A stretch of DNA of 50,034 nt from a virus: positions 1 to 50,034 of the IMG/VR virus record IMGVR_UViG_3300043466_003213, one strand, 5' to 3'. The translations under genes were made by a program, and so were the position numbers. The first letter of the stretch is position 1. Each line of letters starts with the position of its first letter. The notes below the pieces were generated by a model. The model was given only the letters and a program-made list of their open reading frames with translations. It was not told the origin of the DNA and did no database searches. This document shows positions 1 to 50,034 of the stretch, in pieces.

Positions 1-543
1 AACAAGGTTTTTAATTTTCATAACAGCAGTAATACCTAAAAGAAACAAGGCAACGGCAAATAGCCCTGTCAGCATTTGAAGCCGATTGCTATGCCCGCCT
101 TCAGTGTTTGATAAATCTATCCAGTACTTACTACCTTCAAACTGTTTGTTATATGGCTCGTATAAAGCATCCATATAGGGTTTGCATTCTGGCAATTGCT
201 TTTTGGGGTCTTCAATAAAACAAGGCATTGCAAATTCATACAATTCGCTAGAACCGTTAAATGTTTTTATGTCGCTATAAATATCATCAAGACTGACGCC
301 GTCAATTAGTACTCGGACTTGCTTGTCTTTCCACACAGTTAGGTCGTCTCTGTATTTGACCTCTGAAGTAATCCACATTCTGTCTGCCTCTGACAAACTC
401 AGTTGGTATTCAGAGTTAGCGTCCGCCGACCTTCCTCCATGCAGGGACGATTGAATTGCTGTCCAGGCTGCAGTTGTTGAAACCAGACCAAGCATGACAA
501 CAATTAAAAGGTCGCCTGAAAATTTTTGAATAATCTTATTCAT
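1..543 (-). CDS. Membrane protein of unknown function, 3' end cut by window edge
   Basis: An open frame runs from an ATG at 543 (MNKIIQKFSGDLL) to the left edge without a stop, so at least 181 residues are seen. A hydrophobic segment lies at about residues 10-30 (LLIVVMLGLVSTTAAW), followed by about 120 polar residues with two Cys (in PCF and ECKP) and a second hydrophobic segment near the window edge (LFAVALFLLGITAV). This suggests two membrane passes with an extracytoplasmic loop. It lies 14 bp downstream of the oxygenase gene on the same strand, so probably in the same transcript. I do not recognise the family. Confidence 0.75.
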   Translation of the reverse strand, partial: MNKIIQKFSGDLLIVVMLGLVSTTAAWTAIQSSLHGGRSADANSEYQLSLSEADRMWITSEVKYRDDLTVWKDKQVRVLIDGVSLDDIYSDIKTFNGSSELYEFAMPCFIEDPKKQLPECKPYMDALYEPYNKQFEGSKYWIDLSNTEGGHSNRLQMLTGLFAVALFLLGITAVMKIKNLV

Positions 544-557
544 TTGTACGTTACCAA

Positions 558-1175
558 TCAGGAGTTAGAATAATCTGCGTATACTACGAACGAGCTAAGA
601 ATAAGTTTATCGCTAGACATCGGAACCATTGCTTGGTGAGGATAGGACCAGTGAGTTGGGAAAATAGCAACAGAGCCTTTAGTCGGTTTAACATTGACAT
701 CTTGATGTCTAAAGTATGTTTCTCCGCCTTCTTCTACGGTGTTTACATACGCAACTATCGCAAGAACTCTATCGGCAACGTGCGGAGACCAGCATTCACC
801 GTCAATATGCTCTCGGTAGTAGCCTTCGCCTTTTTTGTAACCTTGCCATAGATAGCCGGTGTCAATCAAGTTTGGGCACTTTTTTATCCAGTCGTACTCT
901 TCTACATACATAGAAACTGCGACTTTCATTGATTCATAGATTTTTTTATCAAACTCGTTATATGTTTGTTTTTGTTTTTCAGAAAAAGTGCTGGCAGTTT
1001 GCGCGAAGTCAAGAGTCTTTTTTGTGTCAGGGTAGAAGCCACCGGAAGTTTTGCCTTCAGTAGCACAGTCTATATTGGAGTAGTAGAAGTCCCATATGCC
1101 GTCGCACAGTTCGTCGCTAAGCGCATTATGATACACCCAGATTGCATCTGATATTTGCTCTGCTCTAATACTCAT
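558..1175 (-). CDS. 2OG-Fe(II) oxygenase, prolyl 4-hydroxylase-like
   Basis: 205 residues. The C-terminal half has the double-stranded beta-helix signature of the P4H-like 2OG-Fe(II) dioxygenases: iron ligands H123-x-D125 (REHIDGE) and H180 (YPHQ), the 2-oxoglutarate-binding Lys at 190, and the typical GGETYF strand at 150-155. Family members hydroxylate proline or other residues using 2-oxoglutarate and O2. Such genes are frequent in tailed phages, usually with unknown substrate. Here the gene sits on the same strand as, and near, a very long collagen-like fibre gene (5313-11663), which makes that fibre a candidate substrate; this is inference. Confidence 0.85.
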   Translation of the reverse strand: MSIRAEQISDAIWVYHNALSDELCDGIWDFYYSNIDCATEGKTSGGFYPDTKKTLDFAQTASTFSEKQKQTYNEFDKKIYESMKVAVSMYVEEYDWIKKCPNLIDTGYLWQGYKKGEGYYREHIDGECWSPHVADRVLAIVAYVNTVEEGGETYFRHQDVNVKPTKGSVAIFPTHWSYPHQAMVPMSSDKLILSSFVVYADYSNS

Positions 1176-1201
1176 TTGTTATTGTCTTTTCTTAGGTTGC
1201 T

Positions 1202-1948
1202 CTATCTGGCTCCGTGCTCCCAGAGCGCTGGCTTTCCTACTATATTGTACCAGCACCAGGCGTCAAAATCAAGACTCATATCAGGAATTGTGAAAATATC
1301 TGAGCGCTCTCTTGCTGCTGAATCGCCTTTTAGAAATTTTGCGACTCGCTGCTCAGGCACTTCATCCCATAACCAATTTCTTATTGAATCTGGCATTTCC
1401 AATTCTTGAAGAATTTCGTAAGCTAAAGTTGAGTACGTGTCTCTGCACTCAAGCTCAAGATAGCACCATTCCCACTCTAGCATGAGACGAAACAGCTCTT
1501 GAAGTGTTTTACCTAAGTTTTCAGAATAATGAAAATCACGATCTTCAAGCTCTTTACTGTTTAGTCGAAGATAGACAATAAATCCTTTATATCCTTGAAT
1601 TGGTAAACGAAGAACTCTCGTGTTATTTAGCGAAGCAACGTGACTATTTGTTGTGGGGTATACCGGATCTGTGCTTCCGCAAAGTAGACATATTCCTGTT
1701 CTCTCATCGGTTTCATGAAGTGCAGTAGGCTTTGGTTTATTTTTTGGCGCTTGTGCGTCACATCTGGGAGTCATTGAAGCACTTACGCCTTCAAGATCAA
1801 CTATTTCTGGCTTAAACTCGTAGTCATAAACAGATTTAATAAAAGCAAAATAGCCGCGCTCATCTTCTCTTGTACCAGGTATTTTGTAGTAAACTCCAAA
1901 CTGCTCAACGCCTTTTGGCTCATCGCGCAAGTACGATCTTTCTGTCAT
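1202..1948 (-). CDS. Unknown protein, paralogue of its upstream neighbour
   Basis: 248 residues from ATG 1948, whose ATG overlaps the TGA of the preceding gene (ATGA), so translation is probably coupled; a longer in-frame start at 2002 would overlap that gene by 58 bp and is less likely. It aligns along its whole length with the 1945-2718 product: shared GYFAFI, RCDA, PTALHE, G-x-C-x-x-CGS, TTNSH, GFI, LQELF-LMLEWEW, YEILQE, AKFLKG, TIPDM and AWCW. The CLLCGS motif with RCDA could bind zinc. No family recognised. It may be a virion-associated or assembly factor given the fibre context (inference). Confidence 0.8.
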   Translation of the reverse strand: MTERSYLRDEPKGVEQFGVYYKIPGTREDERGYFAFIKSVYDYEFKPEIVDLEGVSASMTPRCDAQAPKNKPKPTALHETDERTGICLLCGSTDPVYPTTNSHVASLNNTRVLRLPIQGYKGFIVYLRLNSKELEDRDFHYSENLGKTLQELFRLMLEWEWCYLELECRDTYSTLAYEILQELEMPDSIRNWLWDEVPEQRVAKFLKGDSAARERSDIFTIPDMSLDFDAWCWYNIVGKPALWEHGAR

Positions 1949-2718
1949 CGTGACCCGTACTTCCAGAGTTGCGGTGCAAACACCACTTGATGCCAGCACC
2001 AAGCTTCAAAGTCTGGATGCATATCTGGAATAGTAGAAGTATCAGGTCTGGCTCTTGCGTCTAAGTTGCCTTTTAAGAACTTAGCGACATGCATATCTGG
2101 TAATTCATTCCACACCCAGTCTCTAATACTTTCTGGAACTTGCATTTCTTGCAGTATTTCATAGCAAAGTTTCGCGCAAACATCTTCAGAGTCTAAGTTT
2201 AAGTGTACCCACTCCCATTCAAGCATGAGCTTAAACAACTCTTGAAGTGTTCTTGTGACATTAGGATTTGTGTATACTTCGGTTTCTTCAATTTCTGCGT
2301 TGTTTAGTTCTAAATACGCGATAAACCCTTTTGGAGTATGAAAAGGAATTCTTAAAGTAGTTGCATTGCTTAAGGACGCGTAGTGGCTGTTAGTTGTGCC
2401 GTAAATTGGTTTGTCACTTCCACAAAACGCGCAAAGACCTGTTTCTTCATTTTCTTCATGAAGCGCTGTCGGCATTGGCATTGCCTTTGGCGCTGAAGCA
2501 TCGCATCTTGTTGACAATCTTTGTTCATCATTGGCAATATGACTAACGTCTTCTTCATAAAAGCGATGATTATACATAGCTCTAATAAAAGCAAAATACC
2601 CGTGCGTGTCGTTTCCAGACCCTGGCAATTTATAAAGTCGCCCTACGCCATAGCTATGCGATGGCTCATATCGCAAATAATGAGGATCTTCATTCCAAGT
2701 AGGTATTTGCTCTTCCAT
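1945..2718 (-). CDS. Unknown protein, first member of a tandem pair
   Basis: 257 residues, ATG at 2718. It has the same domain order as the next gene: N-terminal YFAFIRAMY region, central Cys motif (RCDA...CAFCGS), a strand-rich middle, the acidic Trp-rich LMLEWEW helix, and a C-terminal TIPDMHPDFEAWCW block. It shares perhaps 45-50 per cent of positions with its neighbour by eye, so this is an old tandem duplication. It follows the 2735-3538 collar gene after 16 bp. No function can be assigned from sequence alone. Confidence 0.8.
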   Translation of the reverse strand: MEEQIPTWNEDPHYLRYEPSHSYGVGRLYKLPGSGNDTHGYFAFIRAMYNHRFYEEDVSHIANDEQRLSTRCDASAPKAMPMPTALHEENEETGLCAFCGSDKPIYGTTNSHYASLSNATTLRIPFHTPKGFIAYLELNNAEIEETEVYTNPNVTRTLQELFKLMLEWEWVHLNLDSEDVCAKLCYEILQEMQVPESIRDWVWNELPDMHVAKFLKGNLDARARPDTSTIPDMHPDFEAWCWHQVVFAPQLWKYGSR

Positions 2719-2734
2719 AATTTGTCTTTCTTTC

Positions 2735-3538
2735 TTAATACTTGATGATAAAGTAAATGGACTGCTTATTCACTGTGTGCGTATGATTTGCGCCCGAAGC
2801 ATTGCTCCCAATACTTACCGTGTTCCAGTTGTGACTGTGCGCATTAGGTACGTACGTATCGTAGGCATGGTCATGCCCATGAGACACTGCGCCTAGATTA
2901 TGTTTATGGTTATGCGCTGTGTTTTCCACGTTGTGAGTGCCGTGGCCAACGTTATTAGTTGCATTGCTCGTGTTTCCACGCAGATAGTTGTGTTGGTGCG
3001 TATTGCTTGGGCCGCCCGTATTGTGACTATGGTTCCATGAAGCTGTTGCAAGATTATGAGTGTGAGTATTTGCATTGCCAGTGTCATGGCTGTGGTCTTG
3101 CTGCGTAGTGCCGTTGCTCCCATACGTTGAAGACGTGTAGTTATGTAAATGCGAAGTTGAAGCTGATCCGAACAACGCTGTTGTCGTGCCCAGAGAGTCT
3201 CCAGCTGCACGACCAACAGGCGTAACGAACGAAGTAGAAGAAGTTAAGTCTGGCACATTCCAACTAGTGCTAACAGATCCTCCGTACGAAATACCAATCA
3301 CATCGCGCAGTCTTGTGTACGCAGACCACGAGTATGAAGCGCCATTACAAAGAAGCCATCCAGCCGGCGGCGTAGCAGTTCCTGCCCACATTTCAATACT
3401 ACCGACAGGCACAATGTCATACGGTGAGTAAGAAGTGCTGTCGTAAATAAGCGACTGCCCGTCTACTGCGCCTGCTGGAGAAATAATATAAGAATCTACT
3501 TCTGCGTCAGCGGATACTTTAAAGTCTTTTTCGCTCAT
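2735..3538 (-). CDS. Tail-collar / HxH needle fibre protein (third of three)
   Basis: 267 residues. Residues about 40-110 match the phage tail collar domain (GSIEMWAGTATPPAGWLLCNGASYS ... VPDL). The rest is a low-complexity His/Asn/Thr/Ser/Gly region with about ten HxH-type motifs (HLHN, HSHD, HTHN, HSHN, HQHN, HKHN, HGHDH) and a short hydrophobic end (IYFIIKY). In T4 gp37, HxH motifs coordinate Fe(II) inside a trimeric needle and in gp12 zinc; a metal-stapled trimeric fibre tip is therefore likely. One of three tandem paralogues, separated from the next by a single base. Confidence 0.85.
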   Translation of the reverse strand: MSEKDFKVSADAEVDSYIISPAGAVDGQSLIYDSTSYSPYDIVPVGSIEMWAGTATPPAGWLLCNGASYSWSAYTRLRDVIGISYGGSVSTSWNVPDLTSSTSFVTPVGRAAGDSLGTTTALFGSASTSHLHNYTSSTYGSNGTTQQDHSHDTGNANTHTHNLATASWNHSHNTGGPSNTHQHNYLRGNTSNATNNVGHGTHNVENTAHNHKHNLGAVSHGHDHAYDTYVPNAHSHNWNTVSIGSNASGANHTHTVNKQSIYFIIKY

Positions 3539-3539
3539 T

Positions 3540-4418
3540 TTATTGGTGCCTAATAATGAAGTAAAAACCAGAAGTATTTATACTATGCGAATGAGACACA
3601 TTTTGGGCAGCTAAAGTTGCTTGAAATGAGTGCGAATGCACTGAGTTTGTTGACGGTCCGCCTGTTCCATGCGTATGAGTGCCAGAGTTTGAGTTGTGAG
3701 CGTGATTAGTAGTTGACTGCCCAGTACCGTGCTGATGGTTAGCGTTAATACCGCTACTTTCTACGAAGTTGCCGTTACCTGACAAGTAGTTATGCGCGTG
3801 CGCCAAGTTTGCGTTGCTTGTGTTGTGGTTATGCTCACCACCAGACGTCGCGTTTACCTGGTCAAAAGAGTGATTATGGTTGTCCGTTGCTGCGTTTGCA
3901 TTATGAGCGTGGGACAATGTTGAGCTTGTTGTCGAGTTTGCAACAAAACTGTTTCCTGTAGTATGCGTGTGACCAGTTGTGGCGTCGGCGCCTGTAGCAG
4001 CTGTATTTGTTGTCGCTGTTTGAAGAAAAACGCCCGCGTTTGCCACGTCATTTGCATCATCAATACCCAGAACAACAGGGTACGCTTTTCCAGCAGCGTT
4101 AAAAGACGGCAGACCAAATGTAGATCCATTCGGAGAAACCGTAAATCTATTTCCAATTACTGCGTAAAGTCTTGCGTATGTTGTTTGACTTAAGTCTTGT
4201 CGGCCGTCACAGATAAGATAGTCATCAGGCACCGTTGGGCTTGTTGACCCGCTTGCCCACATTCGCACCACTCCAACGGGGATGTTGCCATCTGAAGAAA
4301 CGTACGATCCGCTTGAAGAAGAAAAAACAACACCGCCTGAAGAAGACGCAGAGCTAAGATCTATTTTGACATCGTCAATTACAATGCCATTTTCTACTTT
4401 AAAGTCTTTAATGCTCAT
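3540..4418 (-). CDS. Tail-collar / HxH needle fibre protein (second of three)
   Basis: 292 residues. An N-terminal leader (MSIKDFKVENGIVIDDVKI) resembles those of the two neighbours. A tail-collar domain follows (IPVGVVRMWASG ... DDYLICDGR), then a long His-rich segment with regularly spaced HTH, HAH, HNH, HSH and HQH motifs, and a C-terminal hydrophobic SGFYFIIRHQ. It differs from the flanking copies mainly in the His-rich region, as expected if these segments diversify by slippage or recombination. The role is probably a fibre or receptor-binding part of the virion. Confidence 0.85.
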   Translation of the reverse strand: MSIKDFKVENGIVIDDVKIDLSSASSSGGVVFSSSSGSYVSSDGNIPVGVVRMWASGSTSPTVPDDYLICDGRQDLSQTTYARLYAVIGNRFTVSPNGSTFGLPSFNAAGKAYPVVLGIDDANDVANAGVFLQTATTNTAATGADATTGHTHTTGNSFVANSTTSSTLSHAHNANAATDNHNHSFDQVNATSGGEHNHNTSNANLAHAHNYLSGNGNFVESSGINANHQHGTGQSTTNHAHNSNSGTHTHGTGGPSTNSVHSHSFQATLAAQNVSHSHSINTSGFYFIIRHQ

Positions 4419-4420
4419 AG

Positions 4421-5305
4421 CTATACACCGTGCTGTGCTTTAATGATAAAGAAAACTCTAACTGCTGAAAATCCGCTAGAGTGCTGATGTGACGAGTTAT
4501 TCATTGTCTGATTGGCGTCTGAAGTAGAAACTGTGACAGTGTGAGTATGGTTTAAACTTGTAGCATTGCCCTGATGCGTATGCGCTAAACTATTTGCACC
4601 AAGGTTTGCAGTATTTCCTGCGTGCGAATGATTCATTGACTCTGTGCTTATGTTGTGTGTGTGATTTGAGTCTGAACCAACAAAACTTGCGCCAACGTTG
4701 CCTTGCTTATGCTGGTGAGTGTGCTGGCCAGCGGCAAACAGTACGTGAGTGCCAGTTGAGCTCGATTCTCCAGAAGCTCCATGATTATGACCGGAGTTTC
4801 CAGTTGTGACGTTGTGCGTGTGATTAAGAAATTCACCGGCGCCGTTGCCCCATTCGCTTGAGTTATGTCCAGAAGTATGAGTGTGCGAACTTAGTGTGGT
4901 TGAATCAGTGCTAGAAGACAAAGTATTTGGCGCGTCAGTATTTGTTTGAATGTGTCCAATAGGTAGTTTTTCAGTCAAGTTTGGCAACCTAAAATGACTA
5001 GTTCCTGCACCGCCAGAGCCATTTGTGCGTGCTCCGTACCTTGTCCCTACGACAGTATCAAGATCTGGGTAAGAAGAAACCGCTGTTTCGCTACCGTCGC
5101 AAAGAAGCCATCCGGTTGGTACATTTGTTTTTGAACCGTCAATTAGCCCTGTGTACATTACTACAGTTCCGATAGGCGTTTCTCTTTTTGCTGTAACCGT
5201 GTTGCCTACGCGGTGCAGCGATGAGCCTAGCTGCGTTGCTGAAAGATCTACTGTGACGTCATCGACAACTATTGAGCCGTTGACTGCAAAATTTTTCTCG
5301 GCCAT
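4421..5305 (-). CDS. Tail-collar / HxH needle fibre protein (first of three)
   Basis: 294 residues. It has an N-terminal NFAVNGSIVVDDVTVDLS leader, a tail-collar domain at about 40-115 (PIGTVVMYTGLIDG ... GWLLCDGSET ... FRLPNL), then HTH, HNH, HTHQHK, HTHN, HSHA and HQH motifs and a C-terminal VFFIIKAQHGV. Like its neighbours it should form an elongated metal-binding trimer. It starts 7 bp after the stop of the collagen-like fibre gene, so the four fibre genes are probably one transcript. Confidence 0.85.
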   Translation of the reverse strand: MAEKNFAVNGSIVVDDVTVDLSATQLGSSLHRVGNTVTAKRETPIGTVVMYTGLIDGSKTNVPTGWLLCDGSETAVSSYPDLDTVVGTRYGARTNGSGGAGTSHFRLPNLTEKLPIGHIQTNTDAPNTLSSSTDSTTLSSHTHTSGHNSSEWGNGAGEFLNHTHNVTTGNSGHNHGASGESSSTGTHVLFAAGQHTHQHKQGNVGASFVGSDSNHTHNISTESMNHSHAGNTANLGANSLAHTHQGNATSLNHTHTVTVSTSDANQTMNNSSHQHSSGFSAVRVFFIIKAQHGV

Positions 5306-5312
5306 GAGTCAA

Positions 5313-11669
<6,357 letters not shown>

Positions 11670-11690
11670 TCAACTCAATTTTCTGTAATG

Positions 11691-11716
11691 AATAAGTGCC
11701 CCTCAAGGCGCTTATT
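11691..11716 (-). terminator. Hairpin between two fibre genes
   Basis: AATAAGTGCC (11691-11700) and GGCGCTTATT (11707-11716) pair with one mismatch around a 6-nt loop, just downstream of the 11719-13062 gene in the direction of transcription. No long U-run follows, so it may attenuate or process the fibre transcript rather than end it. Confidence 0.45.
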
Positions 11717-11718
11717 GT

Positions 11719-13062
11719 TTATCCGGTTACAACTACCCTGTATGAATTGCTTGCAGGGATAGCAGAAAATGAAATTGTAACATTGTTTGTGTCGGTACGG
11801 ACTACATCTGTTACAACAGTTTCGTATGTTGGAGACGCGCCGGTATCGTACACTTGCACGGTAACGTCTCTTGTACCAAGACCGTGCTGAACTGTGTAAG
11901 AAGTGTTTGTGCCGTCTCCGATTGTTAGTGCAACTGTACGAGAAAGTACTGGAGCAGAAACACCAGCACCTTGTGTACCGCCGGCAGCAAGATTTGTGCG
12001 CGCGTCGCCTGCTGTTGACGCTCCGGTACCGCCGTGAGCAACACCAACGTCTGTGCCTTCCCAGGTGCCTGTCCCGATTGTGCCCAGTGTTGTAATTGAA
12101 GTCTGACCAACGTAAGTAGAGGCAATGTCTACGGCGTCTGAGGTGACGCTAATGCGATCCGCGGTACCGACAACGTCGATTGTGTTTCCTGTTTTTGTAA
12201 GACCATTGCCAGCAATGCTTTGGCCAGCAGACGAAAACTGAACAAACGTTAAGTTTGTTACTCCGAGGTTGATTGTCCCATCAGTTGTTAAAACCCAGCC
12301 GGAGTCTGACCACGCTGTGCCTTGTTCAACAAAAACAAACAACCCAGGTGTAACTTCGTCTCCCGAATTAGCATCGGCTGTTCGTGTAAGTACCCAGGGG
12401 GTGCTGCCGTCGCCAACTGTTGTTACTTCGTAAATTCCGTTAAACGGTGCATTTGTAGAAGTTTCGTTTTTAACAAGGATTCGATCTAAAGTGCTAGGAG
12501 TTGCACTGTCAATCGATAGTGCGCCATTTGCTGATGCGGTCAATACGCCTGTTGTGTGAGTAAAGGATGGAAGAGCCGCATTGGTTGCAAGTTTTACTGA
12601 CTGCTTAGCGTCAAGACCAGAGCGTGCTGCGTCTACGTATGCTTTGTTAGCAGCGTCAAGATCCGCAGATGGAGCAGCGACTTGCAAACGTCCATTGGAG
12701 TCTCTCTTGGCAAGAGTACCGCCGGTGCTTGACGATGTTGCAGCATTTAAAAGACTAAAGAAAGTATCAGATAGTAAACCAGCTGAATCAGCATCAGCAA
12801 GATTAAGAGTCAGCGTTATTGCACCATTTGACTCAGTAACTGTAAGAGCTTCAGCAATCCCTGCGCCACCGCCAGAGCTGATGCTGTGAATCATTTTTCG
12901 CCATGCTGAACCTGAGTACACTTTAATAGTGTCTTCGGTAGTATTATAAATTAACCGACCTTCAAACAAGTCCGTTGACGGGTCAGTTCCTACTTTTTCG
13001 AATGTACCGTTAAGAATCTGATTCTGCGTTAGGTTTAAGTTTGTAAGAAACTTAGTTGCCAT
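11719..13062 (-). CDS. Phage fibre / structural protein
   Basis: 447 residues, ATG 13062 with AGGAG upstream. The N-terminus (MATKFLTNLNLTQNQILNG) and a middle part with LDAANKAYVDAARSGLDAKQSVK, GIYEVT and WVLTRTADANSGDEVTPG are typical of actinophage and cyanophage fibre or baseplate-distal proteins; the GTGTWEGTDVGVAHGGTGASTAGDARTNL segment is shared with the C-terminal part of the giant fibre. The C-terminal 70 residues (LTIGDGTNTSYTVQHGLGTRDVTVQVYD) form a beta-sandwich-type end seen in many tail fibres. Probably part of the same fibre assembly. Confidence 0.85.
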   Translation of the reverse strand: MATKFLTNLNLTQNQILNGTFEKVGTDPSTDLFEGRLIYNTTEDTIKVYSGSAWRKMIHSISSGGGAGIAEALTVTESNGAITLTLNLADADSAGLLSDTFFSLLNAATSSSTGGTLAKRDSNGRLQVAAPSADLDAANKAYVDAARSGLDAKQSVKLATNAALPSFTHTTGVLTASANGALSIDSATPSTLDRILVKNETSTNAPFNGIYEVTTVGDGSTPWVLTRTADANSGDEVTPGLFVFVEQGTAWSDSGWVLTTDGTINLGVTNLTFVQFSSAGQSIAGNGLTKTGNTIDVVGTADRISVTSDAVDIASTYVGQTSITTLGTIGTGTWEGTDVGVAHGGTGASTAGDARTNLAAGGTQGAGVSAPVLSRTVALTIGDGTNTSYTVQHGLGTRDVTVQVYDTGASPTYETVVTDVVRTDTNNVTISFSAIPASNSYRVVVTG

Positions 13063-13090
13063 ATTAATGTACTCCTATTCCTAACCAGAC

Positions 13091-14266
13091 TTACGTAAGG
13101 TAGGCAAATCCTGAAAATGGTGCCGTAAACAAGATAGTTATCGACGTATTACTATTGTACCGTATTTCTCCAATGACGACAGTTCCAGCGCTATCAACTA
13201 CCATGATAGAAGGCCTACCGCCCAAGGCATGAGTAACATTCCAAGTGTCTGATGCTACCGCTTGTGTGTGGATAAAACGCTGTGCTCCAAGCTGCGACGG
13301 TACGTAGAATGGGCTAGAAGGCCATTCTCCATTTACTTTTGGCCCGTAAAAAGCGCCGTCAACTGCATCAATGTAAATATCGCCGTCAAATCCTACAGTT
13401 GAAACTGGTTCTCCTTCTCCAGAAATAACTCCAGGACCTCTTGGTCCAATAGATCCTTGACTTGATAAAGTGCTTCCCGTCAAAATCGGCTCTGATAATG
13501 AGCCGCTAAGGCTAATGTCACTTAAAAGATCAACTGGCGAGCCGTCCCCATATGGCAGAAAAGCGTAAAAATTTTGCGGTTTAACTCCGTAAAGTCGCAC
13601 ACTTACTATGTATGCCCAACCTGACGGCGAAAGTAGTGCGTTGTCAGTAGTTGGAAGATCAATTTCAAAGAATCCGCTAGTGTCAAGAATCGCAGTAAGG
13701 GTGCCTTCAACCACCACTGCGTCGTTTGCATCAACGATGCGGCTACTCGGTGTAAAGGTTACTCGTCCTCGGGCGGACTCTCCATCAGCGGTGACGTACA
13801 GACCAGTGACAGTTCTTGTAATAATGTCATTTGGCCACTCATCATTTTCACTTGACAAAGGGCCAGAGTACTCTGAAATGCCGCTACTTTGTGGCGCAGA
13901 AATTGCTATAGTACTTGTAAGCGAGCTATCAGAAGTTCTATTTGTGGCAATATCAACTGTTGAGCCATTTCCGTACGGTAAAAACGCATAGAAACTTTTT
14001 GGTTTAACTCCGTGAAGTCTTACATTTACTTTGTAGGCCCAGCCTGATGGAGACAATAGTGCATTATCAGTAGTCGGCAAGTCTAGCTCAAACTGTCCGT
14101 TTTCGTCCAGTATCGCGACAATCGTATCTTCAACCACTACTGCATCATCTGCATCGACGACAGTTGTTGAAGGTGTGAAAGTTATTCGCCCTTTTGCTGG
14201 TTCTCCGGCAGCAGTTAAGTACGTGCCGGCAACAGTGCGTGTTATTACATCATTAGGCCAAGGCAC
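13091..14266 (-). CDS. Tail fibre-like protein with internal duplication
   Basis: 391 residues, GTG start (CCTTGGCCTAAT follows) with GGAG 11 nt upstream. Two copies of a roughly 100-residue domain occur: residues 1-100 (WPNDVITRTVAGTYLTAAGE ... FYAFLPYG) and about 143-245 (WPNDIITRTVTGLYVTADGE ... FYAFLPYG). A collagen-like GSIGPRGPG fragment follows, then IYIDAVDGAFYGPKVNGEWPSS, a segment common in phage fibres, and a C-terminal NVTHALGGRPSIMVVDSAG end resembling that of the neighbouring fibre protein. A virion fibre or adaptor role is likely. Confidence 0.8.
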   Translation of the reverse strand: MPWPNDVITRTVAGTYLTAAGEPAKGRITFTPSTTVVDADDAVVVEDTIVAILDENGQFELDLPTTDNALLSPSGWAYKVNVRLHGVKPKSFYAFLPYGNGSTVDIATNRTSDSSLTSTIAISAPQSSGISEYSGPLSSENDEWPNDIITRTVTGLYVTADGESARGRVTFTPSSRIVDANDAVVVEGTLTAILDTSGFFEIDLPTTDNALLSPSGWAYIVSVRLYGVKPQNFYAFLPYGDGSPVDLLSDISLSGSLSEPILTGSTLSSQGSIGPRGPGVISGEGEPVSTVGFDGDIYIDAVDGAFYGPKVNGEWPSSPFYVPSQLGAQRFIHTQAVASDTWNVTHALGGRPSIMVVDSAGTVVIGEIRYNSNTSITILFTAPFSGFAYLT

Positions 14267-14330
14267 AGCTACAAAATCTCCAGTCTACAACAAGGAAATT
14301 TTATCAAAAGAACACAGGTTGGATTATGCT

Positions 14331-15332
14331 TTAGTCCAGCCAAACCGTGTATTCAGCGGTTACTCTACCTTTTATCGGATCAATAAAATGTAAACGCTGA
14401 GACGGTTTTCCGACTGCGGCAATGACTTCTCGAGCGTACTCGTTGTGAGATTCTGGAGAACCAGTAATAAACACTCGACCGGCATTTGCCATTGTCATCG
14501 TAGTAGGGGTATGAAAGTGCCCCATGTACACATCTTGAAATGGCTCAACTACTCCAGTTGCCCAGGCATTTGCTTTTCGAAGAATACTTGACTGTCCTCG
14601 GCACTCATCGCCGTGCACAAGCATGGCTTTGTAGTTTCCAATAGTGACCATTTGGTACCAGTCAGGGGACATTTGCCAAGTGACGTTTTTTAAGTCCCTA
14701 GTGCGGTCCTGAGTAATTCTGTATGAAATAGCGTCAATGTTGTCGTTTGCTGGCATTTCACCTTTACGGCCGAGGCGGCCATGATTGCCATATTCACAGA
14801 CAACGTTTACTTTGTCAAAAAATGCGGCAAACGTTCTTACTAGCGTTTCTTCAATTCGAACAGTTTCAAAAAGCTGTTCAAATAAATGTGCTTCAACTTC
14901 CCAGGCTTGCCCAGGGAAAATGGTAATTCCTTCTACCATGTCTCCACCAAACATTAAAGTACATTCGCGGACCGGGTGATGAGTGCGCTGTAAAGTCGTT
15001 AGTTCCATTACTTTTTCAGCAAACTGCACCATGCGTTCTGAGCACTTATTAATGTCATACGTCGCGCTCTTTTTACCATTTTGCCAGTCAGTGGCATGAA
15101 CTAGCGCGACTTCTGGTTTAGTTTTACGCGCGTCCTTAGGCGGCGGAGCTGGTGGCTTAACAGCTTTGCCAAGACCGCACGCAAGAGCAGACTCTTTTGC
15201 AGCGTTAAACACGGCTTCTACTAAAGCTTCTCCTTTTCGCTTTGCCTTGTACTCTGCTTGCTGCGCAGATTTTAAAGCTCTACGCAGCTCGGCTATTTCG
15301 TCTTCCTTGTGGATATCGTCTGACAAGCTCAT
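14331..15332 (-). CDS. Calcineurin-like metallophosphoesterase
   Basis: 333 residues. After a charged coiled-coil N-terminus (about 10-50) and a Pro-rich linker, the five metallophosphoesterase blocks are visible in order: VHATDWQNGK (D82), FGGDMVEG, EYGNHGR, LVHGDE and GHFHTP. Related phage proteins act on nucleic acid ends or nucleotides; the substrate here cannot be read from sequence. Its ATG overlaps the TGA of the small upstream gene (ATGA), so the two are translationally coupled. Confidence 0.85.
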   Translation of the reverse strand: MSLSDDIHKEDEIAELRRALKSAQQAEYKAKRKGEALVEAVFNAAKESALACGLGKAVKPPAPPPKDARKTKPEVALVHATDWQNGKKSATYDINKCSERMVQFAEKVMELTTLQRTHHPVRECTLMFGGDMVEGITIFPGQAWEVEAHLFEQLFETVRIEETLVRTFAAFFDKVNVVCEYGNHGRLGRKGEMPANDNIDAISYRITQDRTRDLKNVTWQMSPDWYQMVTIGNYKAMLVHGDECRGQSSILRKANAWATGVVEPFQDVYMGHFHTPTTMTMANAGRVFITGSPESHNEYAREVIAAVGKPSQRLHFIDPIKGRVTAEYTVWLD

Positions 15333-15568
15333 TTGATTTTTGTCGCCAATTCTCCACGACGATAACGACTAATTACGTTAATTGCAAGTTTATGCCCGCG
15401 CTTTGCAAGTGCTTTTGAGATGTTAGACGCAGGAATTGAATGATCATCAAGCGCCTTTAGCAAATCTTTTCTTTCGTCTACTGGCAAAGCGTCGAGTATT
15501 TCAGCAATACGAGACCTATTACCTTTTTTTGACTGTTCATTGGAAATATCGTCGAAGAGCGATCCCAC
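15329..15568 (-). CDS. Small basic HTH-like protein
   Basis: 79 residues from a GTG at 15568 preceded by GGGAGG at 6 nt spacing. The segment LDDHSIPASNISKALAKRGHKLAINVISRYRRGEL looks like a helix-turn-helix with a recognition helix near IPASNISKALAKRG. It is the first gene of the leftward block beside the 15.6-15.8 kb divergent region, a usual place for a regulator or a phosphoesterase partner. Confidence 0.6.
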   Translation of the reverse strand: MGSLFDDISNEQSKKGNRSRIAEILDALPVDERKDLLKALDDHSIPASNISKALAKRGHKLAINVISRYRRGELATKIK

Positions 15569-15795
15569 GGTTGCCTCCCATATGTTAAGCGTAGTCCTAT
15601 AACAGTATCATATACTGTTCCATGTATTGTACATTTCTCTAAGAAAACAAAATGCAAAAGTATGATAATATTTTTTCCCACGCTTCAAAAAAATTCTTTT
15701 GAGAGTGCGGCAAAAAGACACTTTGTTTGTTATAGTGACCTAGTCACAAATGTCACAAATGTCACAAATTAGCTTCTCCCAGCAACGGATTTTTA
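15569..15795. promoter_or_regulatory. Divergent regulatory region with iteron-like repeats
   Basis: 227 bp without a gene. It contains three exact tandem copies of GTCACAAAT (15743-15751, 15752-15760, 15761-15769). The first copy is the right arm of an inverted repeat GTGAC-CTA-GTCAC (15735-15747), which overlaps an extended -10 (TTGTTATAGT, TATAGT at 15731-15736) reading toward the HTH and primase genes. The arrangement suits an operator bound by the excisionase-like protein or an iteron-type replication origin. Confidence 0.6.
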
Positions 15796-16011
15796 ATGCA
15801 TAGTCAAGATGTCAATAAGCGCCTCAGTATTCGAAGAGTTGCTTTACTATTAGGTATTCCCGCCCGAGTGGTCGCAAGGGCGGTCGCCTCTGGAGAGCTC
15901 CCAGCACTTGTAACAAAAACAGAAACCGGAAGAGACCGAGTTTACATTTCTTACGAAGACGCGCAGTCGTGGCTTAGTTCACTTCAAAGTGAAACGAGCA
16001 TAGCCAAGTGA
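15796..16011 (+). CDS. Excisionase/MerR-type helix-turn-helix protein
   Basis: 71 residues: LSIRRVALLLGIPARVVARAVASGELPA is the winged HTH of the excisionase/MerR-like (HTH_17) group, followed by the usual VYISYEDAQSWLSSL helix. Such proteins bind short repeated sites and bend DNA, and three GTCACAAAT repeats lie just upstream. The 3' end overlaps the GTG of the primase-helicase gene by 4 bp, so the two are co-expressed, which favours a replication or regulation role over excision. Confidence 0.75.
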   Translation: MHSQDVNKRLSIRRVALLLGIPARVVARAVASGELPALVTKTETGRDRVYISYEDAQSWLSSLQSETSIAK

Positions 16012-18617
16012 GCGAGTGGGATAAAGCAGAAGGCAGACTAGGCCCAGCGGCTGAATGGTACGCGACTCATGGGTGGAAAGTTTTACCGTGCTACGGAATC
16101 GTAGGTGGACGTTGCACGTGTGGCGGTACTCACGCTGAGCCTAAGGACGTCGGCAAGCACCCAAGCATCGGAGAATGGAACAGTCAAGCAACGTCAGATG
16201 TTGAAACTGTAAAGCAGTGGTGGCAAAATAGTCCAGATCAAAACACTGCAGTATTTTGTCGCCCTAGCGGGTTTTTTGTAATTGACATCGATCCGCGCGC
16301 AGGCGGTCCAGATTCTTTTGAAAAGTTTGAATCATTAGTCGATGGTGCATTGCCACCCACTGTGGAAGCTATTACAGGCGAGTACTCTATGGGTGGCAAG
16401 ATTCAACGAGGCCGACATTTATTCTATAAATGCGACGAGTCTGAAGCGCTTGTAGGTAATCTTAAAAAAGCTGGCCTTGGCGGAATTGACATTAAACATA
16501 ATGGATATGTTCTTATAGCACCGTCGCGTCACTTTTCTGGCGTATGTTACGAATGGGCACCAGGCAAAGCGCCGTGGGAAATTGAAATTGCTCAAGCTCC
16601 AGAAGAACTTTTATCAGCGCTTCGCAAGAAAGGCCGTCGTGCCGAAACAGCTTTAGGCGAAGGCGACTGGGGCTTTTTAGATTCTCTTGATTTTGCTGGT
16701 GACCGTGTTGATATTGACAGACTTCTTGCAGAAGGAATTGACGAAGGTTCGCGTGCTGTAGATATTTATGCGCTATCGTGCGCGCTTGCTAATAAGTTTC
16801 CAGTAAATACAGAAGCTGGCAAGCTTGCTGTTGAAACAATGATGATTCGTTTCAACGCTGAAAAAGTTCGTCCGCCGCTCGAGCTAGAAGGCCCTGGCGG
16901 TCTTCTTATGCACGTGCGACGCGCAATTCAATTTGTAATAGATAATCCAAAAACCGAAAAACTCTGGCCAGGGTTAAAGGATTGGGCAAATAAATCAACG
17001 GAGGAAAGCCGTGCGACAGTCGCAGCAACACAACAGGCGACGAGTTTTTCTCATACCATTGCGCCTAATAACCTTCCCGGTACTATTGGCGGCGCTGTTC
17101 ACAGCTCTATGGTTGATGGTGATTCGCTATCGTCGGCAACTAGCCTCACTAACATCGACGTACCACTTGACCCAGATGCTCTTGGTACGGAAGAAGGCGG
17201 AGAACCAGGGAAACGAAGTCTTACTGACACTGGTAACGGGCGACGATTGGTTGACTCTTTCGGACCAGCAATTAGATACACTCCAGGGCTTGGCTGGTTT
17301 CATTGGGACGGCGGATATTGGAAGCCTGACGTTGAAAGTCTCGAAATGCGTGAGCTCTCTAAGAAAATTGCGCCGATTGTGGCAAGTGAGGTTGTCCATT
17401 ATCTTGATGACGCTGATAAGCAGTCGGAAGTAATTCGCTGGGCGCAACAGGCAAAATCAAACGCGCGCATCAATGGCACGATTGAAAGTGCGACATCAGA
17501 CCCTCGTGTGCAAGTTGGCGTTGAAGCATGGGACAGCGATGAAACGCTTCTTGGTGTTGCAAATGGCGTAATTGATTTACGAACTGGTGAACTTCTTAAA
17601 GGGCGTCCCGACTTGTATATCACTCGTCGTGCGCCTGTAGCGTACAACCCAGGCATTAGAAATATTCGCTGGGAACAGTTTATTGACTTTGCTACAGGCG
17701 GCGATAAAGAATTACAAGAGTGGTTGCAAAAAGCTGCAGGTTACTCGCTGACTGGATTACGAACTTACGACATCATGTTTTTAGTTTATGGCCCGGCAGG
17801 CTCCGGTAAAAACACACTTGTAGAAGCTTTAGTAAAAGCAATGGGAACATCTCAATATGCTTGGCCGTTGGACTCAAGTATTCTTGCGCAAGGCGATGGT
17901 CAGGCTCACGGATCTGACCTGTATCACTGGGCAGAGCTTCGCGGACGACGTCTTGTATGGGTTGACGAGCTTCCAGAGTCTGAGCGTATGAAAGAAAACT
18001 CAGTTAAAAAGTTAACTGGCTCTTCCGAAATCTCTGCTCGCTCTCCTGGTGAAAAGCCATTTACATTTCAGTCTCGTGCAAAACTTTGGATTACAACAAA
18101 CCACAGACCAATTATCTCTGATGATGCGATGTGGCGACGTATTCGTCCAATTCCAATGACAAAAGTTCCAGAGATTCCTGACCCAGATCTTAAGCACTAC
18201 TTGTTTGATCCTGAAGGCGGATTGCCTGCAGTTTTATCTTGGGCAGTTGAAGGCGCAATTAAGTTGCTTGGTTCTAGCGCGCGCGACGCACTGGGCTGGT
18301 GCTCAGTAGTAAGCGAAGCTGCAGAAATATATCGCAAAAACGAAGACCGTATTGGTTTCTTTCTCACCGAGGAAACTAAAGAAGTTGAAAACGCGTCAAC
18401 GCCTATCAAGTCACTGTACGCAGTTTATAGAGTATGGTCAGAAGAACGTGGCGAACGTCCGATGACACAAATTGCATTTCAGCGTAAGCTTTCTGAGCGA
18501 GGCCTTGAAATCAATGGTCTTGGTTCACGCGCAGAAATACTAGGACGAATGCTAATGCCTAGGTCGGTTCCAACCGGGGAAGTTGACTGGGGAATTGCAA
18601 GTAGATTTGCAAAATAA
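16008..18617 (+). CDS. Bifunctional prim-pol / SF3 (D5-like) helicase
   Basis: 869 residues, GTG start overlapping the upstream gene. Residues 1-200 form an archaeo-eukaryotic prim-pol domain (AAEWYATHGWKVLPC, Cys pair in GRCTCGG, FFVIDIDPRAGG with acidic catalytic residues). The middle has a D5_N-like region (VANGVIDLRTGELL). The C-terminus is an SF3 helicase: Walker A GPAGSGKNT (595-603), Walker B RLVWVDE (about 648-654), sensor ITTNHRP (about 693) and WRRIRPIP. It should prime and unwind at the phage origin as a hexamer. Replication gene beside candidate iterons. Confidence 0.93.
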   Translation: MSEWDKAEGRLGPAAEWYATHGWKVLPCYGIVGGRCTCGGTHAEPKDVGKHPSIGEWNSQATSDVETVKQWWQNSPDQNTAVFCRPSGFFVIDIDPRAGGPDSFEKFESLVDGALPPTVEAITGEYSMGGKIQRGRHLFYKCDESEALVGNLKKAGLGGIDIKHNGYVLIAPSRHFSGVCYEWAPGKAPWEIEIAQAPEELLSALRKKGRRAETALGEGDWGFLDSLDFAGDRVDIDRLLAEGIDEGSRAVDIYALSCALANKFPVNTEAGKLAVETMMIRFNAEKVRPPLELEGPGGLLMHVRRAIQFVIDNPKTEKLWPGLKDWANKSTEESRATVAATQQATSFSHTIAPNNLPGTIGGAVHSSMVDGDSLSSATSLTNIDVPLDPDALGTEEGGEPGKRSLTDTGNGRRLVDSFGPAIRYTPGLGWFHWDGGYWKPDVESLEMRELSKKIAPIVASEVVHYLDDADKQSEVIRWAQQAKSNARINGTIESATSDPRVQVGVEAWDSDETLLGVANGVIDLRTGELLKGRPDLYITRRAPVAYNPGIRNIRWEQFIDFATGGDKELQEWLQKAAGYSLTGLRTYDIMFLVYGPAGSGKNTLVEALVKAMGTSQYAWPLDSSILAQGDGQAHGSDLYHWAELRGRRLVWVDELPESERMKENSVKKLTGSSEISARSPGEKPFTFQSRAKLWITTNHRPIISDDAMWRRIRPIPMTKVPEIPDPDLKHYLFDPEGGLPAVLSWAVEGAIKLLGSSARDALGWCSVVSEAAEIYRKNEDRIGFFLTEETKEVENASTPIKSLYAVYRVWSEERGERPMTQIAFQRKLSERGLEINGLGSRAEILGRMLMPRSVPTGEVDWGIASRFAK

Positions 18618-18703
18618 AACTTGCTAAAAGTAGCCACTTGCTACCTATTTCATTGTATTATTTCATTTAGAAGGTTTGGCGCTTCGGGAGAGGGGCGTCT
18701 TAA

Positions 18704-18775
18704 GGCCGGGGATAGAGCGTCTTGATGACACGGTTTCAAGATTGCTTCCCCGGCCACCTTTTTATTCTTTTTTGT
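18704..18775 (+). terminator. Strong two-part hairpin and T-tract after the helicase gene
   Basis: GGCCGGGGA (18704-18712) pairs with TCCCCGGCC (18747-18755); within the loop TCTTGA (18720-18725) pairs with TCAAGA (18736-18741). A T-rich tract follows (ACCTTTTTATTCTTTTTT), giving a rho-independent terminator for the rightward helicase transcript at a convergent gene junction. The nested stems and the preceding G-rich stretch (18680-18700) leave room for a structured RNA as well. Confidence 0.75.
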
Positions 18776-19442
18776 CTAGATAATTTTTAACTGTTGTTGG
18801 GTGCCATTTTTTATTAAGCGCCGTTTTAGCTCCGTCTTTGTTAAGACGATCAGCAATCGCTTTGTAAGACATCCCTTTACTTCTGTATGTTTTTAAAGTT
18901 TCATATAGTTGACTGTCAATTTTTGGTTTTGGCCCAAGATCTACGCCCCACTTAAGACCTTTTTCTCGTCTGTCTTTGTGAACGTCTTTTTGACGCTCTG
19001 CAATAATTGCTCTTTCCATTTCAGCTAAAGCACTCATTACCGTCACAACGAAACGTCCCTGGTACGTTGCAGTGTCAAGATTCAAATCAAGCATGACAAT
19101 TCGCCAGCCATTAGCATTTGCGCGATCTACGATACTGAGAAAGTCTTTTGTAGAGCGAGCAAGTCTGTCAATACGAGTTACAAAAATCGCACCAGCGTCT
19201 CCACGATCGAGTCTATCTAGCGCTTCGCGAAGAACAGGCCGTCCTTGAATTGACTTGCCGGAGCGACCTTCTTCTCGCAGAAGCTCTATTTCAGTGAAGC
19301 CTGCGGCCTCGGCAGCACGACGAAGATCGCGCTCTTGAGCGCCTAAAGACATTCCGTCGTTTACTTGCATTTGCGTTGACACGCGTGCATATAAAAGAGC
19401 AATTTCGCTTGTATTCTTTTTTGGCACTTTTATCGTTCCCAA
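18762..19442 (-). CDS. Small serine recombinase (resolvase/invertase family)
   Basis: 226 residues. The catalytic domain is complete: nucleophile S22 in YARVSTQ, the GxSGKSIQGRPVLREALD helix, and FVTRIDRLARSTKDF with the conserved arginines. The long E helix follows (TVMSALAEMERAIIAERQ), then a C-terminal HTH (YRSKGMSYKAIADRLNKDG). The length fits resolvases/invertases, not large serine integrases. It could resolve multimers or invert a segment; no crossover sites were identified. ATG 19442 overlaps the end of the upstream methyltransferase gene by 13 bp. Confidence 0.9.
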   Translation of the reverse strand: MGTIKVPKKNTSEIALLYARVSTQMQVNDGMSLGAQERDLRRAAEAAGFTEIELLREEGRSGKSIQGRPVLREALDRLDRGDAGAIFVTRIDRLARSTKDFLSIVDRANANGWRIVMLDLNLDTATYQGRFVVTVMSALAEMERAIIAERQKDVHKDRREKGLKWGVDLGPKPKIDSQLYETLKTYRSKGMSYKAIADRLNKDGAKTALNKKWHPTTVKNYLDKKE

Positions 19443-20407
19443 TGCTGAACCGTTGCCCAGCCATTTGTTTCTTTAAGAAGAGAAAATCCAAGAGCTTTAA
19501 TTGACTCAACGATTCGCTGTTTTTCTTCTTGCTGATTTCGTTTGTTTTCAATTTCAAGCGCAATTGTTCGCAAGTCATTGCATACTGATAAGGCACTCCA
19601 GTCGTAGGTTAGCTCGGCGCCTTCTACGTCGACCTTAAGAACTGTAGGGTTGCAGTCCTTGAGCATCTGAGACCAAGAAACGACTGGTACGTTGACAGGC
19701 AGACGGGCACCGCGAGTGCGATACAAAGAATGCAAAGCAGACCGGCCCGAGTCTCCATCGCCATCGGCATCAATCCACAGTGAAGCGAAGCCGGCGGACG
19801 CGAAGTCTGAGTCATCGGCAACTACAGCAGAGTTTACTGAACAGAACTTATTACCGTATAGCTTACCATTCATTTGCAAGATTTTATAGTTAATGGTTTC
19901 AGGCTCGTAGCAAACAACACTTGCATTGTTCATAAGCGCCGTTCGTGCAAAAATGCCAATGTGGGCGCCAACATCGAGAACTCTGTCATTTTCATTGATA
20001 ACGACTTTGTTGTACGAGTTTTCTCGCAGAATATACACGTCCCATCTTTGATTCCGATAGTAAAAGTCAAGACCGTCTTTCCAAGTTTTGCTTGTGATAG
20101 ACGCTAGTGGGTCAGCAACAGTAACTTCTGTAGTCACCTTTTCGTCAGCTTTTGAACAAGTAACTTTGTATGTTCCCGGCGGGACAAGCAAGTTGATTTG
20201 ACTAATGTGTTTGTCAAGAACTACACCGTCACTTGGGAAGCTATCGCGTGTTTCATAAACTAAAGCTTGAGACGGCAGTGGCGAAATAGTTACATGCGCC
20301 GAAGTCATGTAGCGACGCTTGCTATCCTTCATTCTGACCGACATTGGGTACAAACCGTCTGGCCACGGATCTGCCGAAATATTTTGCTTGAGCTTGTTTG
20401 TTTCCAT
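19430..20407 (-). CDS. FkbM-type methyltransferase with N-terminal beta domain
   Basis: 325 residues from ATG 20407, preceded by AAGGAAAG; an upstream in-frame TTG (20431) lacks a ribosome site. Residues 10-100 form a strand-rich domain ending PPGTYKVTCSK...TTEVTV, like an Ig or carbohydrate-binding fold. The C-terminal part is a class I methyltransferase of the FkbM group: motif I VLDVGAHIGIFA (143-154), CYEPE, and LKVDVEGAEL. Family members O-methylate sugars or small molecules. A surface-glycan or virion-glycan target is inferred from the window's other glycan-related genes. Confidence 0.8.
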   Translation of the reverse strand: METNKLKQNISADPWPDGLYPMSVRMKDSKRRYMTSAHVTISPLPSQALVYETRDSFPSDGVVLDKHISQINLLVPPGTYKVTCSKADEKVTTEVTVADPLASITSKTWKDGLDFYYRNQRWDVYILRENSYNKVVINENDRVLDVGAHIGIFARTALMNNASVVCYEPETINYKILQMNGKLYGNKFCSVNSAVVADDSDFASAGFASLWIDADGDGDSGRSALHSLYRTRGARLPVNVPVVSWSQMLKDCNPTVLKVDVEGAELTYDWSALSVCNDLRTIALEIENKRNQQEEKQRIVESIKALGFSLLKETNGWATVQHWER

Positions 20408-20560
20408 GGCTTTCCTTGTTGTTTTGTACAACTTCTGTTGTATACCGTTAATGTTAATCCTATACGGAAGAAACCCTTGTGGTGTAACACTTTGATCAAA
20501 AAAGTAGGCTTAAAACCATAGATTACGGAAGAAACATTTTTTAGAAGTTTTTTTGTATAC

Positions 20561-20626
20561 TTGGCAACGGTTAGAGCATCTTTATAATAAATCAGTTCGC
20601 TTTTGACCGCTCAAGTTGGTTATAGT
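20561..20626 (+). promoter_or_regulatory. Promoter region of the muralytic gene
   Basis: TTGGCA (20561-20566), 16 bp, TATAAT (20583-20588) is a good sigma-70-type promoter. A second candidate, an extended -10 CAAGTTGGTTATAGTG (TATAGT 20621-20626), resembles the early-region promoter core. Both read toward the gene starting at 20678. The whole gene-free interval 20408-20677 holds nothing else I can identify. Confidence 0.6.
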
Positions 20627-20677
20627 GGATTTATCCCTAGAGGGCATCTCTCTCAGAAATACCTAGGAGTACCAATC

Positions 20678-21934
20678 ATGAAACTGCTAACTGCATTGCT
20701 ATTATCCGCTGCAGGAACCGTTGGAGTGAGCGGCGGAGCATTCGTGTCCGTTGTGAAAACTTCGGACCAGCCTAAGGAGCCTCCTAGTACCACTTCGGTG
20801 GTACAGGTTCAGCACTCAACAAATCTAACTGCCAACCAAGCACCGGGAATTCTGGAGTCTCCAGAACCGACTTCTTCTGCCGTGCGCGAAATTCCACTTC
20901 CGACAGAAGAATTCTGGGACAAGCTTGCCTGGTGTGAAACACATCAAGACTGGCAAAACGGCGGCCAGTGGGCTGGCGGTCTTGGCATTTACACAAGGAG
21001 TGAGTTCCCTAAGTCCGACATGGGTACATGGGAACGTTGGGGCGGCGAAGAGTTTGCCCCGTCTCCTGACAAAGCAACTCGCGAACAGCAAATCATTATT
21101 GCAGAGAGAATTGCAGTTCTTGGCTGGAGTAAAGAAATGACTCGCACTTCAGAGGATGCAGAACGTATGGGTGTTCCGATTAACTGGACATGGGATAGAC
21201 CTGCTGTTGGTTTCAAAGGCTGGGGCGCATTGCACTGCGCGACAAACTCACCAATCAAGTCGCCCAAGAATCCTCCATTGTTTTATCATGAAGACTTAAA
21301 TGTCGTTCTTGCAACGAAGTTTACAATGGGACAGACTGGTATTACAGTTCATGACTTGCAAGGTCTTATTGGTGCAAAGCAAGACAGTGTGTACGGGCCA
21401 ATTACTCGTAAGCTGCATCTTGCGTATTTAGAAAAGCACTCGCTTGACGTAAGCAAGGTTGCTGATATTCCAGTAAAATCAGCGTCAACCGGTGGAGGCG
21501 TCGTATCATCTCAGAGTGTTTCGTCGCAGAGTGTGTTGTCGCAGAGTGAAACCAAGGTTACGGGCCGTTGTCCTAAATGGGAAAAGAAACTTAGACAATA
21601 CAAACTTCCAGTCAAAGAGTTTTCTTTTATTATGTGGAGAGAGTCAAAGTGTGTTGCGAAAGCCGTTGGTTGGAACTACCACAAAGAAATGAGTCACAGA
21701 GACTGCAAACTTTCTCACGCACAAACTTATCGCAAGTGTAAAGCAGTCAAGTCTTATGATGTTGGGCTTCTCCAAATAAACAGCAGTTGGAAAACACTCA
21801 CAGCGAAAGTATGCAAATCAAAACTTGGGGAAATGCTGGTTCTACAAGACCCCGACTGTAATCTAAAAGTTGCGAGCGTTCTTTATAAGCAAAGTGGACT
21901 AGCGCCTTGGCGAGGATCTTCGGCTAAAAAGTAA
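20678..21934 (+). CDS. Secreted two-domain muralytic enzyme (Rpf-like plus lysozyme-like)
   Basis: 418 residues; ATG 20678 has AGGAG 8 nt upstream and begins a signal-like hydrophobic stretch (MKLLTALLLSAAGTVGVSGGA). Residues 78-150 match the resuscitation-promoting factor transglycosylase domain: WDKLAWCETHQDW with catalytic-type E87, GGLGIYTRSEF, and DKATREQQIIIAERI. A short peptidoglycan-binding-like segment follows (about 210-265, DLQGLIGAKQDSVYGPITR). The last 120 residues form a Cys-containing lysozyme/SLT-like domain (MWRESKC ... YDVGLLQINSSW). Rpf domains are actinobacterial, which supports the host assignment. It may be a lysin or a virion-linked cell-wall enzyme. Confidence 0.85.
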   Translation: MKLLTALLLSAAGTVGVSGGAFVSVVKTSDQPKEPPSTTSVVQVQHSTNLTANQAPGILESPEPTSSAVREIPLPTEEFWDKLAWCETHQDWQNGGQWAGGLGIYTRSEFPKSDMGTWERWGGEEFAPSPDKATREQQIIIAERIAVLGWSKEMTRTSEDAERMGVPINWTWDRPAVGFKGWGALHCATNSPIKSPKNPPLFYHEDLNVVLATKFTMGQTGITVHDLQGLIGAKQDSVYGPITRKLHLAYLEKHSLDVSKVADIPVKSASTGGGVVSSQSVSSQSVLSQSETKVTGRCPKWEKKLRQYKLPVKEFSFIMWRESKCVAKAVGWNYHKEMSHRDCKLSHAQTYRKCKAVKSYDVGLLQINSSWKTLTAKVCKSKLGEMLVLQDPDCNLKVASVLYKQSGLAPWRGSSAKK

Positions 21935-21947
21935 CTAGCCTCTAAAA

Positions 21948-21992
21948 GGGAGATGCCCTGCCGTCACCTCCGAGCGGCAGGGAACATCCCCC
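21948..21992 (+). terminator. Hairpin after the muralytic gene
   Basis: CCCTGCCG (21956-21963) pairs perfectly with CGGCAGGG (21975-21982). The outer GGGAGATG and CATCCCCC arms extend the stem across a two-base bulge. No U-run follows, but it lies 14 bp after the stop at a convergent junction. Confidence 0.65.
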
Positions 21993-22097
21993 TAAGGTAG
22001 CGCTTAGATCTGCTACACTGTGAATTGAACTTTTCCGCCGCAGTTATTTCCTTTCAGATTCTGTGATCGACGGACGTGGCCAATGTTTCGTGTGTCG

Positions 22098-22316
22098 TTA
22101 GTCTTTCGATTTGTCGCGGTTCATGAGCGCTTCGTGACGCTTTTGTTTTGAACCTGCTGGGTTTCGATCGTGTGTGCGCAGTGGATGTCCTGGCGAAAGT
22201 AACTGACGATTTTTTCCAGAGCGTGTACCAGGTACTGTTTCTGTTTCACCAGTTAATGGATTGATGCGAACGCGCTGTCCTGCGCGATCTTTACTTGATT
22301 TCTTTTTCTTGCCCAC
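22098..22316 (-). CDS. Small highly basic protein of unknown function
   Basis: 72 residues, GTG start at 22316 with a GGGGG ribosome site (GGGGGAAATAATA then GTG). About a quarter of residues are Lys or Arg; the N-terminus MGKKKKSSKDRAGQRVRINPLTGETE suggests nucleic-acid binding or membrane-surface contact. It is the last gene of the leftward lysis cassette. No family recognised. Confidence 0.65.
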   Translation of the reverse strand: MGKKKKSSKDRAGQRVRINPLTGETETVPGTRSGKNRQLLSPGHPLRTHDRNPAGSKQKRHEALMNRDKSKD

Positions 22317-22334
22317 TATTATTTCCCCCGTTAC

Positions 22335-22418
22335 TTATCTTTTACTTACTCTGCCGACTGTTAAGCCCAGAATCCACATAGTTACCAAAGCACTATAAAT
22401 AGTTGCTTTGACTTTCAT
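22335..22418 (-). CDS. 27-residue membrane protein in the lysis cassette
   Basis: ATG 22418 starts 2 nt after the stop of the holin-like gene, with AGGAAAG upstream; it encodes MKVKATIYSALVTMWILGLT then VGRVSKR. One transmembrane helix (about 6-22) lies between two positively charged ends. The reading frame, ribosome site and tight spacing support a real gene, possibly an antiholin, second holin or membrane regulator of lysis. Confidence 0.55.
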   Translation of the reverse strand: MKVKATIYSALVTMWILGLTVGRVSKR

Positions 22419-22420
22419 GT

Positions 22421-22672
22421 TTAGTCTAACTTTCCTGTGACATGGTCATTAATGTGTTGATCTAACTTACCTTCAGTGCGTAAAGACGTAGCTTCTACGC
22501 GATCAATTGAGCGCCCGAGACTTTTACCCAGCTCATCGATTTTGTCTACAACAAAGTTGTGATCTGCTTTATTATCTTCCCATCGCTTATTACTTACGCG
22601 ACGAGCGGTTTCAACAAGAGCGACAACAATTAAACTAATTGCACTTATTGCTGCGACGGCTATTTCTGTCAT
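22421..22672 (-). CDS. Holin-like membrane protein
   Basis: 83 residues from ATG 22672; an upstream in-frame start (22720) would overlap the endolysin and is not preferred. One N-terminal transmembrane helix (TEIAVAAISAISLIVVALV, 2-20) is followed by a charged amphipathic region with coiled-coil character (DKIDELGKSLGRSIDRVEA). Position directly after an endolysin gene and this topology suggest a holin or a holin-associated protein. Confidence 0.65.
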   Translation of the reverse strand: MTEIAVAAISAISLIVVALVETARRVSNKRWEDNKADHNFVVDKIDELGKSLGRSIDRVEATSLRTEGKLDQHINDHVTGKLD

Positions 22673-22698
22673 GGCGACTTTTTGTTTACTGACTTGCG

Positions 22699-23508
22699 TC
22701 AGCCAAACATCGCTTTCCATGTCTTAGGGCCAACTTTTGTCCCCTTGCCGAGTCCGTTTGCTTCACGCCACGCGGAAACTGCTTGCCCTGTTTTTGGTCC
22801 AAAGTCACCGTCAGCTTTTGCTCCGACCTTTGCTTGAACGAGTTTTACAGCCTCACCCTTTGAGCCAACATCAAGATCCCCAGGGAACGCTGGGCCAGCG
22901 GCTGGTGCAGGTGCAGGAGCGGCTGGGCGGCCAGCGTTTGGTGCTGTGGCGGGATTGGGCTTGATTATTTGCTTACCGCTTTTTACAACGTCTCCAGGAG
23001 CTGGAAGTGCATTCCATGCTGCTTGCAATTTTGCTGGATCGTTTGCCATTTCAGGAGACAGTTCGAAGTGTAGCCACTTTCCGCCGGGTGTCCCAGCGTT
23101 GTTTTTTTCGTCATAAATTTTGACGCCGGCAAGTCCTTCGCCACGGCTGCAACGGTAGCCAGCGCCCCAAGGCTTACCAGGTCCGCTGCCGTCTGGGTCA
23201 AACGCATAGTCATGGATTTCTTCAATACCAAGTTCTTTGCTGTATTGCAAGCACCACTCCCACGCTTGAACAGCTGCCTTACGATCTTTGTAACCGAGGT
23301 CACATGCACGTCCTGTGGCGTGAACCGATAAGTACTTTGGATTGTTTGGATCGGCTTTTGCAGCCGCGTTATTCATGCGACGATTTGAAAAGCTTCCAAG
23401 ATCGCTGAATCCCCAACGCTTACGCGCTAAGTCCATGAATAGCTTTAGCCCAGGCTTTGCGCCATTCTTGCTAAGTCCGTCCGAGTTTCCAGTGTATTTA
23501 CGTGGCAT
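22699..23508 (-). CDS. Endolysin: M15-type peptidase plus peptidoglycan-binding domain
   Basis: 269 residues from ATG 23508 (MPRKYTGNSDG), with GGAG 6 nt upstream; a longer frame to 23568 lacks one. Residues 20-155 carry the M15/VanY-extensin zinc motif: H63-x6-D70 (SVHATGRACD) and H147-x-E149 (WLHFEL), expected to cut peptide cross-links. A Pro/Ala linker (165-205) leads to a C-terminal peptidoglycan-binding domain (VKLVQAKVGAKADGDFGPKT). Lack of a signal peptide fits holin-dependent release. First gene of the lysis cassette. Confidence 0.9.
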   Translation of the reverse strand: MPRKYTGNSDGLSKNGAKPGLKLFMDLARKRWGFSDLGSFSNRRMNNAAAKADPNNPKYLSVHATGRACDLGYKDRKAAVQAWEWCLQYSKELGIEEIHDYAFDPDGSGPGKPWGAGYRCSRGEGLAGVKIYDEKNNAGTPGGKWLHFELSPEMANDPAKLQAAWNALPAPGDVVKSGKQIIKPNPATAPNAGRPAAPAPAPAAGPAFPGDLDVGSKGEAVKLVQAKVGAKADGDFGPKTGQAVSAWREANGLGKGTKVGPKTWKAMFG

Positions 23509-23596
23509 GTCATACTCCATATAGGGAAGGTGAATATTTAGAACATTATAGTTCAAATTCAAGGCCACTATTCTGGCCTATGAGCTGGAATTGATG

Positions 23597-23608
23597 TAGA
23601 ATAACGGA
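23597..23608 (+). promoter_or_regulatory. Possible leaderless promoter
   Basis: TAGAAT (23597-23602) ends 6 nt before the GTG of the methyltransferase gene, so transcription could begin at or next to the start codon. There is no usable Shine-Dalgarno site. Leaderless mRNAs are common in Actinobacteria. No convincing -35 is seen. Confidence 0.35.
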
Positions 23609-24418
23609 GTGAGATCAAAACCGTATTTAGGAATTACCCAGACCGTTTTGGATGTCGTCAAGCCTTTATTAGACCACGGTGACTCGTATCATAAAGTTCA
23701 CAAGGCCCGGCTTGCAAGAACCGCCCACATTGTAAGTGACCTGGTGGCGGAGGCCGGCGAAGGGTGCAAGGTTCTTGAGCTTGGCACCAGCGGATTTCTT
23801 CCAGTAACGCTAAAGTCACTTTTTCCGAGCGTAGCTATTGATGTAACTGAATACGAAAAGTCAGAAGACAGTAATGAAGTTTCTGTCAAACAAAAAGATG
23901 TTGGGATTGCTGACAAGACTGTGACCGTTACAACGTTTGGTTTGGATCTTGAGTATGGCACTTTGCCAGTGGACAATGAAACCTATGACATTGTTATTTG
24001 CTGTGAAGTTCTTGAGCATATGGAAATTGACCCAATGTTTATGCTCGCTGAAGTAAATAGAGTTTTGAAGACTGGCGGAAAGCTTATGCTAACAACGCCA
24101 AACATTCTTAGCAGTCGTGCAATTACAAAAATGGTTCAAGGCTACGAGCCATACTTTTTTATGCAGTATCATAAGAGTAGAGAGTACAACCGACATAACT
24201 ACGAGTACTCTGCAAAAGGGTTATGGGCTATCTTAAAGTGCGCTGGGTTTGATCCAACAGTGTGGACAGAAGATTTATTTGAAGATTCGCTTCCGCATAC
24301 TGTTGACATGTTGAACTATCATGGTTTTAAGATTGCTAACACTGGAGATAATCTTTTATCTATTGCGCCAAAGATTTCTGGTGTAGTTGAGAGGCACCCT
24401 CGTGGTCTCTACGTTTAA
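23609..24418 (+). CDS. Class I SAM-dependent methyltransferase
   Basis: 269 residues, GTG start. Motif I is CKVLELGTSGF (about 48-58), the acidic TEYEKSE follows, then YDIVICCEVLEHMEIDP (post-I/II) and a Methyltransf_11/23-type NRVLKTGGKLMLTTPN. The target is unknown; a C-terminal 100 residues with Tyr/His-rich HNYEYSAKGLW resemble methyltransferases of glycan or lipid pathways. The 3' end overlaps the next gene, a GH130-like protein, by 17 bp, suggesting a shared glycan-related task. Confidence 0.85.
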   Translation: MRSKPYLGITQTVLDVVKPLLDHGDSYHKVHKARLARTAHIVSDLVAEAGEGCKVLELGTSGFLPVTLKSLFPSVAIDVTEYEKSEDSNEVSVKQKDVGIADKTVTVTTFGLDLEYGTLPVDNETYDIVICCEVLEHMEIDPMFMLAEVNRVLKTGGKLMLTTPNILSSRAITKMVQGYEPYFFMQYHKSREYNRHNYEYSAKGLWAILKCAGFDPTVWTEDLFEDSLPHTVDMLNYHGFKIANTGDNLLSIAPKISGVVERHPRGLYV

Positions 24419-25331
24419 AGAATTAGGCGGAACAACACAACAAGTTCGCCGTCTCGTAGACAAAGACGTTAAGACATGGAGTGCGTTTAATCCGTCAATT
24501 GGCATTTCAGACAAAGGAAATCTTGCAGTTGCAATTCGCTCGAGCAATTACGTGATTCTTGAGCATGGCGAGTTAAGCATTACTACAAGCGGAGCAATTA
24601 AAAACCAAGTGTGGTTCTCTGAAATGAATGATCAGTTTGAACTAGAAAACTTGCGAAAGCTTGACTTTTCAGCCGCAAGTATTAAAGTAGAAAGAGGAGT
24701 CGAAGACCCTAAACTACTTTGGAGAGACGGAAGATGGATTTTCACTGGAGTATTTCTTGAGCGTGATACGCCTGTTGCGCGAAACTGTGTCTGCTATCCT
24801 GACAAGAAAATGACAAAGGTTGAAAAGATTGAGCTGCTTCCTGGGATTGATGCTGGACGCCCTGAGAAAAACTGGATGACCGCGTACAAAAAACCAGAAA
24901 ACTTTGATTACATTTACGACGCAAATGCTGTTGTTGTCGGTGACAAAGTTATTCATACTCTGCGTGACAATAAAAACTTAAATGCGCTACGAGGAAACGC
25001 GCACTTAGTTCCGTACGATAATGGCACATATCTTGGGCTAATGCATCAGCTTAAAATAAAGCGCTTTGACAAAGTTTCACAAACAACTTTTGGTGTAATG
25101 CATCATGTTCACAAGTTTTACACACACGTGTTTATTAGATTTGACGAAAACGGCGCACCTATTGAAATGACCGATCATTTTAAGTTTGACGGAGACGGTA
25201 TTGAGTTTGCAGCCGGATTAATTGAATACGGAAATGACTATGTTATTTCTTATGGTAGAGAAGACATGACATCTCATATAGCAACTATTCCGCAAAAGAA
25301 GGTTCGTCAGTCGCTGAAAAAGCTTGGCTAG
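24402..25331 (+). CDS. GH130-like five-bladed propeller protein (glycosidase/phosphorylase fold)
   Basis: 309 residues from GTG 24402, which has GAGAGG upstream inside the previous gene; a TTG at 24387 is also in frame. Propeller motifs of the GH130/GH43-like clan appear in order: FNPSIGI, VEDPKLLWRDGRW, NWMTAYKKPENFDYIYDAN, GNAHLVPYDNGTYLGLMH and FAAGLIEYGNDYVISYGRED. GH130 enzymes phosphorolyse beta-mannosides; viral relatives may be transferases or binding proteins. Coupled to a methyltransferase gene. Function beyond the fold is uncertain. Confidence 0.65.
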   Translation: MVSTFKELGGTTQQVRRLVDKDVKTWSAFNPSIGISDKGNLAVAIRSSNYVILEHGELSITTSGAIKNQVWFSEMNDQFELENLRKLDFSAASIKVERGVEDPKLLWRDGRWIFTGVFLERDTPVARNCVCYPDKKMTKVEKIELLPGIDAGRPEKNWMTAYKKPENFDYIYDANAVVVGDKVIHTLRDNKNLNALRGNAHLVPYDNGTYLGLMHQLKIKRFDKVSQTTFGVMHHVHKFYTHVFIRFDENGAPIEMTDHFKFDGDGIEFAAGLIEYGNDYVISYGREDMTSHIATIPQKKVRQSLKKLG

Positions 25332-25349
25332 CAAGTATAATGGAAATCT

Positions 25350-26144
25350 ATGCCAGAGGGACACACGATAAGACACTTAGCGACTACTCATTCGTACGGG
25401 TTTGTCGGGACACAGATTAAAGCTATAAGCCCGCAAGGACGATTTGCAGAAGGTGCTGCAAAACTAAATGGTCAGACAATGACTGACACGACTGCGCATG
25501 GCAAACATTTGTTTCTTCATTTTGAAAAAGACATTCTTCATGTTCATCTTGGGCTTTATGGTTGGTTTACTCTTCGCAAGTTTAAGAATCAAGAAACTAA
25601 AGACTCCACTCGCTTGCGCATGTTTAACGATGAGTATGTGTCAGATCTGGCTGGGCCAACAGCATGTGAGCTTATGACTCTTGAGCAAGTGATTGCGAAA
25701 AAAGCTAAACTTGGCCCGGACCCTATTCATGATGACGCAGACCCTGAGCAAGCCTGGGCGAAAATAAGCAAAAGTAAAAAAACAATTGGTGGACTGCTAA
25801 TGGATCAGTCTGTCATTGCTGGCATCGGAAATGTGTATCGTGCAGAAATTCTTTTCTTAAACAATCTTTCTCCATTTATTCCCGGAAAAGATGTGACATA
25901 TGAAAAGTTTCAAAGTATTTGGAAAGATTCTGTAAGTCTTTTGAAGCTTGGCGCAGAAGACGGAAAAATAATAACAGTAGATGAAAAGCATTTACTAATG
26001 CACGGCGTTGAGCTTCATGGTTGTACGCAATACAGTTACGTTTATAAAAGAACAAATAATGCTTGTTTGCTTTGTAATTCTACGATTCTTTCAGATAGTT
26101 TGGATGGACGCACAGTATATTGGTGCCCATCATGTCAGAGCTGA
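25350..26144 (+). CDS. Fpg/Nei-type DNA glycosylase
   Basis: 264 residues starting MPEGHTIRHLA: after Met removal Pro is the N-terminal catalytic nucleophile, and Glu 3 is the conserved acid. The H2TH region is present (IHDDADPEQAW ... GLLMDQSVIAGIGNVYRAEILF), and the C-terminus is a zinc finger (CTQYSYVYKRTNNACLLC ... CPSC). MPEGHT is typical of the actinobacterial Nei2/endonuclease VIII branch. It removes oxidised bases and cleaves the AP site. Phage copies are unusual; it may protect or edit phage DNA. Confidence 0.9.
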   Translation: MPEGHTIRHLATTHSYGFVGTQIKAISPQGRFAEGAAKLNGQTMTDTTAHGKHLFLHFEKDILHVHLGLYGWFTLRKFKNQETKDSTRLRMFNDEYVSDLAGPTACELMTLEQVIAKKAKLGPDPIHDDADPEQAWAKISKSKKTIGGLLMDQSVIAGIGNVYRAEILFLNNLSPFIPGKDVTYEKFQSIWKDSVSLLKLGAEDGKIITVDEKHLLMHGVELHGCTQYSYVYKRTNNACLLCNSTILSDSLDGRTVYWCPSCQS

Positions 26145-26344
26145 TAGAAGAACAATTAAACGTAAACGCTGACGGCGACCACGACAAGTTTGCACACTAC
26201 GTAGATAGAGACGAAGTGATGGAAGCATTTGTGTATGGAACTCCAGTTATGGCGCTATGTGGCAAGATATGGGTGCCTTCACGTGACGGGGAAAACTTTA
26301 AGCTCTGCCCAACTTGCGAAGAAATCTATAGCGAATTACGTTGA
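26132..26344 (+). CDS. DUF3039-like zinc protein
   Basis: 70 residues from ATG 26132, overlapping the glycosylase gene by 13 bp. The block HYVDRDEVMEAFVYGTPVMA then LCGKIWVPSRDGENFKLCPTCEEIYSEL matches the actinobacterial DUF3039 pattern, with a C...CPxC zinc-ribbon-like site. DUF3039 proteins are small, conserved in Actinobacteria and of unknown function. It supports an actinobacterial source for part of this operon. Confidence 0.75.
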   Translation: MSELIEEQLNVNADGDHDKFAHYVDRDEVMEAFVYGTPVMALCGKIWVPSRDGENFKLCPTCEEIYSELR

Positions 26345-26366
26345 CAGCGTAATTGCCAAGTATAAT
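26341..26366 (+). promoter_or_regulatory. Possible promoter for the ribonucleotide reductase gene
   Basis: TTGACA (26341-26346) and TATAAT (26361-26366) are both perfect boxes but only 14 bp apart, so activity may depend on an activator or only on the -10. It lies at the end of the DUF3039-like gene and 47 bp upstream of the GTG at 26414. Confidence 0.45.
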
Positions 26367-26413
26367 TTTCTTTCTAATCATTTATCAAACACTTTAAGTC
26401 GGGAGTTCTCACC

Positions 26414-28462
26414 GTGTCATCGCTATTCTCATTTCGTATCAACGACGACTTTGTATCGGGGTACAGAGATAAGAAAGCGCCATTTGGATATCGCGATGCT
26501 GGCGGAAACTCTGTTGGAGAAATTACATTTCTTCGCACGTACTCTCGCTTAAAAGAAGACGGCACCAAAGAAACATGGTCTGACGTTTGTGAACGAGTCA
26601 TCAACGGAATGTACTCGCTGCAAAAAGATCATTGCAAAACAAATCGTCTTCCTTGGAATGATGCAAAGGCCCAGGCAAGCGCCAAGGAGGCGTTCGACAG
26701 ATTGTTTAATCTGAAATGGACACCTCCGGGGCGCGGCCTTTGGGTTATGGGTACGCCGCTTGTTAATACACAGAAAAACTCTGCTGCTTTGCAAAACTGT
26801 GCGTTTGTTTCAACTGTTGAAATGACAAAGAACAATCCAGCAAAACCATTTGCGTTTCTTATGGAAGCATCAATGCTTGGTGTTGGTGTTGGTTTTGATG
26901 ACAAGGGCGCAGACAAAGACTTTACGATTTACAAGCCACTTGCTGATAAGAAAACTACACAAGTTATCCCAGACACTCGCGAAGGCTGGGTGCAATCAGT
27001 AAATGATTTGATTAACTCTTATTTAAAGCCAGAACAAAGCGCTCTTGAATTTGACTATTCACTTGTTCGTCTTGCTGGTGAGCCAATCAAGACATTCGGT
27101 GGCACTGCCGCTGGCCCTGAGCCCTTAGTTAAATTGCATGAGCACGTTCGTAGAATCTTTACAGGACGTGACGGACAAAAACTTTCGCGCGTAGATATTG
27201 CTGACATTGGAAACCTCATCGGAGTATGTGTTGTCTCTGGAAACGTACGACGTTCTGCTGAGCTTTTGCTTGGGCGTTTGGACGATGAAAACTTTTTGAA
27301 CTTAAAAAACTCTGCTGTATTTCCTGAGCGCAACTCTTACGATGCAAGCGCACCGGGTTGGGGCTGGATGTCAAACAACTCTGTTGAGACCAAAGTTGGT
27401 GAAGACCTTTCAGCAATTGTTGAAGGCATTGCATTAAACGGAGAGCCTGGTGTTATTTGGTTGGATGTTTCGCGCAAGTATGGTCGTCTTGCTGATCCAG
27501 CAAACAATAAAGACTGGCGCGTTGCTGGTTACAACCCATGCGCAGAACAATCACTTGAGTCATACGAGTGCTGTACGCTTGTTGAAACATATCTAAACCG
27601 TCACGAAAATCTTGAGGACTACAAGCGCACACTTAAGTTTGCTTACTTGTATGCAAAGACAGTGACACTGCTTCCAACACACTGGGAAGAAACAAACGCA
27701 ATTATGCAGCGTAACCGACGCATTGGCACATCGATGTCTGGCGTTGCTAACTTTGCTGACAAAGTTGGACTGCCTGTTTTGCGTGAGTGGATGGACACTG
27801 GCTACAATACAGTTAAGAGCTACGACGTTACATATTCAGAGTGGCTTGGTATTCGTGAATCAATCAAGATGACAACTGTTAAACCTTCGGGAACAGTTTC
27901 TATTCTTGCTGGAGAGTCTCCTGGAGTTCACTGGACACCAGGCGGAAAGTTCTTTAACCGAGCAATTCGTTTTTCAAACGAAGATCCAATGCTTCCTTTG
28001 TTCAAAATGGCTAATTACCGAGTTGAACCAGCATCTGAATCTCCAGAAACTACAAGCGTAGTGTTCTTTCCAATTAAGTCAGATGCCGAGCGTGCAGAAC
28101 GAGACGTAACAATCTTTGAAAAAATGTCGCTTGCTGCTGTTGCGCAGCGCTATTGGTCAGACAACTCAGTATCTGTAACGATTTCATTTGACCCTGATTC
28201 TGAGTCTGAGCATGTTGGAACAGTTTTGCACATGTATGACGGGCAACTCAAGACAGTGTCATTTTTGCCTTCAGGCAATATGACATATCCTCAAATGCCA
28301 TACACACAGATTACTGAAGAAGAATACACGCAAGGCACAATGGAATTGTTCCCAATTGACTTTTCTGGTGTTTACGCTGGTATGGCAGCCGATGCAATTG
28401 GTGAAGCATACTGCACCACTGATGCTTGCGAAATTAAATTTGTAAGTGAGAACAACAAATAA
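26414..28462 (+). CDS. nrdJ: Adenosylcobalamin-dependent (class II) ribonucleotide reductase
   Basis: 682 residues, GTG start with GGGAG 8 nt upstream. It resembles the monomeric ribonucleoside-triphosphate reductases: WTPPGRGLWVMGT near 115, substrate-site Cys in LQNCAFVST, the catalytic NPCAE block (N374, C376, E378), the second disulfide Cys shortly after (YECCTLVETY), KPSGT, and the C-terminal shuttle pair CTTDAC. All essential residues are present. It makes dNTPs without oxygen dependence, but needs host vitamin B12. A WhiB gene starts 1 bp after its stop. Confidence 0.93.
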   Translation: MSSLFSFRINDDFVSGYRDKKAPFGYRDAGGNSVGEITFLRTYSRLKEDGTKETWSDVCERVINGMYSLQKDHCKTNRLPWNDAKAQASAKEAFDRLFNLKWTPPGRGLWVMGTPLVNTQKNSAALQNCAFVSTVEMTKNNPAKPFAFLMEASMLGVGVGFDDKGADKDFTIYKPLADKKTTQVIPDTREGWVQSVNDLINSYLKPEQSALEFDYSLVRLAGEPIKTFGGTAAGPEPLVKLHEHVRRIFTGRDGQKLSRVDIADIGNLIGVCVVSGNVRRSAELLLGRLDDENFLNLKNSAVFPERNSYDASAPGWGWMSNNSVETKVGEDLSAIVEGIALNGEPGVIWLDVSRKYGRLADPANNKDWRVAGYNPCAEQSLESYECCTLVETYLNRHENLEDYKRTLKFAYLYAKTVTLLPTHWEETNAIMQRNRRIGTSMSGVANFADKVGLPVLREWMDTGYNTVKSYDVTYSEWLGIRESIKMTTVKPSGTVSILAGESPGVHWTPGGKFFNRAIRFSNEDPMLPLFKMANYRVEPASESPETTSVVFFPIKSDAERAERDVTIFEKMSLAAVAQRYWSDNSVSVTISFDPDSESEHVGTVLHMYDGQLKTVSFLPSGNMTYPQMPYTQITEEEYTQGTMELFPIDFSGVYAGMAADAIGEAYCTTDACEIKFVSENNK

Positions 28463-28463
28463 T

Positions 28464-28778
28464 ATGAAAAAGTTTCTTTCTCAGGAAGAGATTAGTTGGA
28501 TTGAACAAGCAAAATGCAAAGGGCAAACTGAGTTATTTTTCGGTCAAATGAAAGAAAAGTCTTGGATTCGCGCTCGCCGCGAAGCTGCTGCCATTTCTAT
28601 ATGTGGCTCTTGTACTGTAATGTACCAGTGCAGACAGTACGCTCGTGAAAATCATGAGCTAGGCGTCTGGGGTGGTGAAACAGAAGACGAGAGGTACCAC
28701 GGCGGTTTTCTTAAAGATCCCAATGTGTCACGAAGGAATAAGCAACGCGTAAGACGGGAAAAAATGGCCGGCCTTTAA
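28464..28778 (+). CDS. WhiB-family Fe-S transcription regulator
   Basis: 104 residues from ATG 28464, right after the RNR stop. The four cluster cysteines C18, C47, C50 and C56 (CGSCTVMYQC) and the GVWGG turn (67-71) are intact, followed by a basic C-terminal tail. WhiB proteins are restricted to Actinobacteria and their phages; they bind a [4Fe-4S] cluster and the host principal sigma factor. Phage copies can act as repressors of host whiB genes. A second WhiB is encoded at 30495. Confidence 0.93.
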   Translation: MKKFLSQEEISWIEQAKCKGQTELFFGQMKEKSWIRARREAAAISICGSCTVMYQCRQYARENHELGVWGGETEDERYHGGFLKDPNVSRRNKQRVRREKMAGL

Positions 28779-28827
28779 TAAAGGCTAGAATACTTTTAGG
28801 GAGAGGGCTACCTTACAAGGAGCTCTC

Positions 28828-30225
28828 GTGCAAAGTAAAAAAGTATTGTCTCGCGTATTTATCGCCGCGGGGTTGTTTATTGGCGCATCTGCCTTTACAA
28901 TTAAGCCATCTACAGTTGGGCCAGACTTTCTCAAAAGCGGTGCTGTAAGCGCTGTAGCCGGCGGGCCGATCGTTCTTGACGGAATGGACCCGGTTTGCCA
29001 CTCTGGCTATGAAGGCACTGGCGGATACATTGCCCAGGTCTTGAAGCGAGCACATGATGGCGCCAATAATCTAAACAATGGCAAAATCGCAATCCTTGGC
29101 GCACAAGGGGCTACAAACTCTTGTGGCGGAAACTGGAATACGCTTCTTTCCACGCAGTATCTTGCGTTGTTTAGCACGCAACCGGCTGTTGATTTTTACA
29201 ATACAGAAGCGTCAGTAGTTACTTTCTTTGACTCTGTTATTTTTGCAGATACTCCAGCTGTCATTTGGCTACCAGATAACTGGAGTCGCTCGTCACAAGT
29301 AGAAAGCGTTTTTACTGCTAACGCTGAAAAGATTGCAGACTTTGTAAACTCCGGTGGAGCATTATTTGCCAACATGGGTTCGTATGGCTGGCTAACTGCG
29401 TTGCTGCCAAGCGCTGTCTATAATAACGGTGGATGTAACGGTGGGCCTGACGCCACAGCCGATGGTATTGCAGACTTTGAATTGACAAACACAATTGTTG
29501 CTGCCTGCTGGCATGGGTTCTTCACTGGTGACGTTGGGACATTAAAAGTTCTTGTTGACTACCCGTACCCAACCGCATCGGACACTCGCAAGGCAGTGTC
29601 TATTGGCGGCGGAAGTGTCTCATTACCGAGCTCGTTTACGCTTGCAATTTCCCCAGCCAGTCCTCGAGCTGGAGAAGATCTTGTAATTACCGCTACTGCA
29701 CAAACACTCGCCGGCGTCCCACAAGCGGGCGTAGTGGTCACAGTAACAGTAAGCAGCGGCCCTGATGCTGGCCAAACATTGACTGCAACAACTGACTCAA
29801 ATGGTATTGCAACAATTACAGTTCGCACAAATACAACTGGAACTGCAGTGTACACGGCAACAGCAACAGTTAATGGCGTAGCAAAGACAGTGTCCGCGAC
29901 AGTCGAGTGGGCTGAACCAACTACTACTACTGGGGCGCCTACCACTACTACTGGGGCGCCTACCACTACTACTGAGGCACCAGCACCAGCACCAACTACT
30001 ACTGAGGCACCAGCCGTTGCGCCCGCTCCTACGGTTACTGAGCCGCCTGTGACGGTGACAACAGACGCCATTGTATTGCATGACCATTCAACACATGACC
30101 ATGGGCCAAAGCTCCCAACATCAGGGTCAAGTAACGCACGAATCATGCTCTGGATTTCAGCGCTATTGATTGCAATTGGCTTGCATCTTTCGACATTAAA
30201 TAAACTTGCGAGTCGCAGAAAGTAA
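28828..30225 (+). CDS. Secreted surface protein with Ig-like domain and LPxTG-like anchor
   Basis: 465 residues, GTG start with AAGGAG upstream. Signal peptide about 1-30 (KKVLSRVFIAAGLFIGASAF). Residues 48-250 form an unrecognised domain with four Cys (VCHSG, NSCGG, NGGCNGG, AACWHG). Residues 255-360 form a bacterial Ig-like domain (LAISPASPRAGEDLVITATA ... DSNGIATITVRT). A TTTTGAP-type Thr/Pro repeat stalk follows (about 365-410), then HDHSTHDHG and a cell-wall sorting signal: LPTSGS, hydrophobic helix MLWISALLIAIGLHL, and basic tail RRK. It is predicted to be displayed on the infected cell. Flanked by two whiB genes. Confidence 0.8.
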   Translation: MQSKKVLSRVFIAAGLFIGASAFTIKPSTVGPDFLKSGAVSAVAGGPIVLDGMDPVCHSGYEGTGGYIAQVLKRAHDGANNLNNGKIAILGAQGATNSCGGNWNTLLSTQYLALFSTQPAVDFYNTEASVVTFFDSVIFADTPAVIWLPDNWSRSSQVESVFTANAEKIADFVNSGGALFANMGSYGWLTALLPSAVYNNGGCNGGPDATADGIADFELTNTIVAACWHGFFTGDVGTLKVLVDYPYPTASDTRKAVSIGGGSVSLPSSFTLAISPASPRAGEDLVITATAQTLAGVPQAGVVVTVTVSSGPDAGQTLTATTDSNGIATITVRTNTTGTAVYTATATVNGVAKTVSATVEWAEPTTTTGAPTTTTGAPTTTTEAPAPAPTTTEAPAVAPAPTVTEPPVTVTTDAIVLHDHSTHDHGPKLPTSGSSNARIMLWISALLIAIGLHLSTLNKLASRRK

Positions 30226-30242
30226 CGCAAAGGAAGTATAAA

Positions 30243-30482
30243 ATGGAACAAGTAAAACAAATCACATGGAGAATTGTTGCTACATTTGCAGCGACAGGTC
30301 TTAGTGTTGTGGGGGCTGGCGCAATTGTCGATGTTCCACTAATTAAAGCTGTCTTGATGGCTGGAATTGGCGGAGTCGCTTTTGTTATTGAAGGTCTTGC
30401 ACGCGCGTACATGGACGATGGTAAGCTTACAACACAAGAGATCAATGACGTCTTCCGAAAGGTTGACAAAAAGAAAGACTAA
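30243..30482 (+). CDS. Small two-helix membrane protein, holin-like
   Basis: 79 residues with AAGGAAG upstream. Two hydrophobic helices (about 10-29 IVATFAATGLSVVGAGAIVD and 34-52 AVLMAGIGGVAFVIEGLARA) are joined by a short turn, and the tail is charged (DGKLTTQEINDVFRKVDKKKD). This is class II holin-like topology. It lies away from the endolysin at 22.7 kb, so a role in membrane insertion of the preceding surface protein or as an alternative holin cannot be excluded. Confidence 0.6.
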   Translation: MEQVKQITWRIVATFAATGLSVVGAGAIVDVPLIKAVLMAGIGGVAFVIEGLARAYMDDGKLTTQEINDVFRKVDKKKD

Positions 30483-30494
30483 CAGGGAGGCATT

Positions 30495-30797
30495 TTGACA
30501 CTCAATTGCGATTGGATGTCGGAAGCTATTTGCAAAGGCAAAACTTCATTGTTTTTTATGCCTTACAAAGAGACAGTAAGGCAAAGAAGAATACGAGAGT
30601 CCGCTGCTAAAGTTATTTGTAATCAGTGTCCCGTAATGCACGAGTGTAAATCTTACGCTCGTGATGCTAATGAACTTGGTATTTGGGGCGGGGAAACTGA
30701 AGAAGAAAGATACTTCGGCGGATATCTCGATAACCCTGTTACAAATAAGTACTTTGCACGCAGAGTCAGAATTGAGCGCAATAGGCTATCTAACTAG
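30495..30797 (+). CDS. Second WhiB-family regulator
   Basis: 100 residues from TTG 30495, with GGGAGG 4 nt upstream; ATG 30516 is an alternative but leaves the first Cys only six residues from the start. Cluster cysteines C13, C42, C45 and C51 (CNQCPVMHEC) and GIWGG (62-66) are present, with the GGETEEERYFGGYL block shared with the 28464 protein, which indicates a duplication or common source. It converges with the leftward gene at 30790 (8-bp overlap). Confidence 0.92.
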   Translation: MTLNCDWMSEAICKGKTSLFFMPYKETVRQRRIRESAAKVICNQCPVMHECKSYARDANELGIWGGETEEERYFGGYLDNPVTNKYFARRVRIERNRLSN

Positions 30798-30987
30798 TTA
30801 GCGCTTCGTACATTCGCGCTGCTTTGCACCAGCTACAGTTGCTTTTATACAGACCGCTTTCAGCATAGTGCTCGCAAGGGATTGCGCCTAGTCCAAATAC
30901 TATGTCAGCAATTGCTCGATAGTCGCTGTAGTCTTTTGCGTGAAGCGCATTGTGCATGGCTTTTTTCATTTCATCAAAGTCTACCAT
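30790..30987 (-). CDS. Small Cys-containing protein of unknown function
   Basis: 65 residues from ATG 30987 (MVDFDEMKKAMHNALHAKDYSDY), with AGGA upstream. A longer frame to 31080 passes through the tiny gene described next and is not preferred. Cys at AIPCEHYAE and NCSWCKAARMYE may bind metal. The ATG overlaps the upstream TAA (TAATG), so the gene is coupled to it. No family recognised. Confidence 0.65.
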   Translation of the reverse strand: MVDFDEMKKAMHNALHAKDYSDYRAIADIVFGLGAIPCEHYAESGLYKSNCSWCKAARMYEALTS

Positions 30988-31070
30988 TACATTCCTCGCA
31001 TCCAGAGAACTATCTGCTTGATAGACCAGCCGGCAAGACCGCCGTAAATCATGTAAATGAGCAGTTTCAT
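30987..31070 (-). CDS. 27-residue membrane protein, coupled on both sides
   Basis: ATG 31070 to TAA 30987 encodes MKLLIYMIYGGLAGWSIKQI then VLWMRGM, largely one hydrophobic helix. The start overlaps the upstream gene's TGA (ATGA) and the stop overlaps the downstream ATG (TAATG). Such double coupling is strong evidence for a translated gene although it is very short. Confidence 0.6.
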   Translation of the reverse strand: MKLLIYMIYGGLAGWSIKQIVLWMRGM

Positions 31071-31399
31071 TTTGGGTCAATAAGCCCAGGGCGAGGTCTT
31101 TGAAGAGATTGTTTTTTATTGTCTTCTTCTACTTTTGCTGTTTCGTAAAATCTAATTGCTGGTTCTAGCGGAGACACTTCTCCGGACTCACGTGCGCGCT
31201 TGCAAGAAAAATATAGCATTTCTGCTGTTTGCTGCCATTTGCCGACTTCAGCTGTTTTGTCCTTTAGACTAATCATTGCTTCAGCAAGAAACTTGTCAAC
31301 AAGATCAAATCGTTTTTGTAGTTCATCTCGTTCTTTAATGATTTCTTGTGTTTTGTCATAGTCACTAAGAGGCGGAGGCCAGATGTATTCGTCAGACAT
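31067..31399 (-). CDS. Coiled-coil protein of unknown function
   Basis: 110 residues. Residues 15-60 are charged heptad-like helix (KTQEIIKERDELQKRFDLVDKFLAEAMISLKDK), followed by WQQTAEMLYFSCKRARESGE and a Lys/Pro-rich tail. It starts 1 bp after the stop of the upstream membrane protein gene. The group of small overlapping genes 30790-32541 reads as one leftward operon. No function is evident. Confidence 0.7.
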   Translation of the reverse strand: MSDEYIWPPPLSDYDKTQEIIKERDELQKRFDLVDKFLAEAMISLKDKTAEVGKWQQTAEMLYFSCKRARESGEVSPLEPAIRFYETAKVEEDNKKQSLQRPRPGLIDPK

Positions 31400-31400
31400 C

Positions 31401-31643
31401 TTAGTTGTTTTCTGTTTTGTTTTTGTAGTGGCCGATTACTTCGTCTTCTTGACGAATACCGTTTTTGTAATGGCTAACTTTGAAGCCTTTAAGCGCAAGT
31501 TTAGAAAGACCTTGAACGTCTGTTTCTAATTTTTTAATGTGCTTTTTCATATCTTTAATATCTGGCGTAATCCACCATCTATGAAATAGCAAACCGGCAA
31601 CTGCGCCGAGCACGCTACCGAAAATAAATGTAATAACTGGCAT
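31401..31643 (-). CDS. Small membrane-anchored protein
   Basis: 80 residues from ATG 31643 (MPVITFIFGSVLGAVAGLLF), with GGAGG 7 nt upstream inside the preceding gene's last codons. One N-terminal transmembrane helix (1-20), then a charged helix (DIKDMKKHIKKLETDVQGLSKLALKG) and a basic tail. The pattern is seen in many phage membrane proteins including spanin-like or holin-accessory ones; none is specific enough to name it. Confidence 0.65.
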   Translation of the reverse strand: MPVITFIFGSVLGAVAGLLFHRWWITPDIKDMKKHIKKLETDVQGLSKLALKGFKVSHYKNGIRQEDEVIGHYKNKTENN

Positions 31644-31645
31644 TG

Positions 31646-31837
31646 TTATTCCTCCGTGTCTGATTCCAGTTGTTCCCAATTTGCGTATTCGCCTTGAACT
31701 ACTACAGCGTGGCTATCTCCACCGTCAATAGAAACTCGTGTAGGCGATCCGTCTGGGCAATTGCATGTGACAAAATCATGTTTCATGCGCGAAACAAGAG
31801 TAGTGTTGCACGTCTTGCACTTAATTTTGTTTGTCAT
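31646..31837 (-). CDS. Zinc-ribbon protein, DUF7695-like
   Basis: 63 residues. MTNKIKCKTCNTTLVSRMKH then DFVTCNCPDGSPTRVSIDGGD recalls the small phage zinc-ribbon proteins with CxxC and CxC ligands ending in a VDGG motif (DUF7695-like, recalled by pattern only). The ATG overlaps the end of the upstream gene by 17 bp. It probably binds one Zn; the function is unknown. Confidence 0.6.
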   Translation of the reverse strand: MTNKIKCKTCNTTLVSRMKHDFVTCNCPDGSPTRVSIDGGDSHAVVVQGEYANWEQLESDTEE

Positions 31838-32075
31838 CTTGCTTATACATTAGAGCTAAATTGTCTAAAGCTTTCCAAAGAGCTGGCCACTCTTCGCGGT
31901 GCTTACGCATGACATGGTCATGGTACTGTTCAACTCTGCCTTTGTCATTTATTGCTTTAATAATTTGACGAGCAGCTTCTTCTAAATTGCTATTTCTCTT
32001 CTTTAAAAAGAAATTGTTAATCCAAGCTTCAACAAGTTGAGCTTCAATGTCTTTTTCAGTTCTACGCCTGAACAT
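31821..32075 (-). CDS. Small charged protein of unknown function
   Basis: 84 residues from ATG 32075 (MFRRRTEKDIEAQLVEAWIN), chosen because it leaves a 14-bp overlap with the upstream gene. In-frame starts at 32126 and 32219 would overlap it much more and have no better ribosome site. Mostly helical and charged (NSNLEEAARQIIKAINDKG, HVMRKHREEWPALWKALDNL). No family recognised. Confidence 0.55.
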   Translation of the reverse strand: MFRRRTEKDIEAQLVEAWINNFFLKKRNSNLEEAARQIIKAINDKGRVEQYHDHVMRKHREEWPALWKALDNLALMYKQDDKQN

Positions 32076-32541
32076 CTGACGCTCGCTGAATGTGTCTTTG
32101 AACTCCGTAGTATAGCGGTCCAGCATTAGAAATGCCAAGACCTTTTGCAATAATAGAAAGTGATACGCCGTTTTCCTGGTATTCAACAGCAAGTTGTTCG
32201 TGGTACTTATGTGTCCCAAGTTCGCGTGCCTGACGGACGCGCTCTACTGCTGCGTCTGCTTCTTCTGGAGTTAGCTTTTTTCGCGCGCCTTTATTGTTTA
32301 CTGAGGGTACTTCAGACATAAAGATGCGACGACGGAGCCCTGAGTAAGAAACTTCAAGCTCTCGTGCAAGCCCGATTAGACTTCCTTTTTTACCTGAAAA
32401 CTCTACAAGCAACCGTGTGTATTCTTGGCTTGCCTGATGTGCAGGGGTATTTTGGCTTTTTGCGCCATACGCCTTTTGTGCAAGAGAAATCAAAGGTCGC
32501 ATTTTTTCTGCGTATTCTTTGATAGTGTCTTCGTTCTTCAT
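32062..32541 (-). CDS. HTH DNA-binding protein
   Basis: 159 residues. Two HTH-like segments are visible: SGKKGSLIGLARELEVSYSGLRRRIF (about 49-74) and ENGVSLSIIAKGLGISNAGPLYY (about 122-144), flanking a charged helix. It is the first gene of the leftward small-gene operon, and a perfect 7-bp inverted repeat overlaps its -10 region, suggesting autoregulation. It could also be a small-terminase-like protein, but nothing else supports that. Confidence 0.65.
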   Translation of the reverse strand: MKNEDTIKEYAEKMRPLISLAQKAYGAKSQNTPAHQASQEYTRLLVEFSGKKGSLIGLARELEVSYSGLRRRIFMSEVPSVNNKGARKKLTPEEADAAVERVRQARELGTHKYHEQLAVEYQENGVSLSIIAKGLGISNAGPLYYGVQRHIQRASDVQA

Positions 32542-32576
32542 TTTGCTCCTGTGTTGTGTATCGGGGGGATTTTTTT

Positions 32577-32598
32577 ATTATACACACAGGAGTGTATA
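32577..32598 (-). promoter_or_regulatory. Promoter with overlapping operator
   Basis: On the minus strand TATAAT spans 32577-32582. It overlaps an inverted repeat TATACAC (32579-32585) / GTGTATA (32592-32598) with a 6-bp centre. A regulator bound here would block RNA polymerase; the HTH protein it controls (ATG 32541) is the obvious candidate. Confidence 0.55.
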
Positions 32599-32610
32599 AA
32601 AGCGGAAAGC

Positions 32611-33279
32611 TTATGAAGATTTTTTAGCGCGAGACTTTTTGCGATGTTCTTCCCAAATTTCAAGATCTTCTGGAAAGTCAAAGTCTTCTGTCCAGTCGTT
32701 GATTTCTACAAAATGAGAGTTTTCAAACATGCCTGAAGGAGCTGGGCCAATCATATAGCGATACAGTGCCCAGCCTGCTTGGCTTTGAATTTGTCCCATA
32801 GATACTAGGTACAAAAGATTTTGGCCAATGGTTCTTGCCATGTTTTGATCAAATGATAATCCAAAGATTTCTTTCCATCGCGCACCTGATAGTTCAGACG
32901 GACCTGTGCGAAGAAAAAACTTAAATGGATCTTTGTCTTTCATGATTGTCTTGACAGCTTCGCTAGTGAAGTAGACATCGCCAAACACAAGAACAGTGCG
33001 ACCGTCATTTAGCCAGAGATTCTTTGATGAAAGAAACTTTGCTGCGTCTCTCCAGTGCGTGTTTTGTGATTGTATAGTGTACAGGCTTGTGCCTTCGACT
33101 TTGTATCTTTCGTCAAGGCCAATTACGCAAACATCGTCGGTGTACTTTAAGAACTGCGAGCATGTGCGCTCGAGCAGAACTTTGCCCTCGATTTTAGTTA
33201 GGTGCTTTGGCGTTCCGCGAAAATCTTTCCAGCGTTCGCCACTGCCGGCGGCTAGGATAATTACGCGCGTTTTTGCCAT
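32611..33279 (-). CDS. Nucleotidyltransferase (GT-A fold, sugar-nucleotide type)
   Basis: 222 residues. The N-terminus VIILAAGSGERWKDFRGTPK is the nucleotide-binding signature of NTP-transferases (L-A-A-G-x-G-x-R, Pro-Lys). VLVFGDVYFT supplies the metal-binding Asp, and HWRDAAKFLSS the middle loop. It should transfer a nucleotidyl group to a sugar phosphate or similar molecule. With the glycosyltransferase at 37.2 kb it may feed a glycan-modifying route. The typical C-terminal hexapeptide repeats are absent, so it is the short form. Confidence 0.8.
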   Translation of the reverse strand: MAKTRVIILAAGSGERWKDFRGTPKHLTKIEGKVLLERTCSQFLKYTDDVCVIGLDERYKVEGTSLYTIQSQNTHWRDAAKFLSSKNLWLNDGRTVLVFGDVYFTSEAVKTIMKDKDPFKFFLRTGPSELSGARWKEIFGLSFDQNMARTIGQNLLYLVSMGQIQSQAGWALYRYMIGPAPSGMFENSHFVEINDWTEDFDFPEDLEIWEEHRKKSRAKKSS

Positions 33280-33295
33280 GTATTCATTATACGCC

Positions 33296-33559
33296 TTAAG
33301 GCTCTATAAAGATGCACTCTCCTGGGCATTCTTCAGCGGCATCAATTACATCACTAAGAAGATTATCGGGAACATCAGCAAGACCTTCTCCCATTTGATA
33401 CTTTGGTCCAGGGCCAGAACCGTCAGGTCCCAGAAGATTTGGCCATGCTACTTCTTTAACATAAGCAAGCCCATCATCATGCATTGCAAATACATCGGAG
33501 CAAATTTCAGCGCAAAGGCCGTCACCGGTGCATAGATCTTGGTCAATCCAAACTTTCAT
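33296..33559 (-). CDS. Ferredoxin, actinobacterial 3Fe-4S/4Fe-4S type
   Basis: 87 residues. Cluster ligands C10-x5-C16-x3-C20 (CTGDGLCAEIC) and C78 in EECPGEC (with C82) match the single-cluster ferredoxins that serve cytochrome P450s and other oxidoreductases in Actinobacteria. A 27-residue insert with GPDGSGPGPKYQMGEG lies between the motifs. A phage-encoded electron donor could serve a host or phage oxidoreductase; no partner gene is adjacent. Confidence 0.88.
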   Translation of the reverse strand: MKVWIDQDLCTGDGLCAEICSDVFAMHDDGLAYVKEVAWPNLLGPDGSGPGPKYQMGEGLADVPDNLLSDVIDAAEECPGECIFIEP

Positions 33560-33579
33560 GATTGCTATTTTACCTTTAT

Positions 33580-35592
33580 TTATTCTTCGTCATTTTCAAG
33601 CATGACATAGATATAGTGAACTGTCAGCGCTGCTGCTGTCGCAATCATTGCGATTCTTCGCGTGTCACCTGAAAGGGTGACAAACATGATTGCGCTACCA
33701 GCAAGCGTAAATGAAAGCGCTGCTGTTTCCTTGAGGAACTTTTTAATAAATCCAAGCATTGTGAACTCCTTTTGGTCGTTTTCTTTGTATATGTAAATGC
33801 TGTTTCGAGTGTTGAGATTCTTTTCTCTATCCTCGGGTCCTTCAAGACCACCAGCTTCTTCGTCTTCTTGCTCTTCTTCTCGGCGAGCGGCCTTATTAGA
33901 ATCGCTCGGTGAGCCGCCAGATCCGCCGCTATTGCCACCACTTGGGTGACCACCACCAGCTCCAGGAGCGGCTCCAGCCGCCGCTACACTAGCCATAACG
34001 GTTGTAACGGCAATGACGGAGCGGCGGGTTCCTACGTCAACTGATGAACCTTCTGGGACATATTCATCGAGCCCTGAGCCGTACACATCGACTGCTGATT
34101 CAAATGTGTTTTTTACTTCGCTTGGTGCGTCTGACAGTGTTGCAACAAGCACTGCTTCTTGCTCTGGAGAAAGATCGCTAATGGGTAATGATTCAAAGAC
34201 TTCTGACAATTGGTCTTTTGGTAGTTCAATAAATGCAGCGTTTGTAACAAGCGCGACTGCTTGGTCTGGCTCTATTGTTTCGAGATCAACAGTTTCAACA
34301 AGTTTTTTAAGTTCATCAACTGTTTGAATTAGCGCAATTGTTGCTGCTTCTGGAACTGGCGCTTTTTGTTCTGGCGGAAGAGTCGTTGTTGTTGTTATCG
34401 GCGGCGGGAGCGTCGTCGTCGTTGTTTGCGGTTGTTCTGTTTGTTGTAGTAACGTAGTTTGAACTGGGACTGTGGTTGTGCTGGTTGTTGCAACTTCAGT
34501 CGTCTCCACAGTCACAGTCGGGATCGATGCAACCGTCGTAGTCGTAGTCCATACTGGTTCTGGCTCCTTTATTGTTGTCGTTGTTTCAATTATTATTGGT
34601 GGTAGAGTTGTCGTTGTTGGCGGAGTCGGATCTTCAACAAGAAGATCAATTGATTGTTCTGGACCATACTGGCATTGAAGATTTGAAGGCGCAAAACATG
34701 CGGCGGTTCCAGGGCGAATCTTAAATCTAATGTCTCCGTAACCTGTAGTTCCAGTCCACATCCAGGGCCCAAGATTGATAAGAGTATTGTCTGTCCAAAT
34801 TCCCCAGCCGCCAGACTCGACACCTTGCTCAAGTTTAAAGAATGAAACAGTGTACGCAAATATGTCTAAGTTGCTTGGCGCTGGTTGCTCCCACGAAAGA
34901 TCAACGCTACCGTCTGGCTTTGCAACGCCTTGCAGATTTGTGACTGGGTTAAAGTATGGAGCAAGAGTTGTAGTAGTTGGAGTAACTGTTGCTGTTTTAG
35001 TAAAAGCAGACGGAGGAACTATTTCCCAGCCATTGCCTAGATTCCAATAAAGAGTTGTCCATGCTCCACCGCCGTTTTCATAGTACCAATAAGTAAATGG
35101 TTTAGAAATTCCAGCGGTAAATGATTGAGGCTCTGTTATTTGGCCATCACCGCCTTTATCTACCCAGCTACCTGAGTCAATTAAAACGCCGTCAAGGTAG
35201 AACATTGTTCCGTCATCTGCTTGCGGCCAAAACAAAATGTCGCCAGTTATTGGAGAAGTGATGTGGCCTTGATACTTAACAATGAAATCTTCGTACAGAT
35301 TAAAAGGAGGGTTCGCGTCAAAATTTTGATTAATGTTTGCGTATGTCGTAGTACCGGTGACTGGTCTTCCGGAGACTTCTGGAAGCGGAGGAGATCCGTT
35401 ATAGCCAAAGTTGTCGTAAACTGTAACATCAATCCCAGGCTCTACCGAAGCCTGTGACACAGAAGAAAAGCCTGTAGATGTAGAGATAACAGATAACGCG
35501 AAGATTGGAGCTAAAATTAGCGATCCACGTCTTTTAAGTTTATTTTGTATGCCCTTTCGCCACCCGCTCCCCCAGGTCGCTTTTTGTGACAT
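33580..35592 (-). CDS. Large secreted surface protein: PA14, FN3-like, Thr-rich stalk, C-terminal membrane helices
   Basis: 670 residues. A basic N-terminus and hydrophobic segment (SLILAPIFALSVISTSTGFSS) form a signal peptide. Residues 55-195 resemble a PA14 domain (YEDFIVKYQGHI ... ILFWPQADDGTMFYLDG ... GGGAWTTLYWNLG), often carbohydrate-binding. An FN3-like domain (205-320) and a TTTT/P stalk (325-410) follow, then a helical repeat (EAATIALIQTVDELKKLV), a Gly/Ser linker, an acidic stretch (REEEQEDEEAGG) and two transmembrane helices near the end. Probably an adhesin displayed on the infected cell or a virion-linked protein. Confidence 0.8.
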   Translation of the reverse strand: MSQKATWGSGWRKGIQNKLKRRGSLILAPIFALSVISTSTGFSSVSQASVEPGIDVTVYDNFGYNGSPPLPEVSGRPVTGTTTYANINQNFDANPPFNLYEDFIVKYQGHITSPITGDILFWPQADDGTMFYLDGVLIDSGSWVDKGGDGQITEPQSFTAGISKPFTYWYYENGGGAWTTLYWNLGNGWEIVPPSAFTKTATVTPTTTTLAPYFNPVTNLQGVAKPDGSVDLSWEQPAPSNLDIFAYTVSFFKLEQGVESGGWGIWTDNTLINLGPWMWTGTTGYGDIRFKIRPGTAACFAPSNLQCQYGPEQSIDLLVEDPTPPTTTTLPPIIIETTTTIKEPEPVWTTTTTVASIPTVTVETTEVATTSTTTVPVQTTLLQQTEQPQTTTTTLPPPITTTTTLPPEQKAPVPEAATIALIQTVDELKKLVETVDLETIEPDQAVALVTNAAFIELPKDQLSEVFESLPISDLSPEQEAVLVATLSDAPSEVKNTFESAVDVYGSGLDEYVPEGSSVDVGTRRSVIAVTTVMASVAAAGAAPGAGGGHPSGGNSGGSGGSPSDSNKAARREEEQEDEEAGGLEGPEDREKNLNTRNSIYIYKENDQKEFTMLGFIKKFLKETAALSFTLAGSAIMFVTLSGDTRRIAMIATAAALTVHYIYVMLENDEE

Positions 35593-35595
35593 TAC

Positions 35596-35844
35596 TTAAT
35601 AGTCATCATCCTCGTCGTCATCCCTAAACCCGGGAACCGGTGAATACTGCCACGCTATTTCTCTTACAGCCTCGGTGACATGATTTGCAATGTCAATGAG
35701 GTTTTCTACTGCAATGAGCAAATCTGCTCGTTGGTCAATATCTTCTGGGTCAAGAAGCTCATCTGCAATGGAGTAAAGGGTATGCGTGCAAGAAACAATT
35801 CGCCGCATCGCCCGTTCTTGGTCCGTCTCCTGAAGGAACGTCAT
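35596..35844 (-). CDS. Small acidic protein of unknown function
   Basis: 82 residues, mostly helical (RAMRRIVSCTHTLYSIADEL, LLIAVENLIDIANHVTEAVREIAWQY) with a very acidic C-terminus (RDDDEDDDY). It is the first gene of the leftward unit that continues into the PA14 protein (3 bp between them). No family recognised; DNA mimicry is possible from the tail but not supported otherwise. Confidence 0.65.
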   Translation of the reverse strand: MTFLQETDQERAMRRIVSCTHTLYSIADELLDPEDIDQRADLLIAVENLIDIANHVTEAVREIAWQYSPVPGFRDDDEDDDY

Positions 35845-36637
35845 GTGTTTATTCTATATCGTCTGTCTTTGATGATTCGGTATCAATTTGTAAGTTTTTC
35901 TATAAAACTGCCGCCGTGCCGCGAGCCGCCATGCCACGAGGTACAAAAAGTACCGGGCCTTGAAAGAGGCGGAGGCGGAGGGAGAAAGGGGGCTGTTTTT
36001 TGGCCGGGCAAGTATTTTAGTACTGCACCGGGAACCTTGCAAGAAAAGAGGGGAAAAGACGAGAAGAGAGGAAAAAGAGGGGCAACTGTGCTGAGAGCCA
36101 TTGTTTTAGGGCTTAGAAAAAAGTTTAGAAAAAATGTAACATTTTGACCTGCAAGGACCCTTAAGGGGCCTTCTGGGAGCCCTGCAAGGAGTCGGAGGGC
36201 ACTTTTCCGGGCGTCAGTATTGTAAGAACGAAGACGAAAGAGAGGAGGACGAAGGGAAAAATTTTGTGTGGGGAGGCTGTGTTTGGGGTTGGGTAATGTA
36301 CAACTTCTGCAAGGTCTCGAGGAGGCTGGGTTGAGGTGGGTTTTCTTTTGCGATGCTCAAAACGACTTCGGGGAAGAAATCTTCGTCGAAAAGTACTAAG
36401 CGGAAATGAAAAAGAGTAGAGAGAAATGCGCTTAGTATGTCTGCAGATATAAAATATAAAACCGCAAAGAGAACTATATTTCTAATACGTGTATACGTAT
36501 GCGTATCTACCTAACGAAAGAAAGGTTGAGTTTTCGGTTTCTGAATGTTTTAGGTAGTTTTATGTTTCATAAGTGACAAATCTATGTTACAATGAAAGTG
36601 TGTACAATGTACAAAAATCTAAGAGGAAAAGAAAGAC
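35845..36637. other. 793-bp gene-free divergent region, candidate origin or control region
   Basis: No convincing gene on either strand. The plus strand is strikingly purine-rich from about 35960 to 36350. Structures: GGTAC-AAAAA-GTACC hairpin near 35940; palindrome CTTGCAAG (36036-36043); CCTGCAAGGA twice (36148-36157, 36181-36190) and CTGCAAGG (36307-36314); palindrome CCCTTAAGGG (36158-36167); GCCCT/AGGGC stem (36179-36200); TACTAAGCG/CGCTTAGTA inverted repeat (36394-36402, 36429-36437); and an alternating ATACG/CGTAT stretch near 36487-36510. Separate leftward and rightward units begin on its two sides. Confidence 0.6.
36565..36593 (+). promoter_or_regulatory. Promoter of the rightward unit
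   Basis: TTTCAT (36565-36570), a 17-bp spacer and TACAAT (36588-36593), preceded by TG one base upstream (extended -10). A direct repeat TGTACA occurs downstream (36600-36612). The gene start at 36638 has AAGAGG upstream. Confidence 0.55.
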
Positions 36638-37123
36638 ATGAGTGAAGAAAAGAAATGGGTGTCTGCTCAAGACGCTCTTGCGATGATGGGACTCACTACT
36701 GATGATGTAGATGACGCTGATGCAGAACTTCTTGAGAAAAAGAAGCATGGAGTAGATCGTCAGATCTGCGCATGTGGTCATGCGATGTCTCGACATACAG
36801 TTGTTCATGGAGCTGTGTTCTGTAAACCTGCTCGTATGGAGTGTCCGTGCAAACATGTACGACCAGTTATTGAGACAGAAGATACTCGTATGTTTATCCG
36901 TAAGACAGACGGTGCAGGTTCAGCTCATGCTTTATCTCGTGGAATTCGTGCTGCTGCTGAAAAAGGAAAGTCAGTTGCGTGGATCGTGGATCTCGTTTGC
37001 GATCGCTGTGGAACTGCAAACAATCGTGTTGTCCCAGTACCTGTTACGCAAAATGGTCACGCTACTTCCTATGCTACAGGTTATGATGCTTTGCTATGTC
37101 CCGAGTGCAGAATAGAAGTTTAG
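36638..37123 (+). CDS. Zinc-binding protein of unknown function
   Basis: 161 residues. Two Cys clusters are present: ICACGHAMSRHTVVHGAVFC with CPCKH (about 44-68), and CDRCGT ... CPEC near the C-terminus. The first, with ACGH and two His, resembles Zn sites of small actinophage proteins. No enzymatic motif is visible. First gene of the rightward unit beginning at the 36 kb control region. Confidence 0.75.
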   Translation: MSEEKKWVSAQDALAMMGLTTDDVDDADAELLEKKKHGVDRQICACGHAMSRHTVVHGAVFCKPARMECPCKHVRPVIETEDTRMFIRKTDGAGSAHALSRGIRAAAEKGKSVAWIVDLVCDRCGTANNRVVPVPVTQNGHATSYATGYDALLCPECRIEV

Positions 37124-37124
37124 T

Positions 37125-37211
37125 GTGGATCCCATAGTTTTCTTTGTTGCAGTCATTGCGCTGTACTACGTTTTCTTAAAGAATAACGATAGAGGTCGCG
37201 GCCGTGATTGA
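37125..37211 (+). CDS. 28-residue membrane protein
   Basis: A GTG at 37125, right after the upstream stop, encodes MDPIVFFVAVIALYYVFLKN then NDRGRGRD and stops at 37211, overlapping the glycosyltransferase GTG (37204). A single transmembrane helix is followed by a charged tail. The tight packing on both sides argues for translation, but the ribosome site is weak. Confidence 0.45.
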   Translation: MDPIVFFVAVIALYYVFLKNNDRGRGRD

Positions 37212-37866
37212 TGAGTATTACGAAGTCGTAATTGCAACACCTGGAAGAATGATGCACGCTGAATATGTGCAAAGTCTTACTGAGACAATTTCGTATCTTG
37301 CTCGTCAAGGAATTCGAGTTAAGTATCTAAACAAGTATTCTTCTTTTATACCAACCGCTCGTGAGTTGACTGCGTCTGACACTTGGTCACATGACTACTC
37401 TTCTAACAAAATTGCTGGCGGATCCTTTCTTTATAATAAAATCTTTTGGATTGACTCAGATATTGAGTGGACCGTTGAAGACTTTATGAAGCTTTACAAC
37501 TCAGATCTTGACGTTGTGTCTGGGCTTTACGCTTTAGACCCTTACGGCAAAGTTGCAGTCGGCTACCCAAACAATCATGGAGTTCCGACAAGCGTGAGCA
37601 AAGTAGAGTTCATGCTTCATGAAAACCCAGTCGAAGTTGGCGGTGTCGGCTTTGGATTTGTCTGTATGAAGTCTGGAGTTTTTGAAAGCATTCCTCGCCC
37701 CTGGTTCCTCATTGGGAGAGTGCAATGGTCACCTGACTCAGACATGAGAGTGAATGTTGGAGAAGATTACTCTTGGTGCGGAAAAGCACAACAAGCCGGG
37801 TATAAAATCTACGTAGACCCAACTGTTAAAGTTCGGCATCACAAAGAAACCGTTTACGAAGTCTAA
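37204..37866 (+). CDS. GT-A glycosyltransferase
   Basis: 220 residues, GTG start. The N-terminal VVIATPGRMMHAEYVQSL and the DxD motif FWIDSDIEW (D84, D86) are typical of GT-A enzymes. The C-terminal GEDYSWCGKAQQAGYKIYVD then HHK matches the acceptor/catalytic end of phage and GT2-like transferases. It would move a sugar from a nucleotide donor to DNA, protein or glycan. The Thr-rich collagen fibre or host surface glycans are possible acceptors (inference). Confidence 0.82.
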   Translation: MIDEYYEVVIATPGRMMHAEYVQSLTETISYLARQGIRVKYLNKYSSFIPTARELTASDTWSHDYSSNKIAGGSFLYNKIFWIDSDIEWTVEDFMKLYNSDLDVVSGLYALDPYGKVAVGYPNNHGVPTSVSKVEFMLHENPVEVGGVGFGFVCMKSGVFESIPRPWFLIGRVQWSPDSDMRVNVGEDYSWCGKAQQAGYKIYVDPTVKVRHHKETVYEV

Positions 37867-37883
37867 AAGAAAAGAGAACCGTC

Positions 37884-38006
37884 ATGGCTGAGATTACACC
37901 AGAAGAAGAAATTAAGAATTTGCAAGCAGAGGTTGAAGATCTGATGATTCAGATTCAAGACCTCCGCGAAGAAAATGTGCGATTGAATTCGCTTATCGGC
38001 GAGTAA
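37884..38006 (+). CDS. 40-residue coiled-coil protein
   Basis: ATG 37884 has AAAGAGAA upstream and ends at TAA 38006, just before the tRNA. The product is MAEITPEEEIKNLQAEVEDL then MIQIQDLREENVRLNSLIGE, a near-perfect amphipathic leucine-zipper-like helix. It could dimerise or act as an assembly or adaptor peptide. Very small but well formed. Confidence 0.65.
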   Translation: MAEITPEEEIKNLQAEVEDLMIQIQDLREENVRLNSLIGE

Positions 38007-38016
38007 TTATTCGCTC

Positions 38017-38088
38017 GCCGGATTAGCTCAGTGGTAGAGCAACGCACTTGTAATGCGTAGGTCCTCGGTTCAATCCCGAGATCCGGCT
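38017..38088 (+). tRNA. tRNA-Thr (anticodon TGT)
   Basis: Cloverleaf read by eye: acceptor GCCGGAT/ATCCGGC (38017-38023, 38081-38087), D arm GCTC...GAGC, anticodon stem ACGCA/TGCGT around CTTGTAA, and T arm CTCGG-TTCAATC-CCGAG. 72 nt to the discriminator T; CCA is not encoded. It reads ACA/ACG codons. The collagen-like fibre is extremely Thr-rich, so the tRNA could help its synthesis (inference). Confidence 0.95.
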
Positions 38089-38091
38089 CCG

Positions 38092-38139
38092 GAACTTCCC
38101 GTTGTATCTTTCATACGTAGAATCTACGACGGGAAGTTC
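38092..38139 (+). terminator. 15-bp hairpin right after the tRNA
   Basis: GAACTTCCCGTTGTA (38092-38106) pairs with TACGACGGGAAGTTC (38125-38139), with one G-U pair and an 18-nt loop. No U-run follows, so it may be a tRNA-processing or transcript-stability element, or a factor-dependent terminator. Confidence 0.6.
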
Positions 38140-38155
38140 TACCCCCATTAGCTCC

Positions 38156-38184
38156 TCTACAAAAGCATTTTATTTCTATATAAT
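38156..38184 (+). promoter_or_regulatory. Candidate promoter for the holin-like gene
   Basis: TCTACA (38156-38161), a 17-bp spacer and TATAAT (38179-38184). The remaining sequence to 38309 (125 bp) is an untranslated leader ending in AAGGAGG. A 29-codon frame beginning inside the -10 is unlikely to be used. Confidence 0.5.
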
Positions 38185-38309
38185 GAAGACTCTCAAAACC
38201 ATTGTTTCTAAAAGAAAGTTCTCGTGGACCATCCAAGAGACTCTTCTCACGGAAAAAATCTCTTACCAATGACTCAGTATATAGTTTCTCTGGACCTAAG
38301 GAGGCCCTC

Positions 38310-38519
38310 ATGGAAAAACTATTGACCGCTCAAAATAAAGCAATCCTCGCATCGTATGCCCGCTCAGTACTCGGTGCAGGCGTTGCTACATACGTATCCA
38401 CCCAAGACATCAAGTTGACCTTGAATGCCTTGTGGGCGGCCGCTCTTCCCGTTATCATGCGATACCTCAACCCTGGCGACAAAGCTTTCGGTAAGGGCGC
38501 AGAAGTCTCGGAAGACTAA
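38310..38519 (+). CDS. Holin-like small membrane protein
   Basis: 69 residues from ATG 38310, with AAGGAGG 5 nt upstream; longer frames lack this site. KAILASYARSVLGAGVATYV and LNALWAAALPVIMRYL form two membrane-associated segments, followed by NPGDKAFGKGAEVSED, a tail typical of a group of actinophage two-helix proteins often called holins. It is distant from the endolysin, so a lysis role is only probable. Confidence 0.65.
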   Translation: MEKLLTAQNKAILASYARSVLGAGVATYVSTQDIKLTLNALWAAALPVIMRYLNPGDKAFGKGAEVSED

Positions 38520-38549
38520 ACCACACACAAAAGAAAGACAGTCACCTCC

Positions 38550-38867
38550 ATGACAGAGAAAAAGAAAACGCCGGCAAAGAAGACTTCTAAAGCTCCAGCC
38601 AAAAAATCAACGCCCGCGAAAAAAGCGCCAGCGAAGAATGCTCCTGCTAAGAAAGCTCCGGCGAAGAAGAAAGCACCAGCGAAGAAAGCAGCGCCTGCTA
38701 AAGCTCCTCAGGCTTTGACTGGCGCAGTTGCTCCTCAGACCAAGACATCAAATCCCGGTCACGAGAAGATTGTTCTTACAGTCGAAGCTCTCACGCCAGC
38801 AGCGATGCCTGAGCGAGCCGCAGAAGTAAAGAAACAAAGTTTCCTTAAGAAACTATTCAAACGCTGA
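38550..38867 (+). CDS. Histone H1-like Lys/Ala/Pro-repeat protein
   Basis: 105 residues. Residues 4-55 are repeats of the type AKKAPAK, like the tails of histone H1 and the C-terminal domains of actinobacterial HupB/Lsr2-associated proteins. Residues 55-105 are a short unique domain ending in basic KKLFKR. It probably binds DNA non-specifically; it may compact phage or host DNA. Transcript end marked by the following hairpin. Confidence 0.75.
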   Translation: MTEKKKTPAKKTSKAPAKKSTPAKKAPAKNAPAKKAPAKKKAPAKKAAPAKAPQALTGAVAPQTKTSNPGHEKIVLTVEALTPAAMPERAAEVKKQSFLKKLFKR

Positions 38868-38879
38868 GCTGCAAAGCTC

Positions 38880-38922
38880 GAGGGTTCGCCGGACATTGCC
38901 CTCTCCCGCCCGGCGGACCCTC
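38880..38922 (+). terminator. 13-bp GC-rich hairpin
   Basis: GAGGGTTCGCCGG (38880-38892) pairs with CCGGCGGACCCTC (38910-38922), with one T-G position and a 17-nt loop, 12 bp after the H1-like gene. No U-tract follows. Confidence 0.65.
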
Positions 38923-38946
38923 ACCCCAGTGTAAAGTGTACTTCAC

Positions 38947-39864
38947 ATGACAACAGCCTTAACTCCTTTCGATGACACTCCGGAGCCGGAGAAGCCCGAA
39001 ATCCAAATCGACGAGCCGGTCAATATTCGCCCGGTGCTCGCTGATCTTGGCATTGACGAAGTAGAGCGAGGCATCTGCCAAGACACATACGAAAACCGTG
39101 CAATTCTCCGCCGGCACAAAATGAGCTGGGACTCTGTTTACGCATCCAACGGAGTGCCTACAGGTCTCATTCAGGCTCGCTCTCCGGAGATGGATAAAGC
39201 TCGCCGGCACCTTAGTCTCGCGGAGAAAAAACCAATTCTCGTTGATCCGGAGCGTCCGAACTCAGACTACCTCACCGGCTATGATCTCCTCGCAGAAAGC
39301 GCCACAGACTACCTTGTGCCTCCTTGGGTGCTGGGCGCAACCAAATCCTATATAAAAGAACAAGAAGACGGATCACCTCCTAAAGGCAAGCGTCAACCGG
39401 CAGCAATGCCAGTTCGTTGCCGTGCAGTTAAAGACGACGGCATTCGCTGTATGCTCTGGTCTTCAGGACGCGCGAAAGACGACGGTTACTGCCGGGTACA
39501 TCTTGGGAGCATTCAACGTAAACCCGGCGAAGATATCGAGCGCGCAAGATCTAAACTTGTTCAGGCAGCTCCTTACGCCGTTGATGTTCTCGAAGATCTG
39601 ATGGAGAACGCAGCAAGCGAACCGATCCGCCTCAAAGCTTCAACAGAGATTCTTGATCGTGCCGGCGTTCGCGGCGGAATCGAGTTCGACGCAAACGTAC
39701 ACATCACAGACGGTCGCTCGCCAGCGCAGATCGTTGCCGAAAGACTTACGCGCTTAGCTTCTGGCGCAGCACAGATTACATCAATGCTGAACGAAGCTGG
39801 GATTGAACTCCCAACCAAAGACGATAGCGACATCGAAGATGCTGAAATCGTTGAGAAAGAATAG
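38947..39864 (+). CDS. Putative DNA-binding protein, possibly small-terminase-like
   Basis: 305 residues. An acidic N-terminus is followed by RPVLADLGIDEVERGICQDTY, then a Cys/His motif RCRAVKDDGIRC ... GYCRVH (about 158-185) that probably binds zinc. The block KLVQAAPYAVDVLEDLMENA then SEPIRLKASTEILDRAGVRGG is the signature seen in many actinophage proteins that include small terminase subunits and related DNA-binding proteins. No large terminase is in this window, so the call is tentative. Confidence 0.6.
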   Translation: MTTALTPFDDTPEPEKPEIQIDEPVNIRPVLADLGIDEVERGICQDTYENRAILRRHKMSWDSVYASNGVPTGLIQARSPEMDKARRHLSLAEKKPILVDPERPNSDYLTGYDLLAESATDYLVPPWVLGATKSYIKEQEDGSPPKGKRQPAAMPVRCRAVKDDGIRCMLWSSGRAKDDGYCRVHLGSIQRKPGEDIERARSKLVQAAPYAVDVLEDLMENAASEPIRLKASTEILDRAGVRGGIEFDANVHITDGRSPAQIVAERLTRLASGAAQITSMLNEAGIELPTKDDSDIEDAEIVEKE

Positions 39865-39871
39865 TATAATA

Positions 39872-40075
39872 ATGACCGCGGAGAAAATTAAGCAACTCGC
39901 AGAGGAGCTTGCAGGGCGTCTAAAAGATGACATTCATAAAGCAGGAAATCGAGAGTCGCACATTCGAGCATCAGCGCGCGCGAATGAAGCCGATCTTCTT
40001 CTACAAGGTCTGAATCAAATGTTTGATTCTTCTACAATTCAGGATGACGATAATGACAATATTCAAGAAAACTAA
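39872..40075 (+). CDS. Small charged protein of unknown function
   Basis: 67 residues from ATG 39872 (MTAEKIKQLAEELAGRLKDD); an upstream in-frame start overlaps the preceding gene by 62 bp and is not favoured. Helical and charged, with an acidic end (DDDNDNIQEN). A TATAAT (39865-39870) lies directly before the ATG. The 3' end overlaps the CHAP-like gene by 23 bp. Confidence 0.6.
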   Translation: MTAEKIKQLAEELAGRLKDDIHKAGNRESHIRASARANEADLLLQGLNQMFDSSTIQDDDNDNIQEN

Positions 40076-40850
40076 ATCAAACCTCAATCCTGACCGTGAC
40101 CGCTTCCTCGAGACGGTCCGATCACATCTCGGCTACAAAACTCGACCTTCCGGCCTGAGCGAGTTTGCAGTGCAGACGGGCTACAAAGGCGAGGCTATTC
40201 CTTGGTCCGGTGCGTTTCTAGATGTCTGCGCTCGTGATTCAAATGTATTCATGCCGGCATGCATTTACACACCGTCCGGCCTGGCGGAGTTTTCTGCAGA
40301 CGGACGGGTTGTTTCTACACCCGAACCAGGCGACATTGTTTTTTACTCGTTCCCGACGGCTGAACAATTTGGGATGCCCCATTGCGGCGTGGTAGCCAGC
40401 GCAGACGAGTTCGAGCAGACGGGCATGTTTTCTGCGATCGAAGCTCAAGTCAATTCAGGCCTGCCGAAGGCGTCACAAAGCAAGACGGGCATCTTTGAGA
40501 GAGTTCGCTGGAAATACGAAGTTATTGCGTTTGTTCGTCCAGATTTTTCACGCAGGCCTGCTATAGAAAAACAAAAAGAGCAGACGGACAAGGTTTTGAT
40601 CAAGCTCCGAAGCGTGCAGCCTGGTAGGCAGAACTCGAGCGTGCAGACGGTACAGAAAGCTCTGGCTCAAGTTGCCGGCTTGAAAAATGAAAACCCGACT
40701 GTGTTTGACGAAGCAACTCAGCTCGCGTACTCGAGGTGGCAGCGACAGATTGGTTTCGTGTACCCTGACTGTACTGGAGTACCGGATCGAGCAAGCTTGA
40801 GATTACTGGGAAAAATTTCCGGAATGTTCAGTGCAGATTCTGAAAACTAA
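40053..40850 (+). CDS. CHAP-like protein with the catalytic Cys position occupied by Ser
   Basis: 265 residues from ATG 40053, with AGGA 8 nt upstream; ATG 40044 is also possible. The order RFLETVRSHLGYKT ... PWSGAFLDVCARD ... PGDIVFYSF ... HCGVV follows the phage CHAP amidase/peptidase domain, in which PWC is expected: here W51-S52. H110 is retained. Residues 190-265 look like a peptidoglycan-binding-type domain (SVQTVQKALAQVAGL). It may be an inactive wall-binding protein or use Ser or C59. The DNA carries several copies of the GGCCTG/CAGACGG repeat. Confidence 0.65.
   Translation: MTIFKKTKSNLNPDRDRFLETVRSHLGYKTRPSGLSEFAVQTGYKGEAIPWSGAFLDVCARDSNVFMPACIYTPSGLAEFSADGRVVSTPEPGDIVFYSFPTAEQFGMPHCGVVASADEFEQTGMFSAIEAQVNSGLPKASQSKTGIFERVRWKYEVIAFVRPDFSRRPAIEKQKEQTDKVLIKLRSVQPGRQNSSVQTVQKALAQVAGLKNENPTVFDEATQLAYSRWQRQIGFVYPDCTGVPDRASLRLLGKISGMFSADSEN
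40152..40179 (+). repeat. Bipartite repeat copy 1
   Basis: GGCCTG (40152-40157), 15 bp, CAGACGG (40173-40179), inside the CHAP-like gene. Confidence 0.6.
40278..40303 (+). repeat. Bipartite repeat copy 2
   Basis: GGCCTG (40278-40283), 13 bp, CAGACGG (40297-40303); the shortest spacer of the set. Confidence 0.55.
40458..40488 (+). repeat. Bipartite repeat copy 3, degenerate
   Basis: GGCCTG (40458-40463) and AAGACGG (40482-40488), one mismatch in the right half; a lone CAGACGG lies at 40416-40422. Confidence 0.5.
40555..40587 (+). repeat. Bipartite repeat copy 4
   Basis: GGCCTG (40555-40560), 20 bp, CAGACGG (40581-40587). CTGCT and AGCAG beside the halves could pair. Confidence 0.65.
40618..40650 (+). 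repeat. Bipartite repeat copy 5
   Basis: AGCCTG (40618-40623), 20 bp, CAGACGG (40644-40650). Confidence 0.6.
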
Positions 40851-40862
40851 AGCTGATATAAT
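40843..40862 (+). promoter_or_regulatory. Early promoter P1
   Basis: AAAACTAAAG at 40843, TATAAT at 40857-40862. TAA 40848-40850 is the stop codon of the CHAP-like gene. Drives the wHTH gene at 40893. Confidence 0.75.
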
Positions 40863-40892
40863 GTAACTAACCTCACTACATAAGGAGACACA

Positions 40893-41381
40893 ATGACAGT
40901 AGTAAATAAGCGCACTCGCGTTAACAGCCAAGAAAAGACACGCAACGCAGTCCTTGCGACGCTAAAGCTTTCAGATCAGCCTTTGGTACTTAATGAAGTC
41001 CAAGCTCTTCTCGCAATGCGCGGCGTATCACTTCACGTAACATACGTTAGTGAAATTCTTAAGCAGCTTATTCAAGCCGGCAAAATTTCCCAGCGGAATG
41101 AAACGCCAGCCGAGCGAGTTGTTCGTTTCGGCAGACACGAGCCACGCGGCGCACATTTTAAAGCAGTGTACTTCTGGGGCGAGCCTGGCAAAGTTCCAGC
41201 ACGCACAAAAGTAAGCAACATACACATGACGGGTCGGATAGCAAAAAAGACACGCAGGCCTGCTAAGGCAGCTCGAGTGCAGACGGGCACTAAAATCACT
41301 GCCCGCGAAAACTTGAGTCTTATGACGCGTGTTGCTGAGCTTGAAGCTCAGATTGCTGAGATGCGCAAAATTATTGGCTAG
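40893..41381 (+). CDS. Winged-HTH DNA-binding protein
   Basis: 162 residues, with AAGGAG upstream. Residues 15-65 form a winged HTH (NAVLATLKLSDQPLVLNEVQALLAMRG ... YVSEILKQLIQAGKISQ). A basic linker follows (KKTRRPAKAARVQTGTK), then a C-terminal coiled coil (LMTRVAELEAQIAEMRKIIG) suited to oligomerisation. It is the first gene of the repeated-promoter region and is flanked and interrupted by bipartite repeat copies, so it is the best local candidate to bind one of the two repeated motifs. Confidence 0.75.
   Translation: MTVVNKRTRVNSQEKTRNAVLATLKLSDQPLVLNEVQALLAMRGVSLHVTYVSEILKQLIQAGKISQRNETPAERVVRFGRHEPRGAHFKAVYFWGEPGKVPARTKVSNIHMTGRIAKKTRRPAKAARVQTGTKITARENLSLMTRVAELEAQIAEMRKIIG
41257..41286 (+). 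repeat. Bipartite repeat copy 6
   Basis: GGCCTG (41257-41262), 17 bp, CAGACGG (41280-41286); encodes RPAKAARVQTG of the wHTH protein. Confidence 0.65.
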
Positions 41382-41389
41382 CGAACGCA

Positions 41390-41420
41390 GGCCTGCCAGG
41401 GAGCTTCCAAAAGCAGACGG
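41390..41420 (+). repeat. Bipartite repeat copy 7
   Basis: GGCCTG (41390-41395), 18 bp, CAGACGG (41414-41420), intergenic. The spacer holds GGGAGCTTCC, able to form a small stem. Confidence 0.7.
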
Positions 41421-41422
41421 AC

Positions 41423-41454
41423 AGCCTGCTAGGGGGCTCCCTAAAAGCAGACGG
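41423..41454 (+). repeat. Bipartite repeat copy 8
   Basis: AGCCTG (41423-41428), 19 bp, CAGACGG (41448-41454), directly after copy 7. The spacer AGGGGGCTCCCT forms a stem, and CTGCT/AGCAG could close it. Confidence 0.7.
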
Positions 41455-41470
41455 GTCGCTCTTGAGTTGT

Positions 41471-41476
41471 GATAAC
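41471..41476 (+). promoter_or_regulatory. Possible leaderless promoter
   Basis: GATAAC preceded by GAGTTGT, resembling the early promoter core without its AAAACTAAAG half; it ends 8 nt before the GTG at 41485. No Shine-Dalgarno site is seen. Confidence 0.4.
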
Positions 41477-41484
41477 GTGAACAC

Positions 41485-41748
41485 GTGATTCATCTTGCGC
41501 TGTACGTTGTTGAGGACGTCGAGGACGCTGCGCTCGCAGAGCGAAACGAGATCTTCGAGTTTGTCATTGATGGATCAGAATGCGAAAACTGCGGAATGGT
41601 GATTGGCCCATCGCTTGATGCATTCTTCCCATGCGTTGTGATCGTTGATACAGACGAAAAACTCGATGTTGATAGCTGGGCAATTTGCCTAGACTGTGCT
41701 GCACCTTTGATGTATCCCAATGAATGGGTTCTCAACCTCGAGCTGTAG
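41485..41748 (+). CDS. Small acidic zinc-binding protein
   Basis: 87 residues, GTG start. Cys pairs CENCGMVIG and CLDCAAP probably hold one Zn in a ribbon; the rest is acidic beta structure (FFPCVVIVDTDEKLDVDSWA). No family recognised. First small gene after the two intergenic bipartite repeats. Confidence 0.65.
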   Translation: MIHLALYVVEDVEDAALAERNEIFEFVIDGSECENCGMVIGPSLDAFFPCVVIVDTDEKLDVDSWAICLDCAAPLMYPNEWVLNLEL

Positions 41749-41753
41749 AGTAC

Positions 41754-41773
41754 AAAACTAAAGTTGTTATAAT
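41754..41773 (+). promoter_or_regulatory. Early promoter P2 (leaderless type)
   Basis: AAAACTAAAG at 41754, TATAAT at 41768-41773; the ATG at 41780 is only 6 nt past the -10, at the expected start of transcription. Confidence 0.8.
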
Positions 41774-41779
41774 GATTCC

Positions 41780-41986
41780 ATGCAGCCAAACATTAATCAT
41801 CACGCCAACATTCATACAACGCTCGTTACACCTGCGAAGTCTTTCACATGTGACATCGAAGGCGAATTCCGAGTAGTCTGCACCTGCGGAGTGCTCGGCA
41901 AGAACGTCGTCTTTGCCAGCAAAGATCTCGCAGAAACTGCGGCGGCACAGCACCGTGAATTCGGTGTAAAACTAAAGTCGTTATAA
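41780..41986 (+). CDS. Small protein with CxC motif, probably from a leaderless mRNA
   Basis: 68 residues, MQPNINHHANIHTTLVTPAK onward. FTCDIEGEFRVVCTCGVLGK suggests a metal site, and VVFASKDLAETAAAQHREFG is a helix typical of small phage proteins that follow a CxC zinc knuckle. Its last five codons (KLKSL) and stop lie inside the next promoter, the TAA being part of TATAAT. No family recognised. Confidence 0.65.
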   Translation: MQPNINHHANIHTTLVTPAKSFTCDIEGEFRVVCTCGVLGKNVVFASKDLAETAAAQHREFGVKLKSL

Positions 41987-41987
41987 T
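41968..41987 (+). promoter_or_regulatory. Early promoter P3 (leaderless type)
   Basis: AAAACTAAAG at 41968, TATAAT at 41982-41987, with CG for the usual TG of the extended -10; ATG 41995 is 7 nt after it. It contains the stop codon of the upstream gene. Confidence 0.75.
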
Positions 41988-41994
41988 AGCTTCC

Positions 41995-42159
41995 ATGGGA
42001 CTTCTCCAAGCATACGCTATCTACAAATACGGCAAAAGCCGGCAGAAGAAGCGTCAACGTTTAGAAGAAGAGTACTGGGAAGAGATCTGCGATCTCTGTG
42101 GCTTCGCTCGTGCACAGCACGCTCGCGACGCTCAAGAGACGTGCCCAACCTACAGCTAA
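41995..42159 (+). CDS. 54-residue charged zinc-knuckle-like protein
   Basis: ATG 41995 to TAA 42159: MGLLQAYAIYKYGKSRQKKR, then QRLEEEYWEEICDLCGFARA, then QHARDAQETCPTYS. A basic amphipathic helix is followed by CDLCG and a third Cys (ETCPTYS). The position between two copies of the promoter and the lack of a ribosome site point to leaderless translation. No family recognised. Confidence 0.65.
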   Translation: MGLLQAYAIYKYGKSRQKKRQRLEEEYWEEICDLCGFARAQHARDAQETCPTYS

Positions 42160-42177
42160 AACTAAAGTTGTTATAAT
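42158..42177 (+). promoter_or_regulatory. Early promoter P4
   Basis: AAAACTAAAG at 42158, TATAAT at 42172-42177. An ATG (42184) lies at the predicted transcription start, and a second in-frame ATG (42226) has the AAAGGAC ribosome site. Confidence 0.8.
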
Positions 42178-42225
42178 GATCTCATGCCGCAAGGCACAAC
42201 CTACAAAAAACGAAAGGACAATCCA

Positions 42226-42633
42226 ATGAGAAAACTCACTACTATCGAGGTGCATGGCGCTAAGATCGAGATCATGCCACGCGTCTACAGCGTTCACGAT
42301 CGACGCTCCGCGTACTCACAAGCTCCACGAATGTACGTCAGCGTTGCAGACGAGACTTTGTTTGACAACCTTGCCAATCGCAAGCGTCGTCCTTATAACG
42401 TCTACAAGACACTGATTCACGCGAGTGGCATCTCTGAGATTCTCGATCTCAGCCGCTTGAGCTGGTCCCAATACGCTGGGTGCACCTGCCCCTGCTCGCC
42501 GGGATTCATTCTCAATCGTCAAACACTCCGGTTCGAAGACGAAGTCTTTTTGAACTTTGATGTTTGGGTGACTCTCGAGTCTGCTCCTTCAGTTGATGAG
42601 CGAAAGGCGCCCCGCGTTCTCGCGGGCGTCTAA
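42226..42633 (+). CDS. Small protein of unknown function
   Basis: 135 residues from ATG 42226 (MRKLTTIEVHGAKIEIMPRV), preceded by the leader CGAAAGGACAATCCA shared with neighbouring genes. The in-frame ATG at 42184 would add MPQGTTYKKRKDNP and could be used from the leaderless end. One region has clustered Cys (YAGCTCPCSPGFIL). Beta-rich; no family recognised. Confidence 0.65.
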   Translation: MRKLTTIEVHGAKIEIMPRVYSVHDRRSAYSQAPRMYVSVADETLFDNLANRKRRPYNVYKTLIHASGISEILDLSRLSWSQYAGCTCPCSPGFILNRQTLRFEDEVFLNFDVWVTLESAPSVDERKAPRVLAGV

Positions 42634-42637
42634 GCTC

Positions 42638-42657
42638 AAAACTAAAGTTTATATAAT
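42638..42657 (+). promoter_or_regulatory. Early promoter P5
   Basis: AAAACTAAAG at 42638, TATAAT at 42652-42657; leader with CCAACCTACGAAAGGACA before the ATG at 42687. Confidence 0.8.
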
Positions 42658-42686
42658 AATCTCACCAACCTACGAAAGGACATATC

Positions 42687-42914
42687 ATGTCAACAGCAAC
42701 TTCAATCGACTCTCACGTCAGAGTCAAGGGCATCACTCCCAATGTGAAAATTATTGACTGGGGCAGTCGCATTACGCTTCGCATCGAAGTCGGCGATGCC
42801 AGCATGACCTGGTACCTCAACCCGCTCACAGACGAAGCAATTGGTGACTACACTCAGCGTGTCATCGACGCGCTCGGTGAAGTCAAAATTGACTTGGCCT
42901 CCGCCGAAAACTAA
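42687..42914 (+). CDS. Small acidic protein of unknown function
   Basis: 75 residues, AAAGGAC ribosome site. MSTATSIDSHVRVKGITPNV, IIDWGSRITLRIEVGDASMTWYL and a C-terminal helix (ALGEVKIDLASAEN). Beta-strand-rich and acidic. Its stop TAA is part of the following promoter. No family recognised. Confidence 0.65.
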   Translation: MSTATSIDSHVRVKGITPNVKIIDWGSRITLRIEVGDASMTWYLNPLTDEAIGDYTQRVIDALGEVKIDLASAEN

Positions 42915-42926
42915 AATTGTTATAAT
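42907..42926 (+). promoter_or_regulatory. Early promoter P6
   Basis: AAAACTAAAA at 42907, TATAAT at 42921-42926; TAA 42912-42914 ends the upstream gene. Drives the gene at 42958. Confidence 0.8.
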
Positions 42927-42957
42927 CATTTCACCAACTACAAAAGGACAACCTACA

Positions 42958-43356
42958 ATGTTTCAACACGCAACAATCACACACCGAGATCGCAAAGTCA
43001 CGATGGCGTTCGATGGCCCAGTGCTCCCACAAGAAAAGGACGACATTGACGTCTGGCACGAGCGTGTCAAGGTGTCATGCTCACACAACAAAGACAAGAA
43101 AGTCTACGAGGCGCATGTGTCTTGGTGCAAGGCATCACAACGTAATGGCTTCGCAATGGAGCAGACTGCGATCTTTACTGATCCGCACATTCTGATCTCT
43201 CGTGAGCCTGCGGCTCGCTTCAATGAAAACAAATTTGCAACTTTTTGTGCGCAGGTTCGATTGCTTTGCGCAGCTGCAGCAGCAGATCAGAATAATGTCA
43301 GCGCCGCAGCTGAACTCCTGCGTAAGGCAGAGAGCTACAACCTCGTGAAAAACTAA
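42958..43356 (+). CDS. Small protein of unknown function
   Basis: 132 residues from ATG 42958 (MFQHATITHRDRKVTMAFDG), with AAAGGAC upstream; a longer frame from 42841 overlaps the previous gene. The middle has HVSWCKASQRNGFAMEQTAIF and the C-terminus is an Ala-rich helix (CAQVRLLCAAAAADQNNVSAAAELLRKAE). Its stop lies inside promoter P7. No family recognised. Confidence 0.65.
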   Translation: MFQHATITHRDRKVTMAFDGPVLPQEKDDIDVWHERVKVSCSHNKDKKVYEAHVSWCKASQRNGFAMEQTAIFTDPHILISREPAARFNENKFATFCAQVRLLCAAAAADQNNVSAAAELLRKAESYNLVKN

Positions 43357-43368
43357 AGTTGTTATAAT
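43349..43368 (+). promoter_or_regulatory. Early promoter P7
   Basis: AAAACTAAAG at 43349, TATAAT at 43363-43368; supplies the stop codon TAA 43354-43356 of the upstream gene. Confidence 0.8.
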
Positions 43369-43390
43369 AATTCCATAACGAAAGGACAAA

Positions 43391-43657
43391 ATGAGCTATC
43401 AATTTATTTATGACGAAGAAGCGGTAATCCAAGACGCTGACATCGAAATGGCGCACGCCATCGCGCGAGGCAACTACCTTGCGGCCCTCGAGCGTCGCGG
43501 CATCTGCGTGCACGATAGCGTCGTGGGCGTTTCCGCCACAGGCGAGATCTTCTACCCTGGACAGGTCGGCCTTGTTGGTGACCAGCAGCGATGCCAGGGC
43601 TGTGGAGTAGTTTTCGAAAGCTTCGAAGACTGGTGCGACACAACCAGGAATCTCTAA
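43391..43657 (+). CDS. Small zinc-binding protein
   Basis: 88 residues, AAAGGAC ribosome site. An acidic N-terminal helix (DADIEMAHAIARGNYLAALERRG) is followed by ICVHDSVVG, a strand region, and CQGCGVVFESFEDWCDTT, which probably binds Zn. No family recognised. A stable hairpin follows the gene. Confidence 0.65.
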   Translation: MSYQFIYDEEAVIQDADIEMAHAIARGNYLAALERRGICVHDSVVGVSATGEIFYPGQVGLVGDQQRCQGCGVVFESFEDWCDTTRNL

Positions 43658-43669
43658 GCGGTGAGGTCT

Positions 43670-43692
43670 GCCGGCACCGAAATGGTGTCGGC
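43670..43692 (+). terminator. Hairpin before promoter P8
   Basis: GCCGGCACC (43670-43678) and GGTGTCGGC (43684-43692) pair with one G-U and a GAAAT loop. It probably separates the transcript from the next promoter unit. Confidence 0.6.
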
Positions 43693-43704
43693 GTGGCCCG
43701 CCTG

Positions 43705-43724
43705 AAAACTAAAGTTGTTATAAT
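43705..43724 (+). promoter_or_regulatory. Early promoter P8
   Basis: AAAACTAAAG at 43705, TATAAT at 43719-43724; leader with CTACTACAAAAGGACA before ATG 43755. Confidence 0.8.
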
Positions 43725-43754
43725 GATCTTACACCTACTACAAAAGGACAAAAA

Positions 43755-43946
43755 ATGACACACGCACTTGACGAAGTTATCTTCGAAAGCAAACTCACAG
43801 TCGGCGGTCTCGTCGACCTTATCAACTACATGGGCGACGACTCCGAAGACGTCATCATTCCTGAAGACCTTCGCATGATTCTTGAGACACGTCTCTCAAA
43901 CGCGGTACTTCAAGAAGTCTCAAGCTTTATCGAAGACTACTTCTAA
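43755..43946 (+). CDS. Small acidic helical protein of unknown function
   Basis: 63 residues, AAAGGAC ribosome site. MTHALDEVIFESKLTVGGLV, then an acidic DLINYMGDDSEDVIIPEDLR and a C-terminal helix (MILETRLSNAVLQEVSSFIEDYF). The next gene lacks its own promoter copy, so the two are probably on one mRNA. No family recognised. Confidence 0.65.
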   Translation: MTHALDEVIFESKLTVGGLVDLINYMGDDSEDVIIPEDLRMILETRLSNAVLQEVSSFIEDYF

Positions 43947-43992
43947 ACTAATACCTAATACACACAAATACGTACAGCAAAAGGACAAAATA

Positions 43993-44157
43993 ATGGAAAC
44001 AGCAAATAAAAAATACGTGGTAATTCACCTTCGCATAGACCAACAAATACCAGAAGACAAAGTTGACGAAACTATCAATCAATACATCGACGTACTTTCG
44101 CGCGCCGGTGGCGATTTGACGTGGAACTGTTGTGACTGGGACACGTTCGACGTCTAA
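43993..44157 (+). CDS. 54-residue protein of unknown function
   Basis: ATG 43993 (METANKKYVVIHLRIDQQIP), with AAAAGGAC upstream; the longer frame from 43882 overlaps the previous gene and is rejected. It ends GDLTWNCCDWDTFDV. It is the only small gene in this stretch without an upstream copy of the promoter core, so it is probably translated from the P8 transcript. Confidence 0.65.
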   Translation: METANKKYVVIHLRIDQQIPEDKVDETINQYIDVLSRAGGDLTWNCCDWDTFDV

Positions 44158-44176
44158 AAACTAAAGTTGTTATAAT
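44157..44176 (+). promoter_or_regulatory. Early promoter P9
   Basis: AAAACTAAAG at 44157, TATAAT at 44171-44176; leader with CACTACGAAAGGACACATC before ATG 44207. Confidence 0.8.
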
Positions 44177-44206
44177 AATCTTACACCCACTACGAAAGGA
44201 CACATC

Positions 44207-44578
44207 ATGGGAGACAGAGCAGTAATCGGATTCCAAAAGAGCAAGGAAGACATTCCAGTCTTTCTTTATGCACACTGGGGCGGCAGCGACAGATACGTCG
44301 ATGCGCAGCGCGCAGTCGAGGCAGCACGTCCTCGCTGGGACGACCCAGCCTACGCAACCCGGATTGGAATCTCGCAAATTGTCGAGAACTACTGGGCTGA
44401 GGAAACTGGGTTCGGAATCAGCGCCGGACACGACTCATTCGCACAGCCAGACTATGACGATGTCATTCTGATTAGCTGGGACGAGCGAGAGGTCTATGTC
44501 GTAAGTGCAGGCGACTCGCAGCACGTCACAGCGACGTTTTCATTCGAGCAGTTTACAACTATGCTCGCGATGAATTGA
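44207..44578 (+). CDS. Conserved-looking phage protein of unknown function
   Basis: 123 residues. MGDRAVIGFQKSKEDIPVFL with YAHWGGSDRYVDAQRAVEAA resembles a family of small actinophage proteins that begin MG(D/N)RA and carry an HW-G motif; the function is unknown. The middle has ENYWAEETGFGISAG and an acidic end (DYDDVILISWDEREVYVV). The fold is likely alpha/beta. Confidence 0.7.
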   Translation: MGDRAVIGFQKSKEDIPVFLYAHWGGSDRYVDAQRAVEAARPRWDDPAYATRIGISQIVENYWAEETGFGISAGHDSFAQPDYDDVILISWDEREVYVVSAGDSQHVTATFSFEQFTTMLAMN

Positions 44579-44597
44579 AAACTAAAGTTGTTATAAT
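44578..44597 (+). promoter_or_regulatory. Early promoter P10
   Basis: AAAACTAAAG at 44578, TATAAT at 44592-44597; leader with CCCGAAAGGACACATC before ATG 44630. Confidence 0.8.
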
Positions 44598-44629
44598 AAT
44601 CTTATCAACCTAACCCGAAAGGACACATC

Positions 44630-44953
44630 ATGGCCACCATGACAAAAACCACAACGACAGTTTCAACAGAGACTTTCACCGTACTAGACCCTTCAGCAGA
44701 AGCGCTGATTGCTCAGTTCAATGACGCGAAAGCCGCGATCAAAGCAGCTGAAGCACTGAAGCAAGAAGCTGAAGCCAAGCTTCGTGAAATGCTCGCCGGG
44801 CAAGACGTCGGCGTAATCAATGGCGTCGAGCGCGTAAAAGTTCAGCATCGCAATCTGACCAAGGTCGATCGTGAAATGCTGAAGCTCGCGTTCCCTGAAG
44901 CGCACGAAGCAACGCTAGTCGTCTCGAGTTACACAGTTCTTCAAACGAAGTAA
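44630..44953 (+). CDS. Coiled-coil protein, resembles recombination-associated phage proteins
   Basis: 107 residues. The helix ALIAQFNDAKAAIKAAEALK and EAEAKLREMLAG, followed by DVGVINGVERVKVQHRNLTK, resembles small proteins found beside YqaJ-type phage exonucleases (helix pair then a beta hairpin). No exonuclease gene is in this window, so the link is only a pattern match. Confidence 0.6.
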   Translation: MATMTKTTTTVSTETFTVLDPSAEALIAQFNDAKAAIKAAEALKQEAEAKLREMLAGQDVGVINGVERVKVQHRNLTKVDREMLKLAFPEAHEATLVVSSYTVLQTK

Positions 44954-45177
44954 CTCGAGCAAGAACTGGGTGGCCAGCCCTTGGCCAGGATATTACAAGG
45001 GCTGGCTAGCCGCAGCGGTGCGAGTTGTCTCGCTAAGTAAGGCACCTGCCACGCCAAGAGCATATCCTTCGGGGTCACTGCCAAGTCGCAAGCGCAGATC
45101 GTTAGCAGCCGCTGAAACTCGCAAAACTAAAGTTGTTATAATGACAACATAACCTACCACAAAGGACAACCTACAAA
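44954..45177 (+). ncRNA. 224-bp gene-poor stretch with a structured RNA
   Basis: GCCAGCCCTTG (44973-44983) pairs perfectly with CAAGGGCTGGC (44996-45006) around a 12-nt loop. More GC-rich sequence follows up to the next promoter, with possible short stems. The only ORF covering it (44970-45152) has no ribosome site and implausible composition. It may be an extended terminator, a stable 3' leader or a small RNA. Confidence 0.4.
45123..45142 (+). promoter_or_regulatory. Early promoter P11
   Basis: AAAACTAAAG at 45123, TATAAT at 45137-45142; leader with CCACAAAGGACAACC before ATG 45178. Confidence 0.8.
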
Positions 45178-45345
45178 ATGACAAACAAACAAAAAAACTC
45201 ATCATCTTTTGGATTCTCGGTGCATCTCGAGTTTAGAAAAGTTACTGGCTCAGTGACGCGGGTTCGGAGACTTCGTCTCGTGCGCTTTAGCTCACTCAGG
45301 TTGCCAAGACTGCGCGGCTCCAATGCTGCTACCAGTCTTGTGTAG
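45178..45345 (+). CDS. 55-residue basic protein
   Basis: ATG 45178 to TAG 45345: MTNKQKNSSSFGFSVHLEFR, then KVTGSVTRVRRLRLVRFSSL and RLPRLRGSNAATSLV. The second half is rich in Arg, Val and Leu, which could be a nucleic-acid or membrane-active peptide. It has its own promoter copy and the shared AAAGGAC leader, which is the main reason to call it. No family recognised. Confidence 0.6.
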   Translation: MTNKQKNSSSFGFSVHLEFRKVTGSVTRVRRLRLVRFSSLRLPRLRGSNAATSLV

Positions 45346-45354
45346 CAAGAATCT

Positions 45355-45374
45355 AAAACTAAAGTTTGTATAAT
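45355..45374 (+). promoter_or_regulatory. Early promoter P12
   Basis: AAAACTAAAG at 45355, TATAAT at 45369-45374; leader with CCTATAAAAGGACA before ATG 45410. Confidence 0.8.
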
Positions 45375-45409
45375 AGCTACTACCAACCTATAAAAGGACA
45401 ACCTACAAA

Positions 45410-45904
45410 ATGACAACCACAAATTCTTCAACCACAATCGCCGGCAATGCGATTTACCTCGAGCTTGCTAAGCCAAACATAACAACTCAGATGCTTATCA
45501 TGCCGGAAGGCACATCGTCTTCTCACAAGACAGTACCAATGACAGTCTATCGTCGCCGAATTACAGCACATGCTCCTCGTAGGACATGGAAAGCTGTAAG
45601 TGCGCCGACCACTGCTCGTCACCTTATTTCTTCAGCTCTTGACACAGAGCCAGCAGTCGCAATAAATGCAGTGCTTACTCCACTTCATCCGCTGTTTCGC
45701 TCAGTCGCGGCTAACGAGTACGTTCTCTGTAGACAACCAATCTACGTAGAAGTCACTCCTGAAGACTTGGAGCTGTGCATTACTGCAAAGACTCCATACA
45801 AAGTTCTCGGAAGAGTGATGAAAGTTCGCAAGTCTCTTGGATTCCCCAAAGAGATTATCCACGAACTATTGCCGCCAACTCCAGCCGCAACTTCAACTTT
45901 CTAA
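45410..45904 (+). CDS. Protein of unknown function
   Basis: 164 residues with the shared AAAAGGAC leader. Beta-rich N-terminal part (IYLELAKPNITTQMLIMPEG), then a segment with TVYRRRITAHAPRRTWKAVS, and a C-terminal helix with Lys/Arg (PYKVLGRVMKVRKSLGFPKE). No motif allows a name. Its stop is inside promoter P13, directly before the MoxR-like gene. Confidence 0.65.
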   Translation: MTTTNSSTTIAGNAIYLELAKPNITTQMLIMPEGTSSSHKTVPMTVYRRRITAHAPRRTWKAVSAPTTARHLISSALDTEPAVAINAVLTPLHPLFRSVAANEYVLCRQPIYVEVTPEDLELCITAKTPYKVLGRVMKVRKSLGFPKEIIHELLPPTPAATSTF

Positions 45905-45916
45905 AGTTGTTATAAT
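45897..45916 (+). promoter_or_regulatory. Early promoter P13
   Basis: The upstream half is TTTCTAAAG rather than AAAACTAAAG, with TATAAT at 45911-45916; TAA 45902-45904 ends the upstream gene. Drives the MoxR-like gene. Confidence 0.7.
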
Positions 45917-45951
45917 AATTCCACAACCTACTATAAAAGGACACAAACACA

Positions 45952-46956
45952 ATGTTAGTTAACCAACCTCTCTCCGCTGAAGCAGAAAAGATTCACGCAG
46001 GGCTATCGTCAGTTCTTGCTGACTTCGCTGCTCAATCATTTAGCTCTGAAGCTGCAGATAGAATGAACGCGTTAGTCAGCGATAGCGGGCGCGCAACAGT
46101 TCGTAAAGCAGCAGAAAAGAAAAAGATTGCAATGGTAGAAACAGAAGCTCTTACTGGTGAATCACAATACTCTCGGCCAAATGGCGAAAAGTATTACTCG
46201 CGTGCATGGGGCGAGCACAACGATGTGCAAGTACTTCTCAATGCTCGAAGCATCAATGCGTATGTACTTCTGTACGGTGCGCCTGGCTGCGGAAAGACTG
46301 CAGCTATAGAAGCTGCGTTCGCCGATCAGCCCGGTGGCTTGTACACAGTGCTTGGCTCTGGAGATACTGAAGTATCCGACCTCGTTGGTGGGTACGTCCA
46401 GACACCCAGTGGTGGATTCCTCTGGGAGGATGGACCTCTTGTCAAGGCAGCTGAAAAAGGCGGAGTGCTTCTCATTGACGAAGTCGGTCTCATCGATCCC
46501 AAGGTTCTGTCAATCGTGTACGGCCTCATGGATGGTCGCCGTGAGTACACAGTCACAGCGAACCCAGAACGCGGAACTGTCAAAGCAGCAGATGGGTTCT
46601 ACGTTATTGCGGCAACGAACCCGAACGCGCCAGGAGTACGCTTATCTGAAGCGTTGCTTTCTCGCTTTGCGATTCACGCTGAAATGACTACAGACTGGGC
46701 GCTGGCTCGCAAGCTTGGCTGCCCAGTCCCTGTTGTTACTGCAGCGCAGAATCTCAGCAAGAAGCAGCAATCTGCAGAAGTGTCCTGGGCGCCACAAATG
46801 CGTGAGCTTCTCGCATTCCGAGATCTTTCCAAGACGTTCGGCACAAAGTTTGCAATCGCAAACCTGCTGGCTGCTGCTCCAGAAATTGATCGGCCGGTCG
46901 TGGCAGATGTCTTCACCCGAGTCTTCGGTGAGGAATGCCGCCCAGCAAAGATCTAA
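45952..46956 (+). CDS. MoxR/CbbQ-like AAA+ ATPase
   Basis: 334 residues. Walker A GAPGCGKT (109-116), Walker B GVLLIDEVG (171-179, D176-E177), sensor ATNPNAPG (about 221-228) and the arginine-finger-type SEALLSRF (R238) are in place. A helical N-terminus precedes the AAA+ core. MoxR/CbbQ/NorQ-type ATPases remodel partner enzymes together with a VWA protein; the next gene encodes such a partner. In cyanophages a related gene has been called cobS. The target is unknown here. Confidence 0.88.
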   Translation: MLVNQPLSAEAEKIHAGLSSVLADFAAQSFSSEAADRMNALVSDSGRATVRKAAEKKKIAMVETEALTGESQYSRPNGEKYYSRAWGEHNDVQVLLNARSINAYVLLYGAPGCGKTAAIEAAFADQPGGLYTVLGSGDTEVSDLVGGYVQTPSGGFLWEDGPLVKAAEKGGVLLIDEVGLIDPKVLSIVYGLMDGRREYTVTANPERGTVKAADGFYVIAATNPNAPGVRLSEALLSRFAIHAEMTTDWALARKLGCPVPVVTAAQNLSKKQQSAEVSWAPQMRELLAFRDLSKTFGTKFAIANLLAAAPEIDRPVVADVFTRVFGEECRPAKI

Positions 46957-46967
46957 TGGTCTGCTCG

Positions 46968-46997
46968 GGGGTCAGCCTTGTAGGTTGGGCTGGCCCC
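46968..46997 (+). terminator. Hairpin after the MoxR-like gene
   Basis: GGGGTCAGCC (46968-46977) pairs with GGCTGGCCCC (46988-46997), one T-G, 10-nt loop, followed by TTT. Confidence 0.65.
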
Positions 46998-47005
46998 TTT
47001 GAGCG

Positions 47006-47025
47006 AAAACTAAAGTTTATATAAT
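47006..47025 (+). promoter_or_regulatory. Early promoter P14
   Basis: AAAACTAAAG at 47006, TATAAT at 47020-47025; leader CATGAAAGGACAAACGAC before ATG 47057. It allows the VWA partner to be expressed independently of the ATPase. Confidence 0.75.
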
Positions 47026-47056
47026 GAACCTATACCCACATGAAAGGACAAACGAC

Positions 47057-48862
47057 ATGGGACACATCAAATACAAAAGCGAAACTCGCGCCGAAGCCAC
47101 AGACCCAAGGTGGTATGGAGTTGGCTCGCAGATTGGGCAACTCGTCAACCTGCTCAGCGATCGCTCAGATCTTATTGCGTACGTCGGCCCAGGTGCCGGC
47201 GGTGCAGCACCAGCGTGCTACACTCCTGCTACAGCAGAAGTTGAAATCAACGTTGACGTCGCTTTCGGCAAGAACGTCAACCCAGTAGATATTGGCGACA
47301 TCCGCGAGCGTGACACTCAGTTTATGTGGCCAAAAGCAACTGGAGCTATTTTCCATGAAGCACTTCATGCTCGCTACTCTACGTGGAACATTGCAAAAGC
47401 TGCAGATGAACTCGAGCAAGACGAATTCATGGCTTTGATTCTTCTTGAGGAAGGACGCATTGAAGCGTTCGGCGTTGGTCAGTTCCCAGAAAATTCTGGG
47501 TTTCTTCGCGCTGCTGCTCTCGAGATTGTGCTCGCAGATCTTTCAGAAGAATTTCTGACAGAGTCAGACACACAAATGGCAGCTCGTCTTGCGGCACTTA
47601 CGCTTGCTCGAGTGGATGCCGGCAGTCTTGAAGACAGCGACTGCGCTTCTCTCGCTGAAACAGTCGAGAACAAGCTCGGTACAGAAAGACTAGAAGCGCT
47701 TCGTCAGATTTGGCTTGCGGTGCAAATGCACAGCAATCACTATGATGTTTCAGCTCTGTACCCACTTGCTCGCGAATGGGCGCGCATTGTAAAAGATGCA
47801 GCAGAAGAGAATGGCGATGCACAGCAAGGCGAAGGCGAGCCCGGTGGCATGTCAACACCTGGTGGCTCATCAGGCGGCCCAAGCGAGTTCATGAAAGACT
47901 TGCTTGACGCTCTTGAAGAAGCAGCAGGCAACGCAGTGATTGGAGCGTTCGACCAACTTAGCGAGCAGCAAGAAATTGAACAGTGGACTAAGGAAGCGAA
48001 AGATCGTGCAAGCGAAGCAAGACAAGAACAAGAGCACAAAGAAGTAGCAAGCGACGTTTTTGGCAAAGGCACTGGGCCAATGCCTGAAACTGACACACGC
48101 TCTACTAAAATTGTTTCTCGAGATGCAACGCCGGCTGAACGATCTGCAGCAGTCAAGATCGCGCAGATGCTCGACAAAGCAAAGTATCGCGAGCGCGACG
48201 AAATTGACATCAAGTCAGTTTTGCCGCCGGGACGCTTACGCACTCGTGCAGTCATGCAAGGCGCAGCTCTCAAGTCAAAAGGTGTTATGACCCAGACAGA
48301 GCCGTGGCGTCGCACAGTGCGCAAGCACACTGACGACCCAACGCTCAGCATTGGCGTCATGGTGGACATTAGCGGATCAATGGGCGAAGCGATGGAGCCA
48401 ATGGCAACGACAGCGTGGGTCATGAGCGAAGCGGTGCGACGCATTCAAGGGCGTGCCGCAATGGTGTACTACGGTCAAGATGTTTTCCCAACATTGAAGC
48501 CTGGTCAGCACTTGACGCAAGTCGATGTCTACACAGCGCCTGACGGAACTGAAAAGTTCAACAAGGCGTTCATGGCGCTTAACGGTGGCATGAATCTGCT
48601 GCACGGCAGCGGTGCACGGTTGCTTGTCGTCGTGAGCGACGGGTGCTACACAAGCGCCGAACGAATTGCGGCGAAGCGATGGGTTGCTGAATGCTCGCGC
48701 AACGGCGTCGGTGTGCTATGGCTTACCTTTGACAACGGGTCGGATGTCAAGTCAATTACGAACGGCACCAATGCGGTTGTGTTGACGGGTCTGTCCAGTC
48801 CAGAGCTTGTAGCAATGGAGATCGGTTCGTCGGCCGCACGGGCGCTCTCAGTCGCTCAATAA
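47057..48862 (+). CDS. VWA-domain protein with HExxH motif (MoxR partner, CobT-like)
   Basis: 601 residues from ATG 47057 (MGHIKYKSETRAEATDPRWY), with GAAAGGAC upstream; the longer frame from 47024 runs through the promoter. Residues 98-105 hold HEALH (H100, E101, H104), with a downstream EE-x-R (131-134), a gluzincin-like zinc site. A central acidic/Gly-rich linker (about 255-285) and a coiled, charged segment follow. The C-terminal VWA domain has a MIDAS DISGSMG (about 436-442) and VVVSDG. VWA partners of MoxR-type ATPases, and CobT, have this general order. Confidence 0.85.
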   Translation: MGHIKYKSETRAEATDPRWYGVGSQIGQLVNLLSDRSDLIAYVGPGAGGAAPACYTPATAEVEINVDVAFGKNVNPVDIGDIRERDTQFMWPKATGAIFHEALHARYSTWNIAKAADELEQDEFMALILLEEGRIEAFGVGQFPENSGFLRAAALEIVLADLSEEFLTESDTQMAARLAALTLARVDAGSLEDSDCASLAETVENKLGTERLEALRQIWLAVQMHSNHYDVSALYPLAREWARIVKDAAEENGDAQQGEGEPGGMSTPGGSSGGPSEFMKDLLDALEEAAGNAVIGAFDQLSEQQEIEQWTKEAKDRASEARQEQEHKEVASDVFGKGTGPMPETDTRSTKIVSRDATPAERSAAVKIAQMLDKAKYRERDEIDIKSVLPPGRLRTRAVMQGAALKSKGVMTQTEPWRRTVRKHTDDPTLSIGVMVDISGSMGEAMEPMATTAWVMSEAVRRIQGRAAMVYYGQDVFPTLKPGQHLTQVDVYTAPDGTEKFNKAFMALNGGMNLLHGSGARLLVVVSDGCYTSAERIAAKRWVAECSRNGVGVLWLTFDNGSDVKSITNGTNAVVLTGLSSPELVAMEIGSSAARALSVAQ

Positions 48863-48866
48863 AATC

Positions 48867-48915
48867 TTACTCCCGGGACAGCGTGTTACTTGTCCTTTCC
48901 GCGTCCCGGGAGTAA
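48867..48915 (+). terminator. 13-bp perfect hairpin after the VWA gene
   Basis: TTACTCCCGGGAC (48867-48879) and GTCCCGGGAGTAA (48903-48915) are exact complements, with a 23-nt loop that contains CTTGTCC. No U-run follows. The two best-preserved bipartite repeats begin 18 bp later. Confidence 0.75.
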
Positions 48916-48932
48916 CCTTCTCAAAGACTTCA

Positions 48933-48962
48933 GGCCTGCCCTAGGAGTACGTATGCAGACGG
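48933..48962 (+). repeat. Bipartite repeat copy 9
   Basis: GGCCTG (48933-48938), 17 bp, CAGACGG (48956-48962), intergenic. Right side continues ACATGCTTTTCAGCGT, shared with copy 10. Confidence 0.75.
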
Positions 48963-48980
48963 ACATGCTTTTCAGCGTCA

Positions 48981-49010
48981 GGCCTGCCATAGGGCCAGAC
49001 ATGCAGACGG
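48981..49010 (+). repeat. Bipartite repeat copy 10
   Basis: GGCCTG (48981-48986), 17 bp, CAGACGG (49004-49010), 48 bp downstream of copy 9, then GCACGCTTTC. Confidence 0.75.
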
Positions 49011-49015
49011 GCACG

Positions 49016-49035
49016 CTTTCTAAAGATTGTATAAT
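49016..49035 (+). promoter_or_regulatory. Early promoter P15, divergent variant
   Basis: TTTCTAAAG, then TATAAT at 49030-49035; drives the gene at 49068, whose leader has CAGGGGAGACACG in place of AAAGGAC. Confidence 0.65.
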
Positions 49036-49067
49036 AGAATTACAACCACAAACACAGGGGAGACACG

Positions 49068-49283
49068 ATGGCAGCAAGACCAACGATCGACGATGCAGTA
49101 AACGCGCTACAGCAGATCGCAGAACTCGTACTTGAGCTCGGAATCGACGAAGTAGCGAAGCAGGCGAATCTAAAACCAAGACAAGTTCGCAAGTTCGTGA
49201 ACGATGTGCTCACGTCTAAAAACTCTGAGATTCGACTAATCTCAGCAGCAGTCGCTTCTATGAAGGAGCTGAACAAAAACTAA
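49068..49283 (+). CDS. Small HTH-like protein
   Basis: 71 residues. ELGIDEVAKQANLKPRQVRK with FVNDVLTSKN is a helix-turn-helix-like segment (A-K-x-A-N-L-K-x-R-x-V), within an otherwise helical, moderately charged protein. It could be a regulator. It lies directly downstream of two bipartite repeats and a variant promoter, and its stop is part of promoter P16. Confidence 0.65.
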   Translation: MAARPTIDDAVNALQQIAELVLELGIDEVAKQANLKPRQVRKFVNDVLTSKNSEIRLISAAVASMKELNKN

Positions 49284-49295
49284 AATTGTTATAAT
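49276..49295 (+). promoter_or_regulatory. Early promoter P16
   Basis: AAAACTAAAA at 49276, TATAAT at 49290-49295; TAA 49281-49283 ends the upstream gene. Drives ATG 49328. Confidence 0.8.
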
Positions 49296-49327
49296 AGTCT
49301 CAGCAGCCCATGACGAAAGGACACATA

Positions 49328-49498
49328 ATGGACAAGCCAAACATCACATCCACCTATATTCATCACGCAGATTTTGATGAGCCAGTTCCCTTGAATTACA
49401 GAGACCCGATCCATTACGCGATCAGCGTGCTCTGCCTTGAAGGCAAGGCTCCAGAGTTCAAGATTCTGGTGGGCCCCCAAGTCGTGCTCCCGCGCTAA
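49328..49498 (+). CDS. 56-residue protein of unknown function
   Basis: ATG 49328 with ACGAAAGGACACATA upstream. MDKPNITSTYIHHADFDEPV followed by PLNYRDPIHYAISVLCLEGK and a short beta end (FKILVGPQVVLPR). One Cys; no motif recognised. A longer frame from 49310 adds residues upstream of the ribosome site and is rejected. Confidence 0.6.
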   Translation: MDKPNITSTYIHHADFDEPVPLNYRDPIHYAISVLCLEGKAPEFKILVGPQVVLPR

Positions 49499-49512
49499 GC
49501 GGGGCACAGCCC

Positions 49513-49532
49513 AAAACTAAAATTGTTATAAT
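49513..49532 (+). promoter_or_regulatory. Early promoter P17, without an evident gene
   Basis: AAAACTAAAA at 49513, TATAAT at 49527-49532. No gene with the usual leader follows before the next promoter, 121 bp on. Confidence 0.75.
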
Positions 49533-49538
49533 GATCTC

Positions 49539-49633
49539 ACCAGCCAGCCACAAGGGCAGGCCCTAATAAATAGCCGTGAGAGGGCGCTCGGCGGACCTGA
49601 CCTAAGGTCCAAACAAAATGCCCAATGGAATCA
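49539..49633 (+). ncRNA. Possible small RNA or micro-ORF between two promoters
   Basis: The predicted transcript from promoter P17 contains GGACCT/AGGTCC (49593-49598, 49605-49610) and a 7-codon frame MPNGIKN (ATG 49618) whose stop is in the next promoter. There is no AAAGGAC leader. A short RNA, a decoy promoter or a peptide of 7 residues are all possible. Confidence 0.35.
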
Positions 49634-49653
49634 AAAACTAAAGATGTTATAAT
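49634..49653 (+). promoter_or_regulatory. Early promoter P18
   Basis: AAAACTAAAG at 49634, TATAAT at 49648-49653; leader with GGTAACGACGAAAGGACA before ATG 49701. Confidence 0.8.
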
Positions 49654-49700
49654 GAATTTATCAGCCACGATGGCTGGTAACGACGAAAGGACAAGTCAAC

Positions 49701-49952
49701 ATGAACAAGAAATGGTCACTCCTCAAGAGCAGCGACATCGGCCCAATGGGACGCGGTCAGAATGGCAAGAAAAAGGTGTACGAAGTCACCCTTGATGGCC
49801 AAACAGTCACCTTCGAATGGGGTATGGCTGAGATGACCCGCCGTCAGCGCCAGGTTCGCACCTTCAGCACCTCACAGGCCGCCATCAACGCGGCTTACGA
49901 AAAAGTGGGCGCAAAGCTGGATCGCGGATACTCGGTCGCCTACGCGGTCTAA
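49701..49952 (+). CDS. WGR-domain-like protein
   Basis: 83 residues, consisting of little else than a WGR-type domain: KKVYEVTLDGQTVTFEWGMA, RQRQVRTFSTSQAAINAAYE and KVGAKLDRGYSVAYAV, with WGM at the WGR position. WGR domains in PARP enzymes and bacterial MolR-like proteins bind DNA ends or RNA. A stand-alone phage WGR could bind DNA ends or modulate a host enzyme. AAAGGAC leader present. Confidence 0.7.
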   Translation: MNKKWSLLKSSDIGPMGRGQNGKKKVYEVTLDGQTVTFEWGMAEMTRRQRQVRTFSTSQAAINAAYEKVGAKLDRGYSVAYAV

Positions 49953-49963
49953 GCGGTCAAGGA

Positions 49964-49990
49964 GCCGGGCCGGCGAGAGCCGGACCCGGC
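49964..49990 (+). terminator. GC-rich hairpin after the WGR gene
   Basis: GCCGGG-CCGGC (49964-49974), GAGA loop, GCCGG-A-CCCGGC (49979-49990): two stems separated by a single A bulge. It ends the gene before the last promoter. Confidence 0.65.
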
Positions 49991-50003
49991 CCCGCCACTC
50001 CGC

Positions 50004-50023
50004 AAAACTAAAGATGTTATAAT
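50004..50023 (+). promoter_or_regulatory. Early promoter P19
   Basis: AAAACTAAAG at 50004, TATAAT at 50018-50023; its gene lies beyond the window edge. Confidence 0.75.
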
Positions 50024-50034
50024 GATCTTGTACG

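Follow-up and report, generated by a model that had tools for sequence, protein, structure and literature searches.

A lineage-specific 14-bp box abutting a host-type −10 element marks arrays of parallel promoters in related phages

The window analyzed here is a virus record of 50,034 bp, the ends of which are not known, that probably comes from a large uncultured phage of actinobacteria and has no nucleotide match among named phages. Between positions 40843 and 50023, it carries 19 copies of AAAACTAAAGTTGTTATAAT, all on the + strand and with fixed spacing, and none was found elsewhere in the record or on its other strand. A search allowing up to 3 mismatches returned 17 of them, all on the + strand of this range, compared to 0.01 expected by chance and 0 of 100 shuffles. 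Two further copies (45897–45916 and 49016–49035), in which CTTT replaces the initial AAAA and the CTAAAG..TATAAT register is kept, bring the number to 19. An earlier, sequence-only reading of this DNA had described about 20 copies of one promoter with a fixed 14-bp internal offset, and both points hold: The offset is exact in 17/17 full copies and its register is preserved in the 2 CTTT copies. Scanning with a position weight matrix added 1 weak match at 38.2 kb. The output of an automated promoter scanner was at chance level for the array region because this scanner demands a −35 element; by sequence criteria, the copies are real promoters.

The array opens with a copy of the variant CTGATATAAT (40843–40862) in front of a gene for a winged-helix-like protein with a C-terminal coiled coil (40893–41381); the gene at 41485 has no promoter copy of its own. 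Leaderless starts characterize the copies at 41754–41773 (ATG 41780) and 41968–41987 (ATG 41995), and the copy at 42158–42177 is followed either by a leaderless ATG at 42184 (6 nt) or by ATG 42226 with a Shine–Dalgarno (SD) sequence. Further copies lie at 42638–42657 (gene 42687–42914), 42907–42926 (overlapping the end of the preceding gene; gene 42958–43356), 43349–43368 (gene 43391–43657), 43705–43724 (gene 43755–43946 plus 43993–44157, the latter without its own copy), 44157–44176 (gene 44207–44578), 44578–44597 (gene 44630–44953), 45123–45142 (gene 45178–45345), and 45355–45374 (gene 45410–45904). The first copy of the CTTTCTAAAG variant (45897–45916), which the 3-mismatch search missed, precedes a gene for a MoxR-type ATPase (45952–46956), the copy at 47006–47025 a VWA/CoxE-like gene (47057–48862), and the second CTTTCTAAAG variant (49016–49035) the gene of a small HTH-like protein of 71 aa (49068–49283). 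Toward the contig edge, where the last copy lies (50004–50023), the copies at 49276–49295 and 49634–49653 precede an SD-led ORF (49328–49498) and a gene (49701–49952), respectively; the one at 49513–49532 has no convincing ORF ahead of the next promoter and might produce a structured RNA about 100 nt long. Taken together, 17 of the 19 copies sit 6–47 nt before a plausible ORF (3 of these 17 with an ATG 6–7 nt past TATAAT), which bears out the earlier statement that nearly every gene is preceded by a copy. The proposal of parallel short transcription units likewise agrees with the arrangement of promoters in the sequence, mostly one per gene. All copies fall within the range given at the outset by that reading, 40843–50023, of which the right end is set by the window edge and does not mark where the array stops: On the longer contigs available for relatives, it extends 17–30 kb further.

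The arrays comprise 20–73 copies, nearly all in one module and one orientation, with the strand following gene direction. The complete relative DSL-LC01 has 34 copies confined to 22.6–43.3 kb, i.e., from the winged-helix gene to just ahead of the terminase. We analyzed promoter anatomy with 575 copies from 12 related phages, in which only the box, the −10, and, to a weak degree, the beginning of the transcript carry sequence information. Start codons located 5–8 nt past the −10, nearly all of them at 6–7 nt, were found for 116 of the 575 copies (11 at a control offset); these leaderless starts therefore place the predicted +1 about 7 nt after the −10, which is of the TATAAT-like type of host sigma70/sigmaA. 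The 14-bp box would then span about −26 to −13, directly abutting the −10 in place of a −35 element and spacer. That a −35 is missing, as had been claimed, was confirmed across the 575 copies, where matches to TTGACA at 16–18 bp were fewer than expected by chance (39 versus about 67) and the region holds near-zero information. The earlier notion of an upstream block at fixed spacing was equally sustained: We counted 398 boxes at fixed spacing to a −10 and 9 elsewhere, the same as the 9 of the reversed control. The box is thus rigidly tied to the −10, which suggests contact with the polymerase rather than a free operator.

Recognition through an extended −10 fared less well. The TGn motif precedes the −10 in 13 of the 20 copies in the window and in 29/35 copies of DSL-LC01. 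In 3 relatives that nonetheless have a 14-bp box of different sequence, it is all but missing (0/68, 1/75, and 1/77 copies), so that an extended −10 may contribute in some phages and is not supported as the general basis. The earlier suggestion of a phage factor is plausible, yet the absent −35 alone does not demand one because mycobacterial sigmaA promoters normally lack this element (PMC6448022). Symmetry of the box was strong in the first set (z = 5.2; null maximum 3.5) and weak in the full set (3.65 versus a 95% limit of 3.33); we therefore do not rely on perfect dyad symmetry and take it as only suggestive of a dimeric or tandem reader.

The sequence of the box is phage-specific, and relatives carry boxes as unlike as TTTCCAGAGTTTa, AATCTAGGGATTg, and AAAACTAAAGTTgt. 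Box distance between phages does not follow the distances of their MoxR and VWA proteins (Mantel r of 0.05 and 0.08, respectively). That related phages keep the design but spell the box differently hints at a separate key in each phage for switching the block on. An equal frequency of the motif in host DNA would have spoken against the earlier reading, which a search of around 85,000 bacterial and archaeal genomes did not refute: It yielded 95 stretches, and the 80 of these that were listed all had a single copy, with no multi-copy occurrence and no actinobacterial label among them.

Which protein could read these boxes? Promoters of a phage-encoded sigma-70 factor are not supported, as Sigma70_r2 (PF04542) was absent from 18 phage records, including 2 complete genomes, in a search that detected its positive controls. 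Among the candidate regulators with HTH motifs, for all of which Pfam and PHROG matches are weak or under curated cut-offs, a tandem-HTH protein of 159 aa encoded outside the array (32065–32541, − strand) leads as putative box-binding factor. It is conserved across the wider phage group, its gene has its own TATAAT promoter without a box in 8/8 phages, and its divergence correlates with the distance between boxes (r = 0.52, p = 0.008, n = 10). This protein was, however, chosen as the top performer among about 43 tested families, and its p-values of 0.002–0.008 consequently fail strict correction. It is also found in box-less relatives and in Microbacterium phage Pumpernickel, matches are absent or weak in 5 box-carrying records that are fragments (G002, G003, G006, G013, and G021), and a structure search of its models against the PDB gave no match with an E-value below 0.3. 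We treat it as an unproven lead. Two candidates inside the array were rejected: The winged-helix protein (gene 40893) is near-universal (27/31 relative records) and encoded by the first gene of the module, but shows no correlation with the box (r = −0.08 and −0.03), and the small HTH-like protein (gene 49068) co-occurs with the box (15/31 relative records, mostly box-carrying ones), yet r is 0.02. The records L104 and L011 share the box of the window, and the helix of their small HTH protein is very different.

In our proposal, the array serves as a regulon that covers one module of small genes through parallel promoters, most of them driving a single gene, and each combining a host-type −10 with a 14-bp, lineage-specific box where a phage activator docks; we give this reading about even chances. 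A phage DNA-binding protein would be made first, from a box-free promoter, and would then dock on the box (about −26 to −13) beside RNA polymerase, activating all promoters of the module together in a manner functionally like T4 MotA. We infer that the box is read by a phage protein, that this protein is an activator, and that the tandem-HTH protein fills this role. Each phage lineage would have its own box sequence because box and reader change together. Activation may not be strictly needed, since the RNA polymerase of mycobacteria is able to initiate with nothing but a −10. More tentatively, and at clearly less than even chances, the system could be a new form of sigma appropriation in which a spacer-docked phage protein against the −10 replaces −35 and extended −10 contacts at 20–70 promoters per genome, with a diversifying box/reader pair as a private code for each phage while the type of host polymerase is shared.

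It is somewhat unlikely, though the strongest competing account, that host RNA polymerase reads the box directly through sigma region 3/2.4, the beta' zipper, or RbpA/CarD contacts. The copies would then be strong early promoters, made uniform within a phage by duplication or conversion of promoter cassettes and different between phages because of different hosts. The fixed spacing without free boxes and the lack of a phage sigma-70 agree with this, as do promoters with a −10 alone being normal in mycobacteria (PMC6448022) and box-free CCTGnTATAAT promoters, the common form in other relatives that is also present elsewhere in DSL-LC01. One conserved polymerase, however, hardly explains boxes as different as those above, the TGn contact is missing in some phages, and none of the bacterial genomes listed has the motif in multiple copies. 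Rather improbable is repression, with the box as a spacer operator at which a phage repressor blocks host polymerase, turning the module off late or in a resident phage (immunity), and with lineage-specific operators as in heteroimmune groups. A box in the spacer would overlap polymerase contacts, part of the data show a quasi-symmetric CTnnAG core whose positions covary around an axis 7.5 bp ahead of TATAAT, a small HTH-like protein accompanies the box in most phages, and cluster A phages do possess multi-site repressors (PMC9283540). Against this, boxes off the −10 or with relaxed spacing are not above chance, unlike cluster A stoperators, the divergence of the small HTH protein does not track the box, and the single-copy matches in the bacterial genomes listed speak against lysogeny. 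With so many identical direct repeats packed into a compact module, the repeat could also function chiefly at the DNA level, in recombination or packaging, or at a stage following initiation, the −10 match being incidental, but this is highly improbable given leaderless starts at 6–7 nt, SD-led genes 22–47 nt downstream, agreement of strand and gene orientation, and a −10 at nearly every box.

A whole group of lake phages shares a design of gene control that joins a phage-specific box and a host-type −10 in dozens of near-identical promoters, with the box swapped as a set, 20–70 sites at once, between relatives. We found no prior description of this promoter design in a non-exhaustive search of the open-access literature. 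The arrays offer a testable system for the joint evolution of a regulator and all of its sites, allow transcription starts to be predicted without RNA data, and, should the reader be confirmed, could supply orthogonal promoter/regulator pairs for use in actinobacteria.

Several known systems share parts of this design. At actinobacterial sigmaA promoters, a −10 (ANNNT shortly ahead of the transcription start) suffices without −35 consensus (PMC6448022); our promoters resemble them in the missing −35, the −10, and leaderless mRNAs, but a 14-bp box conserved ahead of the −10 is not reported for those host promoters (PMC6448022). Cluster A phages carry at least 20 copies of a 13-mer stoperator per genome, correlated with transcription direction, that are bound as asymmetric sites by a monomeric repressor with two DNA-binding domains (PMC9283540), an arrangement resembling the tandem-HTH candidate. 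Stoperators, however, also lie in intergenic gaps and stop elongation, whereas our box occurs without a −10 only at chance level (9 versus 9). The SAS/ESAS elements of cluster K mycobacteriophages are short phage-group-specific repeats before the starts of many non-structural genes, mostly in one orientation (PMC3203893). They share repetition before genes, orientation bias, and group specificity with our array, but SAS is a 13-mer (GGGATAGGAGCCC) located 3–7 bp before the start codon, and our motif is a putative promoter of unrelated sequence that is leaderless or lies 22–47 nt upstream. T4 middle promoters are served by sigma appropriation through AsiA and MotA. There are nearly 60 of them, combining a host −10 with a box for phage MotA instead of a −35 and, in about half, TGn (PMC2988021). 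In our phages, no MotA or AsiA homologue surfaced in searches that were not aimed at these two proteins. Our promoters are alike in the host-type −10, a box replacing the −35, and TGn in only a part; the MotA box, however, is centered at −30, 12 ± 1 bp from the −10, whereas ours (−26 to −13) abuts the −10 without slack and, unlike in T4, recurs across one gene block at about 1 promoter per gene with a sequence that varies among relatives.

Among the promoter copies between positions 40843 and 50023 of the window, a viral contig of 50,034 bp with unknown ends, 17 match the 20-mer AAAACTAAAGTTGTTATAAT with at most 3 mismatches (0.01 expected), all on the plus strand. Two extra copies start with CTTT and keep the register of CTAAAG and TATAAT. 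Upstream of the 14-bp block that abuts the TATAAT (the "box"), the window copies share no sequence; downstream follow a GAAAGGACA-type ribosome site and then a start codon, mostly 22–47 nt past TATAAT. After the copy at 49513, no convincing open reading frame appears until the next promoter, and this ~100-nt stretch (49533–49634; fold of −31.7 kcal/mol, a value without shuffle control) may be a small RNA.

Protein searches with the MoxR-type ATPase gene (45952–46956) gathered 69 related loci; its pairing with a VWA/CoxE-like protein (45952–48862) is kept throughout the phage group and served as a marker. The closest named record, Actinomycetia phage DSL-LC01 (78% identity in the MoxR-type ATPase), is complete at 129,469 bp, comes from a lake metagenome, and is the sole phage here with a host prediction, its host being predicted only; Microbacterium phages such as Pumpernickel are more distant named relatives. 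Anchoring on TATAAT revealed 10–30 promoters on one strand of the same small-gene module in many relatives, with differing upstream blocks. An EM motif search agreed that box spelling varies between relatives, giving AAAACTAAAGTTgt for the window, GATTCTAAAGATGT for DSL-LC01, and, among related loci, TTCTAAAGAAgt (L052, L071), AATCTAGGGAtgg (L048/L049), aatCTaAGGAAtG (L055/L057), AACTnGGGAatG (L043), TTTCCAGAGTTta (L044), and GTTTCTAAAAGtGT (L060). Another set of relatives relies on CCTGATATAAT alone, and farther out the promoters carry either TTGACA-type −35 elements of canonical form or TGTCAG within the spacer. Since TGTCAG is conserved in the spacer of distant relatives L103, L106, L088, and L101 (two of the four with a canonical-looking −35), a phage-specific spacer box may extend beyond the present group. 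In L095 and L098, a motif resembling no other class, GTATCCACTTTTTTACT, is repeated 5′ of genes. Promoter classes require at least 14 changes on the MoxR tree, and box similarity does not track protein distance (Mantel r 0.05 for MoxR, 0.08 for VWA); the copies within a phage therefore change jointly and independently of those genes.

Most contigs are fragments. Each of twelve box-carrying phages has 20–73 main-strand copies, almost entirely inside one module, versus 0–3 in reversed controls. The DSL-LC01 array (22.6–43.3 kb) starts 5′ of the winged-helix gene and stops before terminase, and the promoters at 3.4, 84.3, and 99.7 kb are without box; another relative, G002, has seven opposite-strand copies in a single cluster at 19.6–21.1 kb. 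The protein families of 44207–44578 (12/12 box-carrying phages versus 0/14 others), 41995–42159 (10/12 versus 0/14), and 41485–41748 (12/12 versus 2/14) may act as co-factors or as effectors specific to the module. Another repeat, GCAGACGG(G/A)C, has 12 plus-strand copies in the window where 1.45 are expected, and ten of these fall within 40172–41454 and 48955–49010; it often lies 25–40 nt downstream of a AGGCCTGC-like element and is also present within the coding sequences of the endolysin and the winged-helix protein. Relatives G010, G015, and G021 hold strand-biased arrays of this repeat, which were not found in DSL-LC01 or G003.

Leaderless mRNAs are common in actinobacteria, and in 116 of 575 promoter copies a start codon that opens a reading frame lies 5–8 nt past the −10, almost always at 6 or 7 (11 start codons at a control offset of 13–16 nt), which places the +1 at the usual distance. 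The lack of a normal −35 box noted in the sequence-only reading is borne out by these copies, with 39 −35-like hexamers versus ~67 expected; information there is near zero, and the box holds 0.4–1.8 bits per position. This lack is less odd than that reading held, since the mycobacterial −10 suffices alone and a −35 consensus is absent (PMC6448022). Recognition through an extended −10 does not generalize, because TGn, though frequent in some phages, is missing from others; the common principle is the box.

A free-standing operator or stoperator would be expected to behave differently: strong box matches exceed chance only at the exact spacing from the −10 (398 there, 9 elsewhere, 9 expected from reversed sequence). 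Nor is the box a general bacterial feature, as a scan of ~85,000 genomes gave 95 stretches, with a single copy in all 80 listed. A search of 18 phage records, including two complete genomes, did not detect sigma-70 region 2; ten control genomes matched. The economical reading is that a phage-encoded reader of the box would cooperate with host polymerase, and we infer its likely role, activator versus repressor, from geometry. Box symmetry is suggestive: the copies of one phage show covariation around an axis 7.5 bp before TATAAT. A first set gave z = 5.2 (null maximum 3.5); the full set gave 3.65 (95% limit 3.33), and there a non-symmetric pair, −11,−8, covaries more strongly.

Three DNA-binding-like proteins were examined as candidate readers. 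Neither the winged-helix protein (40893–41381; first in the module, in 27/31 records) nor the small HTH-like protein (49068–49283; in 15/31, mostly box-carrying) tracks the box. The third, a 159-aa protein with two helix-turn-helix units (32065–32541, minus strand; AlphaFold2 model all-helical, mean pLDDT 84.8), is conserved in the wider group, including Pumpernickel gp204, and its gene has a box-free TATAAT promoter in 8/8 phages. Its second HTH ends in QRH, NRH, or QRY in 10/10 box-carrying phages and in none of seven box-free relatives. Divergence of the protein correlates with box distance (r = 0.52, p = 0.008, n = 10); because ~43 families were tested and relatedness was not fully controlled, this candidate reader is a lead only. 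One chain with two DNA-binding domains, an arrangement with a precedent in the cluster A repressor (PMC9283540), would suit a quasi-symmetric box.

Unlike cluster A stoperators, the box does not occur without a −10 beyond chance, and the motif differs in position and sequence from cluster K start-associated sequences. The design resembles T4 middle promoters, where a host −10 and a phage box replacing the −35 are combined at nearly 60 sites (PMC2988021). Since the present box abuts the −10, whereas the T4 box stands 12 bp from it, and no MotA or AsiA was identified here, membership is not claimed, and the likeness would lie in the way of working.
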